NCBI GenBank assembly: GCA_003134435.1
Contig: PLBE01000225.1
Coordinates: 1 to 64,000, forward strand
Direction of reading: 5' to 3'
Origin: Acidobacteriaceae bacterium
GTDB lineage: Bacteria; Acidobacteriota; Terriglobia; Terriglobales; Acidobacteriaceae
Length of the DNA: 64,000 nucleotides
Shown here: positions 1 through 64,000 of the stretch, piece by piece
How the letters are laid out: each line of letters begins with the position of its first letter
Position numbering within the stretch: the stretch's first letter is position 1
Translations under genes and position numbers: made by a program
The notes under the pieces: generated by a model
The model's input: only the letters and a program-made list of their open reading frames with translations
What the model was told of the DNA's origin: nothing
Database searches by the model: none

Positions 1-2
1 AT

Positions 3-944
3 CAGTATGCATACGATATCGGGTTCGACCTGATGCTCGGCTACCTGGCAGCCGGCACGTATCAAACGGCCATCGAGGTGGGAAGGGATCTGATAGCGCG
101 CGGTCATGAAACGGCGGAACTCAATAACATCCTGGCCGAGGCGTACGCCGGGAATCACGAGATTCAGTCTGCCGTCGATGCTCTCAGAAGGGCCATCGCG
201 CTCGATCCCCAGGACGAAGACAACTACCTCGATTTCGCCGCTCTCTGCATGAACCAGCGATCTCTTCAGGCAGGAATGACGGTGATTGAAGTCGCCCTCA
301 AGTCTCATCCTAAGTCCGACCGGTTGATCTTCATGCGGGGCGTGTTGCATGCAACGCAGGATGAGTTCGAACTGGCGGAGAAAGATTTTAGGCTCTCGGC
401 GGAACTGGCGCCCAGGACGAACCTTGGCTTCGTGGGGCTGGGCGTCACCTACCTGGAGACTGGAAACGCGAAACAGGCAATTCAGATTCTAAGAGGACGG
501 CTGCGCCAGAAGCCAAATGACGCTAGCCTTCTCTACTTGCTGGGCGAGGGGCTGCTGCGGTCGGGAGCGACTCCAGGCGACAGCACATACCTCGAGGCGC
601 AGAGGTCGCTGGAAAAGTCGGTGCGCCTGAACCCCAAGCTCTGCCTGCCACATGTCTCCCTCGGCACCATTTATCTGGATGAAGACAGACCGGGCGACGC
701 GGTCGTCCAACTGGAACAGGCGCGAGCGATTGATCCCAAAGAGAGGTCGGCGTACTCCCACCTGGCGGTCGCCTACCGTCGAATTGGAGAGGTGGATAAA
801 TCCAAGGCGGTTCTGACCGCCCTGAAGGAACTCATTGAACAGGAACGCCGAAGCACCCGAGAGAAAATGAAGCCATCGTCGGAAGAAGAATCCCCAGAAC
901 AATCCTCGGAAACGCACCCTGACGGCGCTTCAGAAAAGCACTGA
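3..944 (+). CDS. tetratricopeptide repeat protein (5' end outside window)
   Basis: The reading frame is open to the left edge (frame 3), so the methionine at position 33 is probably internal and this is the C-terminal part of a longer protein. The roughly 310 visible residues are a run of TPR-like helical pairs with recurring patterns such as ALxLDPQDED, LNPKLCLPHVSLG and IDPKERSAYSHLAVAYRRIGE. The last 35 residues are a charged, Glu/Ser-rich tail. TPR arrays are protein-protein interaction scaffolds; the partner cannot be told. The next gene is convergent, separated by 57 bp of purine-rich sequence. Confidence 0.8.
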   Translation, partial: QYAYDIGFDLMLGYLAAGTYQTAIEVGRDLIARGHETAELNNILAEAYAGNHEIQSAVDALRRAIALDPQDEDNYLDFAALCMNQRSLQAGMTVIEVALKSHPKSDRLIFMRGVLHATQDEFELAEKDFRLSAELAPRTNLGFVGLGVTYLETGNAKQAIQILRGRLRQKPNDASLLYLLGEGLLRSGATPGDSTYLEAQRSLEKSVRLNPKLCLPHVSLGTIYLDEDRPGDAVVQLEQARAIDPKERSAYSHLAVAYRRIGEVDKSKAVLTALKELIEQERRSTREKMKPSSEEESPEQSSETHPDGASEKH

Positions 945-1001
945 TCGAAGAACGAAGACCAAAGATCAAAGACAAAGATCGAACCAACAACACCAAGGGG
1001 A

Positions 1002-2327
1002 TCAGGCCACCGTGAGTTTTTTCTGCATTTCTTCCAATGAAAATCCCTTGGTTTCAGGATAGATAAACAGAACCACAAAAAATTGTGTGACCATCATCAG
1101 GGAGAAAAACACGAAGGGATAGGCGCCCGAAGATGCTGCCATCAGGGGGAAAATCCCGGAAATCAGCGCGTTCATAAACCAGTGCGAAAAGCTTCCCAGA
1201 CTCTGTCCTTTGGCGCGCACCTGGTTGGGAAATACTTCGCTGATGTAGACCCAGATGACGGCGCCTTGCGAGAAGGCGAAGAAGGCGATGTAGCCAACCA
1301 GCAGCCAGACTAATAAATTCTGGTGATGGCCGCTGAAGAAAATCATGGCGACGCCGCCCAGACACGCTGCCGTTCCGACCGAACCGACGAGCAGCAGGAT
1401 CTTGCGCCCGATCCTGTCAATCACGGTCATCGCGAGCATGGTGAACAATAGATTCGTGCCGCCGATGGCGACCGCCTGCAAGTCTCCCGAAACCTTGCTG
1501 AACCCGGCATAGGCAAAGATGTCGTTGAGATAGTAAAGAATGGCATTAATGCCGGACAGTTGATTGAACATGCCAATGGTGACCGCCAAAAAGATCGGAA
1601 GGCGGTATTTCCAGGAGAACAGGCTCTCGTTGGCGGCGTGCTCCAGATCAATCGATTCGATAATCTCGCGCAAGTCTTTCTCGTAGTCGACTTCACCGGT
1701 CAGGCGCAGGACTTCGCGGGCCTCGTCAATCCGCTGCTTTTTGACCAGCCAGCGCGGACTGCGTGGAATCACGAACAGCATCAGGAAGAAAAAGACGGCC
1801 GGGACGGCCGCCACGCCCAACTTCCAGCGCCACTCGATGTCGCCGAGCTGCAGCAACCCGAGCAGATAGTTCGATAGATAAGCCAGCAGAATTCCAAAGA
1901 CGACGTTGAACTGAAAAAAACCGACCAGACGTCCGCGCCACTTTGCCGGCGCAATCTCAGCGATGTACATGGGGCCGAGCACCGAGGAGCCGCCGATCCC
2001 CAAACCTCCGATGAAGCGGAAGAACACCAATGGGCTCCAGCCCCACGCAAACGCGCAACCCAGCGACGAAATCAGATACAGCACTGCCATCACCCGCAAG
2101 CTGTCGCGGCGTCCATAGCGGTCGCCCGGGATACCGGCCAGCATCGCCCCCAGCACTGTTCCCCAGAGAGCCGCTGCTACGGTGATGCCCAGCGTGCCAG
2201 GCGTGAGGTGATAGGTCAGCGTTAACGCGTGTGTTGTGCCGGCGATAACCGCGGTGTCAAACCCAAAGAGCAATCCGCCGAGTGCGGCCACAACCGTGCT
2301 CTTCACCAGATAGGAATTAATTGTCAT
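1002..2327 (-). CDS. MFS sugar porter (proton-linked sugar transporter)
   Basis: A 441-residue polytopic membrane protein of the sugar porter (XylE/GLUT-like) branch of the major facilitator superfamily, with about 12 hydrophobic segments. Family signatures visible: GGLLFGFDTAVIAG in TM1, DRYGRR between TM2 and TM3, the SPRWLVKKQR element after TM6, DRIGRK in the second half, and PETKG at the C-terminal end. It starts 36 bp after the stop of the GH32 gene on the same strand, so both are probably one transcript. It likely imports the fructose or short oligosaccharides released by that enzyme; this substrate is inferred from context only. Confidence 0.92.
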   Translation of the reverse strand: MTINSYLVKSTVVAALGGLLFGFDTAVIAGTTHALTLTYHLTPGTLGITVAAALWGTVLGAMLAGIPGDRYGRRDSLRVMAVLYLISSLGCAFAWGWSPLVFFRFIGGLGIGGSSVLGPMYIAEIAPAKWRGRLVGFFQFNVVFGILLAYLSNYLLGLLQLGDIEWRWKLGVAAVPAVFFFLMLFVIPRSPRWLVKKQRIDEAREVLRLTGEVDYEKDLREIIESIDLEHAANESLFSWKYRLPIFLAVTIGMFNQLSGINAILYYLNDIFAYAGFSKVSGDLQAVAIGGTNLLFTMLAMTVIDRIGRKILLLVGSVGTAACLGGVAMIFFSGHHQNLLVWLLVGYIAFFAFSQGAVIWVYISEVFPNQVRAKGQSLGSFSHWFMNALISGIFPLMAASSGAYPFVFFSLMMVTQFFVVLFIYPETKGFSLEEMQKKLTVA

Positions 2328-2363
2328 TTTACCCGCCGTGAATTTAAGTCGAGCTGCAGTTTA

Positions 2364-3974
2364 CTATTTCCACGCCGATTGCAGGTTCCAAACATCCAGC
2401 TTCACGATACGCGCTCGCCCGCCGTGAGAATAGAACTCCACGCCTTGACTGCTGCCGGCTGGAAAGATTTCGTCGGAAATGACGGTCTCGCCATCGTTGG
2501 CAAAAACTTCCACCGACGAGCCGTCGACGAAGAGATGCAGTTTTACCGGCTTGCCCTCCGCCCACCGAAGCGGACCGGCGTGGCGGCCGGGAAATTTGCC
2601 GTCGAAGCTGACATTGCCGGAGTGGGTGCGATCGACAAAGAGTTTCGCCTCTTTCTTGCGGATGCCCTTGTCAACACCGGCGCTGCCTCCCATGTCGACA
2701 CCGATCAGAGTTTCTTCCTCTGGCCCTTGCCGCACTTTGAGGCCGACCTCGGAAGCGCCGCCGGTTTCGATCTCCGCCTCAATCTCCAGCGTTTCCCCAT
2801 GGACATGTCTTGCCTGCAACGCCCGGTTGACGGCGCCGATACTCTGCCCTGTCAGGCTGGTATGTTGCCCCCGCAATGTGTGCAGTTCGGCAACCGGTTC
2901 CTGCAGGAGACGAATTCCATCCGCAGTCCGCCTCAGCTTGAGGTCCCGGGGAATCGATTGCAAGCCTCGCCACGGCGAAGTCGGCGTTTTGCCCGCATAC
3001 TGCCAGTTGACCAGCCATCCCAACCACATGCGACGGCCATCGGACTTGGGAATATCGCTGAAGGAAGTGGAAGCGTAAAAGTCTTTGCCGTAATCGCTCC
3101 AGAGGGTCAGTTCTTTCGCATTCTCATTGGTAAAAGTCGTTCCATCAAACTGCCCGATAAAATACTGGTCGCCCGACCCGCCGGCGAAACCACCTGGATT
3201 CAGATTAACGTCGAGCACCCAGCGCGCCTGTCCTGGTTCACCTTGGACGGGCAACTCGAACAGGTCGGGACACTCCCACACGCCTCCGTCGGCGCCGGCC
3301 GGACCGAAATCGCTGAGTGCGGTCCAGTGCTTAAGATCGGTTGATCCCCAAAAGCGCAGCTTGTGTTCCGGCGAGAGCGCGGTAACCATAATCCACTTGT
3401 GGGTCGCTTCATGCCAGAACACCTTGGGATCACGAAAGTCCTTCAAGTGGAGATCGAGAATGGGGTTGCCCGCGTACTTTGTCCAGGTGCGCCCCTTGTC
3501 ATTGCTGTAGGCGAGATTCTGAAACTGCTGAGTCCCCGTATAACCCGTATAGATCGCGATCAGACACGACGGATCGGCGGCGGATCCTGTGCATAGGCCG
3601 CTGCTGTTGTGCCAGTCCACGACGGTGCTGCCGGAGAAAATCATGATGCCGTTCTCTTCCGCGAGGGCCAATGGAAGATGTTGCCAGTGCACCAGGTCGC
3701 GGCTGACGGCATGTCCCCAACTCATATGACCCCATTCGTTGCCGAAGGGATTGTGCTGATAAAAAAGGTGGTACTCGCCCTGATAGAAAATCGGGCCGTT
3801 GGGATCGTTCGTCCAATTCTTGGCGGGCGTGAAGTGAAACTGCGGACGATAAGGTTCGTCGTAATTTTCAGCGGCCGCGGCTCCAATGGCGAGCATTAGG
3901 ATGGCGAGCATCGCGACGAGTAAGGAGCCAGACACTGCGAAAACAGCTTGACGCACGATGGACGGATATTTCAT
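2364..3974 (-). CDS. glycoside hydrolase family 32 (levanase/invertase-type), exported
   Basis: A 536-residue protein with an N-terminal hydrophobic signal segment (about residues 8-35, ending near AAAAENYDE), so it is probably exported. GH32 motifs are all present: WTNDPNG with the nucleophile Asp near residue 57, the FRDPKVF transition-state element, and WECPDLF with the acid/base Glu. A C-terminal beta-sandwich carries the usual DGSSVEVFANDGE segment. The family hydrolyses beta-fructosides (sucrose, levan, inulin). Context supports a fructan/sucrose role: MFS transporter downstream, divergent fructokinase, and a sugar-type repressor nearby. Which fructan is cleaved cannot be decided from sequence. 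Confidence 0.93.
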   Translation of the reverse strand: MKYPSIVRQAVFAVSGSLLVAMLAILMLAIGAAAAENYDEPYRPQFHFTPAKNWTNDPNGPIFYQGEYHLFYQHNPFGNEWGHMSWGHAVSRDLVHWQHLPLALAEENGIMIFSGSTVVDWHNSSGLCTGSAADPSCLIAIYTGYTGTQQFQNLAYSNDKGRTWTKYAGNPILDLHLKDFRDPKVFWHEATHKWIMVTALSPEHKLRFWGSTDLKHWTALSDFGPAGADGGVWECPDLFELPVQGEPGQARWVLDVNLNPGGFAGGSGDQYFIGQFDGTTFTNENAKELTLWSDYGKDFYASTSFSDIPKSDGRRMWLGWLVNWQYAGKTPTSPWRGLQSIPRDLKLRRTADGIRLLQEPVAELHTLRGQHTSLTGQSIGAVNRALQARHVHGETLEIEAEIETGGASEVGLKVRQGPEEETLIGVDMGGSAGVDKGIRKKEAKLFVDRTHSGNVSFDGKFPGRHAGPLRWAEGKPVKLHLFVDGSSVEVFANDGETVISDEIFPAGSSQGVEFYSHGGRARIVKLDVWNLQSAWK

Positions 3975-4093
3975 TCTCTATGTCCTTAGCTTGCTGGTCT
4001 GCTTTCGAGTCGGCTTTCTGGCCGGCGAAGCGCGGAACCAAGTTTCGAGTGGAGTCCATTCCCGCGCGGCGCCCGAGTTCGGTAGAAGACTAT

Positions 4094-4120
4094 CACATTG
4101 TTGTAATGTGTATTTACATT
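4094..4120. promoter_or_regulatory. nested palindromes, candidate operator of the fructan locus
   Basis: In the 232-bp divergent region between GH32 (minus) and fructokinase (plus) two overlapping inverted repeats share an arm: CACATT-N5-AATGTG (4094-4110) and AATGT-N6-ACATT (4105-4120). The local sequence is AT-rich in a GC-rich region. Such dyads are typical operators for GntR/LacI-type dimers, and the regulator at 5172-6350 is the obvious candidate. Binding is inference. Confidence 0.5.
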
Positions 4121-4206
4121 TGTGCGTTTCCATGATACACAGCTATTGGCAATTTGGCATTGCTCTTGGGTGCCTCTAACTCGCAGGGTGCCTCCAAAAG
4201 GTCTCG

Positions 4207-5109
4207 TTGAATTTCATCAGCATCGGCGAAGTTTTGTGGGACGTGGTCGGCGAAGCCGAACATCTGGGTGGCGCTCCCCTCAATTTTTCCGCCCACGCCG
4301 CGAAACTCGGGCATGGCGCCTATCTGGTAAGCGCGGTCGGCGCCGACCCACGCGGCCGCAAGGCGCTGAGCCATATTCGAGCGCTCGGACTCACCACCGA
4401 TTTTATTCCCACTCTGCCGGAATATCCGACTGGGTACGTGAGCGTGACTCTTCACGACGGCGGCCAACCCTGTTTCACCATCCATCGTCCCGCCGCTTAC
4501 GACTTCGCGCAATTAGCTCCCGGTCAACTCGAACAACTGGCGCGCCTCGCTCCCAGTTGGATTTACTTTGGAACTCTGGCGCAAACCAACAGTGTGGTTC
4601 GCTCGACCACCTCCGGTGTCATCGCAGCCGCTCCCCGCGCCAAGCGCTTCTACGACGTTAATTTGCGGGCCAATTCCTATGATCGCGAAGTCGTCTCCCA
4701 TCTGCTGGCGTCCGCCACACTGACCAAGTTGAACGATGTGGAGATCGGCATCCTGGAGAATCTGCTGGGCGATCCGCATCACAAGAGCATTGAAGAGTTC
4801 TGCCGCAAGTGGGCTGCCCGGTTCGGGTGGGAAGCTGCTTGCGTGACGCGTGGCGATAAAGGCTGCGCTCTGCTGCTCGGATCTGACTATGTGGAGTCTC
4901 CGGCATACCCCATCACAGTCGTCGATGCGATCGGGGCGGGGGACGCATTTGCCGCCGGCCTGATGCATGCCTTGAGCTCGGGCTGGGATGCCAAACGATC
5001 CGCCGATTTCGCCAACCGTCTGGGCGCGCTCATTGCCAGCCGCACCGGTGCGATTCCGGCATGGAATCTGCGGGAACTTGACGCCTTCGCGCCGCCGCCA
5101 GCTCCCTGA
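4207..5109 (+). CDS. PfkB-family carbohydrate kinase (probable fructokinase)
   Basis: A 300-residue ribokinase/PfkB-family sugar kinase. The N-terminal GGAPLNFSAHAAKLG sugar-binding motif and the C-terminal DAIGAGDAFAAG motif, which holds the catalytic Asp and anion hole, are intact. It would phosphorylate a sugar, most likely fructose, using ATP in the cytoplasm. The start is a TTG at 4207 (TTG AAT TTC); no in-frame ATG gives the conserved ISIGEVLWD beginning. It is divergent from the GH32-MFS pair and convergent with the repressor gene, completing a cleave-import-phosphorylate module. Confidence 0.9.
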   Translation: MNFISIGEVLWDVVGEAEHLGGAPLNFSAHAAKLGHGAYLVSAVGADPRGRKALSHIRALGLTTDFIPTLPEYPTGYVSVTLHDGGQPCFTIHRPAAYDFAQLAPGQLEQLARLAPSWIYFGTLAQTNSVVRSTTSGVIAAAPRAKRFYDVNLRANSYDREVVSHLLASATLTKLNDVEIGILENLLGDPHHKSIEEFCRKWAARFGWEAACVTRGDKGCALLLGSDYVESPAYPITVVDAIGAGDAFAAGLMHALSSGWDAKRSADFANRLGALIASRTGAIPAWNLRELDAFAPPPAP

Positions 5110-5171
5110 CATCGGCGTGCATTCAAACCATCGCCGAGCACGCTTCTGTTCCAAGCCTACTTCTCTGCGCT

Positions 5172-6350
5172 CTACTTCCTGGGAAGATGAATCCCGCAGC
5201 TCTCGCGAACGATCAGTTCGCAGGGAAGCAGAATTTCCCGGGGTGGAGTGGAAGGAAACTGTACCCGGTCCAGCATGGTGGACAGGGCCACCGCCCCCAT
5301 CTCCGGGCAATTCTGATGCAGCGTGGTGAGGGGCACGGGGAGGAATCGGGCGTAGCCGACGTCGTCGATGCCGACAATCCGTATTTCCTCTGGCACGGCG
5401 ACGCCTAGTTTCAAAAGAGATTGCATGACGGTCGCCGCAGTCACGTCGTTGGCGCAAACAATGGCGTCCGGAGAAGCCTCCTGCAGCATGGCTTCGATGA
5501 AGCCAATATCGTCAAAATCGCCGCGAAAGATACCCGGGCAGGGAGGTTCGTGGCCGTGCGCCTGGAGAGCTTCCTGATAGCCGGCAATGCGGGCGGCGAC
5601 GGTCGAAGCGGAGTTGGGACGCGTGGCAAAAATAATCCGCTCGGCGCCAACGTTCAACAAATGCCGTGTCATCGTATAACCGGCGCGATGGTTATCGATG
5701 CCCACGAGATCATAAGGAGCGCGGTCCGGATATTTCTCGTAGCAGCGATCCAGCAAAACGATGGGAATTTTCGCTTTTTCGAGAGCGGCCACGATCTCCC
5801 GGTTGGTGCGGTCCTTGTCTCCAACATATTCAATGGGGGCGAAGAATACTCCGGCAACCCGCTGCGAAATATATTGCTGGCAAAGTTGCATGGCGGCCTC
5901 GGCGCGGTGCTCCAGGCTCGATTCCGAGTGTCCCCAGATCAAAGAATGAGACTTGGCCAGAGGAGACCGCATCATGCCCCGGCAGATCGGTTCAAAAATC
6001 TCCGTGCTGCCCAATTCGGGGATGAGCAGGCCAAACTGGAAGGCCTGCGTCTGGACGGGTGCTTCCACGTAGGTACCCGAACCGGAAATGCGGCTCACCA
6101 ACTTCTCGCTCTGTAGTTGCTGGATCGCCTTGGCGACAGTAATGCGCGAGGCGTCAAAACGCTCGCAGAGCAGAATTTCGCTGGGCAGCCGATCGCCCGG
6201 CTGGTAAGTACCGTTTCGTATTTCGCGAAGCAGTTCCTGATAAATCTGTCGATGCTTTGGTAGCTCGCTCAGTTCGCTGGAACCGTCTATCTCGCCCGGC
6301 GCGCCTGGCCCGGTTTTGCGGTCGACGGTACCTTTCCTGTTTCCGGCCAT
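5172..6350 (-). CDS. GntR-HTH / LacI-type sensor transcriptional regulator
   Basis: A 392-residue regulator. Residues about 33-97 form a GntR winged helix (HRQIYQELLREIRNGTYQPGDRLPSE..., SRITVAKAIQQL, GSGTYV). From about residue 105 onward is a periplasmic-binding-protein-like sugar sensor (FGLLIPELGS, DLVGIDNHRAGY, DAIVCANDVTAATVM, IRIVGIDDVGYA). This AraR-like architecture is found in sugar-responsive repressors. Its position next to fructokinase and GH32 suggests fructose or sucrose control. It is convergent with the fructokinase gene. Confidence 0.9.
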   Translation of the reverse strand: MAGNRKGTVDRKTGPGAPGEIDGSSELSELPKHRQIYQELLREIRNGTYQPGDRLPSEILLCERFDASRITVAKAIQQLQSEKLVSRISGSGTYVEAPVQTQAFQFGLLIPELGSTEIFEPICRGMMRSPLAKSHSLIWGHSESSLEHRAEAAMQLCQQYISQRVAGVFFAPIEYVGDKDRTNREIVAALEKAKIPIVLLDRCYEKYPDRAPYDLVGIDNHRAGYTMTRHLLNVGAERIIFATRPNSASTVAARIAGYQEALQAHGHEPPCPGIFRGDFDDIGFIEAMLQEASPDAIVCANDVTAATVMQSLLKLGVAVPEEIRIVGIDDVGYARFLPVPLTTLHQNCPEMGAVALSTMLDRVQFPSTPPREILLPCELIVRESCGIHLPRK

Positions 6351-6760
6351 TTCTCTCCTGCTGGGGAATCAGCCTGATTGTATTGGGTTCGAGGCGAACC
6401 TCGCCACTACCCTCAACTTGCATCTGCAAGGTTCTGGCCTTAATCTTTGGCCTTTGTCCGTAAAATATTTTCGCGGATGGGTTGATTCTAGCGTTTGCAC
6501 CCGGTGAATCAATCAACTTCAGCGATTCAGCGGGCGTGAAACGCCGTCGAAACGAAGAGCATCGACACGAAGAAAATCTGATCTGAAACGAGAGCAGGTC
6601 CAGGTTCAGTAGCCGAGATTGTGAATGCCAAGCTGACGCGCAGGTTCTTTCTGTTGACCTTCTGTCGGAGTGCTCATCCCGCGATGGACTTTGCCGAAGA
6701 GCCTCGATGCTCCCATTCTCTGCTGGAAACTGCAGGGCTATGACTGGTCATCTGACGCGC
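6351..6760. other. 410-bp intergenic region at the left edge of the accessory island
   Basis: No convincing coding frame. Just upstream of the GntR/LacI gene is an AT-rich near-palindrome around 6461-6477 (centre AAAATATTTT), a possible autoregulatory site. The remaining roughly 250 bp carry no gene or repeat I can recognise. This is where core sugar genes give way to accessory genes; I found no copy of the tRNA-Ser attachment core here. Confidence 0.4.
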
Positions 6761-8110
6761 TCATGATCTCAAACTCGACGCCCTGCCAACGTCGAACCCA
6801 GTAGCCGACACACCCGCTGATTTCACCGCCGTCATTTGCTGGCGGAATGTTTGAACTCCTGCTCGCAGGTGCTCGATCCCAACCTTTGACTGGGAATCAA
6901 ATGCGAGTTGCCCTGCGAGAATGTAGCTTTCCCGAAGCTGCGCGAAAGAAAGCCCCGTGGCCTCTCCAGTAATGCTCCTCAATGACGGAAGATCGAATGC
7001 GCCACGACTCAGGTGCCGGAGGTAGTGCGCGGCCAAAGCTGGCTCGGGAGGGCGAAAAGCAACGACCCGATCAAATCTGCCCGGACGCTTTAGAATCGCC
7101 CCATCTAGCATGGTAGGATCGTTTGCCGTCGCAACCACGATTAACCCGTCTTGGGTGCCAATTCCATCAAGGCAATTCAGAAAGTGCTGAAGGGTTATCT
7201 TCAAGCGCCTCTCGCGGTCCTCCTGCTGTGCAAAGGCTCTGTCCAAGTCCTCAAGCACGACGAGGGACGGCGCATTTTGCGATGCCATTTCAAAAAAACC
7301 AGTGAGGGATTCGTTGGTTAAGCATTCGTGGCAAAAATCGAGAGTGAACGGTGTGATTGCAGGGTGCGATGCCATCACCTTAATCACGCTGGTTTTTCCG
7401 TTGCCGGGAGGCCCGTAGAAGAGGTAGCCGCGACGGAATGGCAATCCGTGTTCTCGGAACCACTGCTCCCGATGGAAGAATGCTTCAAAGTCACTTCTGA
7501 CCAACTGAGTGGTGGAAGGCTCAAGCACGACCGAATCCCAGTCATACTTGGGTGTAAAGTTCAGGTGTCCTCCACCAAACGTCTTCACATGCTTGGGCGA
7601 TTCGGAGATCAGAGAGCCGAGTCGAGCGAGCACCGAAGCAGCGGAGGAGCGGTTGATTATCAGCCAACTCCTCCAATCGGATACCAAGCCGTCACGGAAG
7701 GACACAAAAGGTACGTTGACAGCAACGAAGGCTGTGCGCTCCTCTTTCATCCAGACTGCGATTGGACAGTCTCGCCATTCGGCGTGCCAAGCGGTTTCTC
7801 GCTGGACGATCCAACCTCCTCGCTTGTGTGACGGCGCAAGATTCACACGTGGACTGACGCCCCCAGCCAACTCCCAGCGGTCAATGGCTGCCCTAAATGA
7901 AGAGGTTTCTTCAGCAATATCGTCAACGGGAACTCCCTTCAGCAGTTCAGCGATGACCAGCCGACCAATCGGCAATTCGATTTCGAACGTCACTGTATCT
8001 GGAAGAGCGCAGCCGAGAACTTTTTCCAGCCACGGCAAATACGGCTCTAAGCTGTCACGCATGGATGCCACTGCTGGCGCAAAACGAATTTGAGTCGATG
8101 TGATCGCCAC
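6761..8110 (-). CDS. BCS1-like AAA+ ATPase
   Basis: A 449-residue protein. The N-terminal half (about residues 1-190) has no domain I recognise. The C-terminal half is a classical AAA+ ATPase of the BCS1 type: GYLFYGPPGNGKTS Walker A near residues 229-242, SLVVLEDLDRAF Walker B, sensor 1 VVATANDP, and arginine finger-type LKRPGRFDRVV. I chose the GTG at 8110 because GAGGAG lies 8 nt upstream and it follows the stop of the upstream gene by 5 bp; a TTG 30 bases upstream would overlap that gene. Probably co-translated with the gene at 8116-8505. Role unknown; the WYL regulator nearby suggests a defence or stress module. Confidence 0.85.
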   Translation of the reverse strand: MAITSTQIRFAPAVASMRDSLEPYLPWLEKVLGCALPDTVTFEIELPIGRLVIAELLKGVPVDDIAEETSSFRAAIDRWELAGGVSPRVNLAPSHKRGGWIVQRETAWHAEWRDCPIAVWMKEERTAFVAVNVPFVSFRDGLVSDWRSWLIINRSSAASVLARLGSLISESPKHVKTFGGGHLNFTPKYDWDSVVLEPSTTQLVRSDFEAFFHREQWFREHGLPFRRGYLFYGPPGNGKTSVIKVMASHPAITPFTLDFCHECLTNESLTGFFEMASQNAPSLVVLEDLDRAFAQQEDRERRLKITLQHFLNCLDGIGTQDGLIVVATANDPTMLDGAILKRPGRFDRVVAFRPPEPALAAHYLRHLSRGAFDLPSLRSITGEATGLSFAQLRESYILAGQLAFDSQSKVGIEHLRAGVQTFRQQMTAVKSAGVSATGFDVGRASSLRS

Positions 8111-8115
8111 GGCTT

Positions 8116-8505
8116 TCACTCCTCGTCGTTGTGCAGACAATCGAAACAGCGATAATGACTGTCGCTTTCAAGCGTAATCTTGTTTGGCAAATGGAGTTCT
8201 TCCTTAATTTTCGCGATCAGGTCTCGGCGTTTCAAAAGGCACTTGTCCGCAAAAAGCATGAATATTTTGGTCTTCGTGTCGTAGGTCACCCGCCCTCGCG
8301 GATATTCCTCGTAAGGCGATTCGGGGGGAGCCTTTCCGATTCGTTGCCATTGTTCCCAAATATCGATGTGACTGTGTGGATAATTTCGGTAATCGTAATA
8401 TTGTTCGGACTGGCTCAACTCAACGCTGTCGATAAGCAGTTTGTTATTGACCAGCCAGAAAATGCCTAGACGTGGCTCAAAGCGAATCTGAGTCGAATTC
8501 ATCAT
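8116..8505 (-). CDS. conserved hypothetical protein with C-terminal CxxC
   Basis: About 129 residues from the ATG at 8505 (a second ATG follows at once). It resembles a family of short bacterial proteins of unknown function with the order [I/F]W-x-[V/I]NNKLL, YGDY/YYDYRNYPHSHIDIWE, P(E)YEEYPRGRV-YD and a final SHYRCFDC. The closing CxxC could bind metal. Residues 4-9, STQIRF followed by P one residue on, match the start of the AAA+ protein encoded just downstream. The gene is the first of a two-gene operon divergent from the WYL regulator. No function is known to me. Confidence 0.7.
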   Translation of the reverse strand: MMNSTQIRFEPRLGIFWLVNNKLLIDSVELSQSEQYYDYRNYPHSHIDIWEQWQRIGKAPPESPYEEYPRGRVTYDTKTKIFMLFADKCLLKRRDLIAKIKEELHLPNKITLESDSHYRCFDCLHNDEE

Positions 8506-8521
8506 AAGAACACTGTAAGGC

Positions 8522-8545
8522 GTCACCTGTGACACCTGAGGTCAC
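8522..8545. promoter_or_regulatory. three GTCAC half-sites, candidate WYL-regulator operator
   Basis: Between the divergent AAA-module and WYL genes: GTCAC at 8522-8526, its complement GTGAC at 8529-8533, and GTCAC at 8541-8545. The first pair forms GTCAC-CT-GTGAC and the second pair GTGAC-N7-GTCAC. This is the arrangement expected for a dimeric regulator covering the minus-strand promoter. Assignment to the WYL protein is by location only. Confidence 0.45.
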
Positions 8546-8654
8546 CCGTTCTCATCCGAGCATCTGCATCGGAGCGACCTTGGCTGACACACATCATTGC
8601 GATGATCGACGCAGACAGATAGGCTATGCGGTACGGCTGGTCGGGTGCGCCTTT

Positions 8655-9629
8655 ATGCCACGGGGCGATCAACTAACACGGCAGTGGAAGCTCGTCCGCC
8701 TCTTGAGCGGAAAGCTGGGACGTTCGCTCGCCCAACTGCGTGCAGAACTGGGAGTGAGCAAGCGGACGGTGCAGCGCGACATCGGGGACTTGGAGCGGGC
8801 TGGGTTTCCTGTAGTTTCGGAGACCCGGCACGAAACGATCTATTGGCACTTCATTGAGGGCTTCTGCGCGGAATCTCCCGTCTCGCTCACTCTGACTGAG
8901 TTGATGGCTCTGTATTACAGTCGGGGGCTGCTTCGCCCTCTTCAAGGGAGCAACATCTACGACTCCCTCGAATCCGCGATGCAGAAAATCGGTGCCACAT
9001 TGCCTGCGGAGAGCCATCGGTTTATGCGCGATTTCGAAGGAGCGATAGCGGTCAGCACATTTGGATGGAAAGATTACAGCCACTCACGCGAGATCATCGA
9101 CAAGCTGACAAAGGCGCTGCTACACAGGTACACCGTCTGTCTTGAGCACACGGCGGTCGGATATGACGAGCCCGTTTCGCGAGATGTCGATCCGTACAAG
9201 CTCTGGTATGTGAACAACGGTTTGTATCTGGTGGGACGAGACCACCGAAGCGAGGATTTGCGCGTATTTGCAGTCGAGCGGATCACTTCCGTCTCTCTGA
9301 CGAATCGCCGATTTCAGATTCCTTCCAGTTTCAACTTCGACAAATTCTCCGAGTCGGCGTTCGGCATGATTTGGGGCGAGGCGCAAGAGGTGGAAATCAG
9401 GTTCTCGAAGCATCAAGCGCCGTACATCCGAGAACGAATGTGGCACCCGAGCCAAAGCGTTGCGACTGAACGGAATGGACGTGTGGTTCTGCGCTTGAGG
9501 GTTGCCGATCTTGGCGAGGTGAAGCGATGGCTGATCGGGTTTGGCGCGGACGCCCGTGTGCTTAAGCCATCCAACCTCCGGCGTGAGATTGCCGCTGAAT
9601 GTGCTCGCGTTGCTCGCCGTACAAGCTGA
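8655..9629 (+). CDS. WYL-domain transcriptional regulator
   Basis: 324 residues from the ATG at 8655. An in-frame ATG-less extension reaches 8529, but MPRGDQLTRQWKLVRLL is the usual beginning of this family. An N-terminal HTH_11 winged helix (SLAQLRAELGVSKRTVQRDIGDLERAGFPV, about residues 20-60) is followed by a WYL domain (about 130-230; WYVNNGLYLVGRDH, FAVERITSVSLTNRRFQIP) and a WCX-like C-terminus. WYL regulators often sit beside phage-defence, DNA-damage or CRISPR genes and respond to nucleic-acid ligands. Here it is divergent from the AAA+/small-protein operon, which it probably controls. Confidence 0.88.
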   Translation: MPRGDQLTRQWKLVRLLSGKLGRSLAQLRAELGVSKRTVQRDIGDLERAGFPVVSETRHETIYWHFIEGFCAESPVSLTLTELMALYYSRGLLRPLQGSNIYDSLESAMQKIGATLPAESHRFMRDFEGAIAVSTFGWKDYSHSREIIDKLTKALLHRYTVCLEHTAVGYDEPVSRDVDPYKLWYVNNGLYLVGRDHRSEDLRVFAVERITSVSLTNRRFQIPSSFNFDKFSESAFGMIWGEAQEVEIRFSKHQAPYIRERMWHPSQSVATERNGRVVLRLRVADLGEVKRWLIGFGADARVLKPSNLRREIAAECARVARRTS

Positions 9630-9667
9630 TTCAGGTTAGTTGAAACCACGACCGCCACGTCCTCTGC

Positions 9668-10024
9668 CTATTTCTCACCATGCAACTGCTGCGCGAGGTA
9701 GTTGGCCATGCCCAATTCCTTGATGGAATGAAGCTGAGCGTCCAAGAAGTCCACGTGCCCTTCTTCGTCCTTGAGCATGCGCTGAAATAAGTCGCCTGAT
9801 CCGTTGTCCCCGGCTTCGGCACAGATTTTCATAGCGGAGTTGTACTGGTGTACGGCCTCTTCCTCGTCCTTGAAGTCGCCTTCGAGTTGCTGTTGCACGT
9901 TAGCACCAATCTTGGGAGTCAGAGCGACATCCACCTTGGGTGTGGCATCCAAGAACACGATGCGTTCGATAAGACCTTCTGGTCGGCGGAATCTGAGGTA
10001 AAGGCTAGGTTTCGGTTTTCGCAT
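9668..10024 (-). pseudogene. truncated bacterioferritin-like gene
   Basis: The 118-residue frame matches bacterioferritin only from about residue 17 on (GLIERIVFLDATP... KDEEGHVDFLDAQLHSIKELGMANYLAQQL). This equals the second half of the intact gene at 14050-14532, at roughly half identity, so it is not a recent copy. Helix A and most of helix B are missing, including the counterparts of Glu18, Glu51, Met52 and His54; the first 16 residues are unrelated. It cannot form a normal ferroxidase site. The break lies about 150 bp from the attachment repeat at 10135, so truncation by an earlier integration or excision is plausible. Confidence 0.7.
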
Positions 10025-10099
10025 TTCTGACTTCCTCTTCCCCTAATCCTGCGAAAGTCGGGAAATCAGTGATTTTTCCTGTAGCTTTTTTCTCGCTGC

Positions 10100-10130
10100 T
10101 TCCAAGAGCTTGAATCAAAGCCTCTTGGAA
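10100..10130. repeat. 9-bp inverted repeat beside the attachment site
   Basis: TTCCAAGAG at 10100-10108 and its complement CTCTTGGAA at 10122-10130, with a 13-nt loop, five bases outside the attachment core. There is no T-run on either side, so it is a poor terminator. It could be an integrase or accessory-protein site, or a remnant of the chromosomal sequence. Confidence 0.4.
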
Positions 10131-10134
10131 ACAC

Positions 10135-10152
10135 TGGCGGAGAGAGTGGGAT
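10135..10152 (+). other. distal attachment site (att core copy)
   Basis: tggcggagagagtgggat, identical to the last 18 nt of the tRNA-Ser gene and in the same orientation. Identity ends on both sides (C instead of A before, A instead of T after). This is the duplicate left at the far junction by site-specific integration. Confidence 0.75.
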
Positions 10153-10271
10153 ACGACACCGGGCGTGGGCAATTTTGCCCATAACACTGGTAAAATCCAT
10201 CGCTATCAATCACATCCGTCTGGGCGTTCCTGCCTAAGAAAGCCCATTTTGACCCTTAAACCGAGCCAGTT

Positions 10272-10988
10272 TTAGTACGGAATAGTACGGCAGCCTTCGT
10301 CTACCGGACTATCGGTCGAAGTATCGAGTTCAGCCGCCCAACAGAAGACTGAAACGAGGGTTCTGATCTCCTCATCCGAGAACTTCTTAGTCTTGAGGGG
10401 TTGATCTGTCTCCGTATCGTCTGCTGCTTTGCTCTGTGTGGACGCATTCGTATGCGTATACGTATGCGGTTCCTCGACAGCATTCGAACCCTTACCACCA
10501 CCCCGTCCGTCCACCCCTCCACCGTTCTGTATATGATTGCCGGGGGATTTACCTACAGTGGGCTTTTTACCTACAGTTGAATCCTCGACTGTTGGTAAAT
10601 CCCTTACAGTACCCCCAAGAGGCTGAATCAGAATGCGATAGGTGTTAGTCGCCTTGACGGAGCCGGGGTGAATCGGGTGGAATCCGACAAACTCGATCAG
10701 CTTCAACTCTTGGCAGAGATCGATGCCATCTTTGGCGGCGTCGTAGCTCGAACCCATTTTCTTGGCGAGAGCCGTCTGGCCGATATACGTCTCGCGTGTA
10801 TCGAAGTCCATGCTGTCGATCAGACACAGCATGGTGAACTTAGCCTTGCCCTTGATATCGGCGGCGATGATCGCGTTGATGTACGGAATGTGTCGGTTGT
10901 CCACAATGCGCTCCAAACAGACGCGGCCCGCGCCGACCGTGGAAGGAAGAAGACGCAGGCCGTTGCCTCCGCTTGGAAGCAAACTCAA
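10272..10988 (-). CDS. winged-helix/HTH_36-like DNA-binding protein of the element
   Basis: 238 residues. The central part (about 25-125) resembles replication-protein-like winged helices: KAKFTMLCLIDSMD, then TYIGQTALAKKMG and a recognition-helix-like SYDAAKDGIDLCQEL, then a wing with KATNTYRIL. It is followed by a low-complexity Gly/Thr-rich linker with a TVG(K)KPTVGK repeat and a short acidic C-terminal tail that stops abruptly. It may be the element's replication or regulatory protein. The exact start is uncertain because the first 25 residues are not conserved-looking. The lack of a clear C-terminal domain could reflect truncation at the element end. Confidence 0.6.
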   Translation of the reverse strand: MSLLPSGGNGLRLLPSTVGAGRVCLERIVDNRHIPYINAIIAADIKGKAKFTMLCLIDSMDFDTRETYIGQTALAKKMGSSYDAAKDGIDLCQELKLIEFVGFHPIHPGSVKATNTYRILIQPLGGTVRDLPTVEDSTVGKKPTVGKSPGNHIQNGGGVDGRGGGKGSNAVEEPHTYTHTNASTQSKAADDTETDQPLKTKKFSDEEIRTLVSVFCWAAELDTSTDSPVDEGCRTIPY

Positions 10989-11059
10989 ACTTGTTGTGCT
11001 GACCTTCCACGGTCAATTGTCGTCTAACTGACATTCCGCAGCGATGAAGTCTGCGGACA

Positions 11060-12235
11060 TTAACGATTCTTTTGACCCATTGCCATGTCTTCTCTAACGG
11101 TTTTGTCTGCCCATGCGCGCAGCCGCTCTTGGTCACCCGGCTCGTCTAGATGCTGGTTACGACGCATGATCTCGTCAACCTGCTTCCTGATTGCTTGTTC
11201 TCTGTCTATTTCTGCCTCCAGCCTAGGGATGCTGTTCTCTAACTTTGACTTTTGTTCGTTCGGGGTTGAGTCCGAGTCATCAGGGGACAGCTGCTCCAGT
11301 TGCGCCGCCATTTGCGAAAACTTGTAGCGGCGTACACTGCGCTCACCCTCGCCATTCCTGAGACGGCAGAGTTTGTCGTACTCGCATAAGCACCCTTGGA
11401 TATCCTGCGCATGGAGATTCAGCCCTGTTACCTGCCGAATCGGTTCGCGGACGGTATCACAGAGTTGGCGAAATTCCGCATACCAAGCCGCCTCGGCCCA
11501 GTATTTGCGCGGGGTACGTCCCAGCACTCGGTCCAAGCCACGACGGGACCCCGGACCCGAGACCGCAAACGTCCACCAGTCAGACGCATCCTGAAGCTGA
11601 ACGTATTTCAAGTCGGCTACGACCTGACCTGCATAGAAGCCGCCCATATACGGACCCTCACTCAACCTTGAGGCGAAGGACGAAAGTGTATCGCCATGAC
11701 GAGGACGGTAGTAGTCGCGCCGCTCCCAGATGGGGGTGAGCACATGGCTCACGATCAGGTCGGCTTGTTCCCCGGCCTGACCCGACACCATGACCTTGTA
11801 TGCCTGCGCTTCGTAGGCTTTGTGACCAGCGGCTTGGCGAGACCGAATCACGGCCCTGAAATGCTCGGGGTTCCACGGCACGGGATACCCAAGCTCGGCC
11901 AGTGTGTCAGGCCAGTTGACGGCACGGCGTGCGACTAGCAGTGCGAACCACAATTCTGGATCATTCTCGAATGGCTCACGATAGAGGGTAGCTATGCCTT
12001 TTGTGACGCGGTCATCTTCGCGACGAACACAGCAGAACTTGTAGTCGCGAAGTATCGGGTCGTTGGTCCACGGCCAAGGCTGTCCCGCCTCTTTTTTGAG
12101 CCGGACATGCTCACGCTCCGCGACGAAATGCAGAAGTGCTTCTGTCTCTTTCATCACTCCTCTATTGATTGGAAAGCCGGGTGAGTCGCCCCACCCGGAT
12201 CGCGACTTTGACCACGAGCGTTCCCTCCGCATCAC
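11060..12235 (-). CDS. 5-hmdU DNA kinase helical-domain / aGPT-pyrophosphorylase-like protein
   Basis: 391 residues. Residues about 30-280 resemble the Pfam HMUDK_hel family of thymine-hypermodification proteins (5-hmdU DNA kinase, alpha-glutamyl/putrescinyl-thymine pyrophosphorylase): a pattern with PWPWTNDPILRDYKFCCV-R-x-DDRVT, then DPELWFALLVARRAVNWPDTL and GYPVPWNPEHF. Family members act on hydroxymethyl-uracil in phage DNA; a role here in base modification or its control is inference. The last 110 residues are charged and probably coiled coil. Start is the GTG at 12235, overlapping the upstream stop as GTGA, so translation is likely coupled; Met28 is an alternative start. Confidence 0.68.
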   Translation of the reverse strand: MMRRERSWSKSRSGWGDSPGFPINRGVMKETEALLHFVAEREHVRLKKEAGQPWPWTNDPILRDYKFCCVRREDDRVTKGIATLYREPFENDPELWFALLVARRAVNWPDTLAELGYPVPWNPEHFRAVIRSRQAAGHKAYEAQAYKVMVSGQAGEQADLIVSHVLTPIWERRDYYRPRHGDTLSSFASRLSEGPYMGGFYAGQVVADLKYVQLQDASDWWTFAVSGPGSRRGLDRVLGRTPRKYWAEAAWYAEFRQLCDTVREPIRQVTGLNLHAQDIQGCLCEYDKLCRLRNGEGERSVRRYKFSQMAAQLEQLSPDDSDSTPNEQKSKLENSIPRLEAEIDREQAIRKQVDEIMRRNQHLDEPGDQERLRAWADKTVREDMAMGQKNR

Positions 12236-12438
12236 TGGATTGTGTCGTCTTCAAACACAATCCGCTTGGCTTGGCTGCGGGCCGCTTCAGCCCACTGCCG
12301 TGCTTCAGCGATTGCAACACCCGCCGTTAGAACGAAGTCACATGCCGCACTTTCATTCCCGGAGATCGTCCGAGCGACGGTGTCACATAGAGCATCGTTC
12401 AGCACTTCAAGCCACTTGATGCGTTCGGTTTTTGTCAT
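12232..12438 (-). CDS. small hypothetical protein (68 aa)
   Basis: A 68-residue, mostly helical protein (LNDALCDTVARTISG..., AIAEARQWAEAARSQAKRI). It has a good Shine-Dalgarno, AAGGAG, about 11 nt upstream of ATG 12438, and a 4-base GTGA overlap with the following gene, so it is almost certainly translated as the first gene of an operon. No domain recognised. It may be a partner or regulator of the protein encoded downstream. Confidence 0.7.
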   Translation of the reverse strand: MTKTERIKWLEVLNDALCDTVARTISGNESAACDFVLTAGVAIAEARQWAEAARSQAKRIVFEDDTIQ

Positions 12439-12460
12439 GGAGAAAGTCTCCTTTCCGGGA

Positions 12461-12478
12461 CTGAGACACGTGTCCCAG
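12461..12478. promoter_or_regulatory. 18-bp near-perfect palindrome, candidate operator
   Basis: CTGAGACACGTGTCCCAG, one mismatched pair in nine, with a perfect 10-bp centre GACACGTGTC at 12465-12474. It lies 23 bp upstream of the ATG at 12438, within the 114-bp gap between the integrase stop and the cargo operon. The position fits an operator for the cargo genes; the binding protein could be the element's own winged-helix protein. Confidence 0.5.
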
Positions 12479-12552
12479 CGTCATTCTCCCGCCGGAGGGA
12501 ACCGCCCGGTAAGGTGCCTTTGGTAATGGGATTGGGGTGGGTTGCGCCGATG

Positions 12553-13803
12553 TCACTCCGTTGACGGGTATACGGTCATGATTGCCGGATCGCTCGCCGA
12601 CACAGCGATGCTGCCGTCCGGCAGAACCGTCGCGACCGGGAAGAGCATTGAAATCTTCTTCTTCCACACTTTGTTCAGCTTTTCTTTGATGATGTCGTTT
12701 GTGGCGGGAGCCAAGTACCGCATCGTGCTTTGAACGTCCTTGTGGCCTAGCAAGTACTGCACCGTTGGAACATCAAGCCCGGAGCGTAGGCAGGCCGTGG
12801 CATAGGTTGATCTAAATTTGTGCAAGTAAAACTTCTTCTCATCCAGTTCCGCTTTTTTCGCGATGTCCTTGCACCAGCGCAGTAGTTTCTCGTTGGGACG
12901 TCCGTGAATGTTCGGGAAAACGAGGTTGTGTTGCGGACGCCCCTTTCGCGACTTCTTTGAATGCTGCTCCAAGGCTCGCGTCAAATCCTCGGGAACAACC
13001 ATCTCGCGCTCCGAATTTGTCTTGGGTACCCAGCCATAATGAGGCTTGGCGCTGACCCTCAGCGTGCTTTCTTTGAAATTCAAATCAGACCATTCCAAGT
13101 GAATGAGTTCCCTCTCGCGAAGACCCACTTTCAAGAAGACAGAGAAGATCAATGACTCCGTCGAATCACAGGCTTTGAAAAACGCATCAAGCTCCTCCTG
13201 CGTGTAAACCTCCGGCATCTCCTCAACATACTTGGGAGCATCGCGACCGCTCACGAGTCTGATGCCCTTTGATTTCAGGAAAGAATGGACCGTCAGAAAC
13301 TTGTCGCAGGCAGTTCGCGGGGATCGCTTGTTCTTGAGAAGCCATTCGCGATACTTCAGGACATCGATCCGGGTCACGTCTCCGAGATTCGTTCGCTTGG
13401 CGTACCCGAGAAACTCTTCCAGCGTCTGTTTCGTCTTGCAGTAGGAGTTCGGCCTGTGCGTCAGGCGATAGTCCTCCAGATAGGCGTAGATTGCCGCTGA
13501 GAGGAGGAGGGACGGGCCTGCAGGTTCCGTTACCGCAATACCGAGGCTTCTTGCGTTCAGAACGCTTCGCTGAATCTCGGCTTCGTTCTGGGCATCCGCA
13601 GCGTTCTTACATTTCCGGGTGCGCTGCCTTTTCCCCTCGTACCACTTAATGATGTAGTCGGAGTCGGGGTGGTGTTCCTTGTGCCCGTTGACGTGGCACC
13701 AGTCCGGTTTGATCTTATTGTTCCGAGCCGTGACAGGCCTGTAGTACGACCAGACGCCATTCACTTTTGCGGATTGATAGATCGCGACACGGAGGTTCGC
13801 CAT
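12553..13803 (-). CDS. tyrosine recombinase (phage-type integrase)
   Basis: 416 residues from the ATG at 13803 (an alternative start lies 4 codons upstream). An N-terminal arm-binding-like region and a SAM-like core-binding domain (AIYAYLEDYRLTHRPNSY..., SPRTACDKFLTVHSFL) precede the catalytic domain. Catalytic residues are visible: Arg in VGLRERELIHLEW, the HKFRSTYAT box (H-x-x-R), His in LLGHKD, and the nucleophile Tyr in STMRYL. It lies 70 bp inside the tRNA-Ser 3' end with its start toward the tRNA. It should catalyse integration and excision at the 18-bp core. Confidence 0.92.
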   Translation of the reverse strand: MANLRVAIYQSAKVNGVWSYYRPVTARNNKIKPDWCHVNGHKEHHPDSDYIIKWYEGKRQRTRKCKNAADAQNEAEIQRSVLNARSLGIAVTEPAGPSLLLSAAIYAYLEDYRLTHRPNSYCKTKQTLEEFLGYAKRTNLGDVTRIDVLKYREWLLKNKRSPRTACDKFLTVHSFLKSKGIRLVSGRDAPKYVEEMPEVYTQEELDAFFKACDSTESLIFSVFLKVGLRERELIHLEWSDLNFKESTLRVSAKPHYGWVPKTNSEREMVVPEDLTRALEQHSKKSRKGRPQHNLVFPNIHGRPNEKLLRWCKDIAKKAELDEKKFYLHKFRSTYATACLRSGLDVPTVQYLLGHKDVQSTMRYLAPATNDIIKEKLNKVWKKKISMLFPVATVLPDGSIAVSASDPAIMTVYPSTE

Positions 13804-13873
13804 AAGGCGAACCATACCTCAAAACCATACAATCGTAGTACAACCGCCCGTAACACTATGGAAACTAAAGTTA

Positions 13874-13891
13874 TGGCGGAGAGAGTGGGAT
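13874..13891 (+). other. proximal attachment site within tRNA-Ser 3' end
   Basis: tggcggagagagtgggat on the plus strand, equal to the CCA, discriminator, acceptor 3' strand and part of the T arm of the tRNA read in reverse. It matches the distal copy at 10135-10152 exactly, and the tRNA stays intact. Confidence 0.75.
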
Positions 13892-13963
13892 TCGAACCCA
13901 CGTTACCCTTTCGAGTAAACACGCTTTCCAAGCGTGCGCCTTCAGCCACTCGGCCATCTCTCC
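13874..13963 (-). tRNA. tRNA-Ser(GGA), CCA encoded
   Basis: A 90-nt class II tRNA. The acceptor stem is GGAGAGA paired with TCTCTCC, followed by discriminator G and an encoded CCA. The D arm reads GGCCGAGTGGCTGAAGG, the anticodon stem-loop is CACGCTTGGAAAGCGTG with anticodon GGA, there is a long variable arm, and the T arm is GTGGGTTCGAATCCCAC. It is the integration target of the element on its 3' side. Confidence 0.97.
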
Positions 13964-14049
13964 GGCGCTCTGCGAAGCGGTTTCTTTAGATTCTAACAGT
14001 GCCGCGACCGCATTGCCGCCGCTCCGCTCTCTGGAGTGCCGCTCAAGTT

Positions 14050-14532
14050 CTAGCTTTCCTCGGGCTTGTGTAGTTGCTGCGCTAGATAATTCTCATAGGT
14101 CATCTCTTTGATCGCGTGCAGTTGCGCTTCCAACCAGTCGATGTGATGTTCTTCATCCAGCAGAATCTTCTCCATCAGTTCCCGCGAGCCGTTGTCGCCC
14201 ACCGCCACGCTGGCTTGGATGCCGTCGTTCAGCCGTTTCACTGCCGTGTATTCCAGCTCCAGATCGTTTTCCAGTTGCGCCTTGAGAGTCTGCCCAATGT
14301 TGATCTTGAAATAGTCGGTCATGTTGGGCGCACCGTCGAGATACAGGATGCGTTCCATCAGAATCTCGGCATGCTGCATTTCTTCGATGGATTCCTTGCG
14401 AATCTGCTTGGCCATGCGTTCATAGCCCCAGTTCTCACACATCTCCGCGTGCAGAAAATACTGGTTGATGGCCGTGAGTTCGGCTTTAAGAACCTCGTTC
14501 AGAATCGCAATAACCTTTGCGTCGCCCTTCAT
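14050..14532 (-). CDS. bfr: bacterioferritin
   Basis: 160 residues, the usual length. Ferroxidase ligands are in place: Glu18, Glu51 and His54 in EEMQHAE, and Glu/His in LDEEHHIDWLE; Met52 is the haem-binding methionine. It stores iron in a 24-subunit cytoplasmic shell and oxidises Fe(II). It lies just beyond tRNA-Ser on the same strand. A truncated, divergent relative is found on the other side of the mobile element at 9668-10024. Confidence 0.95.
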   Translation of the reverse strand: MKGDAKVIAILNEVLKAELTAINQYFLHAEMCENWGYERMAKQIRKESIEEMQHAEILMERILYLDGAPNMTDYFKINIGQTLKAQLENDLELEYTAVKRLNDGIQASVAVGDNGSRELMEKILLDEEHHIDWLEAQLHAIKEMTYENYLAQQLHKPEES

Positions 14533-14720
14533 CGTTGACCTCTCTATATTTGCCTGTCTATGGGATCGTTCTCAGTTCCTGCTTCTCAGTTCTTCGCACA
14601 AAAGCTCCCGCGCTGACTAAGAACGGCGCCGCGAATCGGAGTCGCGCATCTGAACATTTGTGTTCAGCCCAGCCCGGTAGTCCTCAGGATGCGAAAGAGA
14701 ATTGTACTAGAAGAAAAGAA

Positions 14721-15581
14721 TCAGGAGCGCGATCCCGAAGCGGCAGCGGCGGCGTTAGGCGTTTCGGGAGTCGCCGGGGCGTGGCCGTTGGCGGGCTGGA
14801 CAGCAGTCTTTGCCGGAGCAGTCCCCACCGCGTCAAGCACACGGTGATTCAAGCAATAAAGTGCAAGCTCCAAGCGGTCGGCCACTCCCAGCTTGTCGTA
14901 AACCTTGCGTAGATAATTCTTGACCACTTGCTCGGTGGTGCCAACCCGCAAGGCAATCTCCTTGTTTTTCATTCCCTGGGTGACGCAGGACACAATGAGA
15001 GATTCTTTCGGCGTAAGGGAAACTTTGGGACGCGATCCCGCGGGCCGTGCCCCTTGTGTGCGGTAGGCCTGCAGCACCCACTCCACCGCCCGGCTTTCGA
15101 GCCAGGTTTCGCCCTGCGCAACCTTGCGCAGGCATTCCACCAGCATTTCCGGCTCCACCTCACGCGTAACAATGCCGTGAGCGCCCCGCCGGAACATATC
15201 GAGCGTCATCTCCTGGTCGGGCTCCTGCAACACGACTACTACCCGGCAACTCGCGCTTTGCCGCAGAAGGTCGCATACCGCATCGGCTGGATTCGGCGAA
15301 AGTGCGGCTTCAAAAATCACGATGTCCGCGGAAAATTTTTGGATGGCGGCAACCGTCTGCTCCAGGCTCTCGGCCTGCCCCACCACCCGCATGTCATCTT
15401 CCAGGGCAAAAATCTTGCGTAGCCCGGCGCGGAAAATGGCCTGCGTATCCGCCACGATAATGCGGATCGTACCTTTGCCGTCGTCAGGCTGCATGCCTTC
15501 GCCTGACTCCACCGTGACCGGGTTGTTGACCGAAGTGCCGACCGAAGTGCTGCCCATCACTCCTCTTTTCCCGACTCCCAA
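14721..15581 (-). CDS. NarL/LuxR-type regulator with degenerate receiver
   Basis: 286 residues. A receiver-like domain (about 38-155) is joined to a LuxR HTH (about 195-250; LTPKESLIVSCVTQGMKNKEIALRVGTTEQVVKNYLRKVYDKLG). The phosphoacceptor Asp is replaced by Glu (ADIVIFEAAL), the acidic pocket has lost one Asp (IIVADTQ), and the conserved Lys is Arg (GIVTRE). It may therefore be constitutive or controlled without phosphorylation. About 35 N-terminal residues and an Ala/Pro-rich C-terminal tail lie outside the domains, so the true start could be a later codon. It is followed upstream by a PilZ gene on the same strand, only 17 bp away. Confidence 0.85.
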   Translation of the reverse strand: MGVGKRGVMGSTSVGTSVNNPVTVESGEGMQPDDGKGTIRIIVADTQAIFRAGLRKIFALEDDMRVVGQAESLEQTVAAIQKFSADIVIFEAALSPNPADAVCDLLRQSASCRVVVVLQEPDQEMTLDMFRRGAHGIVTREVEPEMLVECLRKVAQGETWLESRAVEWVLQAYRTQGARPAGSRPKVSLTPKESLIVSCVTQGMKNKEIALRVGTTEQVVKNYLRKVYDKLGVADRLELALYCLNHRVLDAVGTAPAKTAVQPANGHAPATPETPNAAAAASGSRS

Positions 15582-15598
15582 CTACTCCCGACTCCCAA

Positions 15599-16069
15599 CT
15601 ACTTGCGCTCAAACCGGTACTCGTCAATCACCACGCCAACCCCACGCCGGCTGCCGTCGGCAAAACTCCGCACCACCCGTCCCCGGCAATCCACCTGTAC
15701 GTCAGCGGCTGCACCCACCACATCCGCGGGAAGAGAAATCGTGAAGTCCACTGCCGATCCCACCGGCACATCCGCGTCCATGCGGAACAAAACCCCGTTG
15801 GCGGATATGTTTTCCGTCTCCACCGGCTCACCATTCACTCCCGACTGACTGCCCGCCGACTTCAATGCCACCGGCAGTTTGATCGGAAAGCGCGGCGCAC
15901 CCTGCACGTCCGTATAGGCCGTTCGATTCCTGCTGCCTTCCCGGTTCGCTTCAGCAACGGTTCCTTTGGCGGCTTCAGACACGTTTGCGACGACCTTCCT
16001 TCCAACTCTTGCCGTGCATTCCTCCACTTGAGTAAATGCACATTTCAGGGCGAGATTACACCCCCGCAT
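15599..16069 (-). CDS. PilZ-domain protein
   Basis: About 156 residues from the ATG at 16069; a TTG 33 bases upstream is also possible. The C-terminal 100 residues form a PilZ-like barrel: APRFPIKLPV, then ENISANGVLFRMDADVPVGSAVDFTISLP and GRGV. The NxSxxG motif of c-di-GMP binding is present, but the RxxxR motif is reduced to a single Arg, so ligand binding is uncertain. Its gene is 17 bp from the receiver-LuxR gene, suggesting a shared transcript and a signalling role. Confidence 0.72.
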   Translation of the reverse strand: MRGCNLALKCAFTQVEECTARVGRKVVANVSEAAKGTVAEANREGSRNRTAYTDVQGAPRFPIKLPVALKSAGSQSGVNGEPVETENISANGVLFRMDADVPVGSAVDFTISLPADVVGAAADVQVDCRGRVVRSFADGSRRGVGVVIDEYRFERK

Positions 16070-16314
16070 CCCCAACGCAAAGTTACGGAAGTCATGGAAC
16101 AAGGGCGGCGAAGTGCCGTTGGTACAGCGACTTAGGGGCGTAGATCAAAAGCGGTGCGGGAGCCTCGAGGGTCGAAGCTTCCTGGGACTTATGACTGGCG
16201 ACAGAGAGGCCGGCTTCCGCCATGTACCGGCGCCGTCACGCCCAGACCGTCGGATATGGAATCTCACCCGAGCTTCGAGCTCACAACCGTTCGGTTTCGA
16301 GTTCGGAAGTCAAT

Positions 16315-17727
16315 TCAGAACCGGGTCACTTCCGTGAAGTTAAATTCTCTGACCTTCATCGCCGGCACCACCATGTCGAACGATTCCTCTCCGCAGGCGC
16401 GCACCGGAGCGCTCATCGCCTCTACATTCGACAGCATTGCAATCAGGCTTTGGTTAAAGCGAAAATTGCGCAGGCCGCACCGCACTTTTCCGTTCTCTAC
16501 CAGAAACGTCCCATCGCGGGTCATGCCGGTCACGATCTTTTCGTAAGCATCCACTTCGCGGATATACCAAAGCCGCGTGACCAGCACGCCGCGCTCGGTC
16601 GAGGCTATCATTTCCTGCACAGTCTTTTCCGGCGCCCTTTTTGGCCTATCGGCCTCGGTGAAGACAAGATTCATGGGCATCTCGCCGACTTCGTTGGGCA
16701 GGGGGAATCCATGGCCCGTCGCCTCGATGGGGCCAACCTTCGCCGCATACTCCGAATTCTTCATCCTTCGCGCTGTGGCGCGGGCATACACCACTCGCTT
16801 GACGACGCCCTTCTCGACTAGTCGCACACGCTGGCGGCGCATGCCTTCGCCATCGAATGGTGAACCCGCCTGCAAAGGATGCGCGACATCGTCGGAGATG
16901 TTGATGTTGTCGCCGAAAAGCTGCGTGCCGATGCGGTCGTTGAGAAAGGAGCGCTGGTCCAGAATCGCCACCCCGCTATAGTCCCAGAACATAAAACCGA
17001 CGATATCGAGAACTGCCGACGGTTCCAGGATGACCGTGTACTTGCCGGGAGCAATTTCCCGTGGATGGGCCGAATCCACAGCCTTTTGCGCCGCGATCTC
17101 CGCTAAACCCATCGCGTCTAAGTTGCTCACATCGGGCGAATTCAGCTTGCGCCAGCCCGAAGAATTCTCGGCCAGCATGGTGACCGAAACCTCGGCCAGC
17201 GTCTGCCGATGCCACTTCGCCAACCCGCGTGAGTTGAAAATTCCTTCCCGCGATTCCGAGTTCGAATAGATACCCGCCGTGGTCAGCTTTTGCCGGTCGG
17301 CAACCGCAACCATTCCCCTCACCGCTTCGGCGCGCTCGGCCGCGGAGATCCTCGCCGTTTCGTCAAAAAATCGGGAGGCGCGGACGCCCTCGGCCGGATC
17401 TTCCCCGGCATTCGCCTCCTCTGCCGTCGGCATCGGCAGCAAGTCCACGTCCGGAGCCTGTACTTGCGCCAACCTCTCCGAAGCGGCCACGGCTCGCCGC
17501 AGACTCGCATCATCAAACTGATTGGTGGCGGCGCGCGCCGTCCGCCCGCCAAAATTCGTGCGGATGGAAACGACGGAGTTCTCTTCCTCCACGTTCTGAT
17601 GGATGGTGTTGTTGGCGAAACGGGTAAGCGCGAAGCGCGAGCTCGTAAAAATGGCTTCCACTTCCTCAGCGGACGAGAAGCGCCGAATCCGATCGAAGAA
17701 ATCCCCGGCTTGTTCCTTAGTTAGCAT
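16315..17727 (-). CDS. TldE/PmbA-type metalloprotease subunit
   Basis: 470 residues from the ATG at 17727 (MLTKEQAGDFFDRI). The open frame extends upstream into the TldD gene, but that part is not family-like. The TldE/PmbA pattern is clear (FANNTIHQNVEEEN, PGKYTVILEPSAVLDIVGFMFWDYSG, GMTRDGTFLVENGKV). TldE pairs with TldD to form a heterodimeric protease that degrades unfolded peptides and matures some RiPPs; TldE lacks the zinc site. The tldD gene lies 118 bp upstream on the same strand, so they form an operon. Confidence 0.88.
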   Translation of the reverse strand: MLTKEQAGDFFDRIRRFSSAEEVEAIFTSSRFALTRFANNTIHQNVEEENSVVSIRTNFGGRTARAATNQFDDASLRRAVAASERLAQVQAPDVDLLPMPTAEEANAGEDPAEGVRASRFFDETARISAAERAEAVRGMVAVADRQKLTTAGIYSNSESREGIFNSRGLAKWHRQTLAEVSVTMLAENSSGWRKLNSPDVSNLDAMGLAEIAAQKAVDSAHPREIAPGKYTVILEPSAVLDIVGFMFWDYSGVAILDQRSFLNDRIGTQLFGDNINISDDVAHPLQAGSPFDGEGMRRQRVRLVEKGVVKRVVYARATARRMKNSEYAAKVGPIEATGHGFPLPNEVGEMPMNLVFTEADRPKRAPEKTVQEMIASTERGVLVTRLWYIREVDAYEKIVTGMTRDGTFLVENGKVRCGLRNFRFNQSLIAMLSNVEAMSAPVRACGEESFDMVVPAMKVREFNFTEVTRF

Positions 17728-17845
17728 GGATGACACTTGGCCATTGGGTAATTTGCCTTCTTTAATCTGGACCCGACCGCGTCCCCTAATGCTTTGCGGG
17801 TTTAAATTACAAAATCCCCCGATTACCCGATTACAGAATCCCTTC

Positions 17846-19312
17846 TCAGCTTCCCCGGTACGCCGTACCAACGCGAATATTTCGAAACCGTGCCGGGCTC
17901 GCGCCGTGTCCAGTCCCCACCACTTGCTGCGGCTGGCCCTTGCCGCAATTCGGAGTTCCCCACAACACCCACTCCTCGCGCGAGCAGATTGCATCCATCG
18001 AATTCCAAAACTCTGTCGTAATTCCGGAATATGAGGGATTCTTCAGCATTCGTACTCGCTTGCCCTTTTTTATCTCCCACGCAATCTCGCAACCGAACTG
18101 AAAGTTGTAACGCTTGTCGTCAATCGACCACGACTTATTCGTCTCCATGTAAATGCCGTCATCCGTCGAAGCAATCAGCTGCTCCAGACTGAGCGGGTGC
18201 TCGCCGGGCAGAATGCTGACATTGGTCATCCGAATCATGGGCAGCCGGTTCCAGCCCTCGGCGCGCAGTGTTCCTCCCGAGCGCTCGGCGCCGATGGTGT
18301 GCGCCGTCTCCCGCGAACTCAGGTATCCGGTGAAGAGTCCATGCGTGATAATCGGCGTCGCTTGCGCCGCTACGCCTTCGTCGTCATAAGCAAAAGTCCC
18401 CAGGCCCGGACCGTGTTGCTGCCTCGCGTCCGCAACCACATTGACTAGGTCGCTGCCGTAGCGCAGATGGCCCAGTTTTTCCAGAGTGAGAAACGACGTG
18501 CCCGCAAAATTCGCTTCCATCCCGAGCACGCGATCAAGTTCAATCGGATGGCCAACCGACTCGTGAATCTGCAAACCCAGCTGCGATCCATCCAGAATGA
18601 TGGTGCTCGTACCTTCCGGACATTGAGGCGCACGGTGCAAGGCGACCGCTTCTTCCCCGACGCGGCGAGCATTCTCCACCAATTTCATCTCTTCAATCTG
18701 TTCGTAACCGCGATTCTGCCATTGCCCGCCAAAACTATTCGGATAAGACCGCTTCTGAATTTCCGATCCCGCAAAGGCGTACGCCGTATAGCCTGCACCC
18801 GTCGAATATTTTGTCTGGTGGATATCGGCGCCCTCGGAAGATAGAAACCACGACTCCTCGCGCTGGAAGTTCATCCCGGTTTCTGCCAGCGTGACCCCGC
18901 CAACCGCGCGCATCTCCGCGTCCACCTGCATCAGCAAACCAAGATTCTGCTCGACCGAAGTGGTAAAGGGATCGATCTTATATGGTGTCGCCCATTCCGC
19001 CACCGCCGCGGGCTCGGGAGCCAGACGAACATCTTCCCGCTTCACCCGCGCCGAGGCTCTGGCAATCTCAACCGCGCGCGCGGCCACGGCCTCTACCGAA
19101 GCGCCGCTCAAGTCGGACGACGCGGCGAATCCCCATGCGCCGTCGGCGATCACGCGCACTCCGATGCCGAGCGACTCCGATTCCGACGCATGGCCTACGA
19201 GTCCGTTCTTGGTAGTCAGCGAGCGGTTGCGAATCGCCACCGCCCGCGCGTCTGCATAGGTCACTCCGCGCCCGGATGAGGAGTTGAGCGCGATTTGGGC
19301 AGCCGCCTTCAT
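17846..19312 (-). CDS. tldD: TldD-type zinc metalloprotease subunit
   Basis: 488 residues. The zinc-site motif HESVGH (HExxxH) followed by PIELDRVLGMEANFAG identifies the catalytic TldD subunit. The C-terminal Cys segment GTPNCGKGQPQQ-VGTGHG is also typical. It is cytoplasmic and works with TldE, encoded downstream. No RiPP precursor or modification gene is seen near, so general peptide proteolysis is more likely than antibiotic maturation. Confidence 0.92.
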   Translation of the reverse strand: MKAAAQIALNSSSGRGVTYADARAVAIRNRSLTTKNGLVGHASESESLGIGVRVIADGAWGFAASSDLSGASVEAVAARAVEIARASARVKREDVRLAPEPAAVAEWATPYKIDPFTTSVEQNLGLLMQVDAEMRAVGGVTLAETGMNFQREESWFLSSEGADIHQTKYSTGAGYTAYAFAGSEIQKRSYPNSFGGQWQNRGYEQIEEMKLVENARRVGEEAVALHRAPQCPEGTSTIILDGSQLGLQIHESVGHPIELDRVLGMEANFAGTSFLTLEKLGHLRYGSDLVNVVADARQQHGPGLGTFAYDDEGVAAQATPIITHGLFTGYLSSRETAHTIGAERSGGTLRAEGWNRLPMIRMTNVSILPGEHPLSLEQLIASTDDGIYMETNKSWSIDDKRYNFQFGCEIAWEIKKGKRVRMLKNPSYSGITTEFWNSMDAICSREEWVLWGTPNCGKGQPQQVVGTGHGASPARFRNIRVGTAYRGS

Positions 19313-19424
19313 GGAAGAATTAACCTATCACGAGTCCGTTGGTGTGGCCCGGACACTGCGGTCCGGGTCTTTGCGGCAAATACGGTTTCAACGCGGACCG
19401 GAGTGTCCGCGCCACTCCAGAGAT

Positions 19425-21401
19425 TCAGTGCAACCCGGGCGCCGCTGTGGCCAGTGGAGCCCTCTTCCGCCCGACATCGACAAGAAAGCGGCCACCCTGC
19501 AAACGGTCTTCACTCCTGTTCCTGCCGTCTTCGCCAGCGCTCCCGGAGTCGCTCCAGAAGCTGCCGATCTCCACTTTGCCCGACCCCGCCGCCATTTTCG
19601 TGGGCAACCGCCGTTGCTTATCCACATAGGCCTTGATCACCTGCGTCGCCAGCCGCGCCGCCAACTTGCCATGCTCGCCGCCTTCGAACAGCACGCATAC
19701 GATGATGTCGGGATTGCGCCGGGGCGTGAATCCCACAAACCATCCATTCTGGGCAAAGTCCGCGTTGTTCTGATGCTTCGCCCGCAGCGCCAGCGACACG
19801 ATTTGCGCCGAACCCGTCTTGCCCGCAATATCGACTCCCGGAATATGCGCCGATGGCGCCGTGCCTTCCGGCAGTAGAACCCGGCTCATGGCGTCGGTAA
19901 TCGTGTTCCATCCCGTGGCGTCGATGGGAACTTCTTTCACCTCTGAATAACGTGTCGTCTCCATCAGCCCCGGCGGCAGGTTTGTCGGATTGATCACGTG
20001 CGGAACCACCATTCTCCCGTCCATCGAGATGGCGCCCACGGCCCGCATCAACTGCACCGGAGTAATCGCGACCGCTCCCTGTCCGATGCCCACCGAAATG
20101 GTCTCCCCGGCAAACCACTTCTGCTTGAAATTGCGTATCTTCCATTCTTCCGAAGGCATCACTCCGGTCACTTCGTTGGGCAGGTCGATGCCCGTCTTTT
20201 GTCCCAGACCGAATGCAGTCGCGTATTTGGCGATGCGATCGATACCCAGCTTTTCCGCCAAGGTGTAGAAAAAAACATCGCACGACTGGTAAATCGCCTT
20301 GGGCAGATCGACCCCGCCGTGGCCGCTTTTCACCCAGCAGCCAAAACGCCGGCCGTAGAACGTCGCGCCGCCGTTGCAGTTTACGTGGAGCGTCTGGGCA
20401 ATCCCTTCCTGCCAGCCTGCCGTTGCCATAATGATCTTGAACGTTGAACCTGGCGCCAACTGGGCCTGAATCGCTTTATTCAGCAGTGGTTTGTCGGGAT
20501 CGTTGATCAGCTTGTTCCACTCGTCCCGCGAAATCTTCACTGCAAAATCGTTGGGATCGAAAGTTGGACGGCTCACCATCGCCAGAATCTCGCCCGTATG
20601 CGGATCCATCGCCACAATGGCGCCGTTCTTGCCTTCAATCGCCTCCTCCGCCGCAATCTGCAAATCCAGATCCACGGTCAGCTTGAGCTGCTTGCCTGGT
20701 TCCGCCGGCGTTTCGTCCAGACGCCCCATCTCGCGGCCGTGGCTGTTGACGATCGCGCGCCGAAAACCGTTCTTGCCCATCAGTATATTGTTATATTGCT
20801 TCTCCACTCCGCTCACCCCCACCACATCTCCGGGTGTATAGAGTTCGAATTGCGGCTGGTTGAGCATGTCCTCCGTTACCTCGCCGACGTAGCCGATCAA
20901 GTGGGCCATGAATCCATTGCGCGGATAGAGCCGGCGGTGCGCCATGATCGTTTCCAGTTCCGGAATCTCGTTCTTGTGCGCCTCGATGAAAGCCAGCTCG
21001 TCGGGAGTGATGTCTTCCTTCAGGAAAATCGGCTGGTACTGCGGCATCCACGCCGCGCGCTTGATCCGCAGCCGCACCTCATCGGCGTTCAAGTGCAGGC
21101 CCTTCGCGATGGCATCGGCGTCAGCGTTCAAATCGCGCGAGGAATCGCGCAGCAGCAGCGCGGAAAACGACGGGTAGTTGTCCACAATGATGCGCCCTTC
21201 GCGATCGAGGATTTTGCCCCGCGGCGCCAGAATCGGCACGTTCCGCACCCGGTTCTGCTCCGCCAGTTGCGCGTACTTGCCGCTCTCCATCACCTGCAGT
21301 CGCCACAGCCCGTAGGCCAGAAGCAGAAAAATAAAGAGCACGACATACTGCACGACCGTAAGCCGGATGGCGGAGACCTTTTCCTGGTAGCCGAACAACA
21401 T
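19425..21401 (-). CDS. mrdA: penicillin-binding protein 2 (elongasome transpeptidase)
   Basis: 658 residues. One N-terminal membrane helix (about 12-34) is followed by the PBP dimerisation domain (about 55-220; RNVPILAPRGKILDREGR) and the transpeptidase domain. Active-site motifs are S-T-F-K with Ser near 319 (APGSTFK), SCD (YQSCDVFF) and KTGSAQ. It crosslinks peptidoglycan during rod-shape elongation. Its usual partners mreBCD/rodA are not visible in this window, and the gene upstream is divergent. The last 60 residues are Gly/Arg-rich and unrelated to the enzyme. Confidence 0.94.
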   Translation of the reverse strand: MLFGYQEKVSAIRLTVVQYVVLFIFLLLAYGLWRLQVMESGKYAQLAEQNRVRNVPILAPRGKILDREGRIIVDNYPSFSALLLRDSSRDLNADADAIAKGLHLNADEVRLRIKRAAWMPQYQPIFLKEDITPDELAFIEAHKNEIPELETIMAHRRLYPRNGFMAHLIGYVGEVTEDMLNQPQFELYTPGDVVGVSGVEKQYNNILMGKNGFRRAIVNSHGREMGRLDETPAEPGKQLKLTVDLDLQIAAEEAIEGKNGAIVAMDPHTGEILAMVSRPTFDPNDFAVKISRDEWNKLINDPDKPLLNKAIQAQLAPGSTFKIIMATAGWQEGIAQTLHVNCNGGATFYGRRFGCWVKSGHGGVDLPKAIYQSCDVFFYTLAEKLGIDRIAKYATAFGLGQKTGIDLPNEVTGVMPSEEWKIRNFKQKWFAGETISVGIGQGAVAITPVQLMRAVGAISMDGRMVVPHVINPTNLPPGLMETTRYSEVKEVPIDATGWNTITDAMSRVLLPEGTAPSAHIPGVDIAGKTGSAQIVSLALRAKHQNNADFAQNGWFVGFTPRRNPDIIVCVLFEGGEHGKLAARLATQVIKAYVDKQRRLPTKMAAGSGKVEIGSFWSDSGSAGEDGRNRSEDRLQGGRFLVDVGRKRAPLATAAPGLH

Positions 21402-21678
21402 GAATCCTCAGTTCCTTGCCAGCAGTTCTTGCCAAAAGCAGTCCTCGCCCGGAAGCACAGGCGCTTCAGAACCGGCGATGGCGATGGCCTGGGAATCTAC
21501 TGGAAACGATAGCTGTATTCTAACTCGCCGCCCGTCCCGGCCAAAATATCGAACTGGAGACCGAACGATTGAGGGCCAATCGGTCGGCCATGTACAAACG
21601 TGGATTGAACTTGCCACCCCCCGCGGGCAACAATAGCAGCAGCATCCACGTCTAACTGACTTACATCTAAGGAATTGA

Positions 21679-22422
21679 ATGCGGATTCGCAGTTTTATCA
21701 TCGCTTACGCGCTCGTGCTTGCCATCCTTCTATTCGCCGACCGGCGCCCCGGTTCCACGCCACAGGATCACTATTCGCATGTAGTGGACCTCACCGATGA
21801 ACAAAGCGCGAATCCCCTCCATCTCGCCGCCGTCGAATCCAGAACCCGCATCATCGCGCCCGGCGCGCTCATTCCCGGGACTTGGGCCGCCGGACAAATC
21901 CCGCCCGAGCGCCTGGTGGCTCCTTTGGTGGTCATCGATCTCAACTCGGATCTGAACTCGGATCTGAACTCAGGAGTCAGCGCGAGCGGTCGAAGCCCGC
22001 AGATCACTCTCGACGATATCTCCCAGTGGGAATCCCGGCACGGCATGATTCCACAAGGCGCCGTCATCGCCGTCCGCAGCCCGGGCGCTTCCAATACTGG
22101 TTCGGCGAATGACGGTTCGACAACTTCGAGAAATACTGGTTCGACAAAGACTAGATCGACCGCGGACTTTCCCGTCAACCGCGATGCCGCCATGTTCCTG
22201 ATGGACGCTCGCTATACCATCGGCTTTGCGGTAGAGACGCCCGTCGACTTTGCCTCCGACCGAACCCTGGCGCGACAACTCGCGCTCCATGGAAGCTATG
22301 TCGTGGAGGGATCGGCGCGCTTCGCTGCCCTGCCCCCAACGGGCTCGCTCGTCATCGTCGCCCCCGCCAAGAACAAGAAGGCTGGCGCAGCGCCCGTCCG
22401 CATCCTCGCCATGGTCAGATAA
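21679..22422 (+). CDS. degenerate cyclase/kynurenine-formamidase-family protein
   Basis: 247 residues with an N-terminal signal-like helix (about 3-20). The middle resembles the cyclase family PF04199: IPPERLVAPLVVIDL, then ITLDDISQWESRHGMIPQGAVIAVRS. However, the metal-binding GTHxDxPxH motif appears as GTWAAGQIP, without the histidines, so catalysis is doubtful. Two low-complexity insertions interrupt it: a 12-bp tandem repeat encoding NSDLNSDLNS (about 21946-21970) and a Ser/Thr/Gly/Asn-rich stretch. It is divergent from the PBP2 gene. It may be an exported protein with a changed role or a gene in decay. Confidence 0.55.
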   Translation: MRIRSFIIAYALVLAILLFADRRPGSTPQDHYSHVVDLTDEQSANPLHLAAVESRTRIIAPGALIPGTWAAGQIPPERLVAPLVVIDLNSDLNSDLNSGVSASGRSPQITLDDISQWESRHGMIPQGAVIAVRSPGASNTGSANDGSTTSRNTGSTKTRSTADFPVNRDAAMFLMDARYTIGFAVETPVDFASDRTLARQLALHGSYVVEGSARFAALPPTGSLVIVAPAKNKKAGAAPVRILAMVR

Positions 22423-22655
22423 CGGCTTTATCGTCGATGGCAAGATCGTGGATGGTCGAATTTTCCTGCTCGTCTCTTCCCGATTTGCCGCCCAGGCTTG
22501 GGTTGTCATCTTGAACGCAGCGAAAGACCCACGCATTGTTGCCGCTTCCTCTTCATAATTCCTTCGCTTCGCCCGGGACGCCAGCGCGCATTTTCAACGC
22601 CTGATTTGTGGGACACTATTCTGAGTCCCAAAATCAACCTATCCTGAGGAAATTC

Positions 22656-23180
22656 ATGTCTGACCCGCGCTATCCGATTGGAAAGTTCTCCTACTCCGGC
22701 CCGCTGACCGCCGAACAGCGTCAAGAATGCCTCACCAACATCGAGCAGACTCCGGCCCGCCTGCGTGCCGCCCTCCATGGACTCTCGGAGCAGCATCTGG
22801 ATACGCCCTACCGCGACGGTGGCTGGACCCTCCGCCAGGTCGCCCATCACGTCCCCGACAGCCACATGAATTCCTACATCCGTTTCAAGTTAGCGCTCAC
22901 CGAAAACGACCCTGTCATCAAGCCCTACATGGAAGATCTCTGGGCCGAACTGCCCGAGGCCAGGCACGCCCCCATCGAAGTCTCGTTGGCGCTGCTCGAT
23001 GCGCTCCATCAGCGCTGGATGCTGATGCTCCGCAAACTGACCGACGCGGAATGGAAGCGCACCTTCCGCCATCCTGAACTGGGACCCATGCCGCTCGACA
23101 AAACTCTAGCGCTCTACTCCTGGCATGGACGCCATCACGTGGCGCATGTCACCAGTCTGCGTGAAAGGATGGGATGGTAG
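22656..23180 (+). CDS. DinB/YfiT-type putative metal-dependent transferase
   Basis: 174 residues from the ATG at 22656, which has AGGAAA 4-9 nt upstream; a GTG 48 bases earlier has none. The family pattern is clear: DPRYPIGKF, then IEQTPARLRAAL, GGWTLRQVAHHVPDSHMN and YSWHGRHHVAHV, giving the three-histidine metal site of the DinB/YfiT fold (BstA-like bacillithiol S-transferases). Whether this organism makes bacillithiol is not shown. It stands alone, convergent with the YdcF gene. Confidence 0.88.
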   Translation: MSDPRYPIGKFSYSGPLTAEQRQECLTNIEQTPARLRAALHGLSEQHLDTPYRDGGWTLRQVAHHVPDSHMNSYIRFKLALTENDPVIKPYMEDLWAELPEARHAPIEVSLALLDALHQRWMLMLRKLTDAEWKRTFRHPELGPMPLDKTLALYSWHGRHHVAHVTSLRERMGW

Positions 23181-23224
23181 ATGGTAGGACCTCTACATCG
23201 AGTGTAGAGCGCTCGCCGCCGTTT

Positions 23225-23869
23225 CTACGGCAGCCCCGCCTTCCACGCCAGATAACTCGACGCCTCGCGGAGCACCGCCTCGGACCGCTCCCAAAGAGAA
23301 CGCGGACGGGACTCCGGTCTGGGCGCCAGCTCCACCTGTATGCCTTCGTGCTCCAGCAGGGCGCGAATGCGAAACACGTGATAGGCATCGCTCACTGCGA
23401 TGCAACTCTTCATGCCATTGGCGCGCATGATGTTGGCCACTCGCGCCGCTGACTGCGCCGTATCGGAGCCTTGCGTCTCCGCGATCAGCGCCTGCTCGGG
23501 CACTCCCCGCCGCAGCAGATAATCCCGGCCCACCCCACCTTCGCTGAAATCCGGATCCAGCGCCGATCCCCCGGTTGTGATCACCACCGGCGCCATCCCC
23601 CTCTGGAACAACTCGTAGCCGTGATCGAGCCGGGCCCGGTACACCGGCGAAGGATGCCCCGCGTACTCGGCAGCCCCGAAAATCGCGATTACGTCCGCCT
23701 TCTCCGCGGGCGTCTCGCCCGCCGCGCTTACGATCCGCGAGCCGGTCACCCCGAAAAATAGCAACAGGCCTCCCAGCACGGCCACTAGATAAAGCCGCCA
23801 GGGACGCAGCCATGATGATTTTTGGGAGGCAGAGGAATTGTCTTCGTCTTTGGCCATGTTTTCGGCCAT
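23225..23869 (-). CDS. YdcF/ElyC-family (DUF218) membrane-anchored protein
   Basis: 214 residues. One N-terminal membrane helix (about 27-45) is followed by a DUF218 domain: ADVIAIFGAAEYAGHPSPVYRARLDHGYELF, then VVITTGGSALDPDFSEG and SDAYHVFRIRALLEHEG. Family members (SanA, ElyC, YdcF) act in envelope integrity; the biochemical reaction is poorly defined. It is 30 bp from the Sua5-type gene on the same strand and likely co-transcribed with it. Confidence 0.85.
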   Translation of the reverse strand: MAENMAKDEDNSSASQKSSWLRPWRLYLVAVLGGLLLFFGVTGSRIVSAAGETPAEKADVIAIFGAAEYAGHPSPVYRARLDHGYELFQRGMAPVVITTGGSALDPDFSEGGVGRDYLLRRGVPEQALIAETQGSDTAQSAARVANIMRANGMKSCIAVSDAYHVFRIRALLEHEGIQVELAPRPESRPRSLWERSEAVLREASSYLAWKAGLP

Positions 23870-23898
23870 CTCAGTACTGCCGTGTACCGGCGGTCATC

Positions 23899-24567
23899 TC
23901 AAGATAGGGCTTCGACAATATCCTTGGCGGGAATCGCGCCTTCGCGCAAAATCTGCCAGGTACCGTCTTCTCGGAAATGCACAATCGTCGACGAAACCGT
24001 GCGCGGAGATTTTCCTCCGTCTACGATCAGAGAGATGCGGTCTTGTAACTGCCCCTGCACCGCCTCCGCCGTCGTACATTCCGTCTCGCCGCTCAGGTTG
24101 GCGGAGGTTGCCGTAATTGGAATCTTGGCCGCGCGCACCACCGCCAGCGGAATCTCCGCCGCCGGCACCCGCAAGGCTACGTTTCCGGTGTTCGCCGTCA
24201 CCTTCAACGGCAAATGGGATGCCGCCGGCACAATCATCGTCAGCGGTCCCGGCCAGAATCGCCGCGCCAGTAGCTGAAAATCGTCGGGCAATGGACGAGT
24301 GAATTCCTCCGCCTGGTCCACGTTCTCGATCAGCAGCGACAGCGGCTTGTGCCGCAAACGCGATTTGATCTCATAGACCCGCTCCACCGCGCGCAGGTTG
24401 AACGGGTCAGCCGCCAGGCCATAGAACGTGTCCGTCGGCATGCCCAATACCTGTCCCGCCTGAATCTGTTCGGCAGCGTATTTGATCAGCGAAGCTTCGG
24501 GCTTTTCAGCGTTAATTTTGAGGATTTCCGCGCGCACTCTGGTTCCTTCCGATTGTCGGCGTAACAT
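23899..24567 (-). CDS. threonylcarbamoyl-AMP synthase (Sua5/YrdC family)
   Basis: 222 residues. The YrdC fold is evident: GQVLGMPTDTFYGLAADPFN near the N-terminus, IKSRLRHKPLSLLI with the nucleotide-binding Lys, and TATSANLSG. It makes threonylcarbamoyl-AMP from Thr, bicarbonate and ATP for t6A37 tRNA modification. It lacks the extra Sua5 C-terminal domain, so it is the short YrdC type. The start codon is followed by about 18 variable residues, so a later start is possible. Its promoter region contains 15-bp tandem repeats shared with the divergent methyltransferase gene. Confidence 0.9.
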   Translation of the reverse strand: MLRRQSEGTRVRAEILKINAEKPEASLIKYAAEQIQAGQVLGMPTDTFYGLAADPFNLRAVERVYEIKSRLRHKPLSLLIENVDQAEEFTRPLPDDFQLLARRFWPGPLTMIVPAASHLPLKVTANTGNVALRVPAAEIPLAVVRAAKIPITATSANLSGETECTTAEAVQGQLQDRISLIVDGGKSPRTVSSTIVHFREDGTWQILREGAIPAKDIVEALS

Positions 24568-24571
24568 CTTT

Positions 24572-24630
24572 CGCTTAAACGTTGTCTCTTTAACTTTGTC
24601 CGCTTAAACGTTGTCTGCTTAAACAATGAA
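24572..24630. repeat. imperfect 15-bp tandem repeats in a divergent promoter
   Basis: CGCTTAAACGTTGTCT occurs at 24572-24587 and again at 24601-24616. Between them is a weaker copy (CTTTAACTTTGTC), and a partial copy (GCTTAAAC) follows at 24617-24624. These fill the 63 bp between the divergent yrdC and spoU-type genes. The AT-rich iterated pattern in a GC-rich genome could be an operator array or replication slippage product. Confidence 0.55.
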
Positions 24631-25500
24631 ATGTACCATACATCCTGTTCCCGGAACCAACCCATGAGGCCAGAGGCGAACGCCCCGCCCACTCCCACTC
24701 AGGCTGACCGCCTGCGCCCCCTCGCCAGTCGCTACAACCGGCAACTGAAAGAATTGCGCCTGGCGTTCCGCCGCGCCGAACTCACGGCCCAGGGCCAGTG
24801 CGCCATCGAAGGTGTCAAACTGCTCGAAGAAGCCTTGCGCAGCGGCTTACATCTGGACAGCGTTTTCTTCAGCCAATCGGCCCGCCCCCTCGCCGCAAAA
24901 CTCCTGCCCCAGATCAACGCCCGCACCGAAACCCTGGTCCTGCCCGATACGCTTTTCAATTCGATCGTGCCCAGCGACGCCCCTCAGGGCGTGGCCGCCC
25001 TGCTCAGACTGCCGGCTTTTTCCGCCCCGCGGATTCTCGATCGCGGAAGCGCCGGCCCCTTCGTTGTGGCCGCCGGCCTGCAGGACCCCGGCAACCTGGG
25101 AACGATCCTGCGCTCCGCCGAGGCCTTTGGCGCAGCCTGCATCTTTCTGACCGAAGGAACCGTGAGTCCATACAATTCGAAGGTTCTACGCGGGTCGGCG
25201 GGTTCCATCTTCCGCCTGCCTTGCTTGCAGATCTCTTCCTCGGAACTGATCCCACTCCTGCGCGCCCGTGGCGCTCGCCTGGTCGCAACTTCGTCGCACC
25301 AGGGAACGCCGCTGCCACGATTCTCCTGGACGCTGCCGCTCGCCATCTTCATCGGCAATGAGGGCGCCGGCCTTTCCCGTGAACTCACGCGCCAAATGGA
25401 CGAAACCCTGGCCATTCCGCAAGCCGCTCAAGTCGAATCGCTCAACGCCGGAGTCGCCGCCAGCATCGTGTTGTACGAAGCCGCGAGAAGTCGAAAATAG
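24631..25500 (+). CDS. TrmH/SpoU-family RNA 2'-O-methyltransferase
   Basis: 289 residues from the ATG at 24631; another ATG at 24664 is possible and neither has a good Shine-Dalgarno. An N-terminal SpoU substrate-binding domain (ALRSGLHLDSVFFS) is followed by the SPOUT knot with its three motifs: AAGLQDPGNLGTILRSAEAFGA, IFIGNEGAGLSRE and IPQAAQVESLNAGVAASIVLYEA. It methylates ribose in rRNA or tRNA with SAM; the target nucleotide is unknown. It is read in the same direction as rarA, about 108 bp upstream of it. Confidence 0.92.
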   Translation: MYHTSCSRNQPMRPEANAPPTPTQADRLRPLASRYNRQLKELRLAFRRAELTAQGQCAIEGVKLLEEALRSGLHLDSVFFSQSARPLAAKLLPQINARTETLVLPDTLFNSIVPSDAPQGVAALLRLPAFSAPRILDRGSAGPFVVAAGLQDPGNLGTILRSAEAFGAACIFLTEGTVSPYNSKVLRGSAGSIFRLPCLQISSSELIPLLRARGARLVATSSHQGTPLPRFSWTLPLAIFIGNEGAGLSRELTRQMDETLAIPQAAQVESLNAGVAASIVLYEAARSRK

Positions 25501-25516
25501 GAACTAAGCTCTCACC

Positions 25517-25590
25517 AAGGAGGCACAGAGTCACGGAGAAAACCAAAACAATTTCGTGGCCTTTCTCTGTGCCTTCGTGTCTCTGTCGTG
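25517..25590. repeat. interspersed imperfect inverted repeat (CACAGAG/CTCTGTG type)
   Basis: The gap between the SpoU gene and rarA holds AAGGAGGCACAGAGTCACGG on the left and CTCTGTGCCTTCGTGTCTCT on the right. Both arms are variants of the same CACAGAG-CACGGAG unit in opposite orientation. The composition differs from the flanking genes. Similar short hairpins recur in other intergenic regions here. Confidence 0.45.
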
Positions 25591-25608
25591 AAATGATCTT
25601 GTGAACTT

Positions 25609-26955
25609 GTGAACCTATTCCCCGCCATCCCGCCGGAAGACTCGCCCGCCTCGGGCGCTCGCCCCCTGGCCGACCGCATGCGTCCGCGCACCCTCGACGA
25701 ATTCGTGGGGCAGCAGCACCTGGTCGGGCCGGGCAAACCGCTGCGTGTGCAGATCGAGCGCGACGATCCCAGCTCAATGATCTTCTGGGGCCCTCCCGGC
25801 ACCGGCAAGACTACTCTCGCCAAAATTATTGCCCGCATTACCAAGGCCGATTTCATCGAATTTTCCGCCGTTCTCGCCGGCATCAAGGAAATCAAGCAGG
25901 TCATGAGCGATGCCGACCGCGCTCGCCAGTACGGCACCCGCACCATCGTCTTCGTCGACGAAATTCATCGTTTCAACAAAGCGCAGCAGGATGCCTTCCT
26001 CCCGCACGTCGAGAAAGGCAGCATCCGCCTGATCGGCGCAACCACGGAAAATCCGTCCTTCGAAATCAACTCCGCGCTGCTCTCGCGCTGCCGCGTCTAC
26101 GTGCTTAAGCCGCTCACCGAAGATGAGATTGTCGTCCTGCTGCGCCGAGCCCTGACCGACACCGAGCGTGGTCTAGGCGAGATGCATCTGGAAGCCGCTG
26201 ACGAAGCGCTTCGCAAAATTGCGACCTACTCCAGCGGCGACGCCCGCAGCGCCTACAACGTCCTTGAAGTCGCCGCCTCTTTAACGTTAGAGACGCGCCT
26301 CGACGCGGCTCCCCCCGGCTCCGTGACCATCACCGGGCAAACCGTTCAGGAGGCTCTGCAGAAGCGCGTTCTGCTCTACGACAAAAGCGGCGAAGAGCAC
26401 TACAACATCATCTCCGCGCTGCACAAATCGGTCCGCAACAGCGATCCCGACGCCGCCCTCTACTGGCTCGCCCGTATGCTCGAAGCTGGAGAAGATCCGC
26501 TGTACATCGCCCGACGCGTGGTCCGCATGGCAGTTGAAGACATTGGCCTCGCCGAACCAAACGCGCTCGCCTTGTGCATGGCCGCCCGCGATGCCGTCGA
26601 TTTCATCGGCATGCCCGAAGGCAACCTCGCCCTCGCGCAAGCAGTCGTGTATCTTTCGGTCGCGCCCAAATCGAATGCGCTCTATACCGCCTACGGCGCG
26701 GTGCTGCAGGACGTCGAGCAAAGCGCCGCCGAACCCGTGCCCTTGCACCTGCGCAATGCCCCCACCAGCCTGATGAAAGACCTCGACTACGGCAAAGACT
26801 ATCAATACGCCCACGACACAGAGAACAAAGTCGCCGACATGCAGTGCCTGCCCGACAGCCTGCGCGACCGCGTCTACTATCACCCCACGAATGAAGGAGT
26901 GGAAAAGCGGATTCGCGAACGCCTGGAAGAAATCAAACGGCTCAAGAAACTCTGA
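25609..26955 (+). CDS. rarA: replication-associated recombination protein RarA/MgsA (AAA+ ATPase)
   Basis: 448 residues with the full RarA pattern: [14 protein letters not shown] near the N-terminus, Walker [12 protein letters not shown], Walker [25 protein letters not shown], sensor 1 [11 protein letters not shown], and the C-terminal tetramerisation domain ([33 protein letters not shown]). It is a clamp-loader-like ATPase that acts at stalled replication forks. The start is a GTG at 25609. It is not obviously in an operon. Confidence 0.95.
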
Positions 26956-27119
26956 CCCGTGTAACCTGGGAGGCGACTCCTGACTCAGCCACCTCTTGAA
27001 CGACAGTAATCTGGCGTTGCGGCAATCCCCGGCCACATACTTGGTTTTCTGGGGTGTGCTTCCAAACGCGATATTGACATGAACCCAGGCAACGAAATCG
27101 TTGCTAGGAGGGCAACGAA

Positions 27120-27593
27120 GTGACGCCTGTCATCTGGATCGTCGGAATCATTGGGGCTGCCCTGACTTTTTGGAATTTTTCGAACTGGTATGGGTTCGTC
27201 AGTGGTTATCGTTACAATGGCGATTTTCAGGGCAAGCGATACGAGTGCAGGTTGAGGTTCGCAACTTCAGAGTGCGACAGTCTCTGCTTTATTGGCGCCA
27301 ACGAGTTCGGCCTTTATCTTTTGTACCATCCCGCCAGCAAGGGATGGTGGTGGAAGTATGCGGCTGGGGGCTTTAACAGGAATCTTGAAATTCCATGGCG
27401 GGACCTTGATTACCGGCCGGCAAAAATCCTTTTCAAAGACTGCATGCAGTTTGAGATTCCTCCAAGAAAAGTCTATTTCTGGGTACCTAAGGATGTTGGC
27501 GACCAACTACTGATCGACGCCAGGCGCAAAACCCCCACTCCGAACGCTACGCCGAGTTGGAATTCCAGAACGGCGAAGCTGAATTCCCTCTAG
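27120..27593 (+). CDS. hypothetical protein with one membrane helix
   Basis: 157 residues from the GTG at 27120, with a strong Shine-Dalgarno (AGGAGGG, 7 nt upstream). One N-terminal membrane helix (VIWIVGIIGAALTFW, about 3-22) is followed by a beta-rich soluble part (WGRDLDYRPA-type, CDSLCFIGANEFGLYL) and a Pro/Thr-rich end. No family recognised. The segment after the helix is probably exposed on one side of the inner membrane. Confidence 0.6.
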   Translation: MTPVIWIVGIIGAALTFWNFSNWYGFVSGYRYNGDFQGKRYECRLRFATSECDSLCFIGANEFGLYLLYHPASKGWWWKYAAGGFNRNLEIPWRDLDYRPAKILFKDCMQFEIPPRKVYFWVPKDVGDQLLIDARRKTPTPNATPSWNSRTAKLNSL

Positions 27594-27604
27594 GGTGCGA
27601 TCCG

Positions 27605-28021
27605 CTACCCGAACCTCGCCCGGTGCTCCTTTAATATGCAGAGATCCATGACCACAAAAATCCCGGCCTTTCGCGCCCTCTCCGCGGCGCGTTCGTTGAT
27701 CACGTCCTCCTGCAGCCAAATCGCGGGAATCTTCAATTCAACACACTGCGCCACAATCTCGTCCACATACTCCGGCCGCCGAAAAACATTGACCAGATCG
27801 ATCTTTTCCCGTATCTCCACGGGCACTTCCCGCAGCGAAGGATATGATATTTCGCCGAGAGCCTCCGAGATCTGCGGATTCACGGGCACAATTCTGTATC
27901 CCGCCGCTTGCATATAAGCGGAAACCCCGTGACTCGCCCGCATCGGACTCTCCGACAATCCCACGACAGCAATCGTCTTCGCCCGCGACAGCAGTTCGAA
28001 AATAGGATCGGATTGCGCCAT
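27605..28021 (-). CDS. CoA-binding (YccU-type) Rossmann protein
   Basis: 138 residues from the ATG at 28021; an in-frame GTG at 28072 would add 17 unconserved residues. This is a single CoA-binding Rossmann domain (KTIAVVGLSESPMRASHGVSAYM near the start, then GYRIVPVNP and DLVNVFRRPEYVDEIV, AIWLQEDVINERAAERARKAG). The family binds CoA or nucleotides; its role is not settled. It ends a minus-strand group with the genes at 28075-29967. Confidence 0.88.
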   Translation of the reverse strand: MAQSDPIFELLSRAKTIAVVGLSESPMRASHGVSAYMQAAGYRIVPVNPQISEALGEISYPSLREVPVEIREKIDLVNVFRRPEYVDEIVAQCVELKIPAIWLQEDVINERAAERARKAGIFVVMDLCILKEHRARFG

Positions 28022-28074
28022 TTTGAATTGCCCCGCCCCCCGGTTACTCGCAGCTTCCGGTTCGCGTAACACTG

Positions 28075-29295
28075 TCAGCCCTTCTTTTCCATCCTCTGTT
28101 TGAACATCCGCAACGCCAATTTGCGAATCGTGTCTGAAACCTCCTTATTCCCAGACAAATTCTTCAGATCATGGGTCAACAAACCCTTCATCAGTCCGAG
28201 CGACAGGTCGAGCGGAGTGCGCGGGTTTTGGACCAGGTTGCGCGTGATATTGTAGTTTTTCGCGAATCGCCGTTTCATCGGGATCGCACGCAGCACCGCT
28301 TCCAGCACATTTTTCTGCAGCGCAAACGCTTCCACCTCGCCATCGGAAACCTTGGGCGACTCCAACACCGCTACCGCAACCAGTTTCGTGGAATCGCGGA
28401 TCAGGATCGACCTGTCTTCTTTGCTGCCGCGCATGGCCAGCGTAATTCGACCTCTGATGTCGAGCTTCGCAATCTTCTGCAGCGTACTGTCGCGCCTCTC
28501 TTCGACACTAGAAACAGGATGCTTTTTGGCATGGGCGACCGCTGCGGCCGCCGGCTTTCGAACAGCCGCCGTCGCCGCTTCCCTGGCCGCTGGCTTGGCC
28601 ACGTCAGCACCCACCGTGGCCGTACCCATGGAACCATCGTTTCCAACTGCGCCCGCCGCTTCGACGCCAGCCTCTTCCAGCGAAATTCCTATGGGCTGAA
28701 ATGGTTTGTCTTTTTCAGCGTCGAGTTCCGTTGCATTATCTTCGAAATACTTGGCGACCGTACTCGCAATCGCCTCATCCGCTTCGCTTGCGACCGCTGC
28801 CGACTCCGCTGCCGGTCGCGCGGGCAATGCCCCAAGTCTCTGTGTAATCTCGGCCAGTTCATTTGCACGCAGGTTGGCATTCGACTGCAAAGCCTGCAAC
28901 AAACCCGGAGATTTCATCACCCGCGTGCTGCTTAACAGACCTTCCACTACCGGACGCGAACCCGCGACCGCCAGTGCGTCCAGCGACTCCTCGCTTACCG
29001 AGGGATTGTCCGCCAGCGCCGGCAGCAACGAAGTCCTCACATTCTCCGGCGCAACAAAGTATCCCAGCACTTCCGGGCTGGTCTTCGGATCGGCGACCGC
29101 AGCCAGACTGGCTTTCTCATCCCAGCCGGCCAGCGTTAGACGCGCCTGCTCGGCAAACAACTTGTGATGGACCGCCAGGTAAACCAGGATCTCAAGCATC
29201 TCCTCGGGCGCGACCGAGAGCGCCCCCCGCGCCGCCGATTGCATCAGATTCAGCGGAACCTCCGAATTGCGGATCAGATCAAGCATTCGGGGCAT
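28075..29295 (-). CDS. conserved hypothetical helical-repeat protein
   Basis: 406 residues, no named family recognised. The N-terminal third has repeat-like helices (EEMLEILVYLAVHHKLF, PEVLGYFVAPENVRTSLLPALADNPSVSEESLDALA) resembling HEAT or leucine-rich-variant units. A long Ala-rich disordered linker (about 165-270) leads to a basic helical C-terminus (TLQKIAKLDIRGRITLAMRG, MKRRFAKNYNITRNLVQNPRTPLDLSL). It starts 3 bp after the HD gene stops, so the two are coupled. It probably acts as a scaffold; function unknown. Confidence 0.6.
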   Translation of the reverse strand: MPRMLDLIRNSEVPLNLMQSAARGALSVAPEEMLEILVYLAVHHKLFAEQARLTLAGWDEKASLAAVADPKTSPEVLGYFVAPENVRTSLLPALADNPSVSEESLDALAVAGSRPVVEGLLSSTRVMKSPGLLQALQSNANLRANELAEITQRLGALPARPAAESAAVASEADEAIASTVAKYFEDNATELDAEKDKPFQPIGISLEEAGVEAAGAVGNDGSMGTATVGADVAKPAAREAATAAVRKPAAAAVAHAKKHPVSSVEERRDSTLQKIAKLDIRGRITLAMRGSKEDRSILIRDSTKLVAVAVLESPKVSDGEVEAFALQKNVLEAVLRAIPMKRRFAKNYNITRNLVQNPRTPLDLSLGLMKGLLTHDLKNLSGNKEVSDTIRKLALRMFKQRMEKKG

Positions 29296-29298
29296 GGT

Positions 29299-29967
29299 TC
29301 ATCTCCCGGAATTGGCGCTTTTCTTCCTCGTGCGCTTTTTCGCGACTTGGCGCTTCTTAGCTGCGGACTTCCGCCTCACGGCCCGTTCCAGTTCCCCCAC
29401 CGCAATCTCCAGTTCACGCGTGTTGCGGTTCGGACTCCGCCGTTGGTATTCGTCGCTCAAGGCGCGATAGTACCAGAGCGTGCCTTCCTTTTTTCCCGAG
29501 AATCGCGTCCAGATGGCTTCCCCTTGTTGTCGGTGATCCGTCAGAATGGTGCGCACGTTATGCAGTTTGTCCGACGCCGAAACCAGCCGCGTCTCCGCGT
29601 CGGCGTGCTTCACTTCGCGCAGGTAATCTTTCTTCCGGTCGATCCACTCGCGCTTCGGCACGCTGAATGAATCCGTGCATCCCTCTACGATCTTTGCCAC
29701 CCGCGCCCCAAATCGCTTGCGGACTTCGCGCAACCGCGGCAAGCCCCCGCAATCTTCCACCACATCGTGCAGCAGCGCGGCGATGGCCATATCCTCGTCG
29801 CCACCTGCTTCCAGCACCAGCGCCGTCACCGCCATCAGATGCGACAGGTAAGGCACCGCCGTCTGCTTCCGCGTCTGTCCCGCATGTTTCTCCGCCGCGT
29901 AGCGGAAGGCCCGCTGCAAACGCGGCCCCAGGTATGGCGGATTCAGCGAAGTCTTCTTTTTTTTCAT
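29299..29967 (-). CDS. HD-domain phosphohydrolase, RelA/SpoT-hydrolase-like
   Basis: 222 residues. HD domain at about 15-160: FRYAAEKHAGQTRKQ, then VPYLSHLMAV, AIAALLHDVVEDCGG with the HD dyad, and ASDKLHNVRTILTDH. This arrangement resembles the hydrolase half of SpoT and small alarmone hydrolases, but no synthetase domain follows. The C-terminus is Lys/Arg-rich. A (p)ppGpp-hydrolase role is possible and unproven. It is followed by the helical-repeat gene with a 3-bp gap. Confidence 0.82.
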   Translation of the reverse strand: MKKKKTSLNPPYLGPRLQRAFRYAAEKHAGQTRKQTAVPYLSHLMAVTALVLEAGGDEDMAIAALLHDVVEDCGGLPRLREVRKRFGARVAKIVEGCTDSFSVPKREWIDRKKDYLREVKHADAETRLVSASDKLHNVRTILTDHRQQGEAIWTRFSGKKEGTLWYYRALSDEYQRRSPNRNTRELEIAVGELERAVRRKSAAKKRQVAKKRTRKKSANSGR

Positions 29968-30057
29968 AAAATCTGACCGAAATCGGCGACTTGCCTGTGA
30001 ACTCCGTGCCCTCCAATGGCAAGGATTTCGCCCAGGGCGGCTGAAAGTACCGCGCGC

Positions 30058-31162
30058 CTACGCCTTTTTCTCGCCCCGCCGCATCCGCAGATATGCCTGC
30101 ATCAGTGGCCGCAGATCGCCGTCCAGTACCCGATCCACGTCGCCAATCTCCAGCTTCGTGCGGTGATCCTTGATCATGCGATACGGTTGCAGCACATAGG
30201 ACCGGATCTGCGAACCGAAATCAATATCCAGTTTCGAATCTTCGATTTTCTTCGTGACCTCGCGCTTTTTCTCCAACTCGAACTCGTAAAGCTTTGAACG
30301 CAGCATGCTCATCGCCTTCTCTTTGTTCTTATGCTGCGAGCGCTCATTCTGGCAGTTCGCCACCAGGCCCGTGGGAATATGGGTAATTCGCACCGCCGAA
30401 TCGGTCGTATTCACATGCTGCCCACCCTTCCCGCTCGATCGATAAGTATCGATGCGAATGTCATCCGGCTTAATATTGACCTCGATGCTGTCGTCAATCT
30501 CGGGAGAAACATACACGCTGGCAAACGAAGTATGCCGCCGTTTGGCTTGATCGAAGGGCGAGATCCGCACCAGTCGATGCACTCCAATCTCGCTGGTCAA
30601 ATAGCCAAACCCATATTGGCCAATCACGGAAAAAGTCGCCGACTTGATCCCCGCTTCTTCTCCGGGCTGATAATCGTACATCTCGGTCTTGAATCCCTGA
30701 CGCTCAGCCCAGCGGAGATACATGCGCAGCAGCATCTCCGCCCAGTCCTGCGATTCGGTGCCGCCCGCCCCCGGATGAATCGTCATGATCGCATTCAGTC
30801 CGTCGGTTTCGCCCGAGAGCAGGGTCTCGGTTTCGACTCGATCCACCAGTTCGCGCAAAGCGTCAATATCACGCTGCAAGTCGGCGGCAACATTCTCGCC
30901 TTCGCCCGCCAGATCGAAATAAGTGGCGATATCGTCCGACCGCCGCGCCAGGTCGCCTTCCAGCGACAACATGCTTTCCAGGCGCTTGCGTTCGCGCATT
31001 ACCTGCTGTGATTTTTCAGGATTCGACCACAGATTGGGGTCCGACGCCTGTTTCTCGATTTCGGCAAACTGCTGGCGCAGCTTACCCGCGTCAAAGATAC
31101 TCCCGCAGGTCGTGAACCTTGGTCTTTAGAGAAGTGTATTGCTGTTCCAGTTCATCCAACAT
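30058..31162 (-). CDS. prfB: peptide chain release factor 2 (programmed +1 frameshift)
   Basis: About 367 residues when the two frames are joined. The first 23 codons run from the ATG at 31162 (MLDELEQQYTSLKTKVHDLREYL) to CTT TGA. After a +1 shift, frame two continues DAGKLRQQFAEIEKQA... to 30058. RF2 hallmarks: the SPF tripeptide for UGA/UAA recognition (RISPFDQAKRRHTSF) and the GGQ loop (SGKGGQHVNTTDSAV). It releases peptides at UGA and UAA stops, and its own UGA sets its level. Read without the shift, only the 30058-30999 part appears as a clean frame. Confidence 0.95.
31090..31105 (-). promoter_or_regulatory. prfB programmed +1 frameshift site
   Basis: On the minus strand the sequence is CGG GAG TAT CTT TGA C. 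It has the slippery CTT codon, the in-frame UGA followed by C, and a Shine-Dalgarno-like CGGGAG three bases before CTT. This is the standard autoregulatory RF2 site, slightly weaker than the E. coli AGGGGG version. Confidence 0.93.
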
Positions 31163-31231
31163 CGCTGATCACCCGGCTTGTCCTACTCGGCTAGTCGTTG
31201 GTCGCTTGTCGTTCGACGAAAGACTTGGTCT

Positions 31232-32851
31232 TCATGCCTCGCGCTCGCGAAACACAAAACGCGCCACCAGCGCGCCTGCTGAAATTATCGCACACAGATA
31301 TGCGAACCAATCGCCGTACCGCGTGTAAAGCGTGGTGCCGGATCTCAAAGCATACGGCGCGGCCAGCGCCGTGCGCATCTTGCGCTCGGTCGCCGCCACA
31401 ATCCGCCCGTAAGGATCCATCGATGCCGTCATGCCCGTATTCGTCGCCGACAGCAGCCAGCGTCCATTTTCGATCGCCCTCATCTGCGTCTGCTGCAGGT
31501 GCTGCTTCCAGGCGCCCGAGTCCCCATACCAGCCGTCGTTCGAAATGTTCACCAGAACCTGGGCCCCCTGCTGCGGTCCCAGTCGCACTTCATCGGGGAA
31601 GATCGATTCGTAGCAGATGAACGTTCCCAGGCGCTCGCTGCCCGCAGCGAGCGGCGCATGCGACGCGCCGTGCTGAAATTCTCCCACCTCTTTCGTCAGA
31701 CCTCCGGCAAAGGCAAACACCTGCGGAAAGGGCAAATATTCTCCGAAGGGCACGAGATGCACTTTGTCGTAACGGCCCACCCACTCACCCCGCGGATTCA
31801 CCAGGGCCGCGGAATTAAAAATCTGCGAGTTTTGTCCCCCGCTCTGCAGCAGCGGCGTGATCCCGATCGCCCCCGCCACCACCCAACTTCCCGATTCCTT
31901 CGCCAAGTCGCTCACCGCGCCTCGAAACAGCGGGTCGTTGGTGTAGAACGGCGAAGGCGACTCCGGCCATACAATCGGATCATAATGTTGGCCTGCCTTC
32001 TCTCCGCGAGGATGCAGACTCATCGTCGTCAATTCCCGCAGCGTGCCCTCGAAATAATCCTTCGTCCACAGCGCGCCTTCCTCGATTGGAATATTCGGTT
32101 GCACCAACAGCGCGGTGTGATCCGCCGCTACCGCCGGAGGCGCCAGCCATTGCCCCATCTGCAGAATCACCACCGCTCCGCACGCTGCCATCAGCAGCCG
32201 CTTCCGCTGCTCTTTCACCACCAGAAACGCCGCCGCGAACACGCCGTTTACCAGCACGATTTCAAAGGACAGGCCGTAGACGCCGGTGAGCGTGGCAATC
32301 CGAGTCAGCGCAAAATTGCCCGTCTGCGAATACCCCAGAAGCTCCCACGGAAACGCCGTAATCCGCGTCCGCGCCAGTTCCACCGCAACCCACAGGAAAG
32401 GTGCGGCGACCAGCGCGCGCCGCATCGAGACTCCCGCAAGAACTGTTTTTCCCCCGCTCTTCGATCCCGCAACCCAAGCCAGCAGCAGACCAAACAGCCC
32501 GTGATATAGGCCGACATACATGCAGAACAAGATCAGCACCAGCGCCGCGACCGGGATCGGCAGTCCGCCGTAGCGGTGCATGGTGTCGAAGACCCAGTAG
32601 CACGTCCCGGCAAACCAGAGAATCCCGCAGCCGTAGCCCAGCACGAAACCTTGGCCCGGCGTGGCCGGCAACAAACGCTCCTGGCCGTCAAGTTGGAGGG
32701 TCTCCGCGACCCGCGTCCGCAAGATCGCAACCAGCAGCGGAGCCACCGCAATCCACGCCAGCCCGTAGAGGCCGGGCAACGGGAAAATGACGACCTGCAG
32801 GGCCGCCGATAGCAGCACCAGCCCCCACGCACTGCGGTGAATTTTCAGCAC
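31232..32851 (-). CDS. lnt: apolipoprotein N-acyltransferase
   Basis: 539 residues. The N-terminal 220 residues hold several membrane helices; the rest is a periplasmic nitrilase-fold domain. The catalytic triad is visible: Glu in VWPESPSPF, Lys in YDKVHLVPFGEYLPF and Cys in FICYESIF. The enzyme adds the third acyl chain to lipoproteins in the inner membrane, consistent with a Gram-negative envelope. Its 3' end is about 70 bp upstream of prfB on the same strand. Confidence 0.93.
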   Translation of the reverse strand: MLKIHRSAWGLVLLSAALQVVIFPLPGLYGLAWIAVAPLLVAILRTRVAETLQLDGQERLLPATPGQGFVLGYGCGILWFAGTCYWVFDTMHRYGGLPIPVAALVLILFCMYVGLYHGLFGLLLAWVAGSKSGGKTVLAGVSMRRALVAAPFLWVAVELARTRITAFPWELLGYSQTGNFALTRIATLTGVYGLSFEIVLVNGVFAAAFLVVKEQRKRLLMAACGAVVILQMGQWLAPPAVAADHTALLVQPNIPIEEGALWTKDYFEGTLRELTTMSLHPRGEKAGQHYDPIVWPESPSPFYTNDPLFRGAVSDLAKESGSWVVAGAIGITPLLQSGGQNSQIFNSAALVNPRGEWVGRYDKVHLVPFGEYLPFPQVFAFAGGLTKEVGEFQHGASHAPLAAGSERLGTFICYESIFPDEVRLGPQQGAQVLVNISNDGWYGDSGAWKQHLQQTQMRAIENGRWLLSATNTGMTASMDPYGRIVAATERKMRTALAAPYALRSGTTLYTRYGDWFAYLCAIISAGALVARFVFREREA

Positions 32852-32937
32852 CGATCAGGATAGCAAACCGCGCCGCGCCCCCAGCCGCAACAAATCTCGC
32901 GCCGAATCCCCCGCCGATCAGCTAACATATCGTGGTC

Positions 32938-33078
32938 ATGAGTTTCAGCGTCCTACTGATTAAGATCTTGGAAGGCATGTTCGTCGCCGGGTGGGCCGGC
33001 TCCGTGATTGTGCTGGTGCTCACGGGCATCGAAGACGTTGGCACGCTTCTGGATACGGAGGACGAAGCCAGCCGTTAA
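32938..33078 (+). CDS. 46-residue membrane peptide
   Basis: The frame ATG...TAA at 32938-33078 encodes 46 residues: a basic/aliphatic start, one hydrophobic helix (about 13-30, rich in Val/Leu/Gly) and an acidic end (DTEDEASR). It ends 12 bp before the start of the large APC transporter on the same strand. A small single-helix protein directly upstream of a transporter could be a subunit or regulator. There is no strong Shine-Dalgarno, so translation is likely but not certain. Confidence 0.55.
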   Translation: MSFSVLLIKILEGMFVAGWAGSVIVLVLTGIEDVGTLLDTEDEASR

Positions 33079-33090
33079 GGCTGCCGCTTT

Positions 33091-35460
33091 ATGTCGTCTA
33101 CGTCCAACGCTCCCACCGGTTCCAACCGCGTTCGCATCGTGGTTGCGACCTCGGTGATGCTCACCTTCATCTCCTACTGGCGAGCCGCCGCCATCATTCT
33201 CAACGACCTCGGCTCTTCCGCTTTCTACGCCGGTGGCATCGCCGAACAAGCGATTGGCAAAAGCGCCCCCTGGTTTGTTCTCGGCGTCATGCTGTTCGCT
33301 TTCGCGGTCCGCGCGGTTTACGTGGAAAGCTGCTCCATGTTTGTCCGCGGCGGCGTCTATCGCGTCGTCAAAGAAGCTCTCGGCGGCACCCTCGCCAAGC
33401 TCAGCGTCTCCGCCCTGATGTTCGATTACATCCTCACCGGGCCCGTCTCCGGCGTTTCCGCGGGACAATACATCGCCGGCCTCATCAACGACACTATCAG
33501 CATCGCCGACGCCCACGGCTGGATCCCATCCGCCATCCACCATCTCTTCCACGGCACGCCCCAGGTCGGCGTTAACGGCACTGCGGTCGTATTCGCCGTG
33601 GCCGTCACCCTCTACTTCTGGTGGGAGAACATCAAGGGCATCGAAGAGTCCAGCGAAAAGGCTCTCTGGGTCATGCAGATCACCACCGTCATGGTCGTGA
33701 TGCTCCTGGGCTGGTCTTTCTTCACTTTGTTCAAAGTCGGCGGCCACCTGCCTCCGTTCCCAACCCTCGCCAACATCCACTACAGCAGCGAATCGCTGGG
33801 CTTCTGGAAACACAGCAGCCTGCCCCACACCTTCGCTATTCTCGGACTCATCATCGGCTTCGGACACTCCGTGCTCGCCATGAGCGGCGAAGAATCCCTC
33901 GCCCAGGTCTATCGCGAACTCGCCCACCCCAAACTGAAAAACCTGAAGCGCACCGCCATCGTCATCGGCATTTATAGCTTTGTCTTCACCGGCCTGGTTT
34001 CGTTGCTGGCCGTTATGCTGATCCCCGACGATGTCCGCATGAAGGTGTACAGCGACAACCTGATCGCCGGACTGGCCATGAACATGGTCGGTCCCCAGGT
34101 TCTCCGCCTCGCTTTCCGGGCCTTCGTCGTGGTCGTCGGATTCCTCATTCTCTCCGGCGCCGTCAACACCGCTATCGTCGGCTCCAACGGCGTACTCAAC
34201 CGCGTTTCCGAAGACGGCGTGCTGGCCGACTGGTTTCGTCGTCCCCACAAAAAATACGGCACCACCTACCGCATCATCAACCTCATCGTCGGACTGCAGC
34301 TGTTTACCATCATCGTCAGTTGGGGCAACATCTACACCCTCGGCGAAGCCTATGCGTTCGGCGTCGTGTGGAGCTTCGTCTTCAAAACCATCTCGATGCT
34401 GGTTCTGCGCTATCGCTATAAGGGCGAGCGCAACTGGAAAGTACCGCCCAACCTGCACATCTTTGGGGTCGAAATTCCCATCGGATTGGCCTCCATCGCG
34501 ATGGTTCTCCTCTCCACCGCCATCGTCAATCTCTTCACCAAGTCGGTCGCCACCGTCAGCGGCCTCATTTTTTCGGTCGTGTTCTTTGCCATCTTCAGCT
34601 TCTCGGAGAAGGTCAACCGCCGCAAACACGCCCACGACGCGGCGCAGATGCAGGAGCAGTTCCAGTTGCAGTTAGCCGAGAGCGTGGAGCGCGAGACCGT
34701 CGGTATTCGCCCTAGCAACGTCCTCGTCCCCGTCCGCGACTACAACACCCTGAACCACCTCAAATGGGTGCTGGAACACACCGACACCCACGAACAGGAT
34801 GTCGTCGTGATGACCGCCCGCATCAGCCAGTTCGGGAGCGCCGCTTATGGCCTTTCCAGCGAACAGATGTTCAGCGATTACGAACAGACCCTGTTCACCC
34901 GCGCCGTCTCCGTCGCTGAAAGCTTCGGCAAGAAAATATCGCTTCTCGTCGTCCCCGCTCGCGACTCCTGGTCCGCCATCGCCCAGACCGCCCACAACCT
35001 CGATTCCTCCGGCGTGGTCACCGGACTCTCCAGCAAAATGACCACCGCCGAGCAGGCTTTCGCCTTAGGCAGCGCATGGGAAGCCATACCGGAGCCAAAA
35101 CGGCAGTTTGTCCTGCAGATCGTTCAGCCCGATGGCATCGTCGATACCTTCCGCATCGGGCCCCACACGCCCACCATGAAGAATGAGGACGTCGTCCTGC
35201 TCCATCGCTTGTGGCTGAATGTCACCCGCGAACCGGGACTCGAAAATATCCATCACCACGATATTCTGACCCAGGCCCTCACCCGTTTCGCCCGCGACTA
35301 CGGGGCCCACGAACACGAGCAGATCGTGAAGGAACTATTGCGCCATGGCACCGAGGCCGGACCACTCCCGGTCCGTCGAATCGCTGATCAGATCCCAACC
35401 GTCCAACCCGCTCCCGCCCGTCCCGATCGCGACGACACCTCCGGCGATCCCGAACTATAG
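33091..35460 (+). CDS. APC-family amino acid/cation permease with large cytoplasmic C-terminus
   Basis: 789 residues. About 12 membrane helices (residues 15-500) show APC features (SAFYAGGIAEQAIGK, GPVSGVSAGQYIAG, SGEESLAQVYRELAHPKLK). The remaining 290 residues form a soluble part that includes a UspA-like region (NVLVPVRDYNTLNHLKWVLEH, VVVMTARI, SLLVVPARDSW). This layout resembles KUP/APC-type carriers with cytosolic sensor domains. The substrate is unknown. A 46-aa membrane peptide gene lies 12 bp upstream. Confidence 0.85.
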   Translation: MSSTSNAPTGSNRVRIVVATSVMLTFISYWRAAAIILNDLGSSAFYAGGIAEQAIGKSAPWFVLGVMLFAFAVRAVYVESCSMFVRGGVYRVVKEALGGTLAKLSVSALMFDYILTGPVSGVSAGQYIAGLINDTISIADAHGWIPSAIHHLFHGTPQVGVNGTAVVFAVAVTLYFWWENIKGIEESSEKALWVMQITTVMVVMLLGWSFFTLFKVGGHLPPFPTLANIHYSSESLGFWKHSSLPHTFAILGLIIGFGHSVLAMSGEESLAQVYRELAHPKLKNLKRTAIVIGIYSFVFTGLVSLLAVMLIPDDVRMKVYSDNLIAGLAMNMVGPQVLRLAFRAFVVVVGFLILSGAVNTAIVGSNGVLNRVSEDGVLADWFRRPHKKYGTTYRIINLIVGLQLFTIIVSWGNIYTLGEAYAFGVVWSFVFKTISMLVLRYRYKGERNWKVPPNLHIFGVEIPIGLASIAMVLLSTAIVNLFTKSVATVSGLIFSVVFFAIFSFSEKVNRRKHAHDAAQMQEQFQLQLAESVERETVGIRPSNVLVPVRDYNTLNHLKWVLEHTDTHEQDVVVMTARISQFGSAAYGLSSEQMFSDYEQTLFTRAVSVAESFGKKISLLVVPARDSWSAIAQTAHNLDSSGVVTGLSSKMTTAEQAFALGSAWEAIPEPKRQFVLQIVQPDGIVDTFRIGPHTPTMKNEDVVLLHRLWLNVTREPGLENIHHHDILTQALTRFARDYGAHEHEQIVKELLRHGTEAGPLPVRRIADQIPTVQPAPARPDRDDTSGDPEL

Positions 35461-35499
35461 CCATCCACCCTTAAAGCGCAACGGTTCGCGCCTCCAGTT

Positions 35500-35985
35500 T
35501 CACTTCACCTTCGGCGAATCGGCATCCGCGGACTTTTGATCATCCGCGTGCATTACACCATCTTCCTCCGAGTAAAACGAGCGGTGCTCGCTGTCCATGT
35601 GCTTGGGCGTCATGGTGAAAACGAACCCGTCGTGATTGGGATGGAAAGCAGCCGTGTAATCGCCGCGATCGGTCGAGCGCGCCATTCGTTTGGTGAAGGA
35701 TCCCGTTCCCGCCAGAGCTTCCAGCGAATCCGCATACTTGCTATGCCGCCGGTTGTATTCCCGCTGCGCCCGCAGCACCACCCGCATGTAGCCGAGTGCC
35801 TGCGCCTCCGATTCCGAGCGCGCCGGATCGCCCGGAAACTTCGGCTGATAAGCGCCCGAAGCCTGCTCCGTCGTTGGCGCCGCAGTCTGGGCCGAAGCTG
35901 GCGCCTGCCCCCATGCCGCCCCCGCCGCCATCATACCCACCGCCAGGATCCCCGCGCTATATCGCCCCGTTCGCCTTTGCTTCAC
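35500..35985 (-). CDS. secreted hypothetical protein, pseudopilin-like soluble part
   Basis: 161 residues with a signal peptide (about 8-27, ending GAAWGQA). The mature part starts with an Ala/Thr/Gln-rich linker, then ARSESEAQALGYMRVVLRAQREYNRRHSKYADSLEALA, similar to the soluble helical and beta part of type IV pilin-like proteins, and ends acidic. It lacks the pilin prepilin peptidase motif at its start. Convergent with the APC gene, only 40 bp away. Role unknown. Confidence 0.62.
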   Translation of the reverse strand: MKQRRTGRYSAGILAVGMMAAGAAWGQAPASAQTAAPTTEQASGAYQPKFPGDPARSESEAQALGYMRVVLRAQREYNRRHSKYADSLEALAGTGSFTKRMARSTDRGDYTAAFHPNHDGFVFTMTPKHMDSEHRSFYSEEDGVMHADDQKSADADSPKVK

Positions 35986-36113
35986 CGAAAGGCCTCCTTC
36001 CCGCCCCGCAACTTGAGGTTACCCCCGTAATTTGTCGCGGCTGGCAATCATTTCAATTCCTTGCCCTTTCAGGCAAGCTTAAACAGGATGCAATCCTAAC
36101 AGGGAAACCCTTA

Positions 36114-36770
36114 ATGAAACCTGCTGTCGCCAGAAAGCCCCTTATACGTGTCGCCGTGGTGGAAAGCGATCCGCTGCGGTTTGTGGGATTCCGGGCCCTC
36201 TTTGATACTGAACCTGATCTGGAGCTGGTCTCCGCCTCCCTGGCCGATCTGGGCCAGTTACAGGCCATTGATCTGGTTCTACTGGGCAACCGCGGCGGCC
36301 AAAACCTCTATGACATCATGGCCAGCATGAAGGCCATCCGGCCCGACCTTCGCATCATCGTGACCGGCTCCGGAATGGACGACGAAAGTGTCCTCAAAGC
36401 CATCGCCGCCGGCGCCAAAGGCTACGTCGACGAAGCCGCCTCTCCCGCTGAATTTATTCAGGCTCTCCGCATCGTCCATCAGGGTTCGGTATGGGCGCCG
36501 CGCCGCGTGCTCTCGACATTCATCGAGCGCGTCAGCGCCTCTCCGGGCCGCATCTTCCCCGCCGGACGCATCACCTTTACCGATCGCGAAAAAGAAGTTC
36601 TGGAAATGCTGGTGGCCGGCCGCTCCAACAAAGAGATCGGCTCCGCCCTCGGCATTGAAGAACGCACCGTGAAGGCTCACGTCGCCAAGCTCATGCGCAA
36701 GGTCGGCGTTCAGAACCGCATCGCCCTATCCGTCCACGCCATCACCCATTCGCTGGTGACGGCAAAGTAA
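36114..36770 (+). CDS. NarL/LuxR-type regulator with degenerate receiver
   Basis: 218 residues from the ATG at 36114, which has AGGGAAA just upstream; a longer frame to 35796 is antisense to a secreted protein and has no such site. Receiver-like residues 8-125 (RVAVVESDPLRFVG, DLVLLGNRGG, AAGAKGYVDEAAS) lead to a LuxR HTH (about 150-205; FTDREKEVLEMLVAGRSNKEIGSALGIEERTVKAHVAKLMRKVG). The phosphoacceptor Asp is Gly (LLGNRGG) and the Lys position is Asp, so it cannot be phosphorylated in the normal way. No kinase gene lies nearby. Confidence 0.88.
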   Translation: MKPAVARKPLIRVAVVESDPLRFVGFRALFDTEPDLELVSASLADLGQLQAIDLVLLGNRGGQNLYDIMASMKAIRPDLRIIVTGSGMDDESVLKAIAAGAKGYVDEAASPAEFIQALRIVHQGSVWAPRRVLSTFIERVSASPGRIFPAGRITFTDREKEVLEMLVAGRSNKEIGSALGIEERTVKAHVAKLMRKVGVQNRIALSVHAITHSLVTAK

Positions 36771-36906
36771 GGCTGGTCTGCAGAGCCAGCTTTTTGGCCG
36801 CCTCTTCGAGTTGCTTCACTGCCGCCATGGTTCGTGCAGTCGAGTCTCCACGCTTCTCCGACTTCTGCCGTCGGTGGCGTTTAGTGACAGAATGCTGGTT
36901 TGACAT
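36742..36906 (-). CDS. small basic hypothetical protein (54 aa)
   Basis: The ATG at 36906 has a good Shine-Dalgarno (GGAGGA, 6 nt upstream) and opens 54 residues: a basic stretch (KRHRRQKSEKRGDSTART) then a helix (AAVKQLEEAAKKLAL) and a short tail. The 3' end overlaps that of the LuxR-type gene by 29 bp in convergent orientation. A longer in-frame start at 36984 lacks a ribosome site. It could be a nucleic-acid-binding protein; no homologue recalled. Confidence 0.55.
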   Translation of the reverse strand: MSNQHSVTKRHRRQKSEKRGDSTARTMAAVKQLEEAAKKLALQTSLTLPSPANG

Positions 36907-37139
36907 TGGCTCCTCCGCTTGCTGCCTGGGCTTAGATCTCACTCTAGCCGGAAGGCGCCTCCAAAAGCGTTCAATTTTGCACACTCAGAACACTGTCCAG
37001 GCATCGCCTCTCCGCCCACGATTCTCAGCGATCGCAATCCTGTTTGCCACAATGAAATCCGGGTTGTCGTTGCCAGAGCCTCGGCGCCGTTGCTGCGGCT
37101 GATCCAAACGGCCCGCGCGATAGTTCCGGCTGAGTCCGG

Positions 37140-37505
37140 CTAGTGCTGCGGTCGCAATTCGCCCCGCCTGATCCAGTCAAAGAGGAAAAGAACTCCGATA
37201 AGAAAAGCCGGCCCGCTGATTGCGACATATGTGACCAACGGAAATCGTTTCCACATCGAGACGATGTAAATAACCCCGAGCGAGAAGTAACTGATTGCCC
37301 CCATCCACTCCCATCTCCAGGAAATGAGAAGAACCATCAGAACGATGGCCGTGGGAATCAGGTGCAAGGCCAGAGCAAGCATTGTGCGCCCAAAGGGCAA
37401 GTGCTCGCTGAAAACGTCCAACGCAAAGATACTGATAAATGCTGCGAACAGGATTCCTAGAATACGTGGCGACCAGTAAAGAAGACCTCCCACATGGCGA
37501 TTCAT
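37140..37505 (-). CDS. small polytopic membrane protein (DUF7670-like)
   Basis: 121 residues from the ATG at 37505, preceded by GGAGGA 6 nt upstream; the longer frame to 37607 has 34 extra basic residues and no such site. Four hydrophobic segments (about 8-32, 42-64, 66-84, 93-112) and a MNRHVGGLLYWSPRILGIL start resemble small uncharacterised bacterial membrane proteins. Function unknown. Confidence 0.68.
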   Translation of the reverse strand: MNRHVGGLLYWSPRILGILFAAFISIFALDVFSEHLPFGRTMLALALHLIPTAIVLMVLLISWRWEWMGAISYFSLGVIYIVSMWKRFPLVTYVAISGPAFLIGVLFLFDWIRRGELRPQH

Positions 37506-38078
37506 CGCACTCCTCCGTGTAGCGAGAGACTTGCTTCGCCTCAGGGCGTGCTGCGTCGCAACGGGCGGGAACCGCAGTTCCGGTAGGCGAAACGATTCCT
37601 CGCCCATAAGCTTACTCCTTGGCGAATCTCGCCAACAATCTCACCGACAGCCGCCTCCAGCCAACTCGGCACTCCGTAATACACCGACGGTTGTTTCGCC
37701 TCATCAAACCGGCCCCGAACGAACGCAAATAAAATGACGCTGCGCGAAGGCCGTTCCAGCGTTGGTCAACTTCCCTCGGTTACCAAAGTACAGTGACCCC
37801 CGTAATCTTGTCCGCTTTCTCCACCTGCCCCATACTCGCTTCACCTACCACAGAACCTGGGAGACGGGGCTGGAAACGGAGATTAGGGTCGCCGATTTCA
37901 ACCCCGCATTTTTTTGCCTCAGACACTCTCCAACTCAACTGACGACCCACGACTGATAGCCGCCGACACCCGACTCACCTTCATCACTCCCGGCTATCCC
38001 CCGCTTCGCCCCTCGCATCGAATAGAATAAGAGCTAGACACGACAATCGATTCCATACTCTTATCTCCCAGGTGAGAC
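37506..38078. other. 573-bp intergenic region without recognised gene
   Basis: Short frames are present but none has a ribosome site or a protein-like composition. The right part, just upstream of the SYLF gene, contains phrases such as gacgacccacgactgatagc that resemble other repeat-like intergenic stretches here. No RNA gene or terminator was recognised. Confidence 0.4.
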
Positions 38079-38801
38079 ATGATGCGAAATTCCCTCGTTC
38101 TACTGCTGCTCGTTTGTTTCCTGACATCTTTCCAAACCACGTTTCTCTTCGCTACCGACGACGACACCAAGGCTGCCGAGGCCAATACCAAAGCTTCGGG
38201 ACGCATCGAAGCCGCCGGAACCGTGCTCGATGAGATTCAGGCTGCCCCCGATCAGCGCATCCCGGAAGAAATTCTTGGTTCCGCCGAATGCGTCGCCGTC
38301 GTCCCCTCGCTCCTCAATGGAGGCTTCGTCTTCGGCGGCCGTTATGGCAAAGGCGTCGCCAGTTGCCGTACCGAAAAAGGCTGGAGCGCGCCCGCCTTCT
38401 TCACCATCGGCGGCGGCAGCTTCGGCCTCCAGATCGGCGGCCAGGCCACCGACCTAGTCATGCTGATCATGAACAAAGGCGGCATGAATAACCTCCTCTC
38501 CAGCCAGTTCAAACTCGGCGGAGATGCCAGCGCCGCCGCCGGCCCCGTCGGACGCCATGCCTCCGCCGATACCGATTGGAAGATGCGCGCCGAGGTCCTG
38601 ACCTACTCCCGCTCCCGCGGCCTCTTCGCCGGACTCGAACTTTCCGGCGCCGTCATCAAGCAGGACAAAAGCAGCACCCGCGAATTCTATGGCCGCATGG
38701 TCCCCTTCAAAACCTCCCTCAAGGGAGAAATCGAAGCCCCCAAAGACGCCTATCCTTTCTTAAGCACGCTGGCCAAGTGGGCCCAACAGGCCGCAAAATA
38801 A
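38079..38801 (+). CDS. SYLF/YSC84-domain lipid-binding protein, secreted
   Basis: 240 residues with a signal peptide (about 4-25, ending FLFA). The SYLF domain (about 60-230) is clear: IPEEILGSAECVAVVPSLL, then GGRYGKGVASCRTEKGWSAPAFFTIGGGSFGLQIGGQATDLVML, and SAAAGPVGRHASADTDW. The family binds phosphoinositides or other lipids; bacterial members are envelope-associated and poorly understood. Two ATGs lie at the start (38079 and 38082). Confidence 0.92.
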   Translation: MMRNSLVLLLLVCFLTSFQTTFLFATDDDTKAAEANTKASGRIEAAGTVLDEIQAAPDQRIPEEILGSAECVAVVPSLLNGGFVFGGRYGKGVASCRTEKGWSAPAFFTIGGGSFGLQIGGQATDLVMLIMNKGGMNNLLSSQFKLGGDASAAAGPVGRHASADTDWKMRAEVLTYSRSRGLFAGLELSGAVIKQDKSSTREFYGRMVPFKTSLKGEIEAPKDAYPFLSTLAKWAQQAAK

Positions 38802-38810
38802 CGAAAGTTC

Positions 38811-38882
38811 GTTCTCAGTTCCCAGTTCTCAGTCCTCAGTGCCCGAGAAAGGACTGAGCACTGAGAACTGGGAACTGAGAAC
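38811..38882. repeat. long intergenic hairpin (perfect 23-bp arms)
   Basis: The sequence at 38811-38833 is the exact reverse complement of 38860-38882, and pairing continues inward with few mismatches to about 32 bp around an 8-nt loop. The arm is built from repeated CTCAGTT / CCCAGTTCTCAG words. It starts 9 bp after the SYLF stop and ends 8 bp before the LpxL-type start. It could end transcription of one gene, hide the ribosome site of the next, or be an interspersed repeat. Confidence 0.8.
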
Positions 38883-38890
38883 TACCTACC

Positions 38891-39790
38891 GTGCGCCACC
38901 GCCTCGAGTACGCCCTGGTCTGGCCCTGGATAAAACTCATGGGCTTGCTGCCTCGCCCGGTGGCCCGCGCCATCGGGATCGCACTCGGGCTCGCTGTCTA
39001 CATCGTTCACGGGCGCCTGCGCCGCGTCGGCCTGCGCAACCTGACACTCGCCTTCCCGGAAATGCCACAACGCCAGCGTCGCCGCCTGGTTCGCGGAGAA
39101 TTTATCTCCCTGGGACGCCAGCTGGCCGAAGTCTGCCTCTTCCCCCGCTACACTCGCGAAAATGTATCCCGCGTCGTGGTCTACGACGGCTTTGAAAACT
39201 TCGAGCGCGCCTACGCTCGCGCTAAGGGCGTCCTCTTTCTCACCGGACACCTCGGAGCATGGGAAATTTCCGCCTTCGCGCACTCGCTGCACGGTCATCC
39301 CCTGTCGATTGTCATGCGTTCGCTCGATAACCCTTACATCAACGCCTTGATCCAGGGCTATCGCACCATGCACGGCAATCGTACCGTCGATAAAGACGAT
39401 TTCATCCGCGGTCTGCTTTCCGCCATGAGAGCCGGCGAAACCGTCGGCATCCTCATGGACACCAACATGACCCCGCCCCAAGGTGTGTTCGTCGATTTCT
39501 TCGGCATCCCCGCCTGCACCGCCAGCGGACTCGCCCGCATTGCCCTGCGCACCGATGCCGCCGTAGTTCCCGGCTTTACCGTGTGGGATTCGAAGCTGCG
39601 TAAATACATCCTGCGCTTCGATCCCGCCGTAGAGTTGATTCGCACCGGCGACAATGAGGCCGACACCATCGCCAACACCGCAAGATTCACGAAGGTCATC
39701 GAACAATTCATCCGCCGCTACCCCGACCAGTGGCTTTGGGTTCACCGCCGCTGGAAAACGAGGCCGCCCGGCCAGCCCCCGCTCTACTGA
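38891..39790 (+). CDS. LpxL/HtrB-type lipid A or lipid acyltransferase
   Basis: 299 residues from the GTG at 38891. One N-terminal membrane segment (about 12-32) and the lysophospholipid acyltransferase motif with His and Glu (LTGHLGAWE; then MRSLDNPYINALI and GILMDTNMTPPQGVFVDFFG) mark the HtrB/LpxL/LpxM family. It transfers late acyl chains to lipid A on the inner face of the inner membrane. It is followed by lpxD on the same strand. The hairpin ends 8 bp before the start codon, which may affect initiation. Confidence 0.88.
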   Translation: MRHRLEYALVWPWIKLMGLLPRPVARAIGIALGLAVYIVHGRLRRVGLRNLTLAFPEMPQRQRRRLVRGEFISLGRQLAEVCLFPRYTRENVSRVVVYDGFENFERAYARAKGVLFLTGHLGAWEISAFAHSLHGHPLSIVMRSLDNPYINALIQGYRTMHGNRTVDKDDFIRGLLSAMRAGETVGILMDTNMTPPQGVFVDFFGIPACTASGLARIALRTDAAVVPGFTVWDSKLRKYILRFDPAVELIRTGDNEADTIANTARFTKVIEQFIRRYPDQWLWVHRRWKTRPPGQPPLY

Positions 39791-39936
39791 TTCAAGTGGG
39801 AGCCTATGCCCGCGTAGGGAAAGGCACCCTCGCCCGTCCAAGCCGAGCGCCAGCTCGGCAGCAACCCGTACAGCCCCGAAATATACGCGCCACCCCCGCG
39901 TTGTGCACACCCGCCTCATAAAGCGACAATAAGCAG

Positions 39937-40944
39937 ATGAAACAGACCCTGCGCGATCTAGCCGAGAAACTCGGCTGCCATCTTCTCGGAGACGCCTCCA
40001 TCACCGTCTCCACCGTCTCCAGCCTGCAATCCGCTACCAGCGATAGCCTCGTTTTCGCGGACGACGCCCAGCATCACGAAGCCGCCCTCCGCTCCTCCGC
40101 CGCTGCCGTAATCGCTGGAGAATTCGCGGCCACAAAAAACTCGCCCACCGCCGCATCCAAACCTGTTCTTATTTCTCCCCAGCCCCGCCTGACTTTCGCC
40201 CGAGCCGCGCGTCTGCTCCGCGACCCCGATCGCAATCCTGGCATCCATCCCTCCGCCATCGTTCCCGCTTCCGCCAGGATGGGTGACAACGTCGCCATCG
40301 GTCCCCGCGCGATTCTAGGAGTCCACGTCGCCATCGGCGATCACACCACCATCGGCGCCGGTTCCGTAATCGGCGATCATGTAGCCGTTGGCAGCCATTG
40401 CCGGCTCGATCCCAACGTCACCCTCTACCCCGAAACCACTCTCGGCGACCGCGTCGTCGTGCAGGCGGGCGCTGTTCTCGGCAGTACCGGCTTCGGCTAC
40501 GTCCGCGATTCTGAAACTGGACGCTACGAGCAATCCCCTCAAATCGGACGCCTGGTGATTGAAGACGATGTCGAAATCGGCGCGAACTCCACCATCGACC
40601 GTGGCGCGCTTGACGAAACTCGCATCCGCCGCGGAGCGAAAATCGATAACCTTGTCCACATCGGCCACAACTGTCAGATCGGCGAGAACGTCGTCATCGC
40701 CGCCCAGACTGGCCTCTCTGGCAGTGTTACCATCGGGGACAACGTCGTCATGGGAGGACAGGTCGGCATCGGCGATCACGCCCGCGTCGAAGCTGGAGCC
40801 ATGATCGGAGGCCAAGGCGGCATCCTGCCCAAGAAGGTCCTGCGCGGTAAGGGAGTCGTGTTCTGGGGAACGCCTGCAAAACCAGTGCGGGAGTATCTTA
40901 AAGAGCTGGCGTTCCTTGCGCGCTCGGCAAGGAAAGACAACTGA
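39937..40944 (+). CDS. lpxD: UDP-3-O-(3-hydroxyacyl)glucosamine N-acyltransferase
   Basis: 335 residues. An N-terminal uridine-binding domain (about 1-100; LRDLAEKLGCHLLGD) is followed by left-handed beta-helix hexapeptide repeats (IGPRAILGVHVAIGDHTTIGAGSVIG...) and the catalytic His in IGHNCQIGENVVIAAQTG, then a C-terminal helix (PVREYLKEL). It catalyses the third step of lipid A synthesis in the cytoplasm. It sits next to an LpxL-type gene but apart from lpxA/fabZ, which are not seen. Confidence 0.95.
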   Translation: MKQTLRDLAEKLGCHLLGDASITVSTVSSLQSATSDSLVFADDAQHHEAALRSSAAAVIAGEFAATKNSPTAASKPVLISPQPRLTFARAARLLRDPDRNPGIHPSAIVPASARMGDNVAIGPRAILGVHVAIGDHTTIGAGSVIGDHVAVGSHCRLDPNVTLYPETTLGDRVVVQAGAVLGSTGFGYVRDSETGRYEQSPQIGRLVIEDDVEIGANSTIDRGALDETRIRRGAKIDNLVHIGHNCQIGENVVIAAQTGLSGSVTIGDNVVMGGQVGIGDHARVEAGAMIGGQGGILPKKVLRGKGVVFWGTPAKPVREYLKELAFLARSARKDN

Positions 40945-40948
40945 CAGC

Positions 40949-41617
40949 ATGCGAGGCTTGAGTCTGGCATTGACCGTTCTCCTGATCGCAGGTTTGGCCT
41001 CTGCCCAGAAACATGTTTCGTTCTCCGCCCCCGATGGCTACCGCCTGCACGGCGATCTCTATGGGAAGGGCCTCCGCGGCGTCGTGCTGGCGCATGGCGG
41101 ACGCTTCACCATGGAGAGCTGGGACAAGCAAGCGCGAATTCTCGCAAACGCCGGCTTCCGTGCGTTGGCGCTCGATTTCCGCGGATATGGCCAAACCATC
41201 GCTGGCACACAGACCACCGACGACAAGAGCTACCCCGACGTGTTGGCCGCGGTTCGATACTTACATGCCACTGGCGCCAAATCCGTTTCTGTTGTGGGCG
41301 CGAGCATGGGCGGAGATGCAGTTGCCGACGCCGTGATGCAATCGCGCCCGGGTGAGATCGACCGCACCATATTTTTGGGCTCTGCAGGAGGCAACACCCC
41401 CGAGCGGCTCAAGGGACGAAAACTATTTATCGTGAGCCGCGACGATGAAAGCTCTGAAGGGCCAAGGCTCCCAAGAATTTCCGAGCATTACGACCGTGCT
41501 CCGGAACCCAAAAAGCTCCTGGTTCTCGAGGGCTCAGCCCACGCACAGTTTATTTTCAGCACCGATCAGGGCGCGCGCCTTATGCAAGAAATGCTGCGTT
41601 TCCTCTCGGAACCTTAG
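40949..41617 (+). CDS. secreted alpha/beta hydrolase
   Basis: 222 residues from the ATG at 40949, only 4 bp after lpxD, avoiding the overlap made by the earlier start. A signal peptide (about 3-20, ending LASA) precedes an alpha/beta-hydrolase fold: nucleophile elbow GASMGG, strand LALDFRGYG, and catalytic His in LEGSAHAQF. The substrate is not predictable; dienelactone-hydrolase-like peptidases or esterases are similar. It is probably co-transcribed with lpxD. Confidence 0.85.
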   Translation: MRGLSLALTVLLIAGLASAQKHVSFSAPDGYRLHGDLYGKGLRGVVLAHGGRFTMESWDKQARILANAGFRALALDFRGYGQTIAGTQTTDDKSYPDVLAAVRYLHATGAKSVSVVGASMGGDAVADAVMQSRPGEIDRTIFLGSAGGNTPERLKGRKLFIVSRDDESSEGPRLPRISEHYDRAPEPKKLLVLEGSAHAQFIFSTDQGARLMQEMLRFLSEP

Positions 41618-41640
41618 CTGGACCAGTAGCCTTGTCCTAT

Positions 41641-42246
41641 ATGTCCATCATCGTCATCGGCGGCCACTCCCGCAGCGTCGGCAAGACCAGCGTCGTTGCC
41701 GGCCTGATCGCCGCTCTGCCTGCCTTCCACTGGACCGCTCTCAAAATCACGCAATACGGACACGGCGTCTGTTCCGCCAACGGCGAAGCCTGCGACTGTG
41801 CCACCGCCGACCACTCGTTCGCCGTGTCCCAAGAAGAAGACCGCTCCGGCGAGTCCGACACTTCGCGCTTCCTGGTCGCCGGCGCCGATCACTCCTGGTG
41901 GGTTCGCACCCGGCAAGGGCAACTCGCCGAAGCCATGCCCCGCATCCGCAAGATTCTTGCCTCCGCCCAGAACGTCATCATCGAATCGAACAGCATCTTG
42001 CGCTTCCTCAAACCCGATCTCTATCTCACCGTGCTCGACCCCCAAACCGCCGATTTCAAAACTTCAGCGCAAACTTATCTCGACCGCGCCGATGCCATCC
42101 TGTTGCACGCCGTCAAAGATTCCGAAGGCCCAGTCTGGAAACAAGTCTCGCTGAAACCCGTCATCGACTGTCCAACCTTCGCGATCCAACCGCCAACTTA
42201 CGTGACGCCGGAAGTCATAGCTTTCGTTCGCAGCCGCTTAGCGTAA
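41641..42246 (+). CDS. P-loop NTPase, MobB-like, with cysteine cluster
   Basis: 201 residues from the ATG at 41641 (a TTG 9 bases earlier is possible). Walker A is GGHSRSVGKTSVV and a strand AQNVIIESNSIL follows. An unusual Cys cluster (CSANGEACDC) sits in the first third, followed by HSFAVSQEEDRSGESDTSRF. The fold resembles MobB-like molybdopterin-guanine dinucleotide or small Ni/Mo-cofactor GTPases. No molybdenum genes lie near. Function open. Confidence 0.7.
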   Translation: MSIIVIGGHSRSVGKTSVVAGLIAALPAFHWTALKITQYGHGVCSANGEACDCATADHSFAVSQEEDRSGESDTSRFLVAGADHSWWVRTRQGQLAEAMPRIRKILASAQNVIIESNSILRFLKPDLYLTVLDPQTADFKTSAQTYLDRADAILLHAVKDSEGPVWKQVSLKPVIDCPTFAIQPPTYVTPEVIAFVRSRLA

Positions 42247-42437
42247 TCTCCGGCAAAATCCCAACACCATCAATCCCCATCGTCCTTCGCGACGCGACGA
42301 TTACACCCACCACCCGCTTCGCGCTGTCGACGTCGTCCGGCCAATCCTCGTGCGGCCAATCCTCAATGAATGCGAAACCGGATTGAAACAATTTCCTCCC
42401 AGGTAGAATGTAACCAGGCCGAAGGAATCGCGAGAGC

Positions 42438-43007
42438 CTATGGGTTCAACGGCATTGAAGAACCTGCGCTTTGCGCAAAGGATCGCGGCCGCGTGATTCG
42501 CGCAATCGTCAGCAGGATCACGAAAATTCCTGCCAGAAATTCCAGCAGCTTCACATTGTTGGGAGTTCGAGGTCCACCGCGCGGCATATCGGTTGCCACC
42601 AGCACGACTTTCGTGTGGTCGGCCGGATCGTAGCGCACGACGATCGGAGTTCCTTCAGGGTGGTCATTCACCCACGCTTCGTACGGCGCAATTTGATTCC
42701 GCGGGTATTGCCAAACTTCGCGCGAGGGAACATTGTTCGAATGAATGTTCGCTGCATGCTGCTCAGCGCCTGCCGCGTAACTCAAGCGGCAACGAATGTG
42801 GAACTTCTCCCGCAGACCGCTGCTCGTCGGATCCAGGCTGCATTCGTCAACCCGCGCCGTCACCTCCGGCCATCGAGCCTGAAGGTGTTCCTGCCAAGCC
42901 TCCGCCACGGTCACGACCGAGGCGAAAATGGTGCAGAGCCCGAAAAGCAGAACCAGGAAGTTCAATCCCATACGCATCGTCATTTTTTGGTCCGGCGAGA
43001 CCATCAT
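42438..43007 (-). CDS. DUF3592-type membrane protein
   Basis: 189 residues with two membrane helices (about 12-32 and 150-170) and a soluble beta-rich part between them containing PSREVWQYPRN and VVRYDPADHTKVVL, which matches the DUF3592 pattern. The family is uncharacterised. It stands alone, with the secreted M64 peptidase gene next on the same strand. Confidence 0.75.
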   Translation of the reverse strand: MMVSPDQKMTMRMGLNFLVLLFGLCTIFASVVTVAEAWQEHLQARWPEVTARVDECSLDPTSSGLREKFHIRCRLSYAAGAEQHAANIHSNNVPSREVWQYPRNQIAPYEAWVNDHPEGTPIVVRYDPADHTKVVLVATDMPRGGPRTPNNVKLLEFLAGIFVILLTIARITRPRSFAQSAGSSMPLNP

Positions 43008-43091
43008 TCATGGTCCTTCACTCAAGATAACAACCGCATCGTAGATTGAAAGTTTTCCCGGTACCCGCCTCGCATGGGCGCTGGTCGCGTT

Positions 43092-44507
43092 TCAGTTCGC
43101 ATACATCCCAATGATCCGCTCAATCGCCCGCCGGCACACCGCGCAGAACGTCCTATGCCGCGTGAACATGATGCAGTCCACTTCCGGACGGTAATACCCC
43201 TTCGCCTCGTAGTTCGCGCCCTCAAACGCCCCCACTTTTCCCGCAAACCTTTGCGAGCTCAGCATGGCATCCTCCTTCTCGCGCTCGTTGCGGAAAAGTT
43301 CGTCCAGTTCCGCTTCCGGCTTCCCCGCCGCCCGCAGCTCTTTTCGCCGTCGTTGGATGTCCCGCTCAAAACGATCGAACTCCTCTTGATCCCATGGCGT
43401 CGGCACGGGTGTCCCGGCCGCAACCAGATCCTTCCACTTCAAGTTCGCCGGATCGAGCAGCGCCGTCACATTAGGCTCCCAAGGCTCCGTCTCCTTCTCC
43501 GCCGGCAGATACGCCACATCCGACGTGTAATATTCATCCGCCAGCGCGGCGAACTGGTGCCCAAACTCGTGCACCCCCACATACGTCGCCCAAAGATTGT
43601 CAATCGCAACAGTCGCGTACTGATTGAAAATTCCGCCGCCCCCGTAGGTCTGCCCGTTTACCAGAATTTCGATGAACTCATACGGCGCGAATGACGCCAC
43701 ATCCCGCAGCGTTCGGTTCTCCGTAGTCAGCACGTAGCGCTCGGTGCCGAACGTGTCATAGGAAGCGCCCACCGGCGATCTCCGGTAGATTCCGCTCGAA
43801 GGCCGCGATACGCCCGACTCTTCCGCCGCCGGACACAGCCCCCACACATTGAAATCGTTCTGGTGCTCGCGAAACGGCGAGGTCGAAAACAGCGCGTCCA
43901 TGAATCGACGCGCATCTTTCTCAAACTTTCCACGCTCCCCCGCCGTGTAGCCATCACCCAGAACCAGCAGGTTCACTTTGGTCGCCGGATCACCCATCTT
44001 CTGCAATTCCAGCAACGCCCCCGGCGAAGGCGGACGCGACCGATCCACGAACTTGTCCTTGGGATCGACCACCGTCTTCCACACGACTTTCCAGGCTTCG
44101 TGAGAACCGCTCTCGGCCCGCTCTTTCAGCAACACTTCCACCGGCGCATCCGGCGTCGGAAAACGCAGCGACTCCGAAAATGTCCGGTTCGAGTGCAACG
44201 CCTCCTCCGTCGTCTTCCACTCGCCAAACACGGAGTTGAACCCGCGCGAGTACAAAAGCCTCCCGCTAGCCCGCTCGCGCACTTCAAACAGGTAGTTTCC
44301 CAGCTGGCTTTCATCAATCGTTTTGCTGAGATTTCCCGGCCACGCCAACGGCTCCAGCACCACCCGATCCAGACTGAACCATTGCTCGTGCGAATTTCCC
44401 GTGTGGTAGTAATCGACGCGGAGGGTGCGCGGCGCCGCTGCACTGACAGAACCGCTAAAGACGAAAAACAGAAGAAAGGTAACCGCCCCACCGAGCGCTC
44501 GTTTCAT
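43092..44507 (-). CDS. secreted M64-type zinc metallopeptidase
   Basis: 471 residues with a signal peptide (about 5-25, ending SVSAA). The peptidase M64 (IgA-protease-like) domain shows LVLGDGYTAGERGKFEKDARRFMDALF, then the zinc site HEFGHQFAALADEYY (HExxHxxxxxxDE) and the late Cys pair MFTRHRTFCAVCRRAIER. An N-terminal domain (about 25-170) is a beta-rich M64_N type. It acts outside the cytoplasm on proteins. The gene downstream-adjacent (44523-45245) is on the same strand, 15 bp upstream of it. Confidence 0.9.
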   Translation of the reverse strand: MKRALGGAVTFLLFFVFSGSVSAAAPRTLRVDYYHTGNSHEQWFSLDRVVLEPLAWPGNLSKTIDESQLGNYLFEVRERASGRLLYSRGFNSVFGEWKTTEEALHSNRTFSESLRFPTPDAPVEVLLKERAESGSHEAWKVVWKTVVDPKDKFVDRSRPPSPGALLELQKMGDPATKVNLLVLGDGYTAGERGKFEKDARRFMDALFSTSPFREHQNDFNVWGLCPAAEESGVSRPSSGIYRRSPVGASYDTFGTERYVLTTENRTLRDVASFAPYEFIEILVNGQTYGGGGIFNQYATVAIDNLWATYVGVHEFGHQFAALADEYYTSDVAYLPAEKETEPWEPNVTALLDPANLKWKDLVAAGTPVPTPWDQEEFDRFERDIQRRRKELRAAGKPEAELDELFRNEREKEDAMLSSQRFAGKVGAFEGANYEAKGYYRPEVDCIMFTRHRTFCAVCRRAIERIIGMYAN

Positions 44508-44522
44508 GCCCGGAATTGTAGC

Positions 44523-45245
44523 TTACGATCCCGCCTTGATCTCAACCGCTTTATCGTTTTCGAACGTGATCGCCAGCGGCTTTCCGCCATTCGGGTAGCG
44601 CAAGGTTCGCGATCCGTAGTCGCCCGAACCCTCCGCAATGCCCAATCCAATCGCGAAGCTGGCCTGCAACTCGCTCATCCCAGCCTGCACTTCATGAGCG
44701 TCAATCTTTTTCCAGACATCCGCTGGCCAGTGCTTATAAAGATCGCGCGGATCTTCGATAAAGAAAATGTCGTCCGAGTAAATCTTGAAGTCTCCGCCCT
44801 GCTCCGCCCCTATCGGAACGGCGTAGGATTTCCCCTCCTGCGAAAATACCGCCAGTACCTGCTTGATTCCCGGAGCCTGCGGAGATGTATCCGTCACCAC
44901 ATCCTGAATCGCCAGCTTCTGCAAGGGCAGAAGAGTTCCGACCGCATGTCCGAAATCCGCCTTGTGCCGCCCCACATCGTACGGATAGCACGTAAGCTGA
45001 TAGCCCACCTTCACCCATACCGGTTGTTCAATCAACTGCCGCGCCGATTTCAGATCGTAAGGATGCAGCTTCTTCGGCGTAACGTAGTAATCCGCTTTCA
45101 GTGCCGTTTCCCGCGCAGGCGCGGACTTGGCGTCGTCCTTCATCGCCTCCCGCCGCTCGTAAACAACGTAAGCCGCGCGTCCGCCCGCCAGCACAATCGC
45201 GATCACCAGAAAAACTTGCAGCTTTTTCTGAAACTCCTGATCCAT
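44523..45245 (-). CDS. membrane-anchored conserved hypothetical protein
   Basis: 240 residues from the ATG at 45245; earlier in-frame starts exist at 45251 and 45293 and the choice is uncertain. One N-terminal membrane helix (VFLVIAIVLAGG) is followed by a soluble domain with YYVTPKKLHPYDLKSARQLI, PVWVKVGYQLTCYPYDVG and DIFFIEDPRDLYKHW. It resembles uncharacterised acidobacterial proteins. It ends 15 bp before the M64 peptidase gene on the same strand and may be co-transcribed with it. Confidence 0.65.
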   Translation of the reverse strand: MDQEFQKKLQVFLVIAIVLAGGRAAYVVYERREAMKDDAKSAPARETALKADYYVTPKKLHPYDLKSARQLIEQPVWVKVGYQLTCYPYDVGRHKADFGHAVGTLLPLQKLAIQDVVTDTSPQAPGIKQVLAVFSQEGKSYAVPIGAEQGGDFKIYSDDIFFIEDPRDLYKHWPADVWKKIDAHEVQAGMSELQASFAIGLGIAEGSGDYGSRTLRYPNGGKPLAITFENDKAVEIKAGS

Positions 45246-45372
45246 GGCCATGGTTCTGGGCCTTGCGCTTTTCTTCGTGCGGCTTGCTGGCAAAGCCTCC
45301 TACAACCCCAGCATCACACGCGCGATCGGTTACACTAGCTCTAAGCAGTATTCCACACGAGAAGGAAAGTTC

Positions 45373-45690
45373 ATGCCCCTAGCCCAGGATGACGTTCTGA
45401 ACGCCCTCCGCCAGTGTTACGATCCAGAAATCCCCGTCAACATCGTCGATCTCGGCCTCATTTACAACATCAGCTTCGCCGATGTTCCCCCGGGTCAACA
45501 GGACGTCACCGTCGATATGACCCTCACCGCCCAAGGCTGCCCCGAGCACGTCAACATCAGCGCCCAGGTCAAGTCCCGAGTCGAACAACTTCCTGGCGTC
45601 CGCAACGCCAACGTCAATGTCGTCTGGGAACCCGCCTGGACTCCCGAACGCCTGAGCCCGGAAGCCCGCAAACAACTGGGAATTGAGTGA
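45373..45690 (+). CDS. DUF59/MIP18-type Fe-S assembly protein (SufT-like)
   Basis: 105 residues from the ATG at 45373 with GAAGGAAAG just upstream; the longer frame begins inside the divergent gene. The MIP18 (DUF59) pattern is clear: LRQCYDPEIPVNIVDLGLIYNI, then DMTLTAQGCPEHVNISAQVK with the conserved Cys, and ANVNVVWEPAWTPERLSPEARKQLGI. It helps Fe-S cluster maturation in the cytoplasm. No other suf genes lie near. Confidence 0.93.
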   Translation: MPLAQDDVLNALRQCYDPEIPVNIVDLGLIYNISFADVPPGQQDVTVDMTLTAQGCPEHVNISAQVKSRVEQLPGVRNANVNVVWEPAWTPERLSPEARKQLGIE

Positions 45691-45694
45691 CGCT

Positions 45695-45762
45695 GCTCGT
45701 CGTTCGATATTTGCCCCGCGCTGATCCTTCTACCCGGCACTTGCGAACAGCGAACGACGAAT
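45695..45762. repeat. inverted repeat (CGTCGTTCG arms)
   Basis: CGTCGTTCG at 45698-45706 and CGAACGACG at 45751-45759 lie in opposite orientation with about 44 bp between them, in the gap between the DUF59 gene and a convergent small gene. It could be a weak terminator or part of an interspersed repeat; similar words occur near 31190-31215. Confidence 0.4.
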
Positions 45763-45771
45763 AGCGAACAG

Positions 45772-46053
45772 CTAGTATTCTCCCAACTCCTCAAACGCCC
45801 GCGCCGCTCGCCTCTCCGCCAGTTCCTCGATCTTGCCGCCAATCTGCATCGCCAGATCCAGAAAACGCGTTCCCTGCCGCACATAGGACGGCAGTTCCTC
45901 GCGAATCTTTCCAAACTGATTGGGATACTCCGACGCCAGCACGGCCAATCCCACACCGCCTGCCAATACTGCCGCCGGACGCTTCCTCTTCATCAACAAC
46001 ACCACCGCCGTGCCCACCGATCCCGCAATCACAGCCCGCTTCCAGTTCTCCAT
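45772..46053 (-). CDS. small hypothetical protein with hydrophobic helices
   Basis: 93 residues from the ATG at 46053, with GGGAGA 5-10 nt upstream. Two short hydrophobic stretches (AVIAGSVGTAVVLLM, AAVLAGGVGLAVLA) are followed by a helical charged tail (GGKIEELAERRAARAFEELGEY). No family recognised. It may be a small membrane-associated protein; no neighbour gives a clue. Confidence 0.58.
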   Translation of the reverse strand: MENWKRAVIAGSVGTAVVLLMKRKRPAAVLAGGVGLAVLASEYPNQFGKIREELPSYVRQGTRFLDLAMQIGGKIEELAERRAARAFEELGEY

Positions 46054-46335
46054 GTCATCTCCCGACACCAGCTCCCGACCGCGACGGCCTCTTCCTGGCA
46101 GAATTCTATTCCAGTTTCACGGATGGACCGATTTCACCAATAGAATAGACCAACTCTTCGGCCGGTGATTCAGAACCGGCACTTCGCAGCCAGGTTCTCC
46201 CGGGTGTTCCTCAGTGCCCCCGGTGGTTAAAGCTCTCTTTCATTTGCCTCAAAACTCGCCGAGTAATCCCGACCACGATAACCCTTCCATGTTTTATACT
46301 GCCGCCAAATACTTCGTCGATCGAAGAACTCACTT

Positions 46336-47502
46336 ATGATGCGATTTCGAATCCTCACGTCCCTGGCCGCCATTCTCTGCCTTCTGCTTTGCGCCCCTAC
46401 TCTGGCGCTAGGCCAAACCAAGCCCCGAGCCCGCGACCTCGGCGTCCCCTTCGACGGCACTCCCGGCCGCAACAACGCCATCACCGACGTCATGGGCGTC
46501 GAAGTCGGACACACCACCCTCATCTCCGGCAGCGGCAAACTCAAAGTGGGAGAAGGCCCGGTCCGCACCGGCGTCACCGCCGTCCTTCCTCGCGGACGCA
46601 ACGCCAACGACTCGGTTTTTGGCGCCTGGTTCACGCTTAACGGCAACGGTGAGATGACCGGCACCACCTGGCTTGAAGATTCCGGACTCCTCGACGGCCC
46701 TATCATGATCACCAACACCCACAGCGTAGGCGTGGTGCGCGACGCCGTCATCGCCTGGAAAGTCAAGCACGGCAATCCCGACATGGAAGGCTACTGGTGG
46801 TCATTGCCCGTAGTGGCCGAAACCTGGGACGGCTATCTCAATGATATCAATGGATTCCACGTCAAGGCCGAACACGCCTTCCACGCCCTCGATTCCGCCC
46901 ACAGCGGCCCCGTGGAAGAAGGCAACGTAGGCGGCGGCACCGGCATGGTCTGCAACGAATTTAAAGGTGGGATTGGAACTTCGTCACGCGTGCTTGACGC
47001 CAAAGCGGGCGGCTACACCGTCGGCGTGCTCGTGCAATGCAATTACGGACGTCGCGACCAACTGCGCATCGCCGGAGTCCCTGTAGGCAAGGAAATTCCC
47101 GAGCACCCCGCCTACGGCGAAGACACCGGATCAATCATCATTGTGGTCGCCACGGATGCGCCCCTGATTCCGACTCAATTGAAGCGCCTGGCCCGCCGCG
47201 CATCTCTCGGCCTGGGCCGCGACGGCAGTTATTCCGGCGACGGTTCCGGCGACATCTTCGTCTCTTTCTCTACCGCGAATCCCGGAGCCGCATCCCCCCA
47301 GGGAGTCCGCGACCTGAAAATGCTGCCCAACGACAGTCTCGATCCCTTGTTCCTGGCCACGGTTCAAGCCACCGAAGAAGCCATCGTCAACGCCATGGTA
47401 GCGGCTGAAACCATGACCGGCATCGACGATCACACCGTAATCGCACTCCCGCACGACCGCCTGCGCGAGGTCCTGAAGAAATACAACCGCCTGGAAAAAT
47501 GA
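46336..47502 (+). CDS. P1-family (DmpA/peptidase S58) aminopeptidase, exported
   Basis: 388 residues with a signal peptide (about 3-24, ending ALG). The P1/S58 fold is plain: GRNNAITDVMGVEVGHTTL, GPVRTGVTAVLP, ITNTHSVGVVRDAV, EGNVGGGTGMVCNEFKGGIGTSSRVL with the autocatalytic cleavage region, and VATDAPLIPTQLKRLARRAS. Such enzymes process themselves and act as D-/L-aminopeptidases or esterases. It stands alone on the plus strand. Confidence 0.93.
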   Translation: MMRFRILTSLAAILCLLLCAPTLALGQTKPRARDLGVPFDGTPGRNNAITDVMGVEVGHTTLISGSGKLKVGEGPVRTGVTAVLPRGRNANDSVFGAWFTLNGNGEMTGTTWLEDSGLLDGPIMITNTHSVGVVRDAVIAWKVKHGNPDMEGYWWSLPVVAETWDGYLNDINGFHVKAEHAFHALDSAHSGPVEEGNVGGGTGMVCNEFKGGIGTSSRVLDAKAGGYTVGVLVQCNYGRRDQLRIAGVPVGKEIPEHPAYGEDTGSIIIVVATDAPLIPTQLKRLARRASLGLGRDGSYSGDGSGDIFVSFSTANPGAASPQGVRDLKMLPNDSLDPLFLATVQATEEAIVNAMVAAETMTGIDDHTVIALPHDRLREVLKKYNRLEK

Positions 47503-47700
47503 CAGCCGATCGAGCAGACGTAGGGACGGACGCCCTGGTCCGCCTAGCCTAGCGCAGCCCGGCAGCTTTCAATGCCGCGGGAATCCAGCGCAGTCAGCGC
47601 GTTACTTTCGCTGCTCACCCATCGCTATGCCCGCTCCCGCTCCCAGAGGACTACAATTCAGCTAGTGAAAGCCTACAGAATCCAGCGCATCAAGGGCGGC

Positions 47701-47874
47701 ATGAAGTTCACCTGCACCCATTGTGAACACAACGTCACCACCCTCGACTTCGACATTAAGGCTGGCAACCTCCGTACCCAGGCCGCTACCGCCATCAACG
47801 CTCATGCCACCCAAGCCCACCACACGCCAATGATAATTTCGCCCTCCGACAGCCAGCTGCGTAGCTGGCGCTAA
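47701..47874 (+). CDS. 57-residue zinc-binding-type protein
   Basis: From the ATG at 47701 (GGGCGGC before it) the 57 residues start MKFTCTHCEHNVTTLDFD and contain a CxxC pair and two later His (NAHATQAHH), a pattern like small zinc fingers or DUF1059. A longer frame starts at 47572 but its first 43 residues look non-coding. It may bind metal and fold as a small beta-alpha domain. Confidence 0.55.
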   Translation: MKFTCTHCEHNVTTLDFDIKAGNLRTQAATAINAHATQAHHTPMIISPSDSQLRSWR

Positions 47875-48015
47875 ACCAATCCTGTCCAAGCTTCTTGGGG
47901 AATGCACAGCCGTTTAACCTTCGCTCAACCGTGCCCGTGGCTGCCCCCCAGACCGTGTAAACGCCGGATTGCTTGGTAGACGCGATTCTCCGCTCAACGC
48001 AAGTAAAATGTGCGC

Positions 48016-49353
48016 CTACTCCTTCACCGCCCGATCCGTAATCTCCAGCCCTTTATCAATAATCGCGAACGCCTCCCGCAGTTGCTGCTCGTCAATGCAC
48101 AGCGGTGGATTGGTGTAGAAACTGTTCCACCGCACGATCGTATACAACCCGTTCTCCCGGAAAAACTTCCCCAGCGCAACCATCTCCTCCGACGTCCCGT
48201 TAAACGGAGCCATCGGCTGCCGCGTCTGACGGTCGCGAATCAGCTCCACAATTCCAAACAGCCCGATCGACCGCACCGCGCCCACCGACCGGTGTTTCGC
48301 CTGCAACTCCGCCCCCAGCGTCTTCATGATCGCGCCCATCTTCCGCGCGTTCTCGATCAGGTTGTCTTCTTCATATACCCGGATCGTCGCCAGCGCCGTC
48401 GCGCATCCCATGGGATGACTGTTATAAGTAAGTCCGCCATAGAACACTTTGTCGTCAAAGTACTTCGCGATATGTCGCCTCATACCGACCGCGCCCAGCG
48501 GAATATAACTTGAAGTAAGTCCCTTCGCCATACAAATCAGATCGGGAACCACCTTCCAATGATCGATCGCAAACCATTTCCCCGTTCGCCCAAATCCCGC
48601 CATCACTTCATCGGCGATCATCAGTATCCCATACTTGTCGCACAGCTTTCGCACGCCTTCCATGTATCCATCCGGAGGCACTAAAATACCGTTCGTCCCC
48701 ACCACCGTCTCCAGAATGAACGCGGCAATCGTCTGCGGCCCTTCCAGTTGAATAATTTCCTCAATCATGGTCAGCGAGCTTTCCGCCGACTCCCATCCCC
48801 GCTCCACTCCGTGATAAGGATCCAGCACCCGCACCACTCCCGGAATCCCAGGCTCCGCAGCCCATCTGCGGGGATCGCCCGTCAGACTGATCGCCCCCGC
48901 CGTCGCGCCGTGATAGGAGCGATAGCGAGCCATGATCTTGTGCCGTCCGGTGAAGAAGCGCGCAATCTTGATGGCGTTCTCGTTCGCCTCCGCCCCCCCG
49001 TTGGTAAAAAAGAACGTGTCAATATCGCCCGGCGCGATTTCCGCCAGTTTCGCCCCCAATCGCGCCCGCGGTTCCGTCGCCATAAATGGATTGGCATACG
49101 CGAGCACGGTCGCCTGCTCGGCAATGGCCCGAATCACCCGCTCATCACCATGTCCAATGTTCACCGACATCAACTGGCTGTTGAAATCGATGAAGCGCTT
49201 CCCTTCCGGCGTCCAGAAATAGATGCCCTTAGCCCGCGCCACCGGAATCGGATCGACCTTGGATTGCGCCGACCATTCGAACAGTGTGTGCTTCTTAGTG
49301 AGGTCGACCATCTCCTGGCCGGTCATAGCAGGAACCGTAGTTGCCGTAGTCAT
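48016..49353 (-). CDS. class III PLP aminotransferase (taurine/polyamine-type)
   Basis: 445 residues from the ATG at 49353 (an earlier start 27 bases upstream adds unconserved residues). Class III signatures: the start KHTLFEWSAQSKVDPIPV, NGGAEANENAIKIARFFTGR, DEVMAGFGRTG and PLP-Lys in MAKGLTSSYIPLG. Amino-donor specificity is unknown; taurine- or aminopropionate-pyruvate types look similar. It is one of three class III enzymes here and lies 65 bp downstream of the GabT-like gene. Confidence 0.9.
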   Translation of the reverse strand: MTTATTVPAMTGQEMVDLTKKHTLFEWSAQSKVDPIPVARAKGIYFWTPEGKRFIDFNSQLMSVNIGHGDERVIRAIAEQATVLAYANPFMATEPRARLGAKLAEIAPGDIDTFFFTNGGAEANENAIKIARFFTGRHKIMARYRSYHGATAGAISLTGDPRRWAAEPGIPGVVRVLDPYHGVERGWESAESSLTMIEEIIQLEGPQTIAAFILETVVGTNGILVPPDGYMEGVRKLCDKYGILMIADEVMAGFGRTGKWFAIDHWKVVPDLICMAKGLTSSYIPLGAVGMRRHIAKYFDDKVFYGGLTYNSHPMGCATALATIRVYEEDNLIENARKMGAIMKTLGAELQAKHRSVGAVRSIGLFGIVELIRDRQTRQPMAPFNGTSEEMVALGKFFRENGLYTIVRWNSFYTNPPLCIDEQQLREAFAIIDKGLEITDRAVKE

Positions 49354-49417
49354 AGAGTGTCCCCGACTTACAAGAAACAACTAGCGTAGTGCGCCTGAAC
49401 GCAACCCTCCACCAGCT

Positions 49418-50788
49418 TTATGTAAGTTGCGCCGTCAACGCGCCGCTGTTTTCCGCAACTTGAGCCAACCCGCCTTCAAGTACGTCCAAGGCCTCATCCA
49501 TCTGCGCGTCTGTAATAACCAATGGCATCAGTAACCGAATCACGTTGCCATAAGATCCAGCCGTGATCGTCACCAGGCCATGCTCGTAGCAATATTGCGA
49601 AACCTGCTTGGTCTCGTCATCTGCGGGTTGGCGCGTGGCCTTCGCACGCACCAGTTCAAGCGCCTGCATCGCCCCAAGTCCCCGAACATCGCCAACTAGT
49701 TCCCACTGTGCCTGCCACTTCGCCGCACGCTTGCGGAAACGCTCTCCCAGCACGTTGGCCCGCGCACATAGGTCTTCTCTTTCAATGATGTCGAGCACGG
49801 CCAGCGCCGCTTCGCAGGCCAGCGGATTCCCCGAGAACGTTCCGCCCAGTTGCCCGGCCCCGGGAGCATCCATGATTTCAGCCCGTCCCGTCACCGCAGC
49901 CATGGGCAACCCGCCAGTCAGCGATTTGGCCATCGTAACCAGATCCGGCTCGAATCCCAGCCGCTCGCACGCAAACATCGCGCCAGTGCGCGCGAATCCG
50001 GTCTGCACCTCGTCGGCGATCAGCAGAATGCCATGTTTGCGACAGCTCGCAGCCAGCGTCGGATAAAATTCCGCCGGCGGCGTCACAAATCCGCCCTCCC
50101 CGAGAACCGGTTCGACAATCACGGCCGCCACTGATTCCGCCGCCACCACTCGCTTGAAAGTGTCTTCGATATGCCGCGCGCAATGCACGTCACACGAGGG
50201 ATACTTCAGGGAATAAGAACAGCGGTAGCAATACGCATACGGAATGCGATACACCTCGCTCGGAAACGGCTCGAATCCCGCTTTATACGGATGCGTCTTA
50301 CTCGTCGCAGCCATCGCCATGTAAGTCCGCCCGTGAAACGCATCCTCAAAGCTGATGATCGCCTGCCGCTTTGTGTAACAGCGCGCAATCTTAATGGCAT
50401 TCTCCACCGCCTCCGCGCCCGTATTCACGAGAAGGGTCTTCTTCGGCCCTCGGCCAGGCGCGAGCGCGTTCAACCTCTCGCAGACTGCAATGTAACTCTC
50501 ATACGGAAGTACGTTGAAGCTGGTATGGAGGAAACGATCGAGTTGTCGGCGCACCGCGTCGATTACGGCTGGCGCGCGATGGCCGGTATTCAGACAGCCG
50601 ATTCCGCCGGCAAAATCAATCAGCCGGTTGCCATCTACATCTTCGATCACCGCTCCTTCAGCTTTCGCAACAAACACTGGCGTGGCGTGATACGCCGCCT
50701 GCACAACCGCCGCATTGCGCCGTTGCATGAGCGCTCGTGAGCGCGGTCCCGGGATCGATGTTCGCAGTTGAATCGTAGACATATTCAC
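49418..50788 (-). CDS. gabT: 4-aminobutyrate-type aminotransferase
   Basis: 456 residues. Class III PLP enzyme close to GabT: ARCYTKRQAIISFEDAFHGRTYMAMA, PVLGEGGFVTPP, DEVQTGFARTG and PLP-Lys in TMAKSLTGGLPMAAVTG. It would convert GABA and 2-oxoglutarate to succinate semialdehyde and glutamate in the cytoplasm. It follows the aldehyde dehydrogenase gene by about 78 bp on the same strand, consistent with putrescine-to-succinate conversion. Confidence 0.9.
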   Translation of the reverse strand: MNMSTIQLRTSIPGPRSRALMQRRNAAVVQAAYHATPVFVAKAEGAVIEDVDGNRLIDFAGGIGCLNTGHRAPAVIDAVRRQLDRFLHTSFNVLPYESYIAVCERLNALAPGRGPKKTLLVNTGAEAVENAIKIARCYTKRQAIISFEDAFHGRTYMAMAATSKTHPYKAGFEPFPSEVYRIPYAYCYRCSYSLKYPSCDVHCARHIEDTFKRVVAAESVAAVIVEPVLGEGGFVTPPAEFYPTLAASCRKHGILLIADEVQTGFARTGAMFACERLGFEPDLVTMAKSLTGGLPMAAVTGRAEIMDAPGAGQLGGTFSGNPLACEAALAVLDIIEREDLCARANVLGERFRKRAAKWQAQWELVGDVRGLGAMQALELVRAKATRQPADDETKQVSQYCYEHGLVTITAGSYGNVIRLLMPLVITDAQMDEALDVLEGGLAQVAENSGALTAQLT

Positions 50789-50866
50789 TTCTCAGTTTCC
50801 AGTTAGCGGACTGTCTGGCATTCCGGATGCTGTTCTCTTCCATTGCAGTTTCCGCGAAGCCAGCTG

Positions 50867-52384
50867 TCAGTACCAGCCAATCGGAGCTTCATTCAGGTTG
50901 ATATAGACCTGCTTCGTTTCAAGATATTCCTCGATGCCCCACGGTCCCAGCTCGCGGCCGAAACCCGACTGCTTATATCCGCCCCACGGAGCTTCCACAT
51001 ATGTCGGCTGCATATGATTGACCCATACGATCCCGGCCCGCAGTGCCTTCACCGCCCGCATTGCTTTGAAGATGTCGCGCGTCCAGACCGCCGCCGCCAG
51101 CCCATAAGGCGTGTCATTGGCGATCTTCAGCGCATCTTTTTCGTCGTCGAACGGAATCACCGCCGCTACCGGACCGAATATCTCCTCGCGCGCGATACGA
51201 GCATTGTTATCCACGTTATAGAAGATCGTCGGCTGCACATAGTAACCCTTGGCACAATTGTCAGCGCGCCCGCCACCCGCCGCAACCTTGGCTTCCTTCT
51301 TTCCTATCTCCAGATAAGATACAACTCTGTCGTATTGCTCTTTTGACACCAACGCACCCATCTTCGTATCGCGTTCCATCGGCGGACCGATCTTGATCTT
51401 CTTCGCTTTCTCCGCCATCGCTTCCACAAACTTGCTGTAAATCGACTTCTGCACCAGGATGCGGCTTCCGGCCGAACAAACTTCTCCCTGATTAATGAAC
51501 ACGCCGAACAGCGCTCCGTCGATGGCAGCCTCAAAGTCGGCATCGGCAAAAAAGATATTCGGAGACTTGCCTCCTAGTTCAAGGGTCACACGCTTCACCG
51601 TGTCGGCGGCTTCTTTCACGATAATCTTGCCGACGGCGGCCGAACCCGTGAAGGCAATCTTGTTCACGTCCGGATGCCTCACCAGCGGCGATCCGCAACT
51701 TTCGCCAAACCCCGTCACCACGTTCACCACGCCCTTTGGCAGTCCCACTTCGTCAAACCACCTCGCGAGTTCAAGCGCGGTCAGCGGCGTTTGCTCCGCT
51801 GGTTTGAGCACGCAAGTGCAGCCTGCAGCCAGCGCCGGCGCCAGTTTCCACGCCGCCATCATCAGAGGATAGTTCCAGGGTATGATCTGGCCCGCAATTC
51901 CCATCGGTTCTTTCAGCGAAAGGCTCATCGCGTTATCGGGAACCGGATTCACATAGCCCACAACCTTAGTCGCCAGTCCGCCATAGTATTCAAAGCAAGT
52001 TGCGACGTCGTTGATGTCGAATTCCGCCTCCACAATCGGCTTTCCCGAGTTACGGCATTCCAGTTCGGCAAGCATGGCCAGATTCTGCCGCACCTTTTCG
52101 GCCAGCCGGAAAAGAACGCGGCCTCGTTCCTGCGCCGTGGTCGTCGCCCATGGCCCCTCTTCAAACGCAGCCTTGGCAGCCGCAACCGCTCGATTCACGT
52201 CGTCCGAATTCGCCTCGGGAACCTGCGCGATAACCTCTTCAGTCGACGGATCGTATACCGGGAAGGTCTTGCCCGAGTTGCTGGCTATCCACTCCCCATT
52301 AATCAGCATCGAATAAGTCTTCACGTCGGTTGTTACTCCACCAGGCATAAATCCTCCACCAGTCGGCTTGTGTGCTTTCAGCAC
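50867..52384 (-). CDS. aldehyde dehydrogenase (aminoaldehyde-type)
   Basis: 505 residues. NAD(P)-dependent aldehyde dehydrogenase: Glu in VTLELGGKSPNIFF, Cys in NQGEVCSAGSRILVQ, and the usual EEIFGPVAAVIPF. Related enzymes oxidise gamma-aminobutyraldehyde, betaine aldehyde or similar. In context it should make GABA or an analogue for the GabT-like enzyme. The first 25 residues may be too long; a start at MLINGEW is possible. Confidence 0.92.
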   Translation of the reverse strand: MLKAHKPTGGGFMPGGVTTDVKTYSMLINGEWIASNSGKTFPVYDPSTEEVIAQVPEANSDDVNRAVAAAKAAFEEGPWATTTAQERGRVLFRLAEKVRQNLAMLAELECRNSGKPIVEAEFDINDVATCFEYYGGLATKVVGYVNPVPDNAMSLSLKEPMGIAGQIIPWNYPLMMAAWKLAPALAAGCTCVLKPAEQTPLTALELARWFDEVGLPKGVVNVVTGFGESCGSPLVRHPDVNKIAFTGSAAVGKIIVKEAADTVKRVTLELGGKSPNIFFADADFEAAIDGALFGVFINQGEVCSAGSRILVQKSIYSKFVEAMAEKAKKIKIGPPMERDTKMGALVSKEQYDRVVSYLEIGKKEAKVAAGGGRADNCAKGYYVQPTIFYNVDNNARIAREEIFGPVAAVIPFDDEKDALKIANDTPYGLAAAVWTRDIFKAMRAVKALRAGIVWVNHMQPTYVEAPWGGYKQSGFGRELGPWGIEEYLETKQVYINLNEAPIGWY

Positions 52385-52428
52385 TGCGAATCGTTCGAGT
52401 CGACGGACGAACGATGGCGTCCGCCTAG

Positions 52429-53850
52429 CTAGCTAACTCCTGCGGTACGTTGTTGCGGCGGTTTCAACCGTCCATATACGAAAAAGAAGAATGCAGCCAG
52501 CGCCAGAAAAAACAGGGTGAAGCCAAACATCTTCGCTTCGTACATCCACACCGACGTGATTTGTTTGGCCGGAAAGAACGCCAATGCGATCCCTAATGCC
52601 GTGGTCACCAATCCGCAGAATCCGGAGACCATCAGCGTGAAGCGGCTGTATCGTCCACCCGCCAGGTCTCGGCGGAACGCGAACTTCAGCAAGGCTGCAA
52701 ACACGTAGAGAAATGGCACCAGTTGCAATACCACGGCCAGCGAAAGCATGGTCTGGAAAGCTTCCTGCACGCCCCCGGAGGCATAGAAATTGATCACAAT
52801 CAAAACCAGAGAAACGATCGCCTGCACGACCAGCGCCGCATAAGGTGTTCGATACTTAGGATGAACTTTGCCCAGCCAAGGCGGCATGTAAGAATCGAGT
52901 CCCGCAACAAACGGAATACGCGCGGAACCACCCATCCAAGCCGAACCGATTCCGGCGATCGACAGACTCAGCATCAACGCAAATGGAGTTATAATCCAAG
53001 CCACCCCAACCTTGCCGGCCATATGGCTCACGGCCTGTACGATGCCCTGCAGAACGCTGATGTCGTTCTTTCCCACCGCGATTAACAGCGTCAGCGTCGC
53101 TCCAATATAGAGTAAGCCGGAAATCATGCCGCCCCACGCCACGGCGCCCGGCAAAGTTTTCTGCGGATCCTGAATTTCGTCGCCCATCACCGAAGCCAGT
53201 TCCAGTCCAACTAGTCCAAAACAAATCACACCGAACGAATTCAGCACAAATCTGGGGTCGGGAGGAATCCGGAAGTCAGCAGCCGTGACACTCGTGCCGA
53301 ACCGCGACCAGACCGTAAATCCCAGTCCAATCAGGACCGCGGCCGCGATAAACGTTCCAATCGCTCCCGCATTATTGAGCCACTTACCAACTCCCAGCCC
53401 GACGATATTCAGGATTGTAAGCAGCGCAAGCAGTGCCACCGAAGCGGCCATGGCGAAGTTCTTGTTGTCGGCGAGCTCCGCGTGCCCTGTGCCCATGGCA
53501 AATACCGAGACTCCCACAAAATACAGCATCACTGTGGGCACATAGAGCATGTTATTCGTCCAGTAACACCACCCGGAAAGAAAGCCGTGAAAGTCACCAA
53601 ACACTTCCTTGGCCCATAAGTACACGCCACCTTCGCCAGGATAGCGATGCGCAAGTTCAATCACGGCGATCCCCTGCGGCCAGAAAAACAGCAGCAGCGA
53701 GATCATCCAAAGCCAGACCGTAACGCCGCCGTTGGCGGCAATGCTGGGAACGACGTTAAGATTGAATACCGCGACGACAAACAGCAACACCAGATCGAAG
53801 CGTCCCAGGACGCGCTTTAGGTGCGGCTGATTGTCGTCGGTCGTGGACAT
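52429..53850 (-). CDS. APC-family amino acid/polyamine permease
   Basis: 473 residues from the ATG at 53850. The frame extends to 54054, but that stretch overlaps the neighbour gene and is not transporter-like. About 12 membrane helices with APC motifs (VVPSIAANGGVTVWLW, YPGEGGVYLWAKEVFGDFHGFLSGW, GLELASVMGDEIQDPQKTLPGAVAWGG). It probably imports an amino acid, GABA or putrescine. It sits between the aminotransferase at 53862 and the aldehyde dehydrogenase gene on the same strand with a 12-bp gap to the former. Confidence 0.88.
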   Translation of the reverse strand: MSTTDDNQPHLKRVLGRFDLVLLFVVAVFNLNVVPSIAANGGVTVWLWMISLLLFFWPQGIAVIELAHRYPGEGGVYLWAKEVFGDFHGFLSGWCYWTNNMLYVPTVMLYFVGVSVFAMGTGHAELADNKNFAMAASVALLALLTILNIVGLGVGKWLNNAGAIGTFIAAAVLIGLGFTVWSRFGTSVTAADFRIPPDPRFVLNSFGVICFGLVGLELASVMGDEIQDPQKTLPGAVAWGGMISGLLYIGATLTLLIAVGKNDISVLQGIVQAVSHMAGKVGVAWIITPFALMLSLSIAGIGSAWMGGSARIPFVAGLDSYMPPWLGKVHPKYRTPYAALVVQAIVSLVLIVINFYASGGVQEAFQTMLSLAVVLQLVPFLYVFAALLKFAFRRDLAGGRYSRFTLMVSGFCGLVTTALGIALAFFPAKQITSVWMYEAKMFGFTLFFLALAAFFFFVYGRLKPPQQRTAGVS

Positions 53851-53861
53851 TGAGTGTGCGA

Positions 53862-55241
53862 CTAGTGTGCGGCTACCGCCCCCAACCGCTCCTGTTGCGC
53901 GGCCGCTAGAGAATCGGCAATATCCGCAAACGCCGCCAGATGCTTGTCGATATCCGCCTCGGTATGCTGCACGGAAATCGTCCACTGCTCGTCCCACCAG
54001 TAAGGTTGAGCCATCACCCCGCGATTCACCATGCCGAACCAGTAATGCCGCCACAGATCCACATCAATCGGCAGCCAGTCGCGGTAGTTATGAATCTCCT
54101 TCGGATACAGCATCAGCGCGCCATTCGCACCGGCGCTGGCAATGTAACCCTGCAGGCCGGCCTTGGCGACAGTCTTCTTATATCCTTCGACCAGCTTGTT
54201 ACTGAGCTTGTCGATAAGCGTATAGTTCGCCCGAGTCAGCACTTCGCGGAACGTCGCAATCCCCGCAGCCATCGAAATCGGGTTTGTATTGTAAGTGCCG
54301 CCGTGGAACACTTTGTGATCGGCGATTAGGTTCATCACCCGCTTGTGCGCGCCAAACGCCGCCAGCGGAAACCCTCCGCCAATCGACTTTGCCAGGCAGA
54401 TCATATCCGGAGCGACGCCAAAGTACTCCGAGGCTCCGCCCCAGCACAACTTCGCGCCGGTCTTGACTTCGTCGAAGATCAGCAACGCGCCATACTTATC
54501 GCAGAGCGCCCGCAAACCCTCCAGAAATCCCTTCTGCGGCATGCACAGCCCCACGTTCATCATGATCGGCTCAAGAATGATCGCCGCTACTTCATTCGGA
54601 TTCTCTTTGAACCGGCGCTCCACTGTTTCCAGATCATTGAACGTAGCAATCAGCACGTTGGCAATGCTCGCCTTCGGCACGCCCGCCCCACCCGGCACCG
54701 GTTTCGGATCTTTGATATCCCCAAAATCGTCGGCCGGCGGATGCGGCTTCACGCTCACCAGCGCCGCGTCATGCAAGCCATGGTAGCCACCTTCGAACTT
54801 GATGATCTTGTCCCGTCCCGTGGCCGCCCGCGCCAACCGAATCGTGTGCATCGTGGCTTCCGTACCGCTGTTGCCAAAGCGGCACATCTCCACCGGAAAA
54901 CGCGTGCAGATTTCTTCCGCCAGTTCCCATTCCATGTTGTGCGGCATCCCATAAGCCGTCCCCTTATGCAGACGCCCTTCCACCGCCTTGATCACAGCCG
55001 GATGAGAATGTCCCGCCATGAGTGTGCCAAAACATAGGTTGTGATCGAGATATTCGTTGCCATCCAGATCGCGAAACTTACTGCCTGACGCTTCCGCCAC
55101 AAAAATCGGATACGGATCATAGGCGCGATAGTTACTCGCCACGCCCAGAGGCAGGCGCTTCAGGTTCTTCTTATGCGCTTCGGCGGACTTCGGAGTGCGT
55201 CGCTCGAACGTGTCGAGCTCTTTTTGCAATGCGGGGTACAT
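53862..55241 (-). CDS. class III aminotransferase, glutamate-1-semialdehyde-aminomutase-like
   Basis: 459 residues. It resembles the GSAM group: LPLGVASNYRAYDPYPIFVAEASGSKFRDLDGNEYLDHNLCFG, FGNSGTEATMHTIRLARAATGRDKIIKFEGGYHG, DEVKTG and PLP-Lys in LAKSIGGGFPLAAFG. It is probably not HemL, given its catabolic setting; an amine or amino acid transaminase is more likely. It is the first gene of the minus-strand group 48016-55241, so it may be transcribed with all four downstream genes. Confidence 0.88.
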   Translation of the reverse strand: MYPALQKELDTFERRTPKSAEAHKKNLKRLPLGVASNYRAYDPYPIFVAEASGSKFRDLDGNEYLDHNLCFGTLMAGHSHPAVIKAVEGRLHKGTAYGMPHNMEWELAEEICTRFPVEMCRFGNSGTEATMHTIRLARAATGRDKIIKFEGGYHGLHDAALVSVKPHPPADDFGDIKDPKPVPGGAGVPKASIANVLIATFNDLETVERRFKENPNEVAAIILEPIMMNVGLCMPQKGFLEGLRALCDKYGALLIFDEVKTGAKLCWGGASEYFGVAPDMICLAKSIGGGFPLAAFGAHKRVMNLIADHKVFHGGTYNTNPISMAAGIATFREVLTRANYTLIDKLSNKLVEGYKKTVAKAGLQGYIASAGANGALMLYPKEIHNYRDWLPIDVDLWRHYWFGMVNRGVMAQPYWWDEQWTISVQHTEADIDKHLAAFADIADSLAAAQQERLGAVAAH

Positions 55242-55342
55242 CGTGATTCTCCATTAAGGCTCAGGCCGCGTAGGCCATTAGATTGGGCGCGAGCGGTCGA
55301 GACCGCCCGCGGGTCGGACGTTCCTAATTCTAGTCCCTCGAG

Positions 55343-58300
55343 CTAGAAATAAAACTTTAAAGCAAACTGCGCCAGACGCGGGTCTTTCACCTGCGTAACC
55401 TGGCCGAACTGCGAACCGTCGGTGATGATGCCGTCCGGATTATAGAACTGCGTGTGGTTGAATACGTTGAACAACTCCCCTCTGAATTCGAAGTGGGTAT
55501 GTTCACTAACCGGGATGAGCTTTTCGACGGCGACATCAGTCTCGCTGATTCCCGGCCCACAGCAGATGGTGCGTGGCGCGTTGCCCACATAACCGAGAAT
55601 TCCGGCATTGCTGAATATCGTGCTGTTATTGAAATAGTAGCCTTGGTTTTTCTGCGGCCTTTGCCACGAAAAGGGCGCGATCTGATTCGGTTCGCCGGGA
55701 TATTCAAAATCGGCGCTGTTCATCAGCTCGTTATCGGCATCGGATGTAATGCGGATCGGAAAACCGGTCTGGTAGGTTGTAATACCCGAGAATGCCCATC
55801 CATCAAGCAGTTTCCCGGCGAGGCCTTCGTATTTCTTGGCGGGCACATCCCAGTAATAACTAACCACAAAACGGTCGCGCGCGTCGAAAAGCGAAGGCGA
55901 ATAGTTGCGGGCGCCAGGCAGCGGATTCAAAATCCCTTCGAAGCTCGACGCCTCGTCAATCGACTTACTCCACGTGTATGCTGCCGTGAATTGCAGGCCG
56001 CGGGCAAAGCGCTTGTCCAGCGAAATTTGCAGTGAGTTATAGGCCGAGCTGGCAATCGTGTCCTGCGCAAAAATACTGGTAAACACCGGAATGCCGCTGG
56101 CCGGGCAACCCGTTCCCGTCAAAGCATTGCACTGCGGCGAAGAGTATGGACGCAGCCCGACAAAAGTCAGCGTTTGCCCGTTGCCCGCGAGCACCGTGCC
56201 ATTGGGCATGTGGAAATTGAAACCGTTGGGCACGGTCACGCTGTAAGCTGCGTCCTCGCCAAATGGACCACAGGTGCCGGCGCCCTGGATGGTATCGATG
56301 TCCAGGCAAGTCTGCGGATTCGAATAATTGATGTCATGCGTCGCCAGCAGTCGATGCCCTTGCGATCCCACGTAGCCGACTTCGAGCTTCATGTCTCTCG
56401 CTAGCTCGCGCTGAATGGTCAAGTTGTACTGCGCCGAATACTGCGAACGCATGTGCGGCTGGAAATCGCCAAAAAGATCGATCGGTTCGAACGTGGCCCA
56501 GTCTTGAGCCGTTCCCCGCTTCGGACTAATGACGCCGTTAAACGGATTCAGATAAGTCGTAACCCCGTCCTGACCAAGGAAAGGAAGGTTAAACTGCGTC
56601 TCATTGACCAGCGTACTTCCTCCAAACGGAGGCTCAGCGCCAAATTGAGCCAGCACCAACTGCTCCACCGGGTTATAGAACAATCCCCATCCGGCGCGAA
56701 TGCTGGTCTTGCCCGAGTTACCAGGACTCCACGAAATTCCGATCCGCGGAGCAAACGCCTTGTAATAGGTTTGGGTCATGCCCGCGGGAACGCCCGGGTC
56801 GCCGGGGACCACTAATCCGACCGCGTCCTGCGAGGTGCAGTCCGTAGCGCCTCCACTCACGATCGTATTGGCGCAGGGATAGACCGTGGACATTTGGCCG
56901 GGGCGGAAAGTCTCGACGTGCTGCGCCTTATCCGCCAGCGGAGTATTCAACTCCCACCGAAGGCCATAGTTCAGAGTCAGATTCGGCCTTATCTTCCAAC
57001 TGTCCTGGGCGTAGAGATAGAGCCCGGTGTTGCGCACATTTTCGACCTGCGCCGAACCTTCATTAAATGAATCGGGCAGGCCCAGAAGATAGTTGGGGTA
57101 TAGATTCTGGGTGACGCCATCCGATGCGTAGGCCCCAGGGTCGTTCGGTCCGCCCCCGTAAAAATTAAAAGTCCCGTTGATGTTGTAGTAATAAAACTGG
57201 TTGAACTGCTGCCGGCGAAAATCCACGCCAAACTTATAGGTGTGGTTGCCCGAAACTTTGGTCAGGCTGTCCGCCAACTGGAAAGAATTCCCCACCTGCG
57301 GGAGCTCACCCTCGGAATCGTTGCCCAAAGAAAATCCGCCCGAAACCGCAATCGACGGCAACCCTTCCCGGCTCGCGCCAAGAAACGGATGGATCCCGTA
57401 GAGACTGCCATTCGGATCGGCTGAACCATCACCATAGAAGCAAGCCGGATTCCCGGTAACGCCCGAAAGCCATGCAGGGGCTGCCGGGCAAGCGTTCGAC
57501 ACCAGTGACGTATTCGCCGGATGCTGGAACGTGCCTTGCCCTTCGCGGTTGTAATTGAAACGGAACTCATTCACCATGCTGTTGTTGATAGTCCAGGTGT
57601 GGGTGATGTTCCACTGCTGAAAGCGTTCCGCGACAATGCTGCCAAAGCCCGGTACGTCCGCGCCCGTCAATTCGAAGTCGGCGAAAGGATTCAGCGTACG
57701 ATCGTCATTAAAGTAGTAATAGACGCTGAGATTCTGCTTGTCACTGATCCGGTGATCGATCTTAACCGTGAACTGGTCGCCGCGAATCGCCCTGGCGGGA
57801 ACCGTGCTGACCAGATTGCCTCCGTTCGGCGCGCCCGGAACAAACTGCAAAAGATCCACTGCCGTAGCATCCATACACGCAAGTGGAATCTGGCCGTTGG
57901 GGAAGATCGACGCATACGGTACATTGTCTGCAATCGCTGGGGCACCGGGGTTAACCGCTGTGTTCGCGGCCTGACACCCGGGCCGGTTCGTCAAAAGCGC
58001 CGAGTTTGTCAACGCTCCGGTAAACGGCGTCGCCGCCTGCGGGTTCACATCGGCGAAGTTGGCGACAATCTGCCCGTTTACCAGGTTGGTGGACGATGGC
58101 CGCTCCTGCGCCGTGGGCACCGTCACTGCCGGGGACTGGATGCCTTGCCGCACTCGCCGCCCTTCGTACGACGCAAAAAAGAATGTCCGATCTTTCTTGA
58201 TCGGACCCCCCAGGGTTCCCCCAAACTGGTTTTGATTAAACTGCGGCTTCTGGCAGGGCAGGCCATCCGCCGCCTCGGTCAGACAGTAGTTACTCGCATT

Positions 58301-59179
58301 GAGCACTTTGTTGCGGAAAAACTCGTACATGCTCCCATGCAACTCGTTCGTCCCTGACTTGGTAACCACATTGACCACCGAACCCGAGTTGCGCCCATAT
58401 TCCGCGTCGAAAGTGTTGGTGATCACGCGGAACTCTTCAATGCTATCCGGCGAGGGCTGAACCGTCGGCAGGTTGGCGAAGAGGTCGTTCGCGTCGCCAC
58501 CATTAACACTGAAATTGTTGGAGCGGCCGCGGCCGCCATTCACTGACACCGCACCCGGACTGTCGCTGCCATAAACAATCGTATTGCTCGAGCCCACCGT
58601 CGACATCACGCCCGGCTGCAACTGCAGAAGCTGATACGTGTCGCGCGAGTTGAGGGGCAGGTTCGAAACCTGGCGTGAATCCATGATCGCGCCCAGTTGC
58701 GTGCTGGTGGTATCCACCAGCGGCGCTTCCGAGGTCACTTCAACCGTCTCTTTCGTTTCGCCGATCTGCAATACCGCGTTGACCGTCACCACCTGGTTGA
58801 GATCGACCGTCACCCCCTTTTGCACGCTCGACTTGAATCCGGCAAGAGCGAATTCAAGGCGATAGGAGCCGACCGGAACCTGCGGAAAGCCATAATCGCC
58901 GCTCGCGCTGGAGATACTCTCATTGCTCTGGCCCGTGGCCTCATTGGTCAGCGTGACCTTCACGTTCGCCAGTACGGCCCCGCTGGAATCCGCCACCCGG
59001 CCCAGGATGCGTCCGCCGGTCCCCTGGCCAAACGCAAAAGTGGAACCGATCAGGCACAGCACCAGCACGGCACTCGCGGCCGAACTCAAAACGAGCAGCC
59101 AGCGGGACATCCGGAACGACTTCGGCATGGGCATGGAAGTGACGGGCATGGAACAGATCCTCCAGATCTCGGGGGCCAA
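55343..59179 (-). CDS. TonB-dependent receptor with carboxypeptidase-regulatory-like domain
   Basis: 1278 residues. A signal peptide lies at about 25-52 (RWLLVLSSAASAVLVLCLIG), followed by a CarboxypepD_reg-like domain (about 55-140; GRVADSSGAVLANVKVTL), a plug (about 160-270; DSRQVSNLPLNSRDTYQLLQLQPGV, NNFSVNGGDANDLFAN) and an outer-membrane barrel ending in FALKFYF. The long OmpA/TonB-type layout is characteristic of Acidobacteriota oar-like receptors. The substrate is unknown; proximity to amine catabolism is suggestive only. Confidence 0.93.
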   Translation of the reverse strand: MAPEIWRICSMPVTSMPMPKSFRMSRWLLVLSSAASAVLVLCLIGSTFAFGQGTGGRILGRVADSSGAVLANVKVTLTNEATGQSNESISSASGDYGFPQVPVGSYRLEFALAGFKSSVQKGVTVDLNQVVTVNAVLQIGETKETVEVTSEAPLVDTTSTQLGAIMDSRQVSNLPLNSRDTYQLLQLQPGVMSTVGSSNTIVYGSDSPGAVSVNGGRGRSNNFSVNGGDANDLFANLPTVQPSPDSIEEFRVITNTFDAEYGRNSGSVVNVVTKSGTNELHGSMYEFFRNKVLNASNYCLTEAADGLPCQKPQFNQNQFGGTLGGPIKKDRTFFFASYEGRRVRQGIQSPAVTVPTAQERPSSTNLVNGQIVANFADVNPQAATPFTGALTNSALLTNRPGCQAANTAVNPGAPAIADNVPYASIFPNGQIPLACMDATAVDLLQFVPGAPNGGNLVSTVPARAIRGDQFTVKIDHRISDKQNLSVYYYFNDDRTLNPFADFELTGADVPGFGSIVAERFQQWNITHTWTINNSMVNEFRFNYNREGQGTFQHPANTSLVSNACPAAPAWLSGVTGNPACFYGDGSADPNGSLYGIHPFLGASREGLPSIAVSGGFSLGNDSEGELPQVGNSFQLADSLTKVSGNHTYKFGVDFRRQQFNQFYYYNINGTFNFYGGGPNDPGAYASDGVTQNLYPNYLLGLPDSFNEGSAQVENVRNTGLYLYAQDSWKIRPNLTLNYGLRWELNTPLADKAQHVETFRPGQMSTVYPCANTIVSGGATDCTSQDAVGLVVPGDPGVPAGMTQTYYKAFAPRIGISWSPGNSGKTSIRAGWGLFYNPVEQLVLAQFGAEPPFGGSTLVNETQFNLPFLGQDGVTTYLNPFNGVISPKRGTAQDWATFEPIDLFGDFQPHMRSQYSAQYNLTIQRELARDMKLEVGYVGSQGHRLLATHDINYSNPQTCLDIDTIQGAGTCGPFGEDAAYSVTVPNGFNFHMPNGTVLAGNGQTLTFVGLRPYSSPQCNALTGTGCPASGIPVFTSIFAQDTIASSAYNSLQISLDKRFARGLQFTAAYTWSKSIDEASSFEGILNPLPGARNYSPSLFDARDRFVVSYYWDVPAKKYEGLAGKLLDGWAFSGITTYQTGFPIRITSDADNELMNSADFEYPGEPNQIAPFSWQRPQKNQGYYFNNSTIFSNAGILGYVGNAPRTICCGPGISETDVAVEKLIPVSEHTHFEFRGELFNVFNHTQFYNPDGIITDGSQFGQVTQVKDPRLAQFALKFYF

Positions 59180-59200
59180 ATTTGTTAGATCCGATTCAGC

Positions 59201-59228
59201 TTGCGTGCGCGACGAACCTTGCTATAAT
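59201..59228 (+). promoter_or_regulatory. candidate sigma70-type promoter upstream of the fusion regulator
   Basis: TTGCGT at 59201-59206, a 16-bp spacer, then a perfect TATAAT at 59223-59228 on the plus strand. It lies about 130 bp before the regulator's ATG at 59360, giving a leader of roughly 125 nt. It also overlaps the promoter side of the divergent TonB-receptor gene, so coordinated control is possible. Confidence 0.5.
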
Positions 59229-59359
59229 CGCGCAAGGTTAGAGAATCCGCAGCCCCCTGTCAAGCGGAAAAGTGTAGCGAAAAAAGTATAACGAAAAGCG
59301 CGCTGCGACCCGCAGGCACCTTCGAAACTAGTATTTCAGAAATCATATTTTCAAAAGTC

Positions 59360-60154
59360 ATGCCCGGCGACGGACAAGTTTATCTCAAAATCGGTGACGT
59401 GGCCCGCTTAGTGGGGATTTCTCCGTCGGCGATTCGAGCCTGGGGAAACCTCGGACTCACGCGCCCGCGCCGCACCACCAGCCGCTATCGTCTCTACACC
59501 GAAGACGACGTGCGGTTGCTGAAAAAAGCCCGCTATCTGCGCCAGGTCCGCGGCCTCAATGCCGCTGCCATCGTGCAAATGCTGAAGCAGCAGGGCGCCA
59601 TCCAACCTGCCGCCGGCGCGACCACTGCACTTGGCGTACGGCTCCGCCGCTTGCGCACCCAGCGCGGCCGCAGTCTCGCCGAAGTTGCCAAGGCCGCTGG
59701 AATTTCGACCGGATTCCTCAGCGCCATCGAACGCTCACAGATGAGCGCCTCCGTCGGCACACTGCGCAGGCTAGCACGCTACTATCGCACCAACATCCTT
59801 GATTTTTTCGATGCGACGGAATTGAATACCCGATTAGTGCGCCCCGCCAAACGCAAAGTGCTCGAAGCCGGACCCGGCGTCCGCATGGAGTTGCTCGCCT
59901 GGGGCAACAAGGTCATGGAACCCCATCTTTTTCGCATTCAACCAAATGCCGGCAGCGGCGAATCCTATGCCCACGAAGGCGAGGAGTTTCTCTTCGTTCT
60001 TCGCGGAGAGTTGAAGATCGCGCTTGACCACGAGGAGTACCATCTGAAGCGCGGCGATAGCTTCTACTTTGAGAGCGCCACGCCGCACCATTGGAAAAAT
60101 CCCGGCCGCACCGAGACCTGGCTCTTGTGGGTCAATACGCCGCCGACGTTCTGA
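59360..60154 (+). CDS. MerR-HTH + XRE-HTH + cupin fusion regulator
   Basis: 264 residues in three parts: a MerR-like HTH (about 8-76; KIGDVARLVGISPSAIRAW... RYRLYTEDDVRLLKKARYLR), a Cro/CI-type HTH (about 92-150; LRRLRTQRGRSLAEVAKAAGI, STGFLSAIERSQMS) and a C-terminal cupin (about 175-260; EPHLFRIQPNAGSGESYAHEGEEFLFVLRG). XRE-cupin regulators such as PuuR control putrescine genes, so the potDABC importer 63 bp downstream and the amine enzymes are its likely targets. The added MerR unit is unusual. The cupin probably senses a small ligand. Confidence 0.88.
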   Translation: MPGDGQVYLKIGDVARLVGISPSAIRAWGNLGLTRPRRTTSRYRLYTEDDVRLLKKARYLRQVRGLNAAAIVQMLKQQGAIQPAAGATTALGVRLRRLRTQRGRSLAEVAKAAGISTGFLSAIERSQMSASVGTLRRLARYYRTNILDFFDATELNTRLVRPAKRKVLEAGPGVRMELLAWGNKVMEPHLFRIQPNAGSGESYAHEGEEFLFVLRGELKIALDHEEYHLKRGDSFYFESATPHHWKNPGRTETWLLWVNTPPTF

Positions 60155-60216
60155 GTACACATTAAGAATCGCCCCTATGCGCCGTATCTCTATTCGATCG
60201 GGAGGGAGACTTAACC

Positions 60217-61287
60217 ATGTTCCGTAAACCAACCTTCGCCCTGTTCGCCGCGCTGCTGGTCATCTTCTGCTTCTGCGCATCGTGCGCCCGGAAAACTCCC
60301 ACCCTCAACCTGCTGGTGTGGGAAGGCTACGCCGACCCCGGGTACGTCAAGGCTTTCGAAGAAGCGAACCACTGCAAAGTGTCGGCTTCCTACATGGGTT
60401 CGAGCGACGAACTTGTCGCCAAGCTCCGGGGAGGCAGTTCCGGCAACTACGATGTGATTTCTCCATCAAGTGACGTCGCCACCATGATCGCGGCCTCAGG
60501 ACTGGCCGCGCCCCTCGATCTCGGCAAACTCCCCAGCTATGGCCAGCTTTCGCCCCAGCTTACTTCGCTCTCGCTGGTCCGCATAAAAGGCGATGTCTAT
60601 GGCGTGCCCTTCATGTGGGGCCCCGACCCCATGATCTACGACACCAGTGCCTTCCCTCAGCCGCCCGAAAGCTGGAACGCCATGTGGGATCCGAAACTGA
60701 AGGGTAAAGTTTCCGTGTGGGACGACCTCTCCACCGTCTACATGGCGGCGCAAGTTCTTGGCTACGATCAACCCGATCCGGCCCATCTCTACAACCTCAG
60801 CGACCAGGAACTCGATGCCGTGAAAAAGAAGTTGATTGAATTGAAGCCCAACATCCGCAAGATGTGGTCCACCGGAGGCGAGTTGACCAATCTTTTCCAG
60901 AACCACGAAGTGGTCATCGCCATGGGCTGGCCCCTCATGACCAACCAGTTGCGCAAAAGCAATTTCCCCGTCGGCGAAACCATCCCCAAGGAAAACACCA
61001 CCGGCTGGATCGATCACCTCATGATCACGGCCGGCAGCGAAAACAAAGATCTCGCCTACAAATTTCTCGAGTTCATGATCCAGTCCGGTACCCAGAAAAA
61101 AGTCACCGACGTGACCGGATACACGCCAGCTAATCCGCGAGCCGCGCAGTCGATGACGCCCGATGAAGTCAAAAACCTGCACCTCGACGACGTGGACAAT
61201 TACCAGCGGCGCCTTTATTTCTGGCAAAATGTTCCCCGCCGCGCCAAGTACAACGAAATCTGGAACGAGGTAAAAGCCACCCAATAG
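60217..61287 (+). CDS. spermidine/putrescine-type ABC substrate-binding protein
   Basis: 356 residues starting after a strong GGGAGGGAG ribosome site. The N-terminus is a lipoprotein-like signal (FCFCASCARK), so it is probably anchored in the membrane. The PotD-like fold is visible: LNLLVWEGYADPGYVKAFEEANHC, YDVISPSSDVATMIAASGL, GVPFMWGPDPMIYD, and NYQRRLYFWQNVPRRAKYNEIWNEV at the end. It captures polyamines or similar amines in the periplasm for the ABC permeases encoded next. Polyamine specificity is from family likeness and context. Confidence 0.9.
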   Translation: MFRKPTFALFAALLVIFCFCASCARKTPTLNLLVWEGYADPGYVKAFEEANHCKVSASYMGSSDELVAKLRGGSSGNYDVISPSSDVATMIAASGLAAPLDLGKLPSYGQLSPQLTSLSLVRIKGDVYGVPFMWGPDPMIYDTSAFPQPPESWNAMWDPKLKGKVSVWDDLSTVYMAAQVLGYDQPDPAHLYNLSDQELDAVKKKLIELKPNIRKMWSTGGELTNLFQNHEVVIAMGWPLMTNQLRKSNFPVGETIPKENTTGWIDHLMITAGSENKDLAYKFLEFMIQSGTQKKVTDVTGYTPANPRAAQSMTPDEVKNLHLDDVDNYQRRLYFWQNVPRRAKYNEIWNEVKATQ

Positions 61288-61365
61288 CCCGTTGTGGCGG
61301 GGACGCTCCCGTCCGCGAAATGTAAGCAGTACCAGGCAACAATATCTATTCCGTTAGCTATATCT

Positions 61366-62529
61366 ATGGCAACGATTGCAGAATCCGTAGCAGGCAGCGG
61401 CGGTGAGCTAAACTCCACGTCTTTGCTGTCCATTCGCTCAGTAGCGAAACACTTCGGCAAAAACGTCGTCCTGCGCGACATCTCGCTCGAAATCACCGAA
61501 GGCGAATTCCTCACTATCCTCGGCGAAAGCGGGTCGGGCAAAACTACACTTCTGCGAATTCTCGCTGGCTTCGAGCAGTCCACCTCCGGAGAAGTCTGGA
61601 TGCAGGGCGAACGCCTCGATACCCAGCCTCCCTATCGCCGCCGCGTCAACACCGTCTTCCAGCACTACGCGCTCTTCCCTCACATGACGGTCGAACAAAA
61701 CGTCGGCTACGGATTAGCCATCGCCAAACGTCCTGCCGCCGAAGTCGAGTCCCGCGTCGCCGAAGCCCTGGCCAAGGTCAAAATGTCCGCCTACGCCAAG
61801 TCAAAGCCCTCAAAGATCAGCGGCGGACAGCAGCAACGCATCGCCCTCGCCCGCGCGCTGGTGAATCGCCCGCGCCTCCTGCTGCTCGATGAGCCGCTCT
61901 CCGCGCTCGACGCCAACCTGCGCCGCCAGATGCAGGTCGAACTCAAAGCCCTGCAGCGCGAAGTCGGCATCACGTTCATCTTTGTCACTCACGACCAGGA
62001 AGAAGCGATGGTCATGTCCGATCGCATCGCCCTCCTGCGCTCCGGCGAACTCGAACAGGTTGCTACCCCGCGCGAAATTTACAACCGCCCCGCAACCTCC
62101 TACACCGCCCAGTTCATCGGACACACGAATCTTTTAAAGGCCGACGTCCGCCACGGCACCGCCTATTGCCCGCCGCTGCAATGGCTAACTTCCGTGCCCG
62201 ACGGCGTCGCCCTTTTCTCGCTCCGTCCAGAGTGCATTCGTCCCGCCAGCGCCTCCCCCGCCGCCACCGGCTCTCCCGCGCTCCCAACTACCGTTCGTTT
62301 CCGCGCCCACCTCCGCGACCAGGCCTTCCACGGAGCCACCGACCTCCTCCGCGTCGAATCCGATGGCGGTCTCATCCTCACCATTCGCACCGCCAGCCGC
62401 GATCTGCCAAATTCCGAGGCCCCGTTGGAGTTCGAGTTCTCCGCCGCCGATGCCGTACCCGTCCGCGCCACCAGCCTCGGCTCCAACTCCGAGTCGATTC
62501 TCGGCTCCAATGAAGAGGACCGCGCCTGA
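61366..62529 (+). CDS. potA: polyamine-type ABC transporter ATPase
   Basis: 387 residues from the ATG at 61366; a longer GTG start at 61294 adds 24 unconserved residues. ATPase motifs: Walker A GESGSGKTTLLR, signature ISGGQQQRIALARAL, Walker B LLLLDEPLSALD and the switch His in IFVTHDQEE. A C-terminal TOBE-like domain (about 260-387) follows. It powers the PotB/PotC-like permeases. Its stop codon overlaps the next start (TGATG). Confidence 0.93.
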   Translation: MATIAESVAGSGGELNSTSLLSIRSVAKHFGKNVVLRDISLEITEGEFLTILGESGSGKTTLLRILAGFEQSTSGEVWMQGERLDTQPPYRRRVNTVFQHYALFPHMTVEQNVGYGLAIAKRPAAEVESRVAEALAKVKMSAYAKSKPSKISGGQQQRIALARALVNRPRLLLLDEPLSALDANLRRQMQVELKALQREVGITFIFVTHDQEEAMVMSDRIALLRSGELEQVATPREIYNRPATSYTAQFIGHTNLLKADVRHGTAYCPPLQWLTSVPDGVALFSLRPECIRPASASPAATGSPALPTTVRFRAHLRDQAFHGATDLLRVESDGGLILTIRTASRDLPNSEAPLEFEFSAADAVPVRATSLGSNSESILGSNEEDRA

Positions 62530-63377
62530 TGTTCTCCCGCGCCTACCGCACCGCCATCACCGTCCCCCCACTGGTCTGGGTCGCCGTTTTTTTACTCGTT
62601 CCCTACCTGCTGATGTTTTGCTACAGCTTCTGGTCTGTCTCCGACTCTGGGACAATCGTGCATTCATGGAATCTCGACAACTACCACGAACTCCTCAACA
62701 AGCCGGTTTACTGGCAGACCCTGCTGCGCTCCATGTGGATCGCCGCCCGGGTGATGTTCTTCTCCATGCTGCTCGGCTATCCCCTCGCCTACCTCCTCTC
62801 GTTCCACGCCGGAGGCAGAAAAGATCTCTACTATCAACTCGTCATCATTCCACTGTGGGTGAGCTACCTGGTCCGCGCCTACGCCTGGAAGACGATTCTC
62901 GGCACCGATGGCGTTCTCAACACGCTGCTGCAATATGCGCACCTAACCAGTCATCCGCTGGACTTCCTGCTCTACAGCCCCTTTGCCGTAGTACTTACAT
63001 TGACGCACATCTACACGCCGTTCACCTTCCTCCCCATCTACGCCTCGCTCGAACACATTCCCCGCAATCTGGTCGAAGCCTCCCACGATCTCGGAGCCAC
63101 GCCCGCCCAAACTTTCTGGCGCGTGATCTTTCCGCTCTCCATTCCCGGAGTTCTGGCCGGAGCCACCTTCGCCTTCGTGCTCAGCCTCGGGGACTTCCTG
63201 GCCCCGCTCCTGCTCGGCGGTCCCAGCGGCATCATGATCTCCAACATCGTCGTCAGCCTCTTTGGAGCCGCCTACAACTGGCCCCTGGGCGCAGCCATTT
63301 CGCTGTGCATGCTAACCCTCGTACTCGGCCTGATCTTTTTGTCGGAACGCCTGGAAAAGAAGTGGAGCTTCTCATGA
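62529..63377 (+). CDS. potB: polyamine-type ABC transporter permease 1
   Basis: 282 residues, six membrane helices. The PotB-type start (VPPLVWVAVFLLVPYLLMFCYSFW) and the EAA loop (EASHDLGATPAQTFWRVIFPLSIPGVLAG) are intact. The start overlaps the potA stop, and the end overlaps the next permease by ATGA, so the set is one operon. Confidence 0.93.
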   Translation: MFSRAYRTAITVPPLVWVAVFLLVPYLLMFCYSFWSVSDSGTIVHSWNLDNYHELLNKPVYWQTLLRSMWIAARVMFFSMLLGYPLAYLLSFHAGGRKDLYYQLVIIPLWVSYLVRAYAWKTILGTDGVLNTLLQYAHLTSHPLDFLLYSPFAVVLTLTHIYTPFTFLPIYASLEHIPRNLVEASHDLGATPAQTFWRVIFPLSIPGVLAGATFAFVLSLGDFLAPLLLGGPSGIMISNIVVSLFGAAYNWPLGAAISLCMLTLVLGLIFLSERLEKKWSFS

Positions 63378-64000
63378 GCGCAACCACTCCGATAAAGAGT
63401 CCCCGCTGGCTCACGGCCCACGCCCTCGCCGTCTTCGCCTTCCTCTATCTCCCCATCGTCATCCTCATCCTTTATTCTTTCAACGGACAAGGCGTAGGCG
63501 GCTTTCCCCCGCGCAACCTCACCTTCAACTGGTATCGCATCCTGTTTAACGATGCCCCCATCTGGGATTCCGTCCTCAACAGCCTGCTGGTGGCCGCCGC
63601 CGCCATGCTCATCGCCCTGCTCTTCGGAATCCCCGCCGCGCTCGCACTTGATCGCGCCCAATTCCCCGGCAAAGCCCTCTTCCGCCGCCTGGTTCTACTG
63701 CCGCTGATTCTCCCCGGCATCATCACCGGCCTCTCGCTCTCGATGCTATTCCGAGTAGCCGAAGTAAAACTAAGCCTGCTAACCATCATCCTCGGCCACG
63801 GCACCGCGCTCATCTCCGTAGCCACCACCGAGGTCTTTGCCGGATTGCAGAAGCTCAACCGCGCCCAGGAAGAAGCCTCCCTCGACTTAGGCGCGACTTA
63901 CTGTCAAACCTTCTGGCGCATTACCGTCCCCAATCTCAAGCTCTCCATCATCGGAGCGGCGCTCCTCATCTTCACCCTTTCCATGGACGAAATCGCCGTC
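63374..64000 (+). CDS. potC: polyamine-type ABC transporter permease 2 (3' end outside window)
   Basis: The frame starts with the ATG at 63374, overlapping the potB stop (ATGA), and stays open to the window end, giving 209 residues. A PotC-type start (LAVFAFLYLPIVILILYSFN), membrane helices and the EAA loop (EEASLDLGATYCQTFWRITVPNLKLSI) are present. It should complete the importer with the preceding genes. Confidence 0.92.
   Translation, partial: MSATTPIKSPRWLTAHALAVFAFLYLPIVILILYSFNGQGVGGFPPRNLTFNWYRILFNDAPIWDSVLNSLLVAAAAMLIALLFGIPAALALDRAQFPGKALFRRLVLLPLILPGIITGLSLSMLFRVAEVKLSLLTIILGHGTALISVATTEVFAGLQKLNRAQEEASLDLGATYCQTFWRITVPNLKLSIIGAALLIFTLSMDEIAV

Follow-up and report, generated by a model that had tools for sequence, protein, structure and literature searches.

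A 3.7-kb tRNA-Ser integrative element with exact 18-bp core repeats, probably in a tandem pile-up, carries a putative orphan phage-type thymine-modification gene

A tRNA-Ser element with exact 18-bp repeats is confirmed in the genome of an Acidobacteriaceae bacterium (GCA_003134435.1), within the first 64,000 bp of contig PLBE01000225.1 (hereafter the window). The best explanation, to which we assign a probability of roughly 60%, is a 3,739-bp integrative element lying in a tandem pile-up and carrying an orphan phage-derived PF18723 gene as accessory cargo. The anatomy of the element suggests that it would be mobile and able to excise, and it is presumably non-self-transmissible.

The 18-mer TGGCGGAGAGAGTGGGAT is the reverse complement of the 3' end of tRNA-Ser(GGA), i.e. 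ATCCCACTCTCTCCGCCA, and begins at the encoded CCA. It occurs in two exact copies spaced 3,739 bp apart (Table 1), which extend to 22 bp if one mismatch is allowed. With up to 3 mismatches, the window contains just these two core sites (0.09 expected by chance), and none of 100 shuffled sequences had two. These are also the only exact copies in the 5.75-Mb assembly, where three other sites at 1–2 mismatches are the ends of tRNA-Ser(CGA), (UGA), and (GCU). tRNA-Ser(GGA) itself is conserved across the genus, along with its bfr and luxR-type neighbours. A first-pass annotation of this DNA had described a repeat running from the tRNA CCA and recurring 3.74 kb away, a tyrosine integrase just inside the tRNA, and a very small four-gene element with no transfer or capsid gene, and all of this holds: four ORFs fill the interval between the cores, no capsid or transfer gene is found among them, and 59 bp separate the CCA from the start of the integrase ORF, or 71 bp if counted from an internal ATG at 13803, which alignment with relatives suggests as the start. 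A chance repeat or an assembly join might be suspected, given an assembly in 261 contigs with a contamination estimate of 4.4%, yet this is extremely improbable, as the repeat is exact, lies at the tRNA end beside an integrase, and is well above chance, while 18 bp is too short for typical misjoins and other genomes have homologous junctions.

Table 1. Features of the element and its left flank (window positions)
Feature	Coordinates	Strand	Basis
tRNA-Ser(GGA), integration target, intact despite insertion	13874..13963	-	ARAGORN; Rfam RF00005 61.5 bits
attL core, 18 bp (22 bp with one mismatch)	13874..13891	-	Repeat search
TAGTAC putative arm-type site, right end, noncoding	13836..13841	+	Repeat search
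Tyrosine integrase, 420 aa (likely start 13803, 416 aa)	12553..13815	-	PF00589 4.4e-27; phrog_1 6.9e-43
TAGTAC putative arm-type site, right end, within int 5' region	13742..13747	+	Repeat search
68-aa ORF directly upstream of PF18723 gene	12232..12438	-	Weak CcdA antitoxin similarity, PF07362 E 0.005
HMUDK_hel, 5-hmdU DNA kinase helical component (aGPT-Pplase1 type), 391 aa	11060..12235	-	PF18723 1.1e-34
238-aa orphan ORF	10272..10988	-	Faint phage replication-initiator profile likeness, phrog_270 E 0.053
TAGTAC putative arm-type site, left end, overlapping 238-aa ORF end	10283..10288	+	Repeat search
TAGTAC putative arm-type site, left end, overlapping 238-aa ORF end	10273..10278	+	Repeat search
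attR core of 3.7-kb element, also attL core of older tandem element	10135..10152	-	Repeat and flank homology
Older integrase element remnant: attL arm and truncated integrase start MRKPKPSLYLRFRRP	9991..10134	-	Flank alignment
Second bacterioferritin-type gene, C-terminal part, in-frame fusion to truncated integrase start	9668..9990	-	PF00210, residues 18-102

This arrangement resembles Islander-type tRNA islands, which include tandem arrays (PMC4383910): the tRNA gene and its cognate 3' fragment bound the island in the same orientation, the integrase lies between them, and the length exceeds 2 kb, within the 2–200 kb range. By contrast, the element is far smaller than the size peaks of those islands (13.6 and 39.9 kb), and its older neighbour is a mere remnant. 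Promoter and terminator scans of the element returned nothing exceeding chance, and no plasmid match was found for the element as a whole.

In alignment, the integrase has the catalytic R, K, H-x-x-R, H, and Y positions all present. Among 13 loci with related integrases that were scanned for tRNAs, 8 have one, in every case tRNA-Ser or tRNA-Leu; a second core was not found in the other tRNA-Ser/Leu loci. Four TAGTAC words, two within each end, are likely arm sites for this enzyme; an equal score was reached in 1 of 20,000 random segment pairs, with the word picked post hoc and 3 of the 4 sites overlapping coding sequence. Another word shared by both ends, AGTGTTAYGGGC, was dropped, since random pairs were equally good in 62 of 400 cases. 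The integrase would act on the 18-bp core that forms the 3' end of tRNA-Ser(GGA); insertion would then keep the tRNA intact and leave a second core at the far end, with the TAGTAC repeats serving as arm sites near both ends. Excision would give an attP circle joining 10152 to 13874 and a restored site in which the tRNA CCA is followed by GTGTTTCCAAGAGG.

The far repeat appears to be the junction of two tandem islands, with outer DNA that is not native flank. The DNA outside the far core aligns with the sequence immediately past the tRNA-Ser(UGA) CCA in one genome of the genus (G008:C109), and also with that past a 25-nt core in another (G018:C332). The first-pass annotation had taken the bacterioferritin fragment for a native neighbour, a reading we reject, as an older, truncated element contributes the DNA on the outer side of the far core, namely its integrase end. 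The fragment shares 56–67% identity with a distinct, full-length paralogue found elsewhere in the genus, vs only ~45% with the tRNA-adjacent bfr. While a tandem array calls for a separate tRNA fragment and integrase in each member, the older member retains its core and an integrase start, the integrase itself being truncated. The younger element would have entered between the tRNA and this older element, which would have used the same site before it.

An uninterrupted junction between tRNA-Ser and the bacterioferritin fragment had been proposed as the empty site; as the outer flank belongs to the older truncated element, this junction is the wrong test. The equivalent junction does exist, the CCA of tRNA-Ser(UGA) being directly joined to the same arm in G008. 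An empty site for the exact element, also called for by the first-pass annotation, was not found in 24 genomes of the genus, which counts against our main reading. That the element runs on past the far repeat, extending left over the bacterioferritin fragment, a WYL regulator, and an AAA gene, seems very unlikely: these genes adjoin the tRNA in 0 of the 24 genus genomes and window position 1 is the contig end, both as expected for a longer element, but there is no additional core copy leftward, the sequence just beyond the far core belongs to another type of element, at its integrase end, and the TAGTAC sites lie inside the 10135 boundary.

The tRNA-Ser site is an integration hotspot in the genus. 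Integrase sequence occurs within ~1.6 kb downstream of the tRNA site in 9 of 12 readable loci, and integrase-only or integrase-fragment remnants are frequent beside these tRNAs. Genome G017 carries a 1.26-kb integrase-only unit flanked by the same core, and this unit is missing from the related G011 site. The distribution of the element's genes is sporadic: the PF18723 protein is present in 2 other genomes of the 150 searched, while the 238-aa ORF was found in the source genome alone.

The cargo gene links the element to phage DNA chemistry. Its product belongs to PF18723, with a score of 120.6 bits against a Pfam gathering cut-off of 25, and translation probably starts at the ATG at 12154, giving 364 aa. 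As a single query, this protein had no match in the viral or genome collections; a five-sequence alignment used as query recovered 285 viral and 25 genomic relatives. In the tree, the cargo groups with phage proteins, its sister being encoded on a viral contig of 75 kb (support 100/97). It is ~30–34% identical to the proteins of M6-like phages, with signature residues retained, and in an alignment of 50 sequences it keeps all 14 invariant columns. It differs at residues 42, 53, and 130, each kept in at least 90% of relatives, and its activity may therefore have changed. The protein also has an additional C-terminal helical tail.

The structure model of the cargo (pLDDT 89) has as its best solved fold match a phage 5-PmdU glycinyltransferase (8z2n), followed by HhH DNA glycosylases, although Foldseek rates these matches as weak (best E 0.2) and a VIA Z of ~10 lies in the range for unrelated helical models. 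The predicted fold is DNA-glycosylase-like. The Lys/Asp pair of EndoIII-type glycosylases seems to be missing from the cargo sequence when read by eye.

A functional 5-hmdU DNA kinase pair would comprise a PF18748 partner and a PF00303-type source of hydroxymethyl-dU, neither of which was found. No PF18748 kinase is detected in the source genome at E <= 1, a narrow model that divergent partners may escape, and the genome has no PF00303 hydroxymethylase/synthase; modification of host DNA through the known pathway is therefore probably out of reach. The sister viral contig (L111) likewise yielded neither PF18748 nor PF00303, while P-loop kinase-like ORFs lie near the cargo relative at the sister locus L116; the role of partner could fall to a divergent kinase or to the thymidylate kinase of the host. 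The cargo shares PF18723 with the thymine hypermodification cassettes of M6/YuA-type phages. In M6-like phages, however, the HMUDK_hel gene lies beside genes for a nucleotide kinase, aGPT-Pplase2, and a pyrimidine hydroxymethylase (PMC9476957), whereas the PF18723 gene stands alone in the element, its usual partners missing around it. Judged from sequence, the cargo is best read as an orphan phage-derived thymine-modification gene.

Absence of those partners is also what one would expect if the element were what deletion had left of a larger prophage or island, with the cargo remaining from a thymine-hypermodification cassette and without a present role. Integrase-only leftovers being common beside these tRNAs, and the neighbouring older element being plainly truncated, fit this scenario too. 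We nevertheless regard it as rather unlikely, given that the two cores have stayed intact and the four reading frames open, that the cargo retains its invariant columns, and that remains of structural genes were not found.

The first-pass annotation had proposed a satellite or a defence carrier, which is unproven: PADLOC profiles gave 0 matches for the four element proteins at E <= 1, and neither a satellite hallmark gene nor a viral contig with the attP was found. As a phage satellite, the element would be induced and packaged by a hydroxymethyl-dU helper, with PF18723 fitting its DNA to that helper and the 238-aa ORF starting replication. Its small size, the integrase at a tRNA, the phage-derived cargo, and the faint replication-initiator similarity of the 238-aa ORF are in line with this. 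Searches of phages, plasmids, viral contigs, and 150 related genomes gave no relatives of that ORF, and its structure model is poor (pLDDT 35) and unusable. Against a satellite, AlpA, primase, terminase, and capsid-remodelling genes are absent among the element's ORFs, two strings spanning its attP do not occur in 2.9 million viral contigs, and PF18748 and PF00303 are missing from both the genome and the sister viral contig. A close parallel is PICMI, the minimalist satellites of Vibrionaceae (prototype 6.1 kb, six genes, 17 bp repeats; PMC10803314), which also combine few genes, an integrase, and short direct repeats without capsid-remodelling genes. Unlike PICMI, the element has int only, with no AlpA or primase profile match in its other ORFs, lies at tRNA-Ser rather than fis, and has no known helper phage. 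A satellite role is thus possible but unsupported, and we consider it unlikely.

That the PF18723 gene and its 68-aa upstream neighbour act as a toxin–antitoxin pair stabilising the island is highly improbable: the two are adjacent and the small upstream ORF has a weak CcdA match, but this match falls below the Pfam cut-off, PF18723 is not known as a family of toxins, and the loci that encode relatives of the cargo yielded no relative of the 68-aa ORF.

For the cargo carried by the tandem tRNA-Ser element, the most likely role is an accessory anti-phage one, in which the protein would recognise or act on the hydroxymethyl-dU type DNA of invading phages; we propose this tentatively. Anti-phage activity of a system containing a 5-hmdU kinase domain has been validated in a different setting (DefensePredictor, PMC13092281), and here too a bacterial genome encodes a domain of this type. 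It is doubtful that PF18723 without a kinase partner works as a stand-alone sensor or enzyme against hydroxymethyl-dU phages, with the base-modification machinery of phages recruited into a one-gene defence spread by a tRNA-Ser integrase.

The element illustrates how islands pile up at one tRNA gene in this genus, and it offers a compact, well-delimited example of a phage gene for thymine modification present without the rest of its pathway. Should the orphan protein act on modified phage DNA, it would represent a single-gene means of targeting phages that escape restriction via modified bases.

The exact 18-bp repeat reported in the first-pass annotation is borne out, with one copy forming the 3′ end of tRNA-Ser(GGA) and the other (the far core) lying at a spacing of 3,739 bp. 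The window contains no further copies when up to 3 mismatches are allowed, and shuffled sequence yields a mean of 0.09 matches at this threshold. No other exact copy exists across the whole assembly (GCA_003134435.1; 5.75 Mb, 261 contigs), and near copies (1–2 mismatches) are the ends of the other tRNA-Ser genes. A perfect 16-bp palindrome, TGGGCAATTTTGCCCA, sits just inside the far core and may be bound by a factor for excision or replication.

Features of the element and its flank (window coordinates)
Feature	Position	Strand	Evidence
Core at tRNA end	13874-13891		
Integrase	12553-13815	-	PF00589 4.4e-27; phrog_1 6.9e-43
PF18723 gene, likelier start	12154	-	ATG shortly after AGAGGAG
Palindrome	10167-10182		
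Far core	10135-10152		
Flank outside far core	10022-10134		
AAA ATPase	6761-8140		Weak similarity to IetA defence ATPase (2.6e-11)

The flank outside the far core aligns with sequence following the CCA of tRNA-Ser(UGA) in one related genome (G008:C109) and with sequence following a 25-nt core in another (G018:C332), in both cases running into integrase-like sequence. Given this homology to other integrase elements, the far core is common to the new element and an older, truncated one, whose integrase start reads MRKPKPSLYLRFRRP and continues into the C-terminal portion of a bacterioferritin-type protein. Identity of the fragment is 56–67% to a distinct paralogue found elsewhere in the genus but only ~45% to the bfr adjoining the tRNA. 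An uninterrupted junction between tRNA-Ser(GGA) and this fragment had been expected, and it is found in no genus genome compared, because the far core instead joins two elements. Beyond this flank, the AAA ATPase has a 139-aa ORF and a WYL regulator as neighbors.

Integrases 35–45% identical to that of the element occur in 16 other genomes among 150 relatives (E < 1e-50). A tRNA is present in 8 of 13 loci scanned, always tRNA-Ser (GGA, UGA, GCU) or tRNA-Leu (CAA, GAG), with the integrase adjoining its 3′ end. DNA downstream of tRNA-Ser(GGA) varies in almost every genus genome, and 9 of 12 readable loci have integrase sequence within ~1.6 kb. In G017, the same core recurs 1,260 bp downstream, enclosing an integrase-only unit that is absent from a related flank in G011, which supports use of the core. 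This 1.26-kb unit (L077, G017:C209:19000-23688, 2501-3797) has exact core copies on each side and lies beside tRNA-Ser(GGA), which here contains a two-base gap (NN); its single integrase ORF (284 aa) is truncated or frameshifted. Four other related integrases (L082, L085, L086, and L087) lie beside tRNA-Ser with host-like genes directly after, and a second core was not found close to them. In this genus, lone integrases or decayed islands appear to be common.

The element's 4 ORFs all read from the minus strand. Alignment of the integrase with its relatives covers the catalytic positions (arginine, lysine, HxxR, histidine, and tyrosine). For the 68-aa ORF, the sole match is to CcdA and falls below threshold, and none of the collections searched yielded a relative of the 238-aa ORF, which shows only a faint match to a replication-initiator profile. 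The suggestion that the element is a satellite lacks support, with neither hallmark genes among its ORFs nor any packaged copy in the viral contigs searched. TAGTAC occurs twice in the 140 bp inside each end, in the same orientation, and six times in total on that strand of the 64 kb; when 20,000 pairs of 140-bp stretches were drawn at random, one scored equally high. As this test was post hoc and three sites overlap coding sequence, we offer these as putative integrase arm sites by way of proposal only.

The 391-aa cargo matches PF18723 (HMUDK_hel; 120.6 bits vs a cut-off of 25), a family common in phages (357 phage records matched, and 285 viral stretches in an alignment search). In a 54-row tree it is sister to a protein on a viral contig, L111 (100/97). 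It retains the 14 invariant columns and deviates at three well-aligned, nearly invariant positions. Its structure model is good (pLDDT 89), and the best solved fold match, with modest scores, is the phage 5-PmdU glycinyltransferase 8z2n, followed by HhH DNA glycosylases.

In M6-like phages, the PF18723 gene belongs to a thymine hypermodification cassette with nucleotide kinase, aGPT-Pplase2, and pyrimidine hydroxymethylase genes (PMC9476957), of which phage Sonora provides a further instance; by contrast, the gene of the element is an orphan. Most fetched relatives have a thymidylate-synthase-like gene near PF18723, and the element has none. Its own assembly has no match to the PF18748 kinase (E ≤ 1) or to PF00303, and neither is matched in the 75-kb record of L111. 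L090 (G102:C56, 2948-6752) has ImmA-like peptidase, thymidylate-synthase-like, PF18723, and MazG-like genes in a row (named by eye) near terminase-like genes, resembling a base-modification or defence cassette. In L064 and L065 (G366:C18 and G283:C16, same phylum), an N-terminal thymidylate-kinase-like domain is fused to PF18723 (584–587 aa), giving a naturally occurring single-polypeptide version of the kinase pair. Candidates for further orphan copies are those of Ramlibacter albus (L206, 8001-8807) and a Flagellatimonas plasmid (L106, 7959-8840), since neither has an evident thymidylate-synthase or P-loop kinase gene beside it in the fetched stretch (for L106, as judged from its annotation).

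None of the four proteins has a PADLOC match. By analogy with a 5-hmdU kinase-domain system whose anti-phage activity was validated in another context (PMC13092281), a defence role for the orphan protein is plausible. The boundaries and tandem structure of the element are well supported, and its mobility and the role of its cargo are what we infer. The element is a tRNA island of a known type, unusual in carrying the orphan modification gene.

Follow-up and report, generated by a model that had tools for sequence, protein, structure and literature searches.

A phage-clade HMUDK_hel protein as the sole recognisable cargo of a small tRNA-borne integrative element in an Acidobacteriaceae bacterium, and its possible anti-phage role

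The window, by which we mean the whole 64,000-nucleotide stretch analysed here (contig PLBE01000225.1, positions 1 to 64,000), contains a 3.7-kb element that lies between the 3' end of a tRNA-Ser(GGA) gene (13874..13963, minus strand; ARAGORN) and a 22-bp direct repeat of that end. The attachment repeat within the tRNA 3' end, the integration target, occupies 13874..13895 and its partner at the opposite end of the element 10135..10156 (both plus strand, 21/22 identical). Even if up to three mismatches are allowed, a search for the repeat returns no site beyond these two, and shuffles put the number expected by chance at 0.00. A tyrosine integrase gene (12553..13815, minus strand; PF00589, E 4.4e-27) adjoins the tRNA. 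An integrase next to a tRNA whose 3' end is repeated is what identifies a tRNA-borne integrative element, and the mobile-element context claimed in a preliminary description of this DNA is hence borne out by the integrase, the tRNA-Ser target and the 22-bp repeats.

Apart from the integrase, the element contains a 68-aa ORF, an HMUDK_hel gene, which is its sole recognisable cargo, and an orphan ORF of 238 aa. The latter (10272..10988, minus strand, from TTG) has no Pfam match, shows weak similarity to replication initiators (phrog_270, E 0.053) and has no relative in 299 other genomes of the family. No known defence gene lies inside the element. Among the element ORFs scanned there is also no other base-modification gene, as had been stated before, and in particular no amino acid:DNA transferase (PF18724). 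A related DNA element in plasmids was considered and rejected, as no match was found.

Ferritin-like genes stand on both flanks of the element (window 9668-10024 and 14050-14532), the left one shortened at its N-terminus. The side with the tRNA and the ferritin-like gene can be aligned in relatives; the left flank cannot. The surroundings also include a WYL-domain regulator (window 8529-9629; PF13280, PF25583) that matches PADLOC CRISPR-associated WYL models, and an AAA ATPase (window 6761-8535) with weak similarity to the anti-phage protein IetA (PADLOC 2.6e-11, under the NCBIfam cut-off), which is adjoined, just outside the element, by a 139-aa ORF without Pfam match. At five loci of the same genus (L046, L047, L049, L050 and L051) related integrases adjoin tRNA-Ser or tRNA-Leu genes and have differing neighbours. 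These loci possibly represent a hotspot family of small islands.

Read mechanically, the HMUDK_hel gene is an ORF of 391 aa from a GTG at 12235 (11060-12235, minus strand). PF18723 (HMUDK_hel) matches residues 32-296 of this ORF (E 1.1e-34) with 120.6 bits against a curated cut-off of 25, and phrog_2396 matches with E 1.6e-43. The profile search that had been proposed as a check on the family thus confirms the earlier assignment to the HMUDK_hel type. The 391-residue ORF exists as described, but the protein is likely shorter. The 27 residues ahead of Met28 have no counterpart in relatives, which begin near this position, the 27 codons preceding Met28 are without the codon pattern seen in the rest of the gene, and AGAGGAG lies upstream of ATG 12154. 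Hence, the gene probably starts at ATG 12154 and encodes 364 aa (11060..12154, minus strand), a part for which codon-position G+C bias supports coding. The GTGA overlap with the 68-aa ORF is present as letters, but with this start it becomes doubtful; the gene would begin 77 nt beyond the stop codon of the 68-aa ORF.

The 68-aa ORF (12232..12438, minus strand) has a good ribosome-binding site (AAAGGAG), and codon-position G+C bias supports its coding less clearly than that of the 364-aa part. Its similarity to CcdA is sub-threshold (E 0.0051, 17.6 bits, cut-off 22.4), and none of 299 other genomes of the family holds a convincing relative (a single match at E 0.005). Upstream of it lies a possible operator, an imperfect 18-bp palindrome (12461..12478). 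The "strong palindrome" reported earlier exists as a site, but it contains one mismatched pair. Its 10-bp core occurs exactly once in the window, and with up to one mismatch in two places, as expected by chance. The promoter scan yielded no promoter-like site. Just past the HMUDK_hel stop, a 7-bp stem with a 9-nt loop (11035..11057) could be a terminator; the terminator scan, in which terminators were at chance level, did not pick it up. The gene order, the palindrome and the CcdA similarity would suit a toxin-antitoxin-like pair, in which the 68-aa protein is the antitoxin, the HMUDK_hel protein an effector of glycosylase fold and the palindrome the operator. With a CcdA match under the cut-off and an orphan in the antitoxin's place, we regard such a pair as extremely improbable.

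HMUDK_hel relatives occur in 108 of 50,697 phage records, mostly from Pseudomonas phages and all below 60 percent identity, and at least 566 IMG/VR stretches encode further ones (36 to 47 percent identity in the best segment for the best 80). The window protein is 32% identical to gp55 of phage M6 and up to 49% identical to proteins of environmental phages. A single scan of the genome_contigs collection (84,980 species) turned up five loci with relatives; most of these have neighbours typical of phages, for example thymidylate synthase, HD hydrolase or polymerase genes. At order level 10 of 249 genomes have an HMUDK_hel match, including the element's own genome, which carries one PF18723 gene. 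In a FastTree tree of 71 sequences, from which a broken piece (G109) was left out, the window protein is nested inside the phage clade. It pairs with sequence G214 (support 0.983) and then with phage sequences L068 and L076 (0.885). Local support on the last four nodes toward the window protein is 0.83-0.98, and several deeper nodes are weak (0.13 to 0.66). As far as a sequence tree can tell, the gene is of phage ancestry. A further stand-alone member outside phages was found in Ramlibacter (L149); its locus also holds an integrase and a methylase of the Eco57I type, and gave no thymidylate synthase match. None of the papers listed by our literature search deals with a stand-alone bacterial member of the family.

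What does the gene do in phages? Within phages HMUDK_hel works as part of a pathway, and we know of no activity for the domain alone. We surveyed the neighbours of the family at 84 loci (79 viral and five from genome_contigs; viral locus L141, which has no matching ORF, was left out), probing with proteins of M6 and nACB2. A thymidylate-synthase-like gene is present at 71 of the 84 loci, and at 51 it follows on the same strand at a distance of no more than 400 nt; a kinase similar to M6 gp54 is present at 20 and an amino acid:DNA transferase (ADDT) at six. These counts are lower bounds because the loci are fragments. M6 itself combines PF18748 (gp54), PF18723 (gp55) and PF18724 (gp51). Among the nearest phage loci (L068, L076, L087 and L093) all four have a thymidylate-synthase-like gene, and all but L076 also have an ADDT-like and a kinase-like gene. 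The family is thus not consistently found with an unrelated pathway. The accessible text of PMC9599517 likewise describes the pairing of thymidylate synthase with clade 1 and a viral clade separate from the bacterial ones.

In the bacterium the situation is different. The genome (5.75 Mb in 261 contigs) is rated 100 percent complete with 4.42 percent contamination. It contains no match to ThyA (PF00303) in a search that was positive in 9 of 14 controls, no match to Tet_JBP (PF12851), for which the G214 control was positive, and no match to the 5-hmdU DNA kinase (PF18748), for which M6 was positive and the phage of L068 sub-threshold. Membership in a complete hypermodification system was rejected on these grounds. 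The option, raised in the preliminary description, that the protein modifies the element's own DNA is also unlikely, unless a phage supplies 5-hydroxymethyluracil (hmdU).

Two explanations would nevertheless keep the protein in the modification business. The host could have an unrecognised source of hmdU, so that the protein modifies host or element DNA. Directly ahead of the G214 gene, which is partial and at a contig end, there is indeed a Tet_JBP oxygenase (6.5e-10) that could turn T into hmdU; the two genes share a 3.2-kb contig (L055:1316-3237). The window's own genome, however, has none of the three profile matches, and we consider an endogenous source very improbable. Alternatively, the element could be a small satellite of a phage, or a passenger, whose own DNA is modified or protected by this protein with hmdU from the helper. 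Its small size, the integrase and the weakly initiator-like ORF would fit, as would the presence of several pathway genes in three of the four nearest phages. Against a helper, the element ORFs scanned include no packaging or capsid-related match, and no viral or plasmid relatives were found for the integrase, the 238-aa and 68-aa proteins or the element DNA. Single-protein scans of viral contigs with the HMUDK_hel cargo, the 238-aa ORF, the integrase and the 68-aa ORF also gave no match. Dependence on a helper is, in our view, rather improbable.

Alignment A3 includes 50 of the 79 viral ORFs and four of the five genome_contigs ORFs. Fifteen columns are invariant across 55 aligned sequences including the window protein, which therefore keeps all of them. 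Of the 36 columns with at least 90 percent conservation, the window protein differs at five. One of these is a lysine present in all 54 other aligned sequences that is a glutamine here. The same lysine is missing from G214 and from the broken G109 copy, and the bacterial-clade sequences shown have a lysine one column further on. The C-terminal tail of the window protein measures 87 residues, against a median of 5 among 72 sequences.

These observations bear on the main rival explanation, that the gene is a neutral relic, picked up from a phage by the island, not yet decayed and functionless in the cell. The five departures, with the invariant lysine among them, are what one might expect of a relic. 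In addition, G109 is a fragmented copy with stops, and the gene was not found in the seven other genomes of the same genus that were listed. On the other hand, the ORF is intact, has codon bias and retains all 15 columns invariant across the 55 sequences; six of the 54 other sequences depart as much or more at the conserved columns, and the new tail suggests adaptation. We consider a relic somewhat unlikely.

An AlphaFold2 model built from 55 sequences (pLDDT 89.6, pTM 0.77) predicts a fold of the helix-hairpin-helix DNA-glycosylase type, to which a helical hairpin is added at the C-terminus, the 87-residue tail being modelled as two helices. The top Foldseek match is 8z2n, a phage 5-PmdU glycinyltransferase (probability 0.98), with an E value of 0.037 that lies over 0.01; 8-oxoguanine glycosylases follow. 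VIA-align gives 8z2n a Z of 10.2 (4.3 A, 223 residues), the queuine salvage enzyme DUF2419 9.7 and MjOgg 9.4, all in the range under 13 that helical folds can reach by chance arrangement. Judging by their titles, we take the first 35 structural matches to be members of the glycosylase superfamily or related base-acting enzymes. F173 and D192, both invariant in 55 sequences, are 19 residues apart, which presumably corresponds to the spacing of about 18-20 residues between the hairpin residue and the catalytic Asp of glycosylases. Although the best structural match is this PUGT/ADDT glycinyltransferase, a relative of M6 gp51, there is no convincing sequence homology between it and the window protein. 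Aligned by hhalign, the HMUDK_hel family and ADDT reach a probability of 8 percent at E 0.0042; the Gly-rich and Q...C motifs fall in register. PDB searches with the window protein and its profile returned chance-level matches only.

The explanation that we tentatively favour is that a phage hypermodification protein has been captured and now serves as an anti-phage factor by acting on phage DNA of the hmdU type when it enters the cell. The element would have captured a single gene of the phage thymine-hypermodification pathway. When a phage infects, the product would bind 5-hydroxymethyluracil or its derivatives in the phage DNA and flip the bound base into its pocket. The base might then be excised, or a wrong or unfinished modification might be left, and the phage would be stopped. 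The host chromosome, without the base, would be spared. The anti-phage step is suggested by the lack of a substrate in the host together with the fold and the mobile location, and the evidence is consistent with such a role. The gene's absence from the seven other listed genomes of the genus would also fit. Speaking against it are the glutamine in place of the conserved lysine, the weak statistics of the fold and the fact that none of the PADLOC models matches the protein. That the gene provides immunity as a single protein, a 3.7-kb island turning the phages' own base-flipping module against hydroxymethyluracil-type phage DNA, seems to us unlikely.

A comparable logic, the excision of modified phage bases, could be shared with the antiviral DNA glycosylases Brig1, Brig2 and Brig3. 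According to the accessible parts of PMC13160076 and PMC13216743, Brig2 acts on modified thymine. The best structural matches of Brig1 and the weak homology of Brig3 are described as uracil DNA glycosylases, whereas our model matches the helix-hairpin-helix type. A Brig-type assignment was provisionally rejected, since no uracil-DNA-glycosylase fold is among the structural matches listed. In profile and core the window protein is the same as phage aGPT-Pplase clade 1 / HMUDK_hel proteins such as M6 gp55 (NC_007809). Unlike these, it lies on a cellular island without an adjacent thymidylate synthase or kinase, lacks the invariant lysine and carries the helical tail.

What HMUDK_hel does biochemically is not settled in the literature that we searched. 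A stand-alone cellular copy, cut off from its pathway, offers a clean way to study the action of the domain on its own. The same copy bears on the question whether phage modification enzymes are recruited against phages.

PF18723 also occurs in bacterial cassettes with thymidylate synthase, a dNMP kinase-HMUDK_hel protein and MazG_C. These belong to a different clade, with about 23-29% identity to the window protein, which has no such partners in its element and no kinase fusion. We compared 15 loci of the bacterial clade (L160-L171, of which L171 is truncated, and the probe sources L062, L063 and L064). Thymidylate-synthase-like genes are present at nine, MazG_C-like genes at ten and dCTP-deaminase-like genes at seven; 13 of the 15 have at least one of these partners. 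Two of six PF18723 members scanned are fused to a thymidylate kinase. According to the accessible text of PMC13092281, anti-phage systems that carry thymidylate synthase, dNMP kinase and "5-hmdU DNA kinase" domains have been validated; an aGPT-Pplase appears there as predicted and unvalidated. Going by the domain name, the "5hmdUk" of that text would be PF18723, with the three domains in one system, and by such names the thymidylate synthase/MazG_C clade matches the published defence system. DNA of the Sinorhizobium cassette was not found in E. coli genomes, which leaves the names as the link to the E. coli system described in this source. For an anti-phage reading of the window protein, the validated system speaks in favour through the family that it probably shares, and against through its different clade and its partners, which are absent from the element.

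The cassettes at L160-L170 recur within the same order and phylum, with thymidylate-synthase-like, kinase-HMUDK_hel, MazG_C and dCTP-deaminase-like genes accompanied by small ORFs. A Flagellatimonas plasmid (L175, NZ_CP092105) carries an HMUDK_hel gene together with thyA, a dUTPase, a lone PglX-labelled gene and many small ORFs. A BREX defence-island context was rejected for it, as nothing but the PglX-labelled gene points to one, and the plasmid is perhaps a phage-plasmid.
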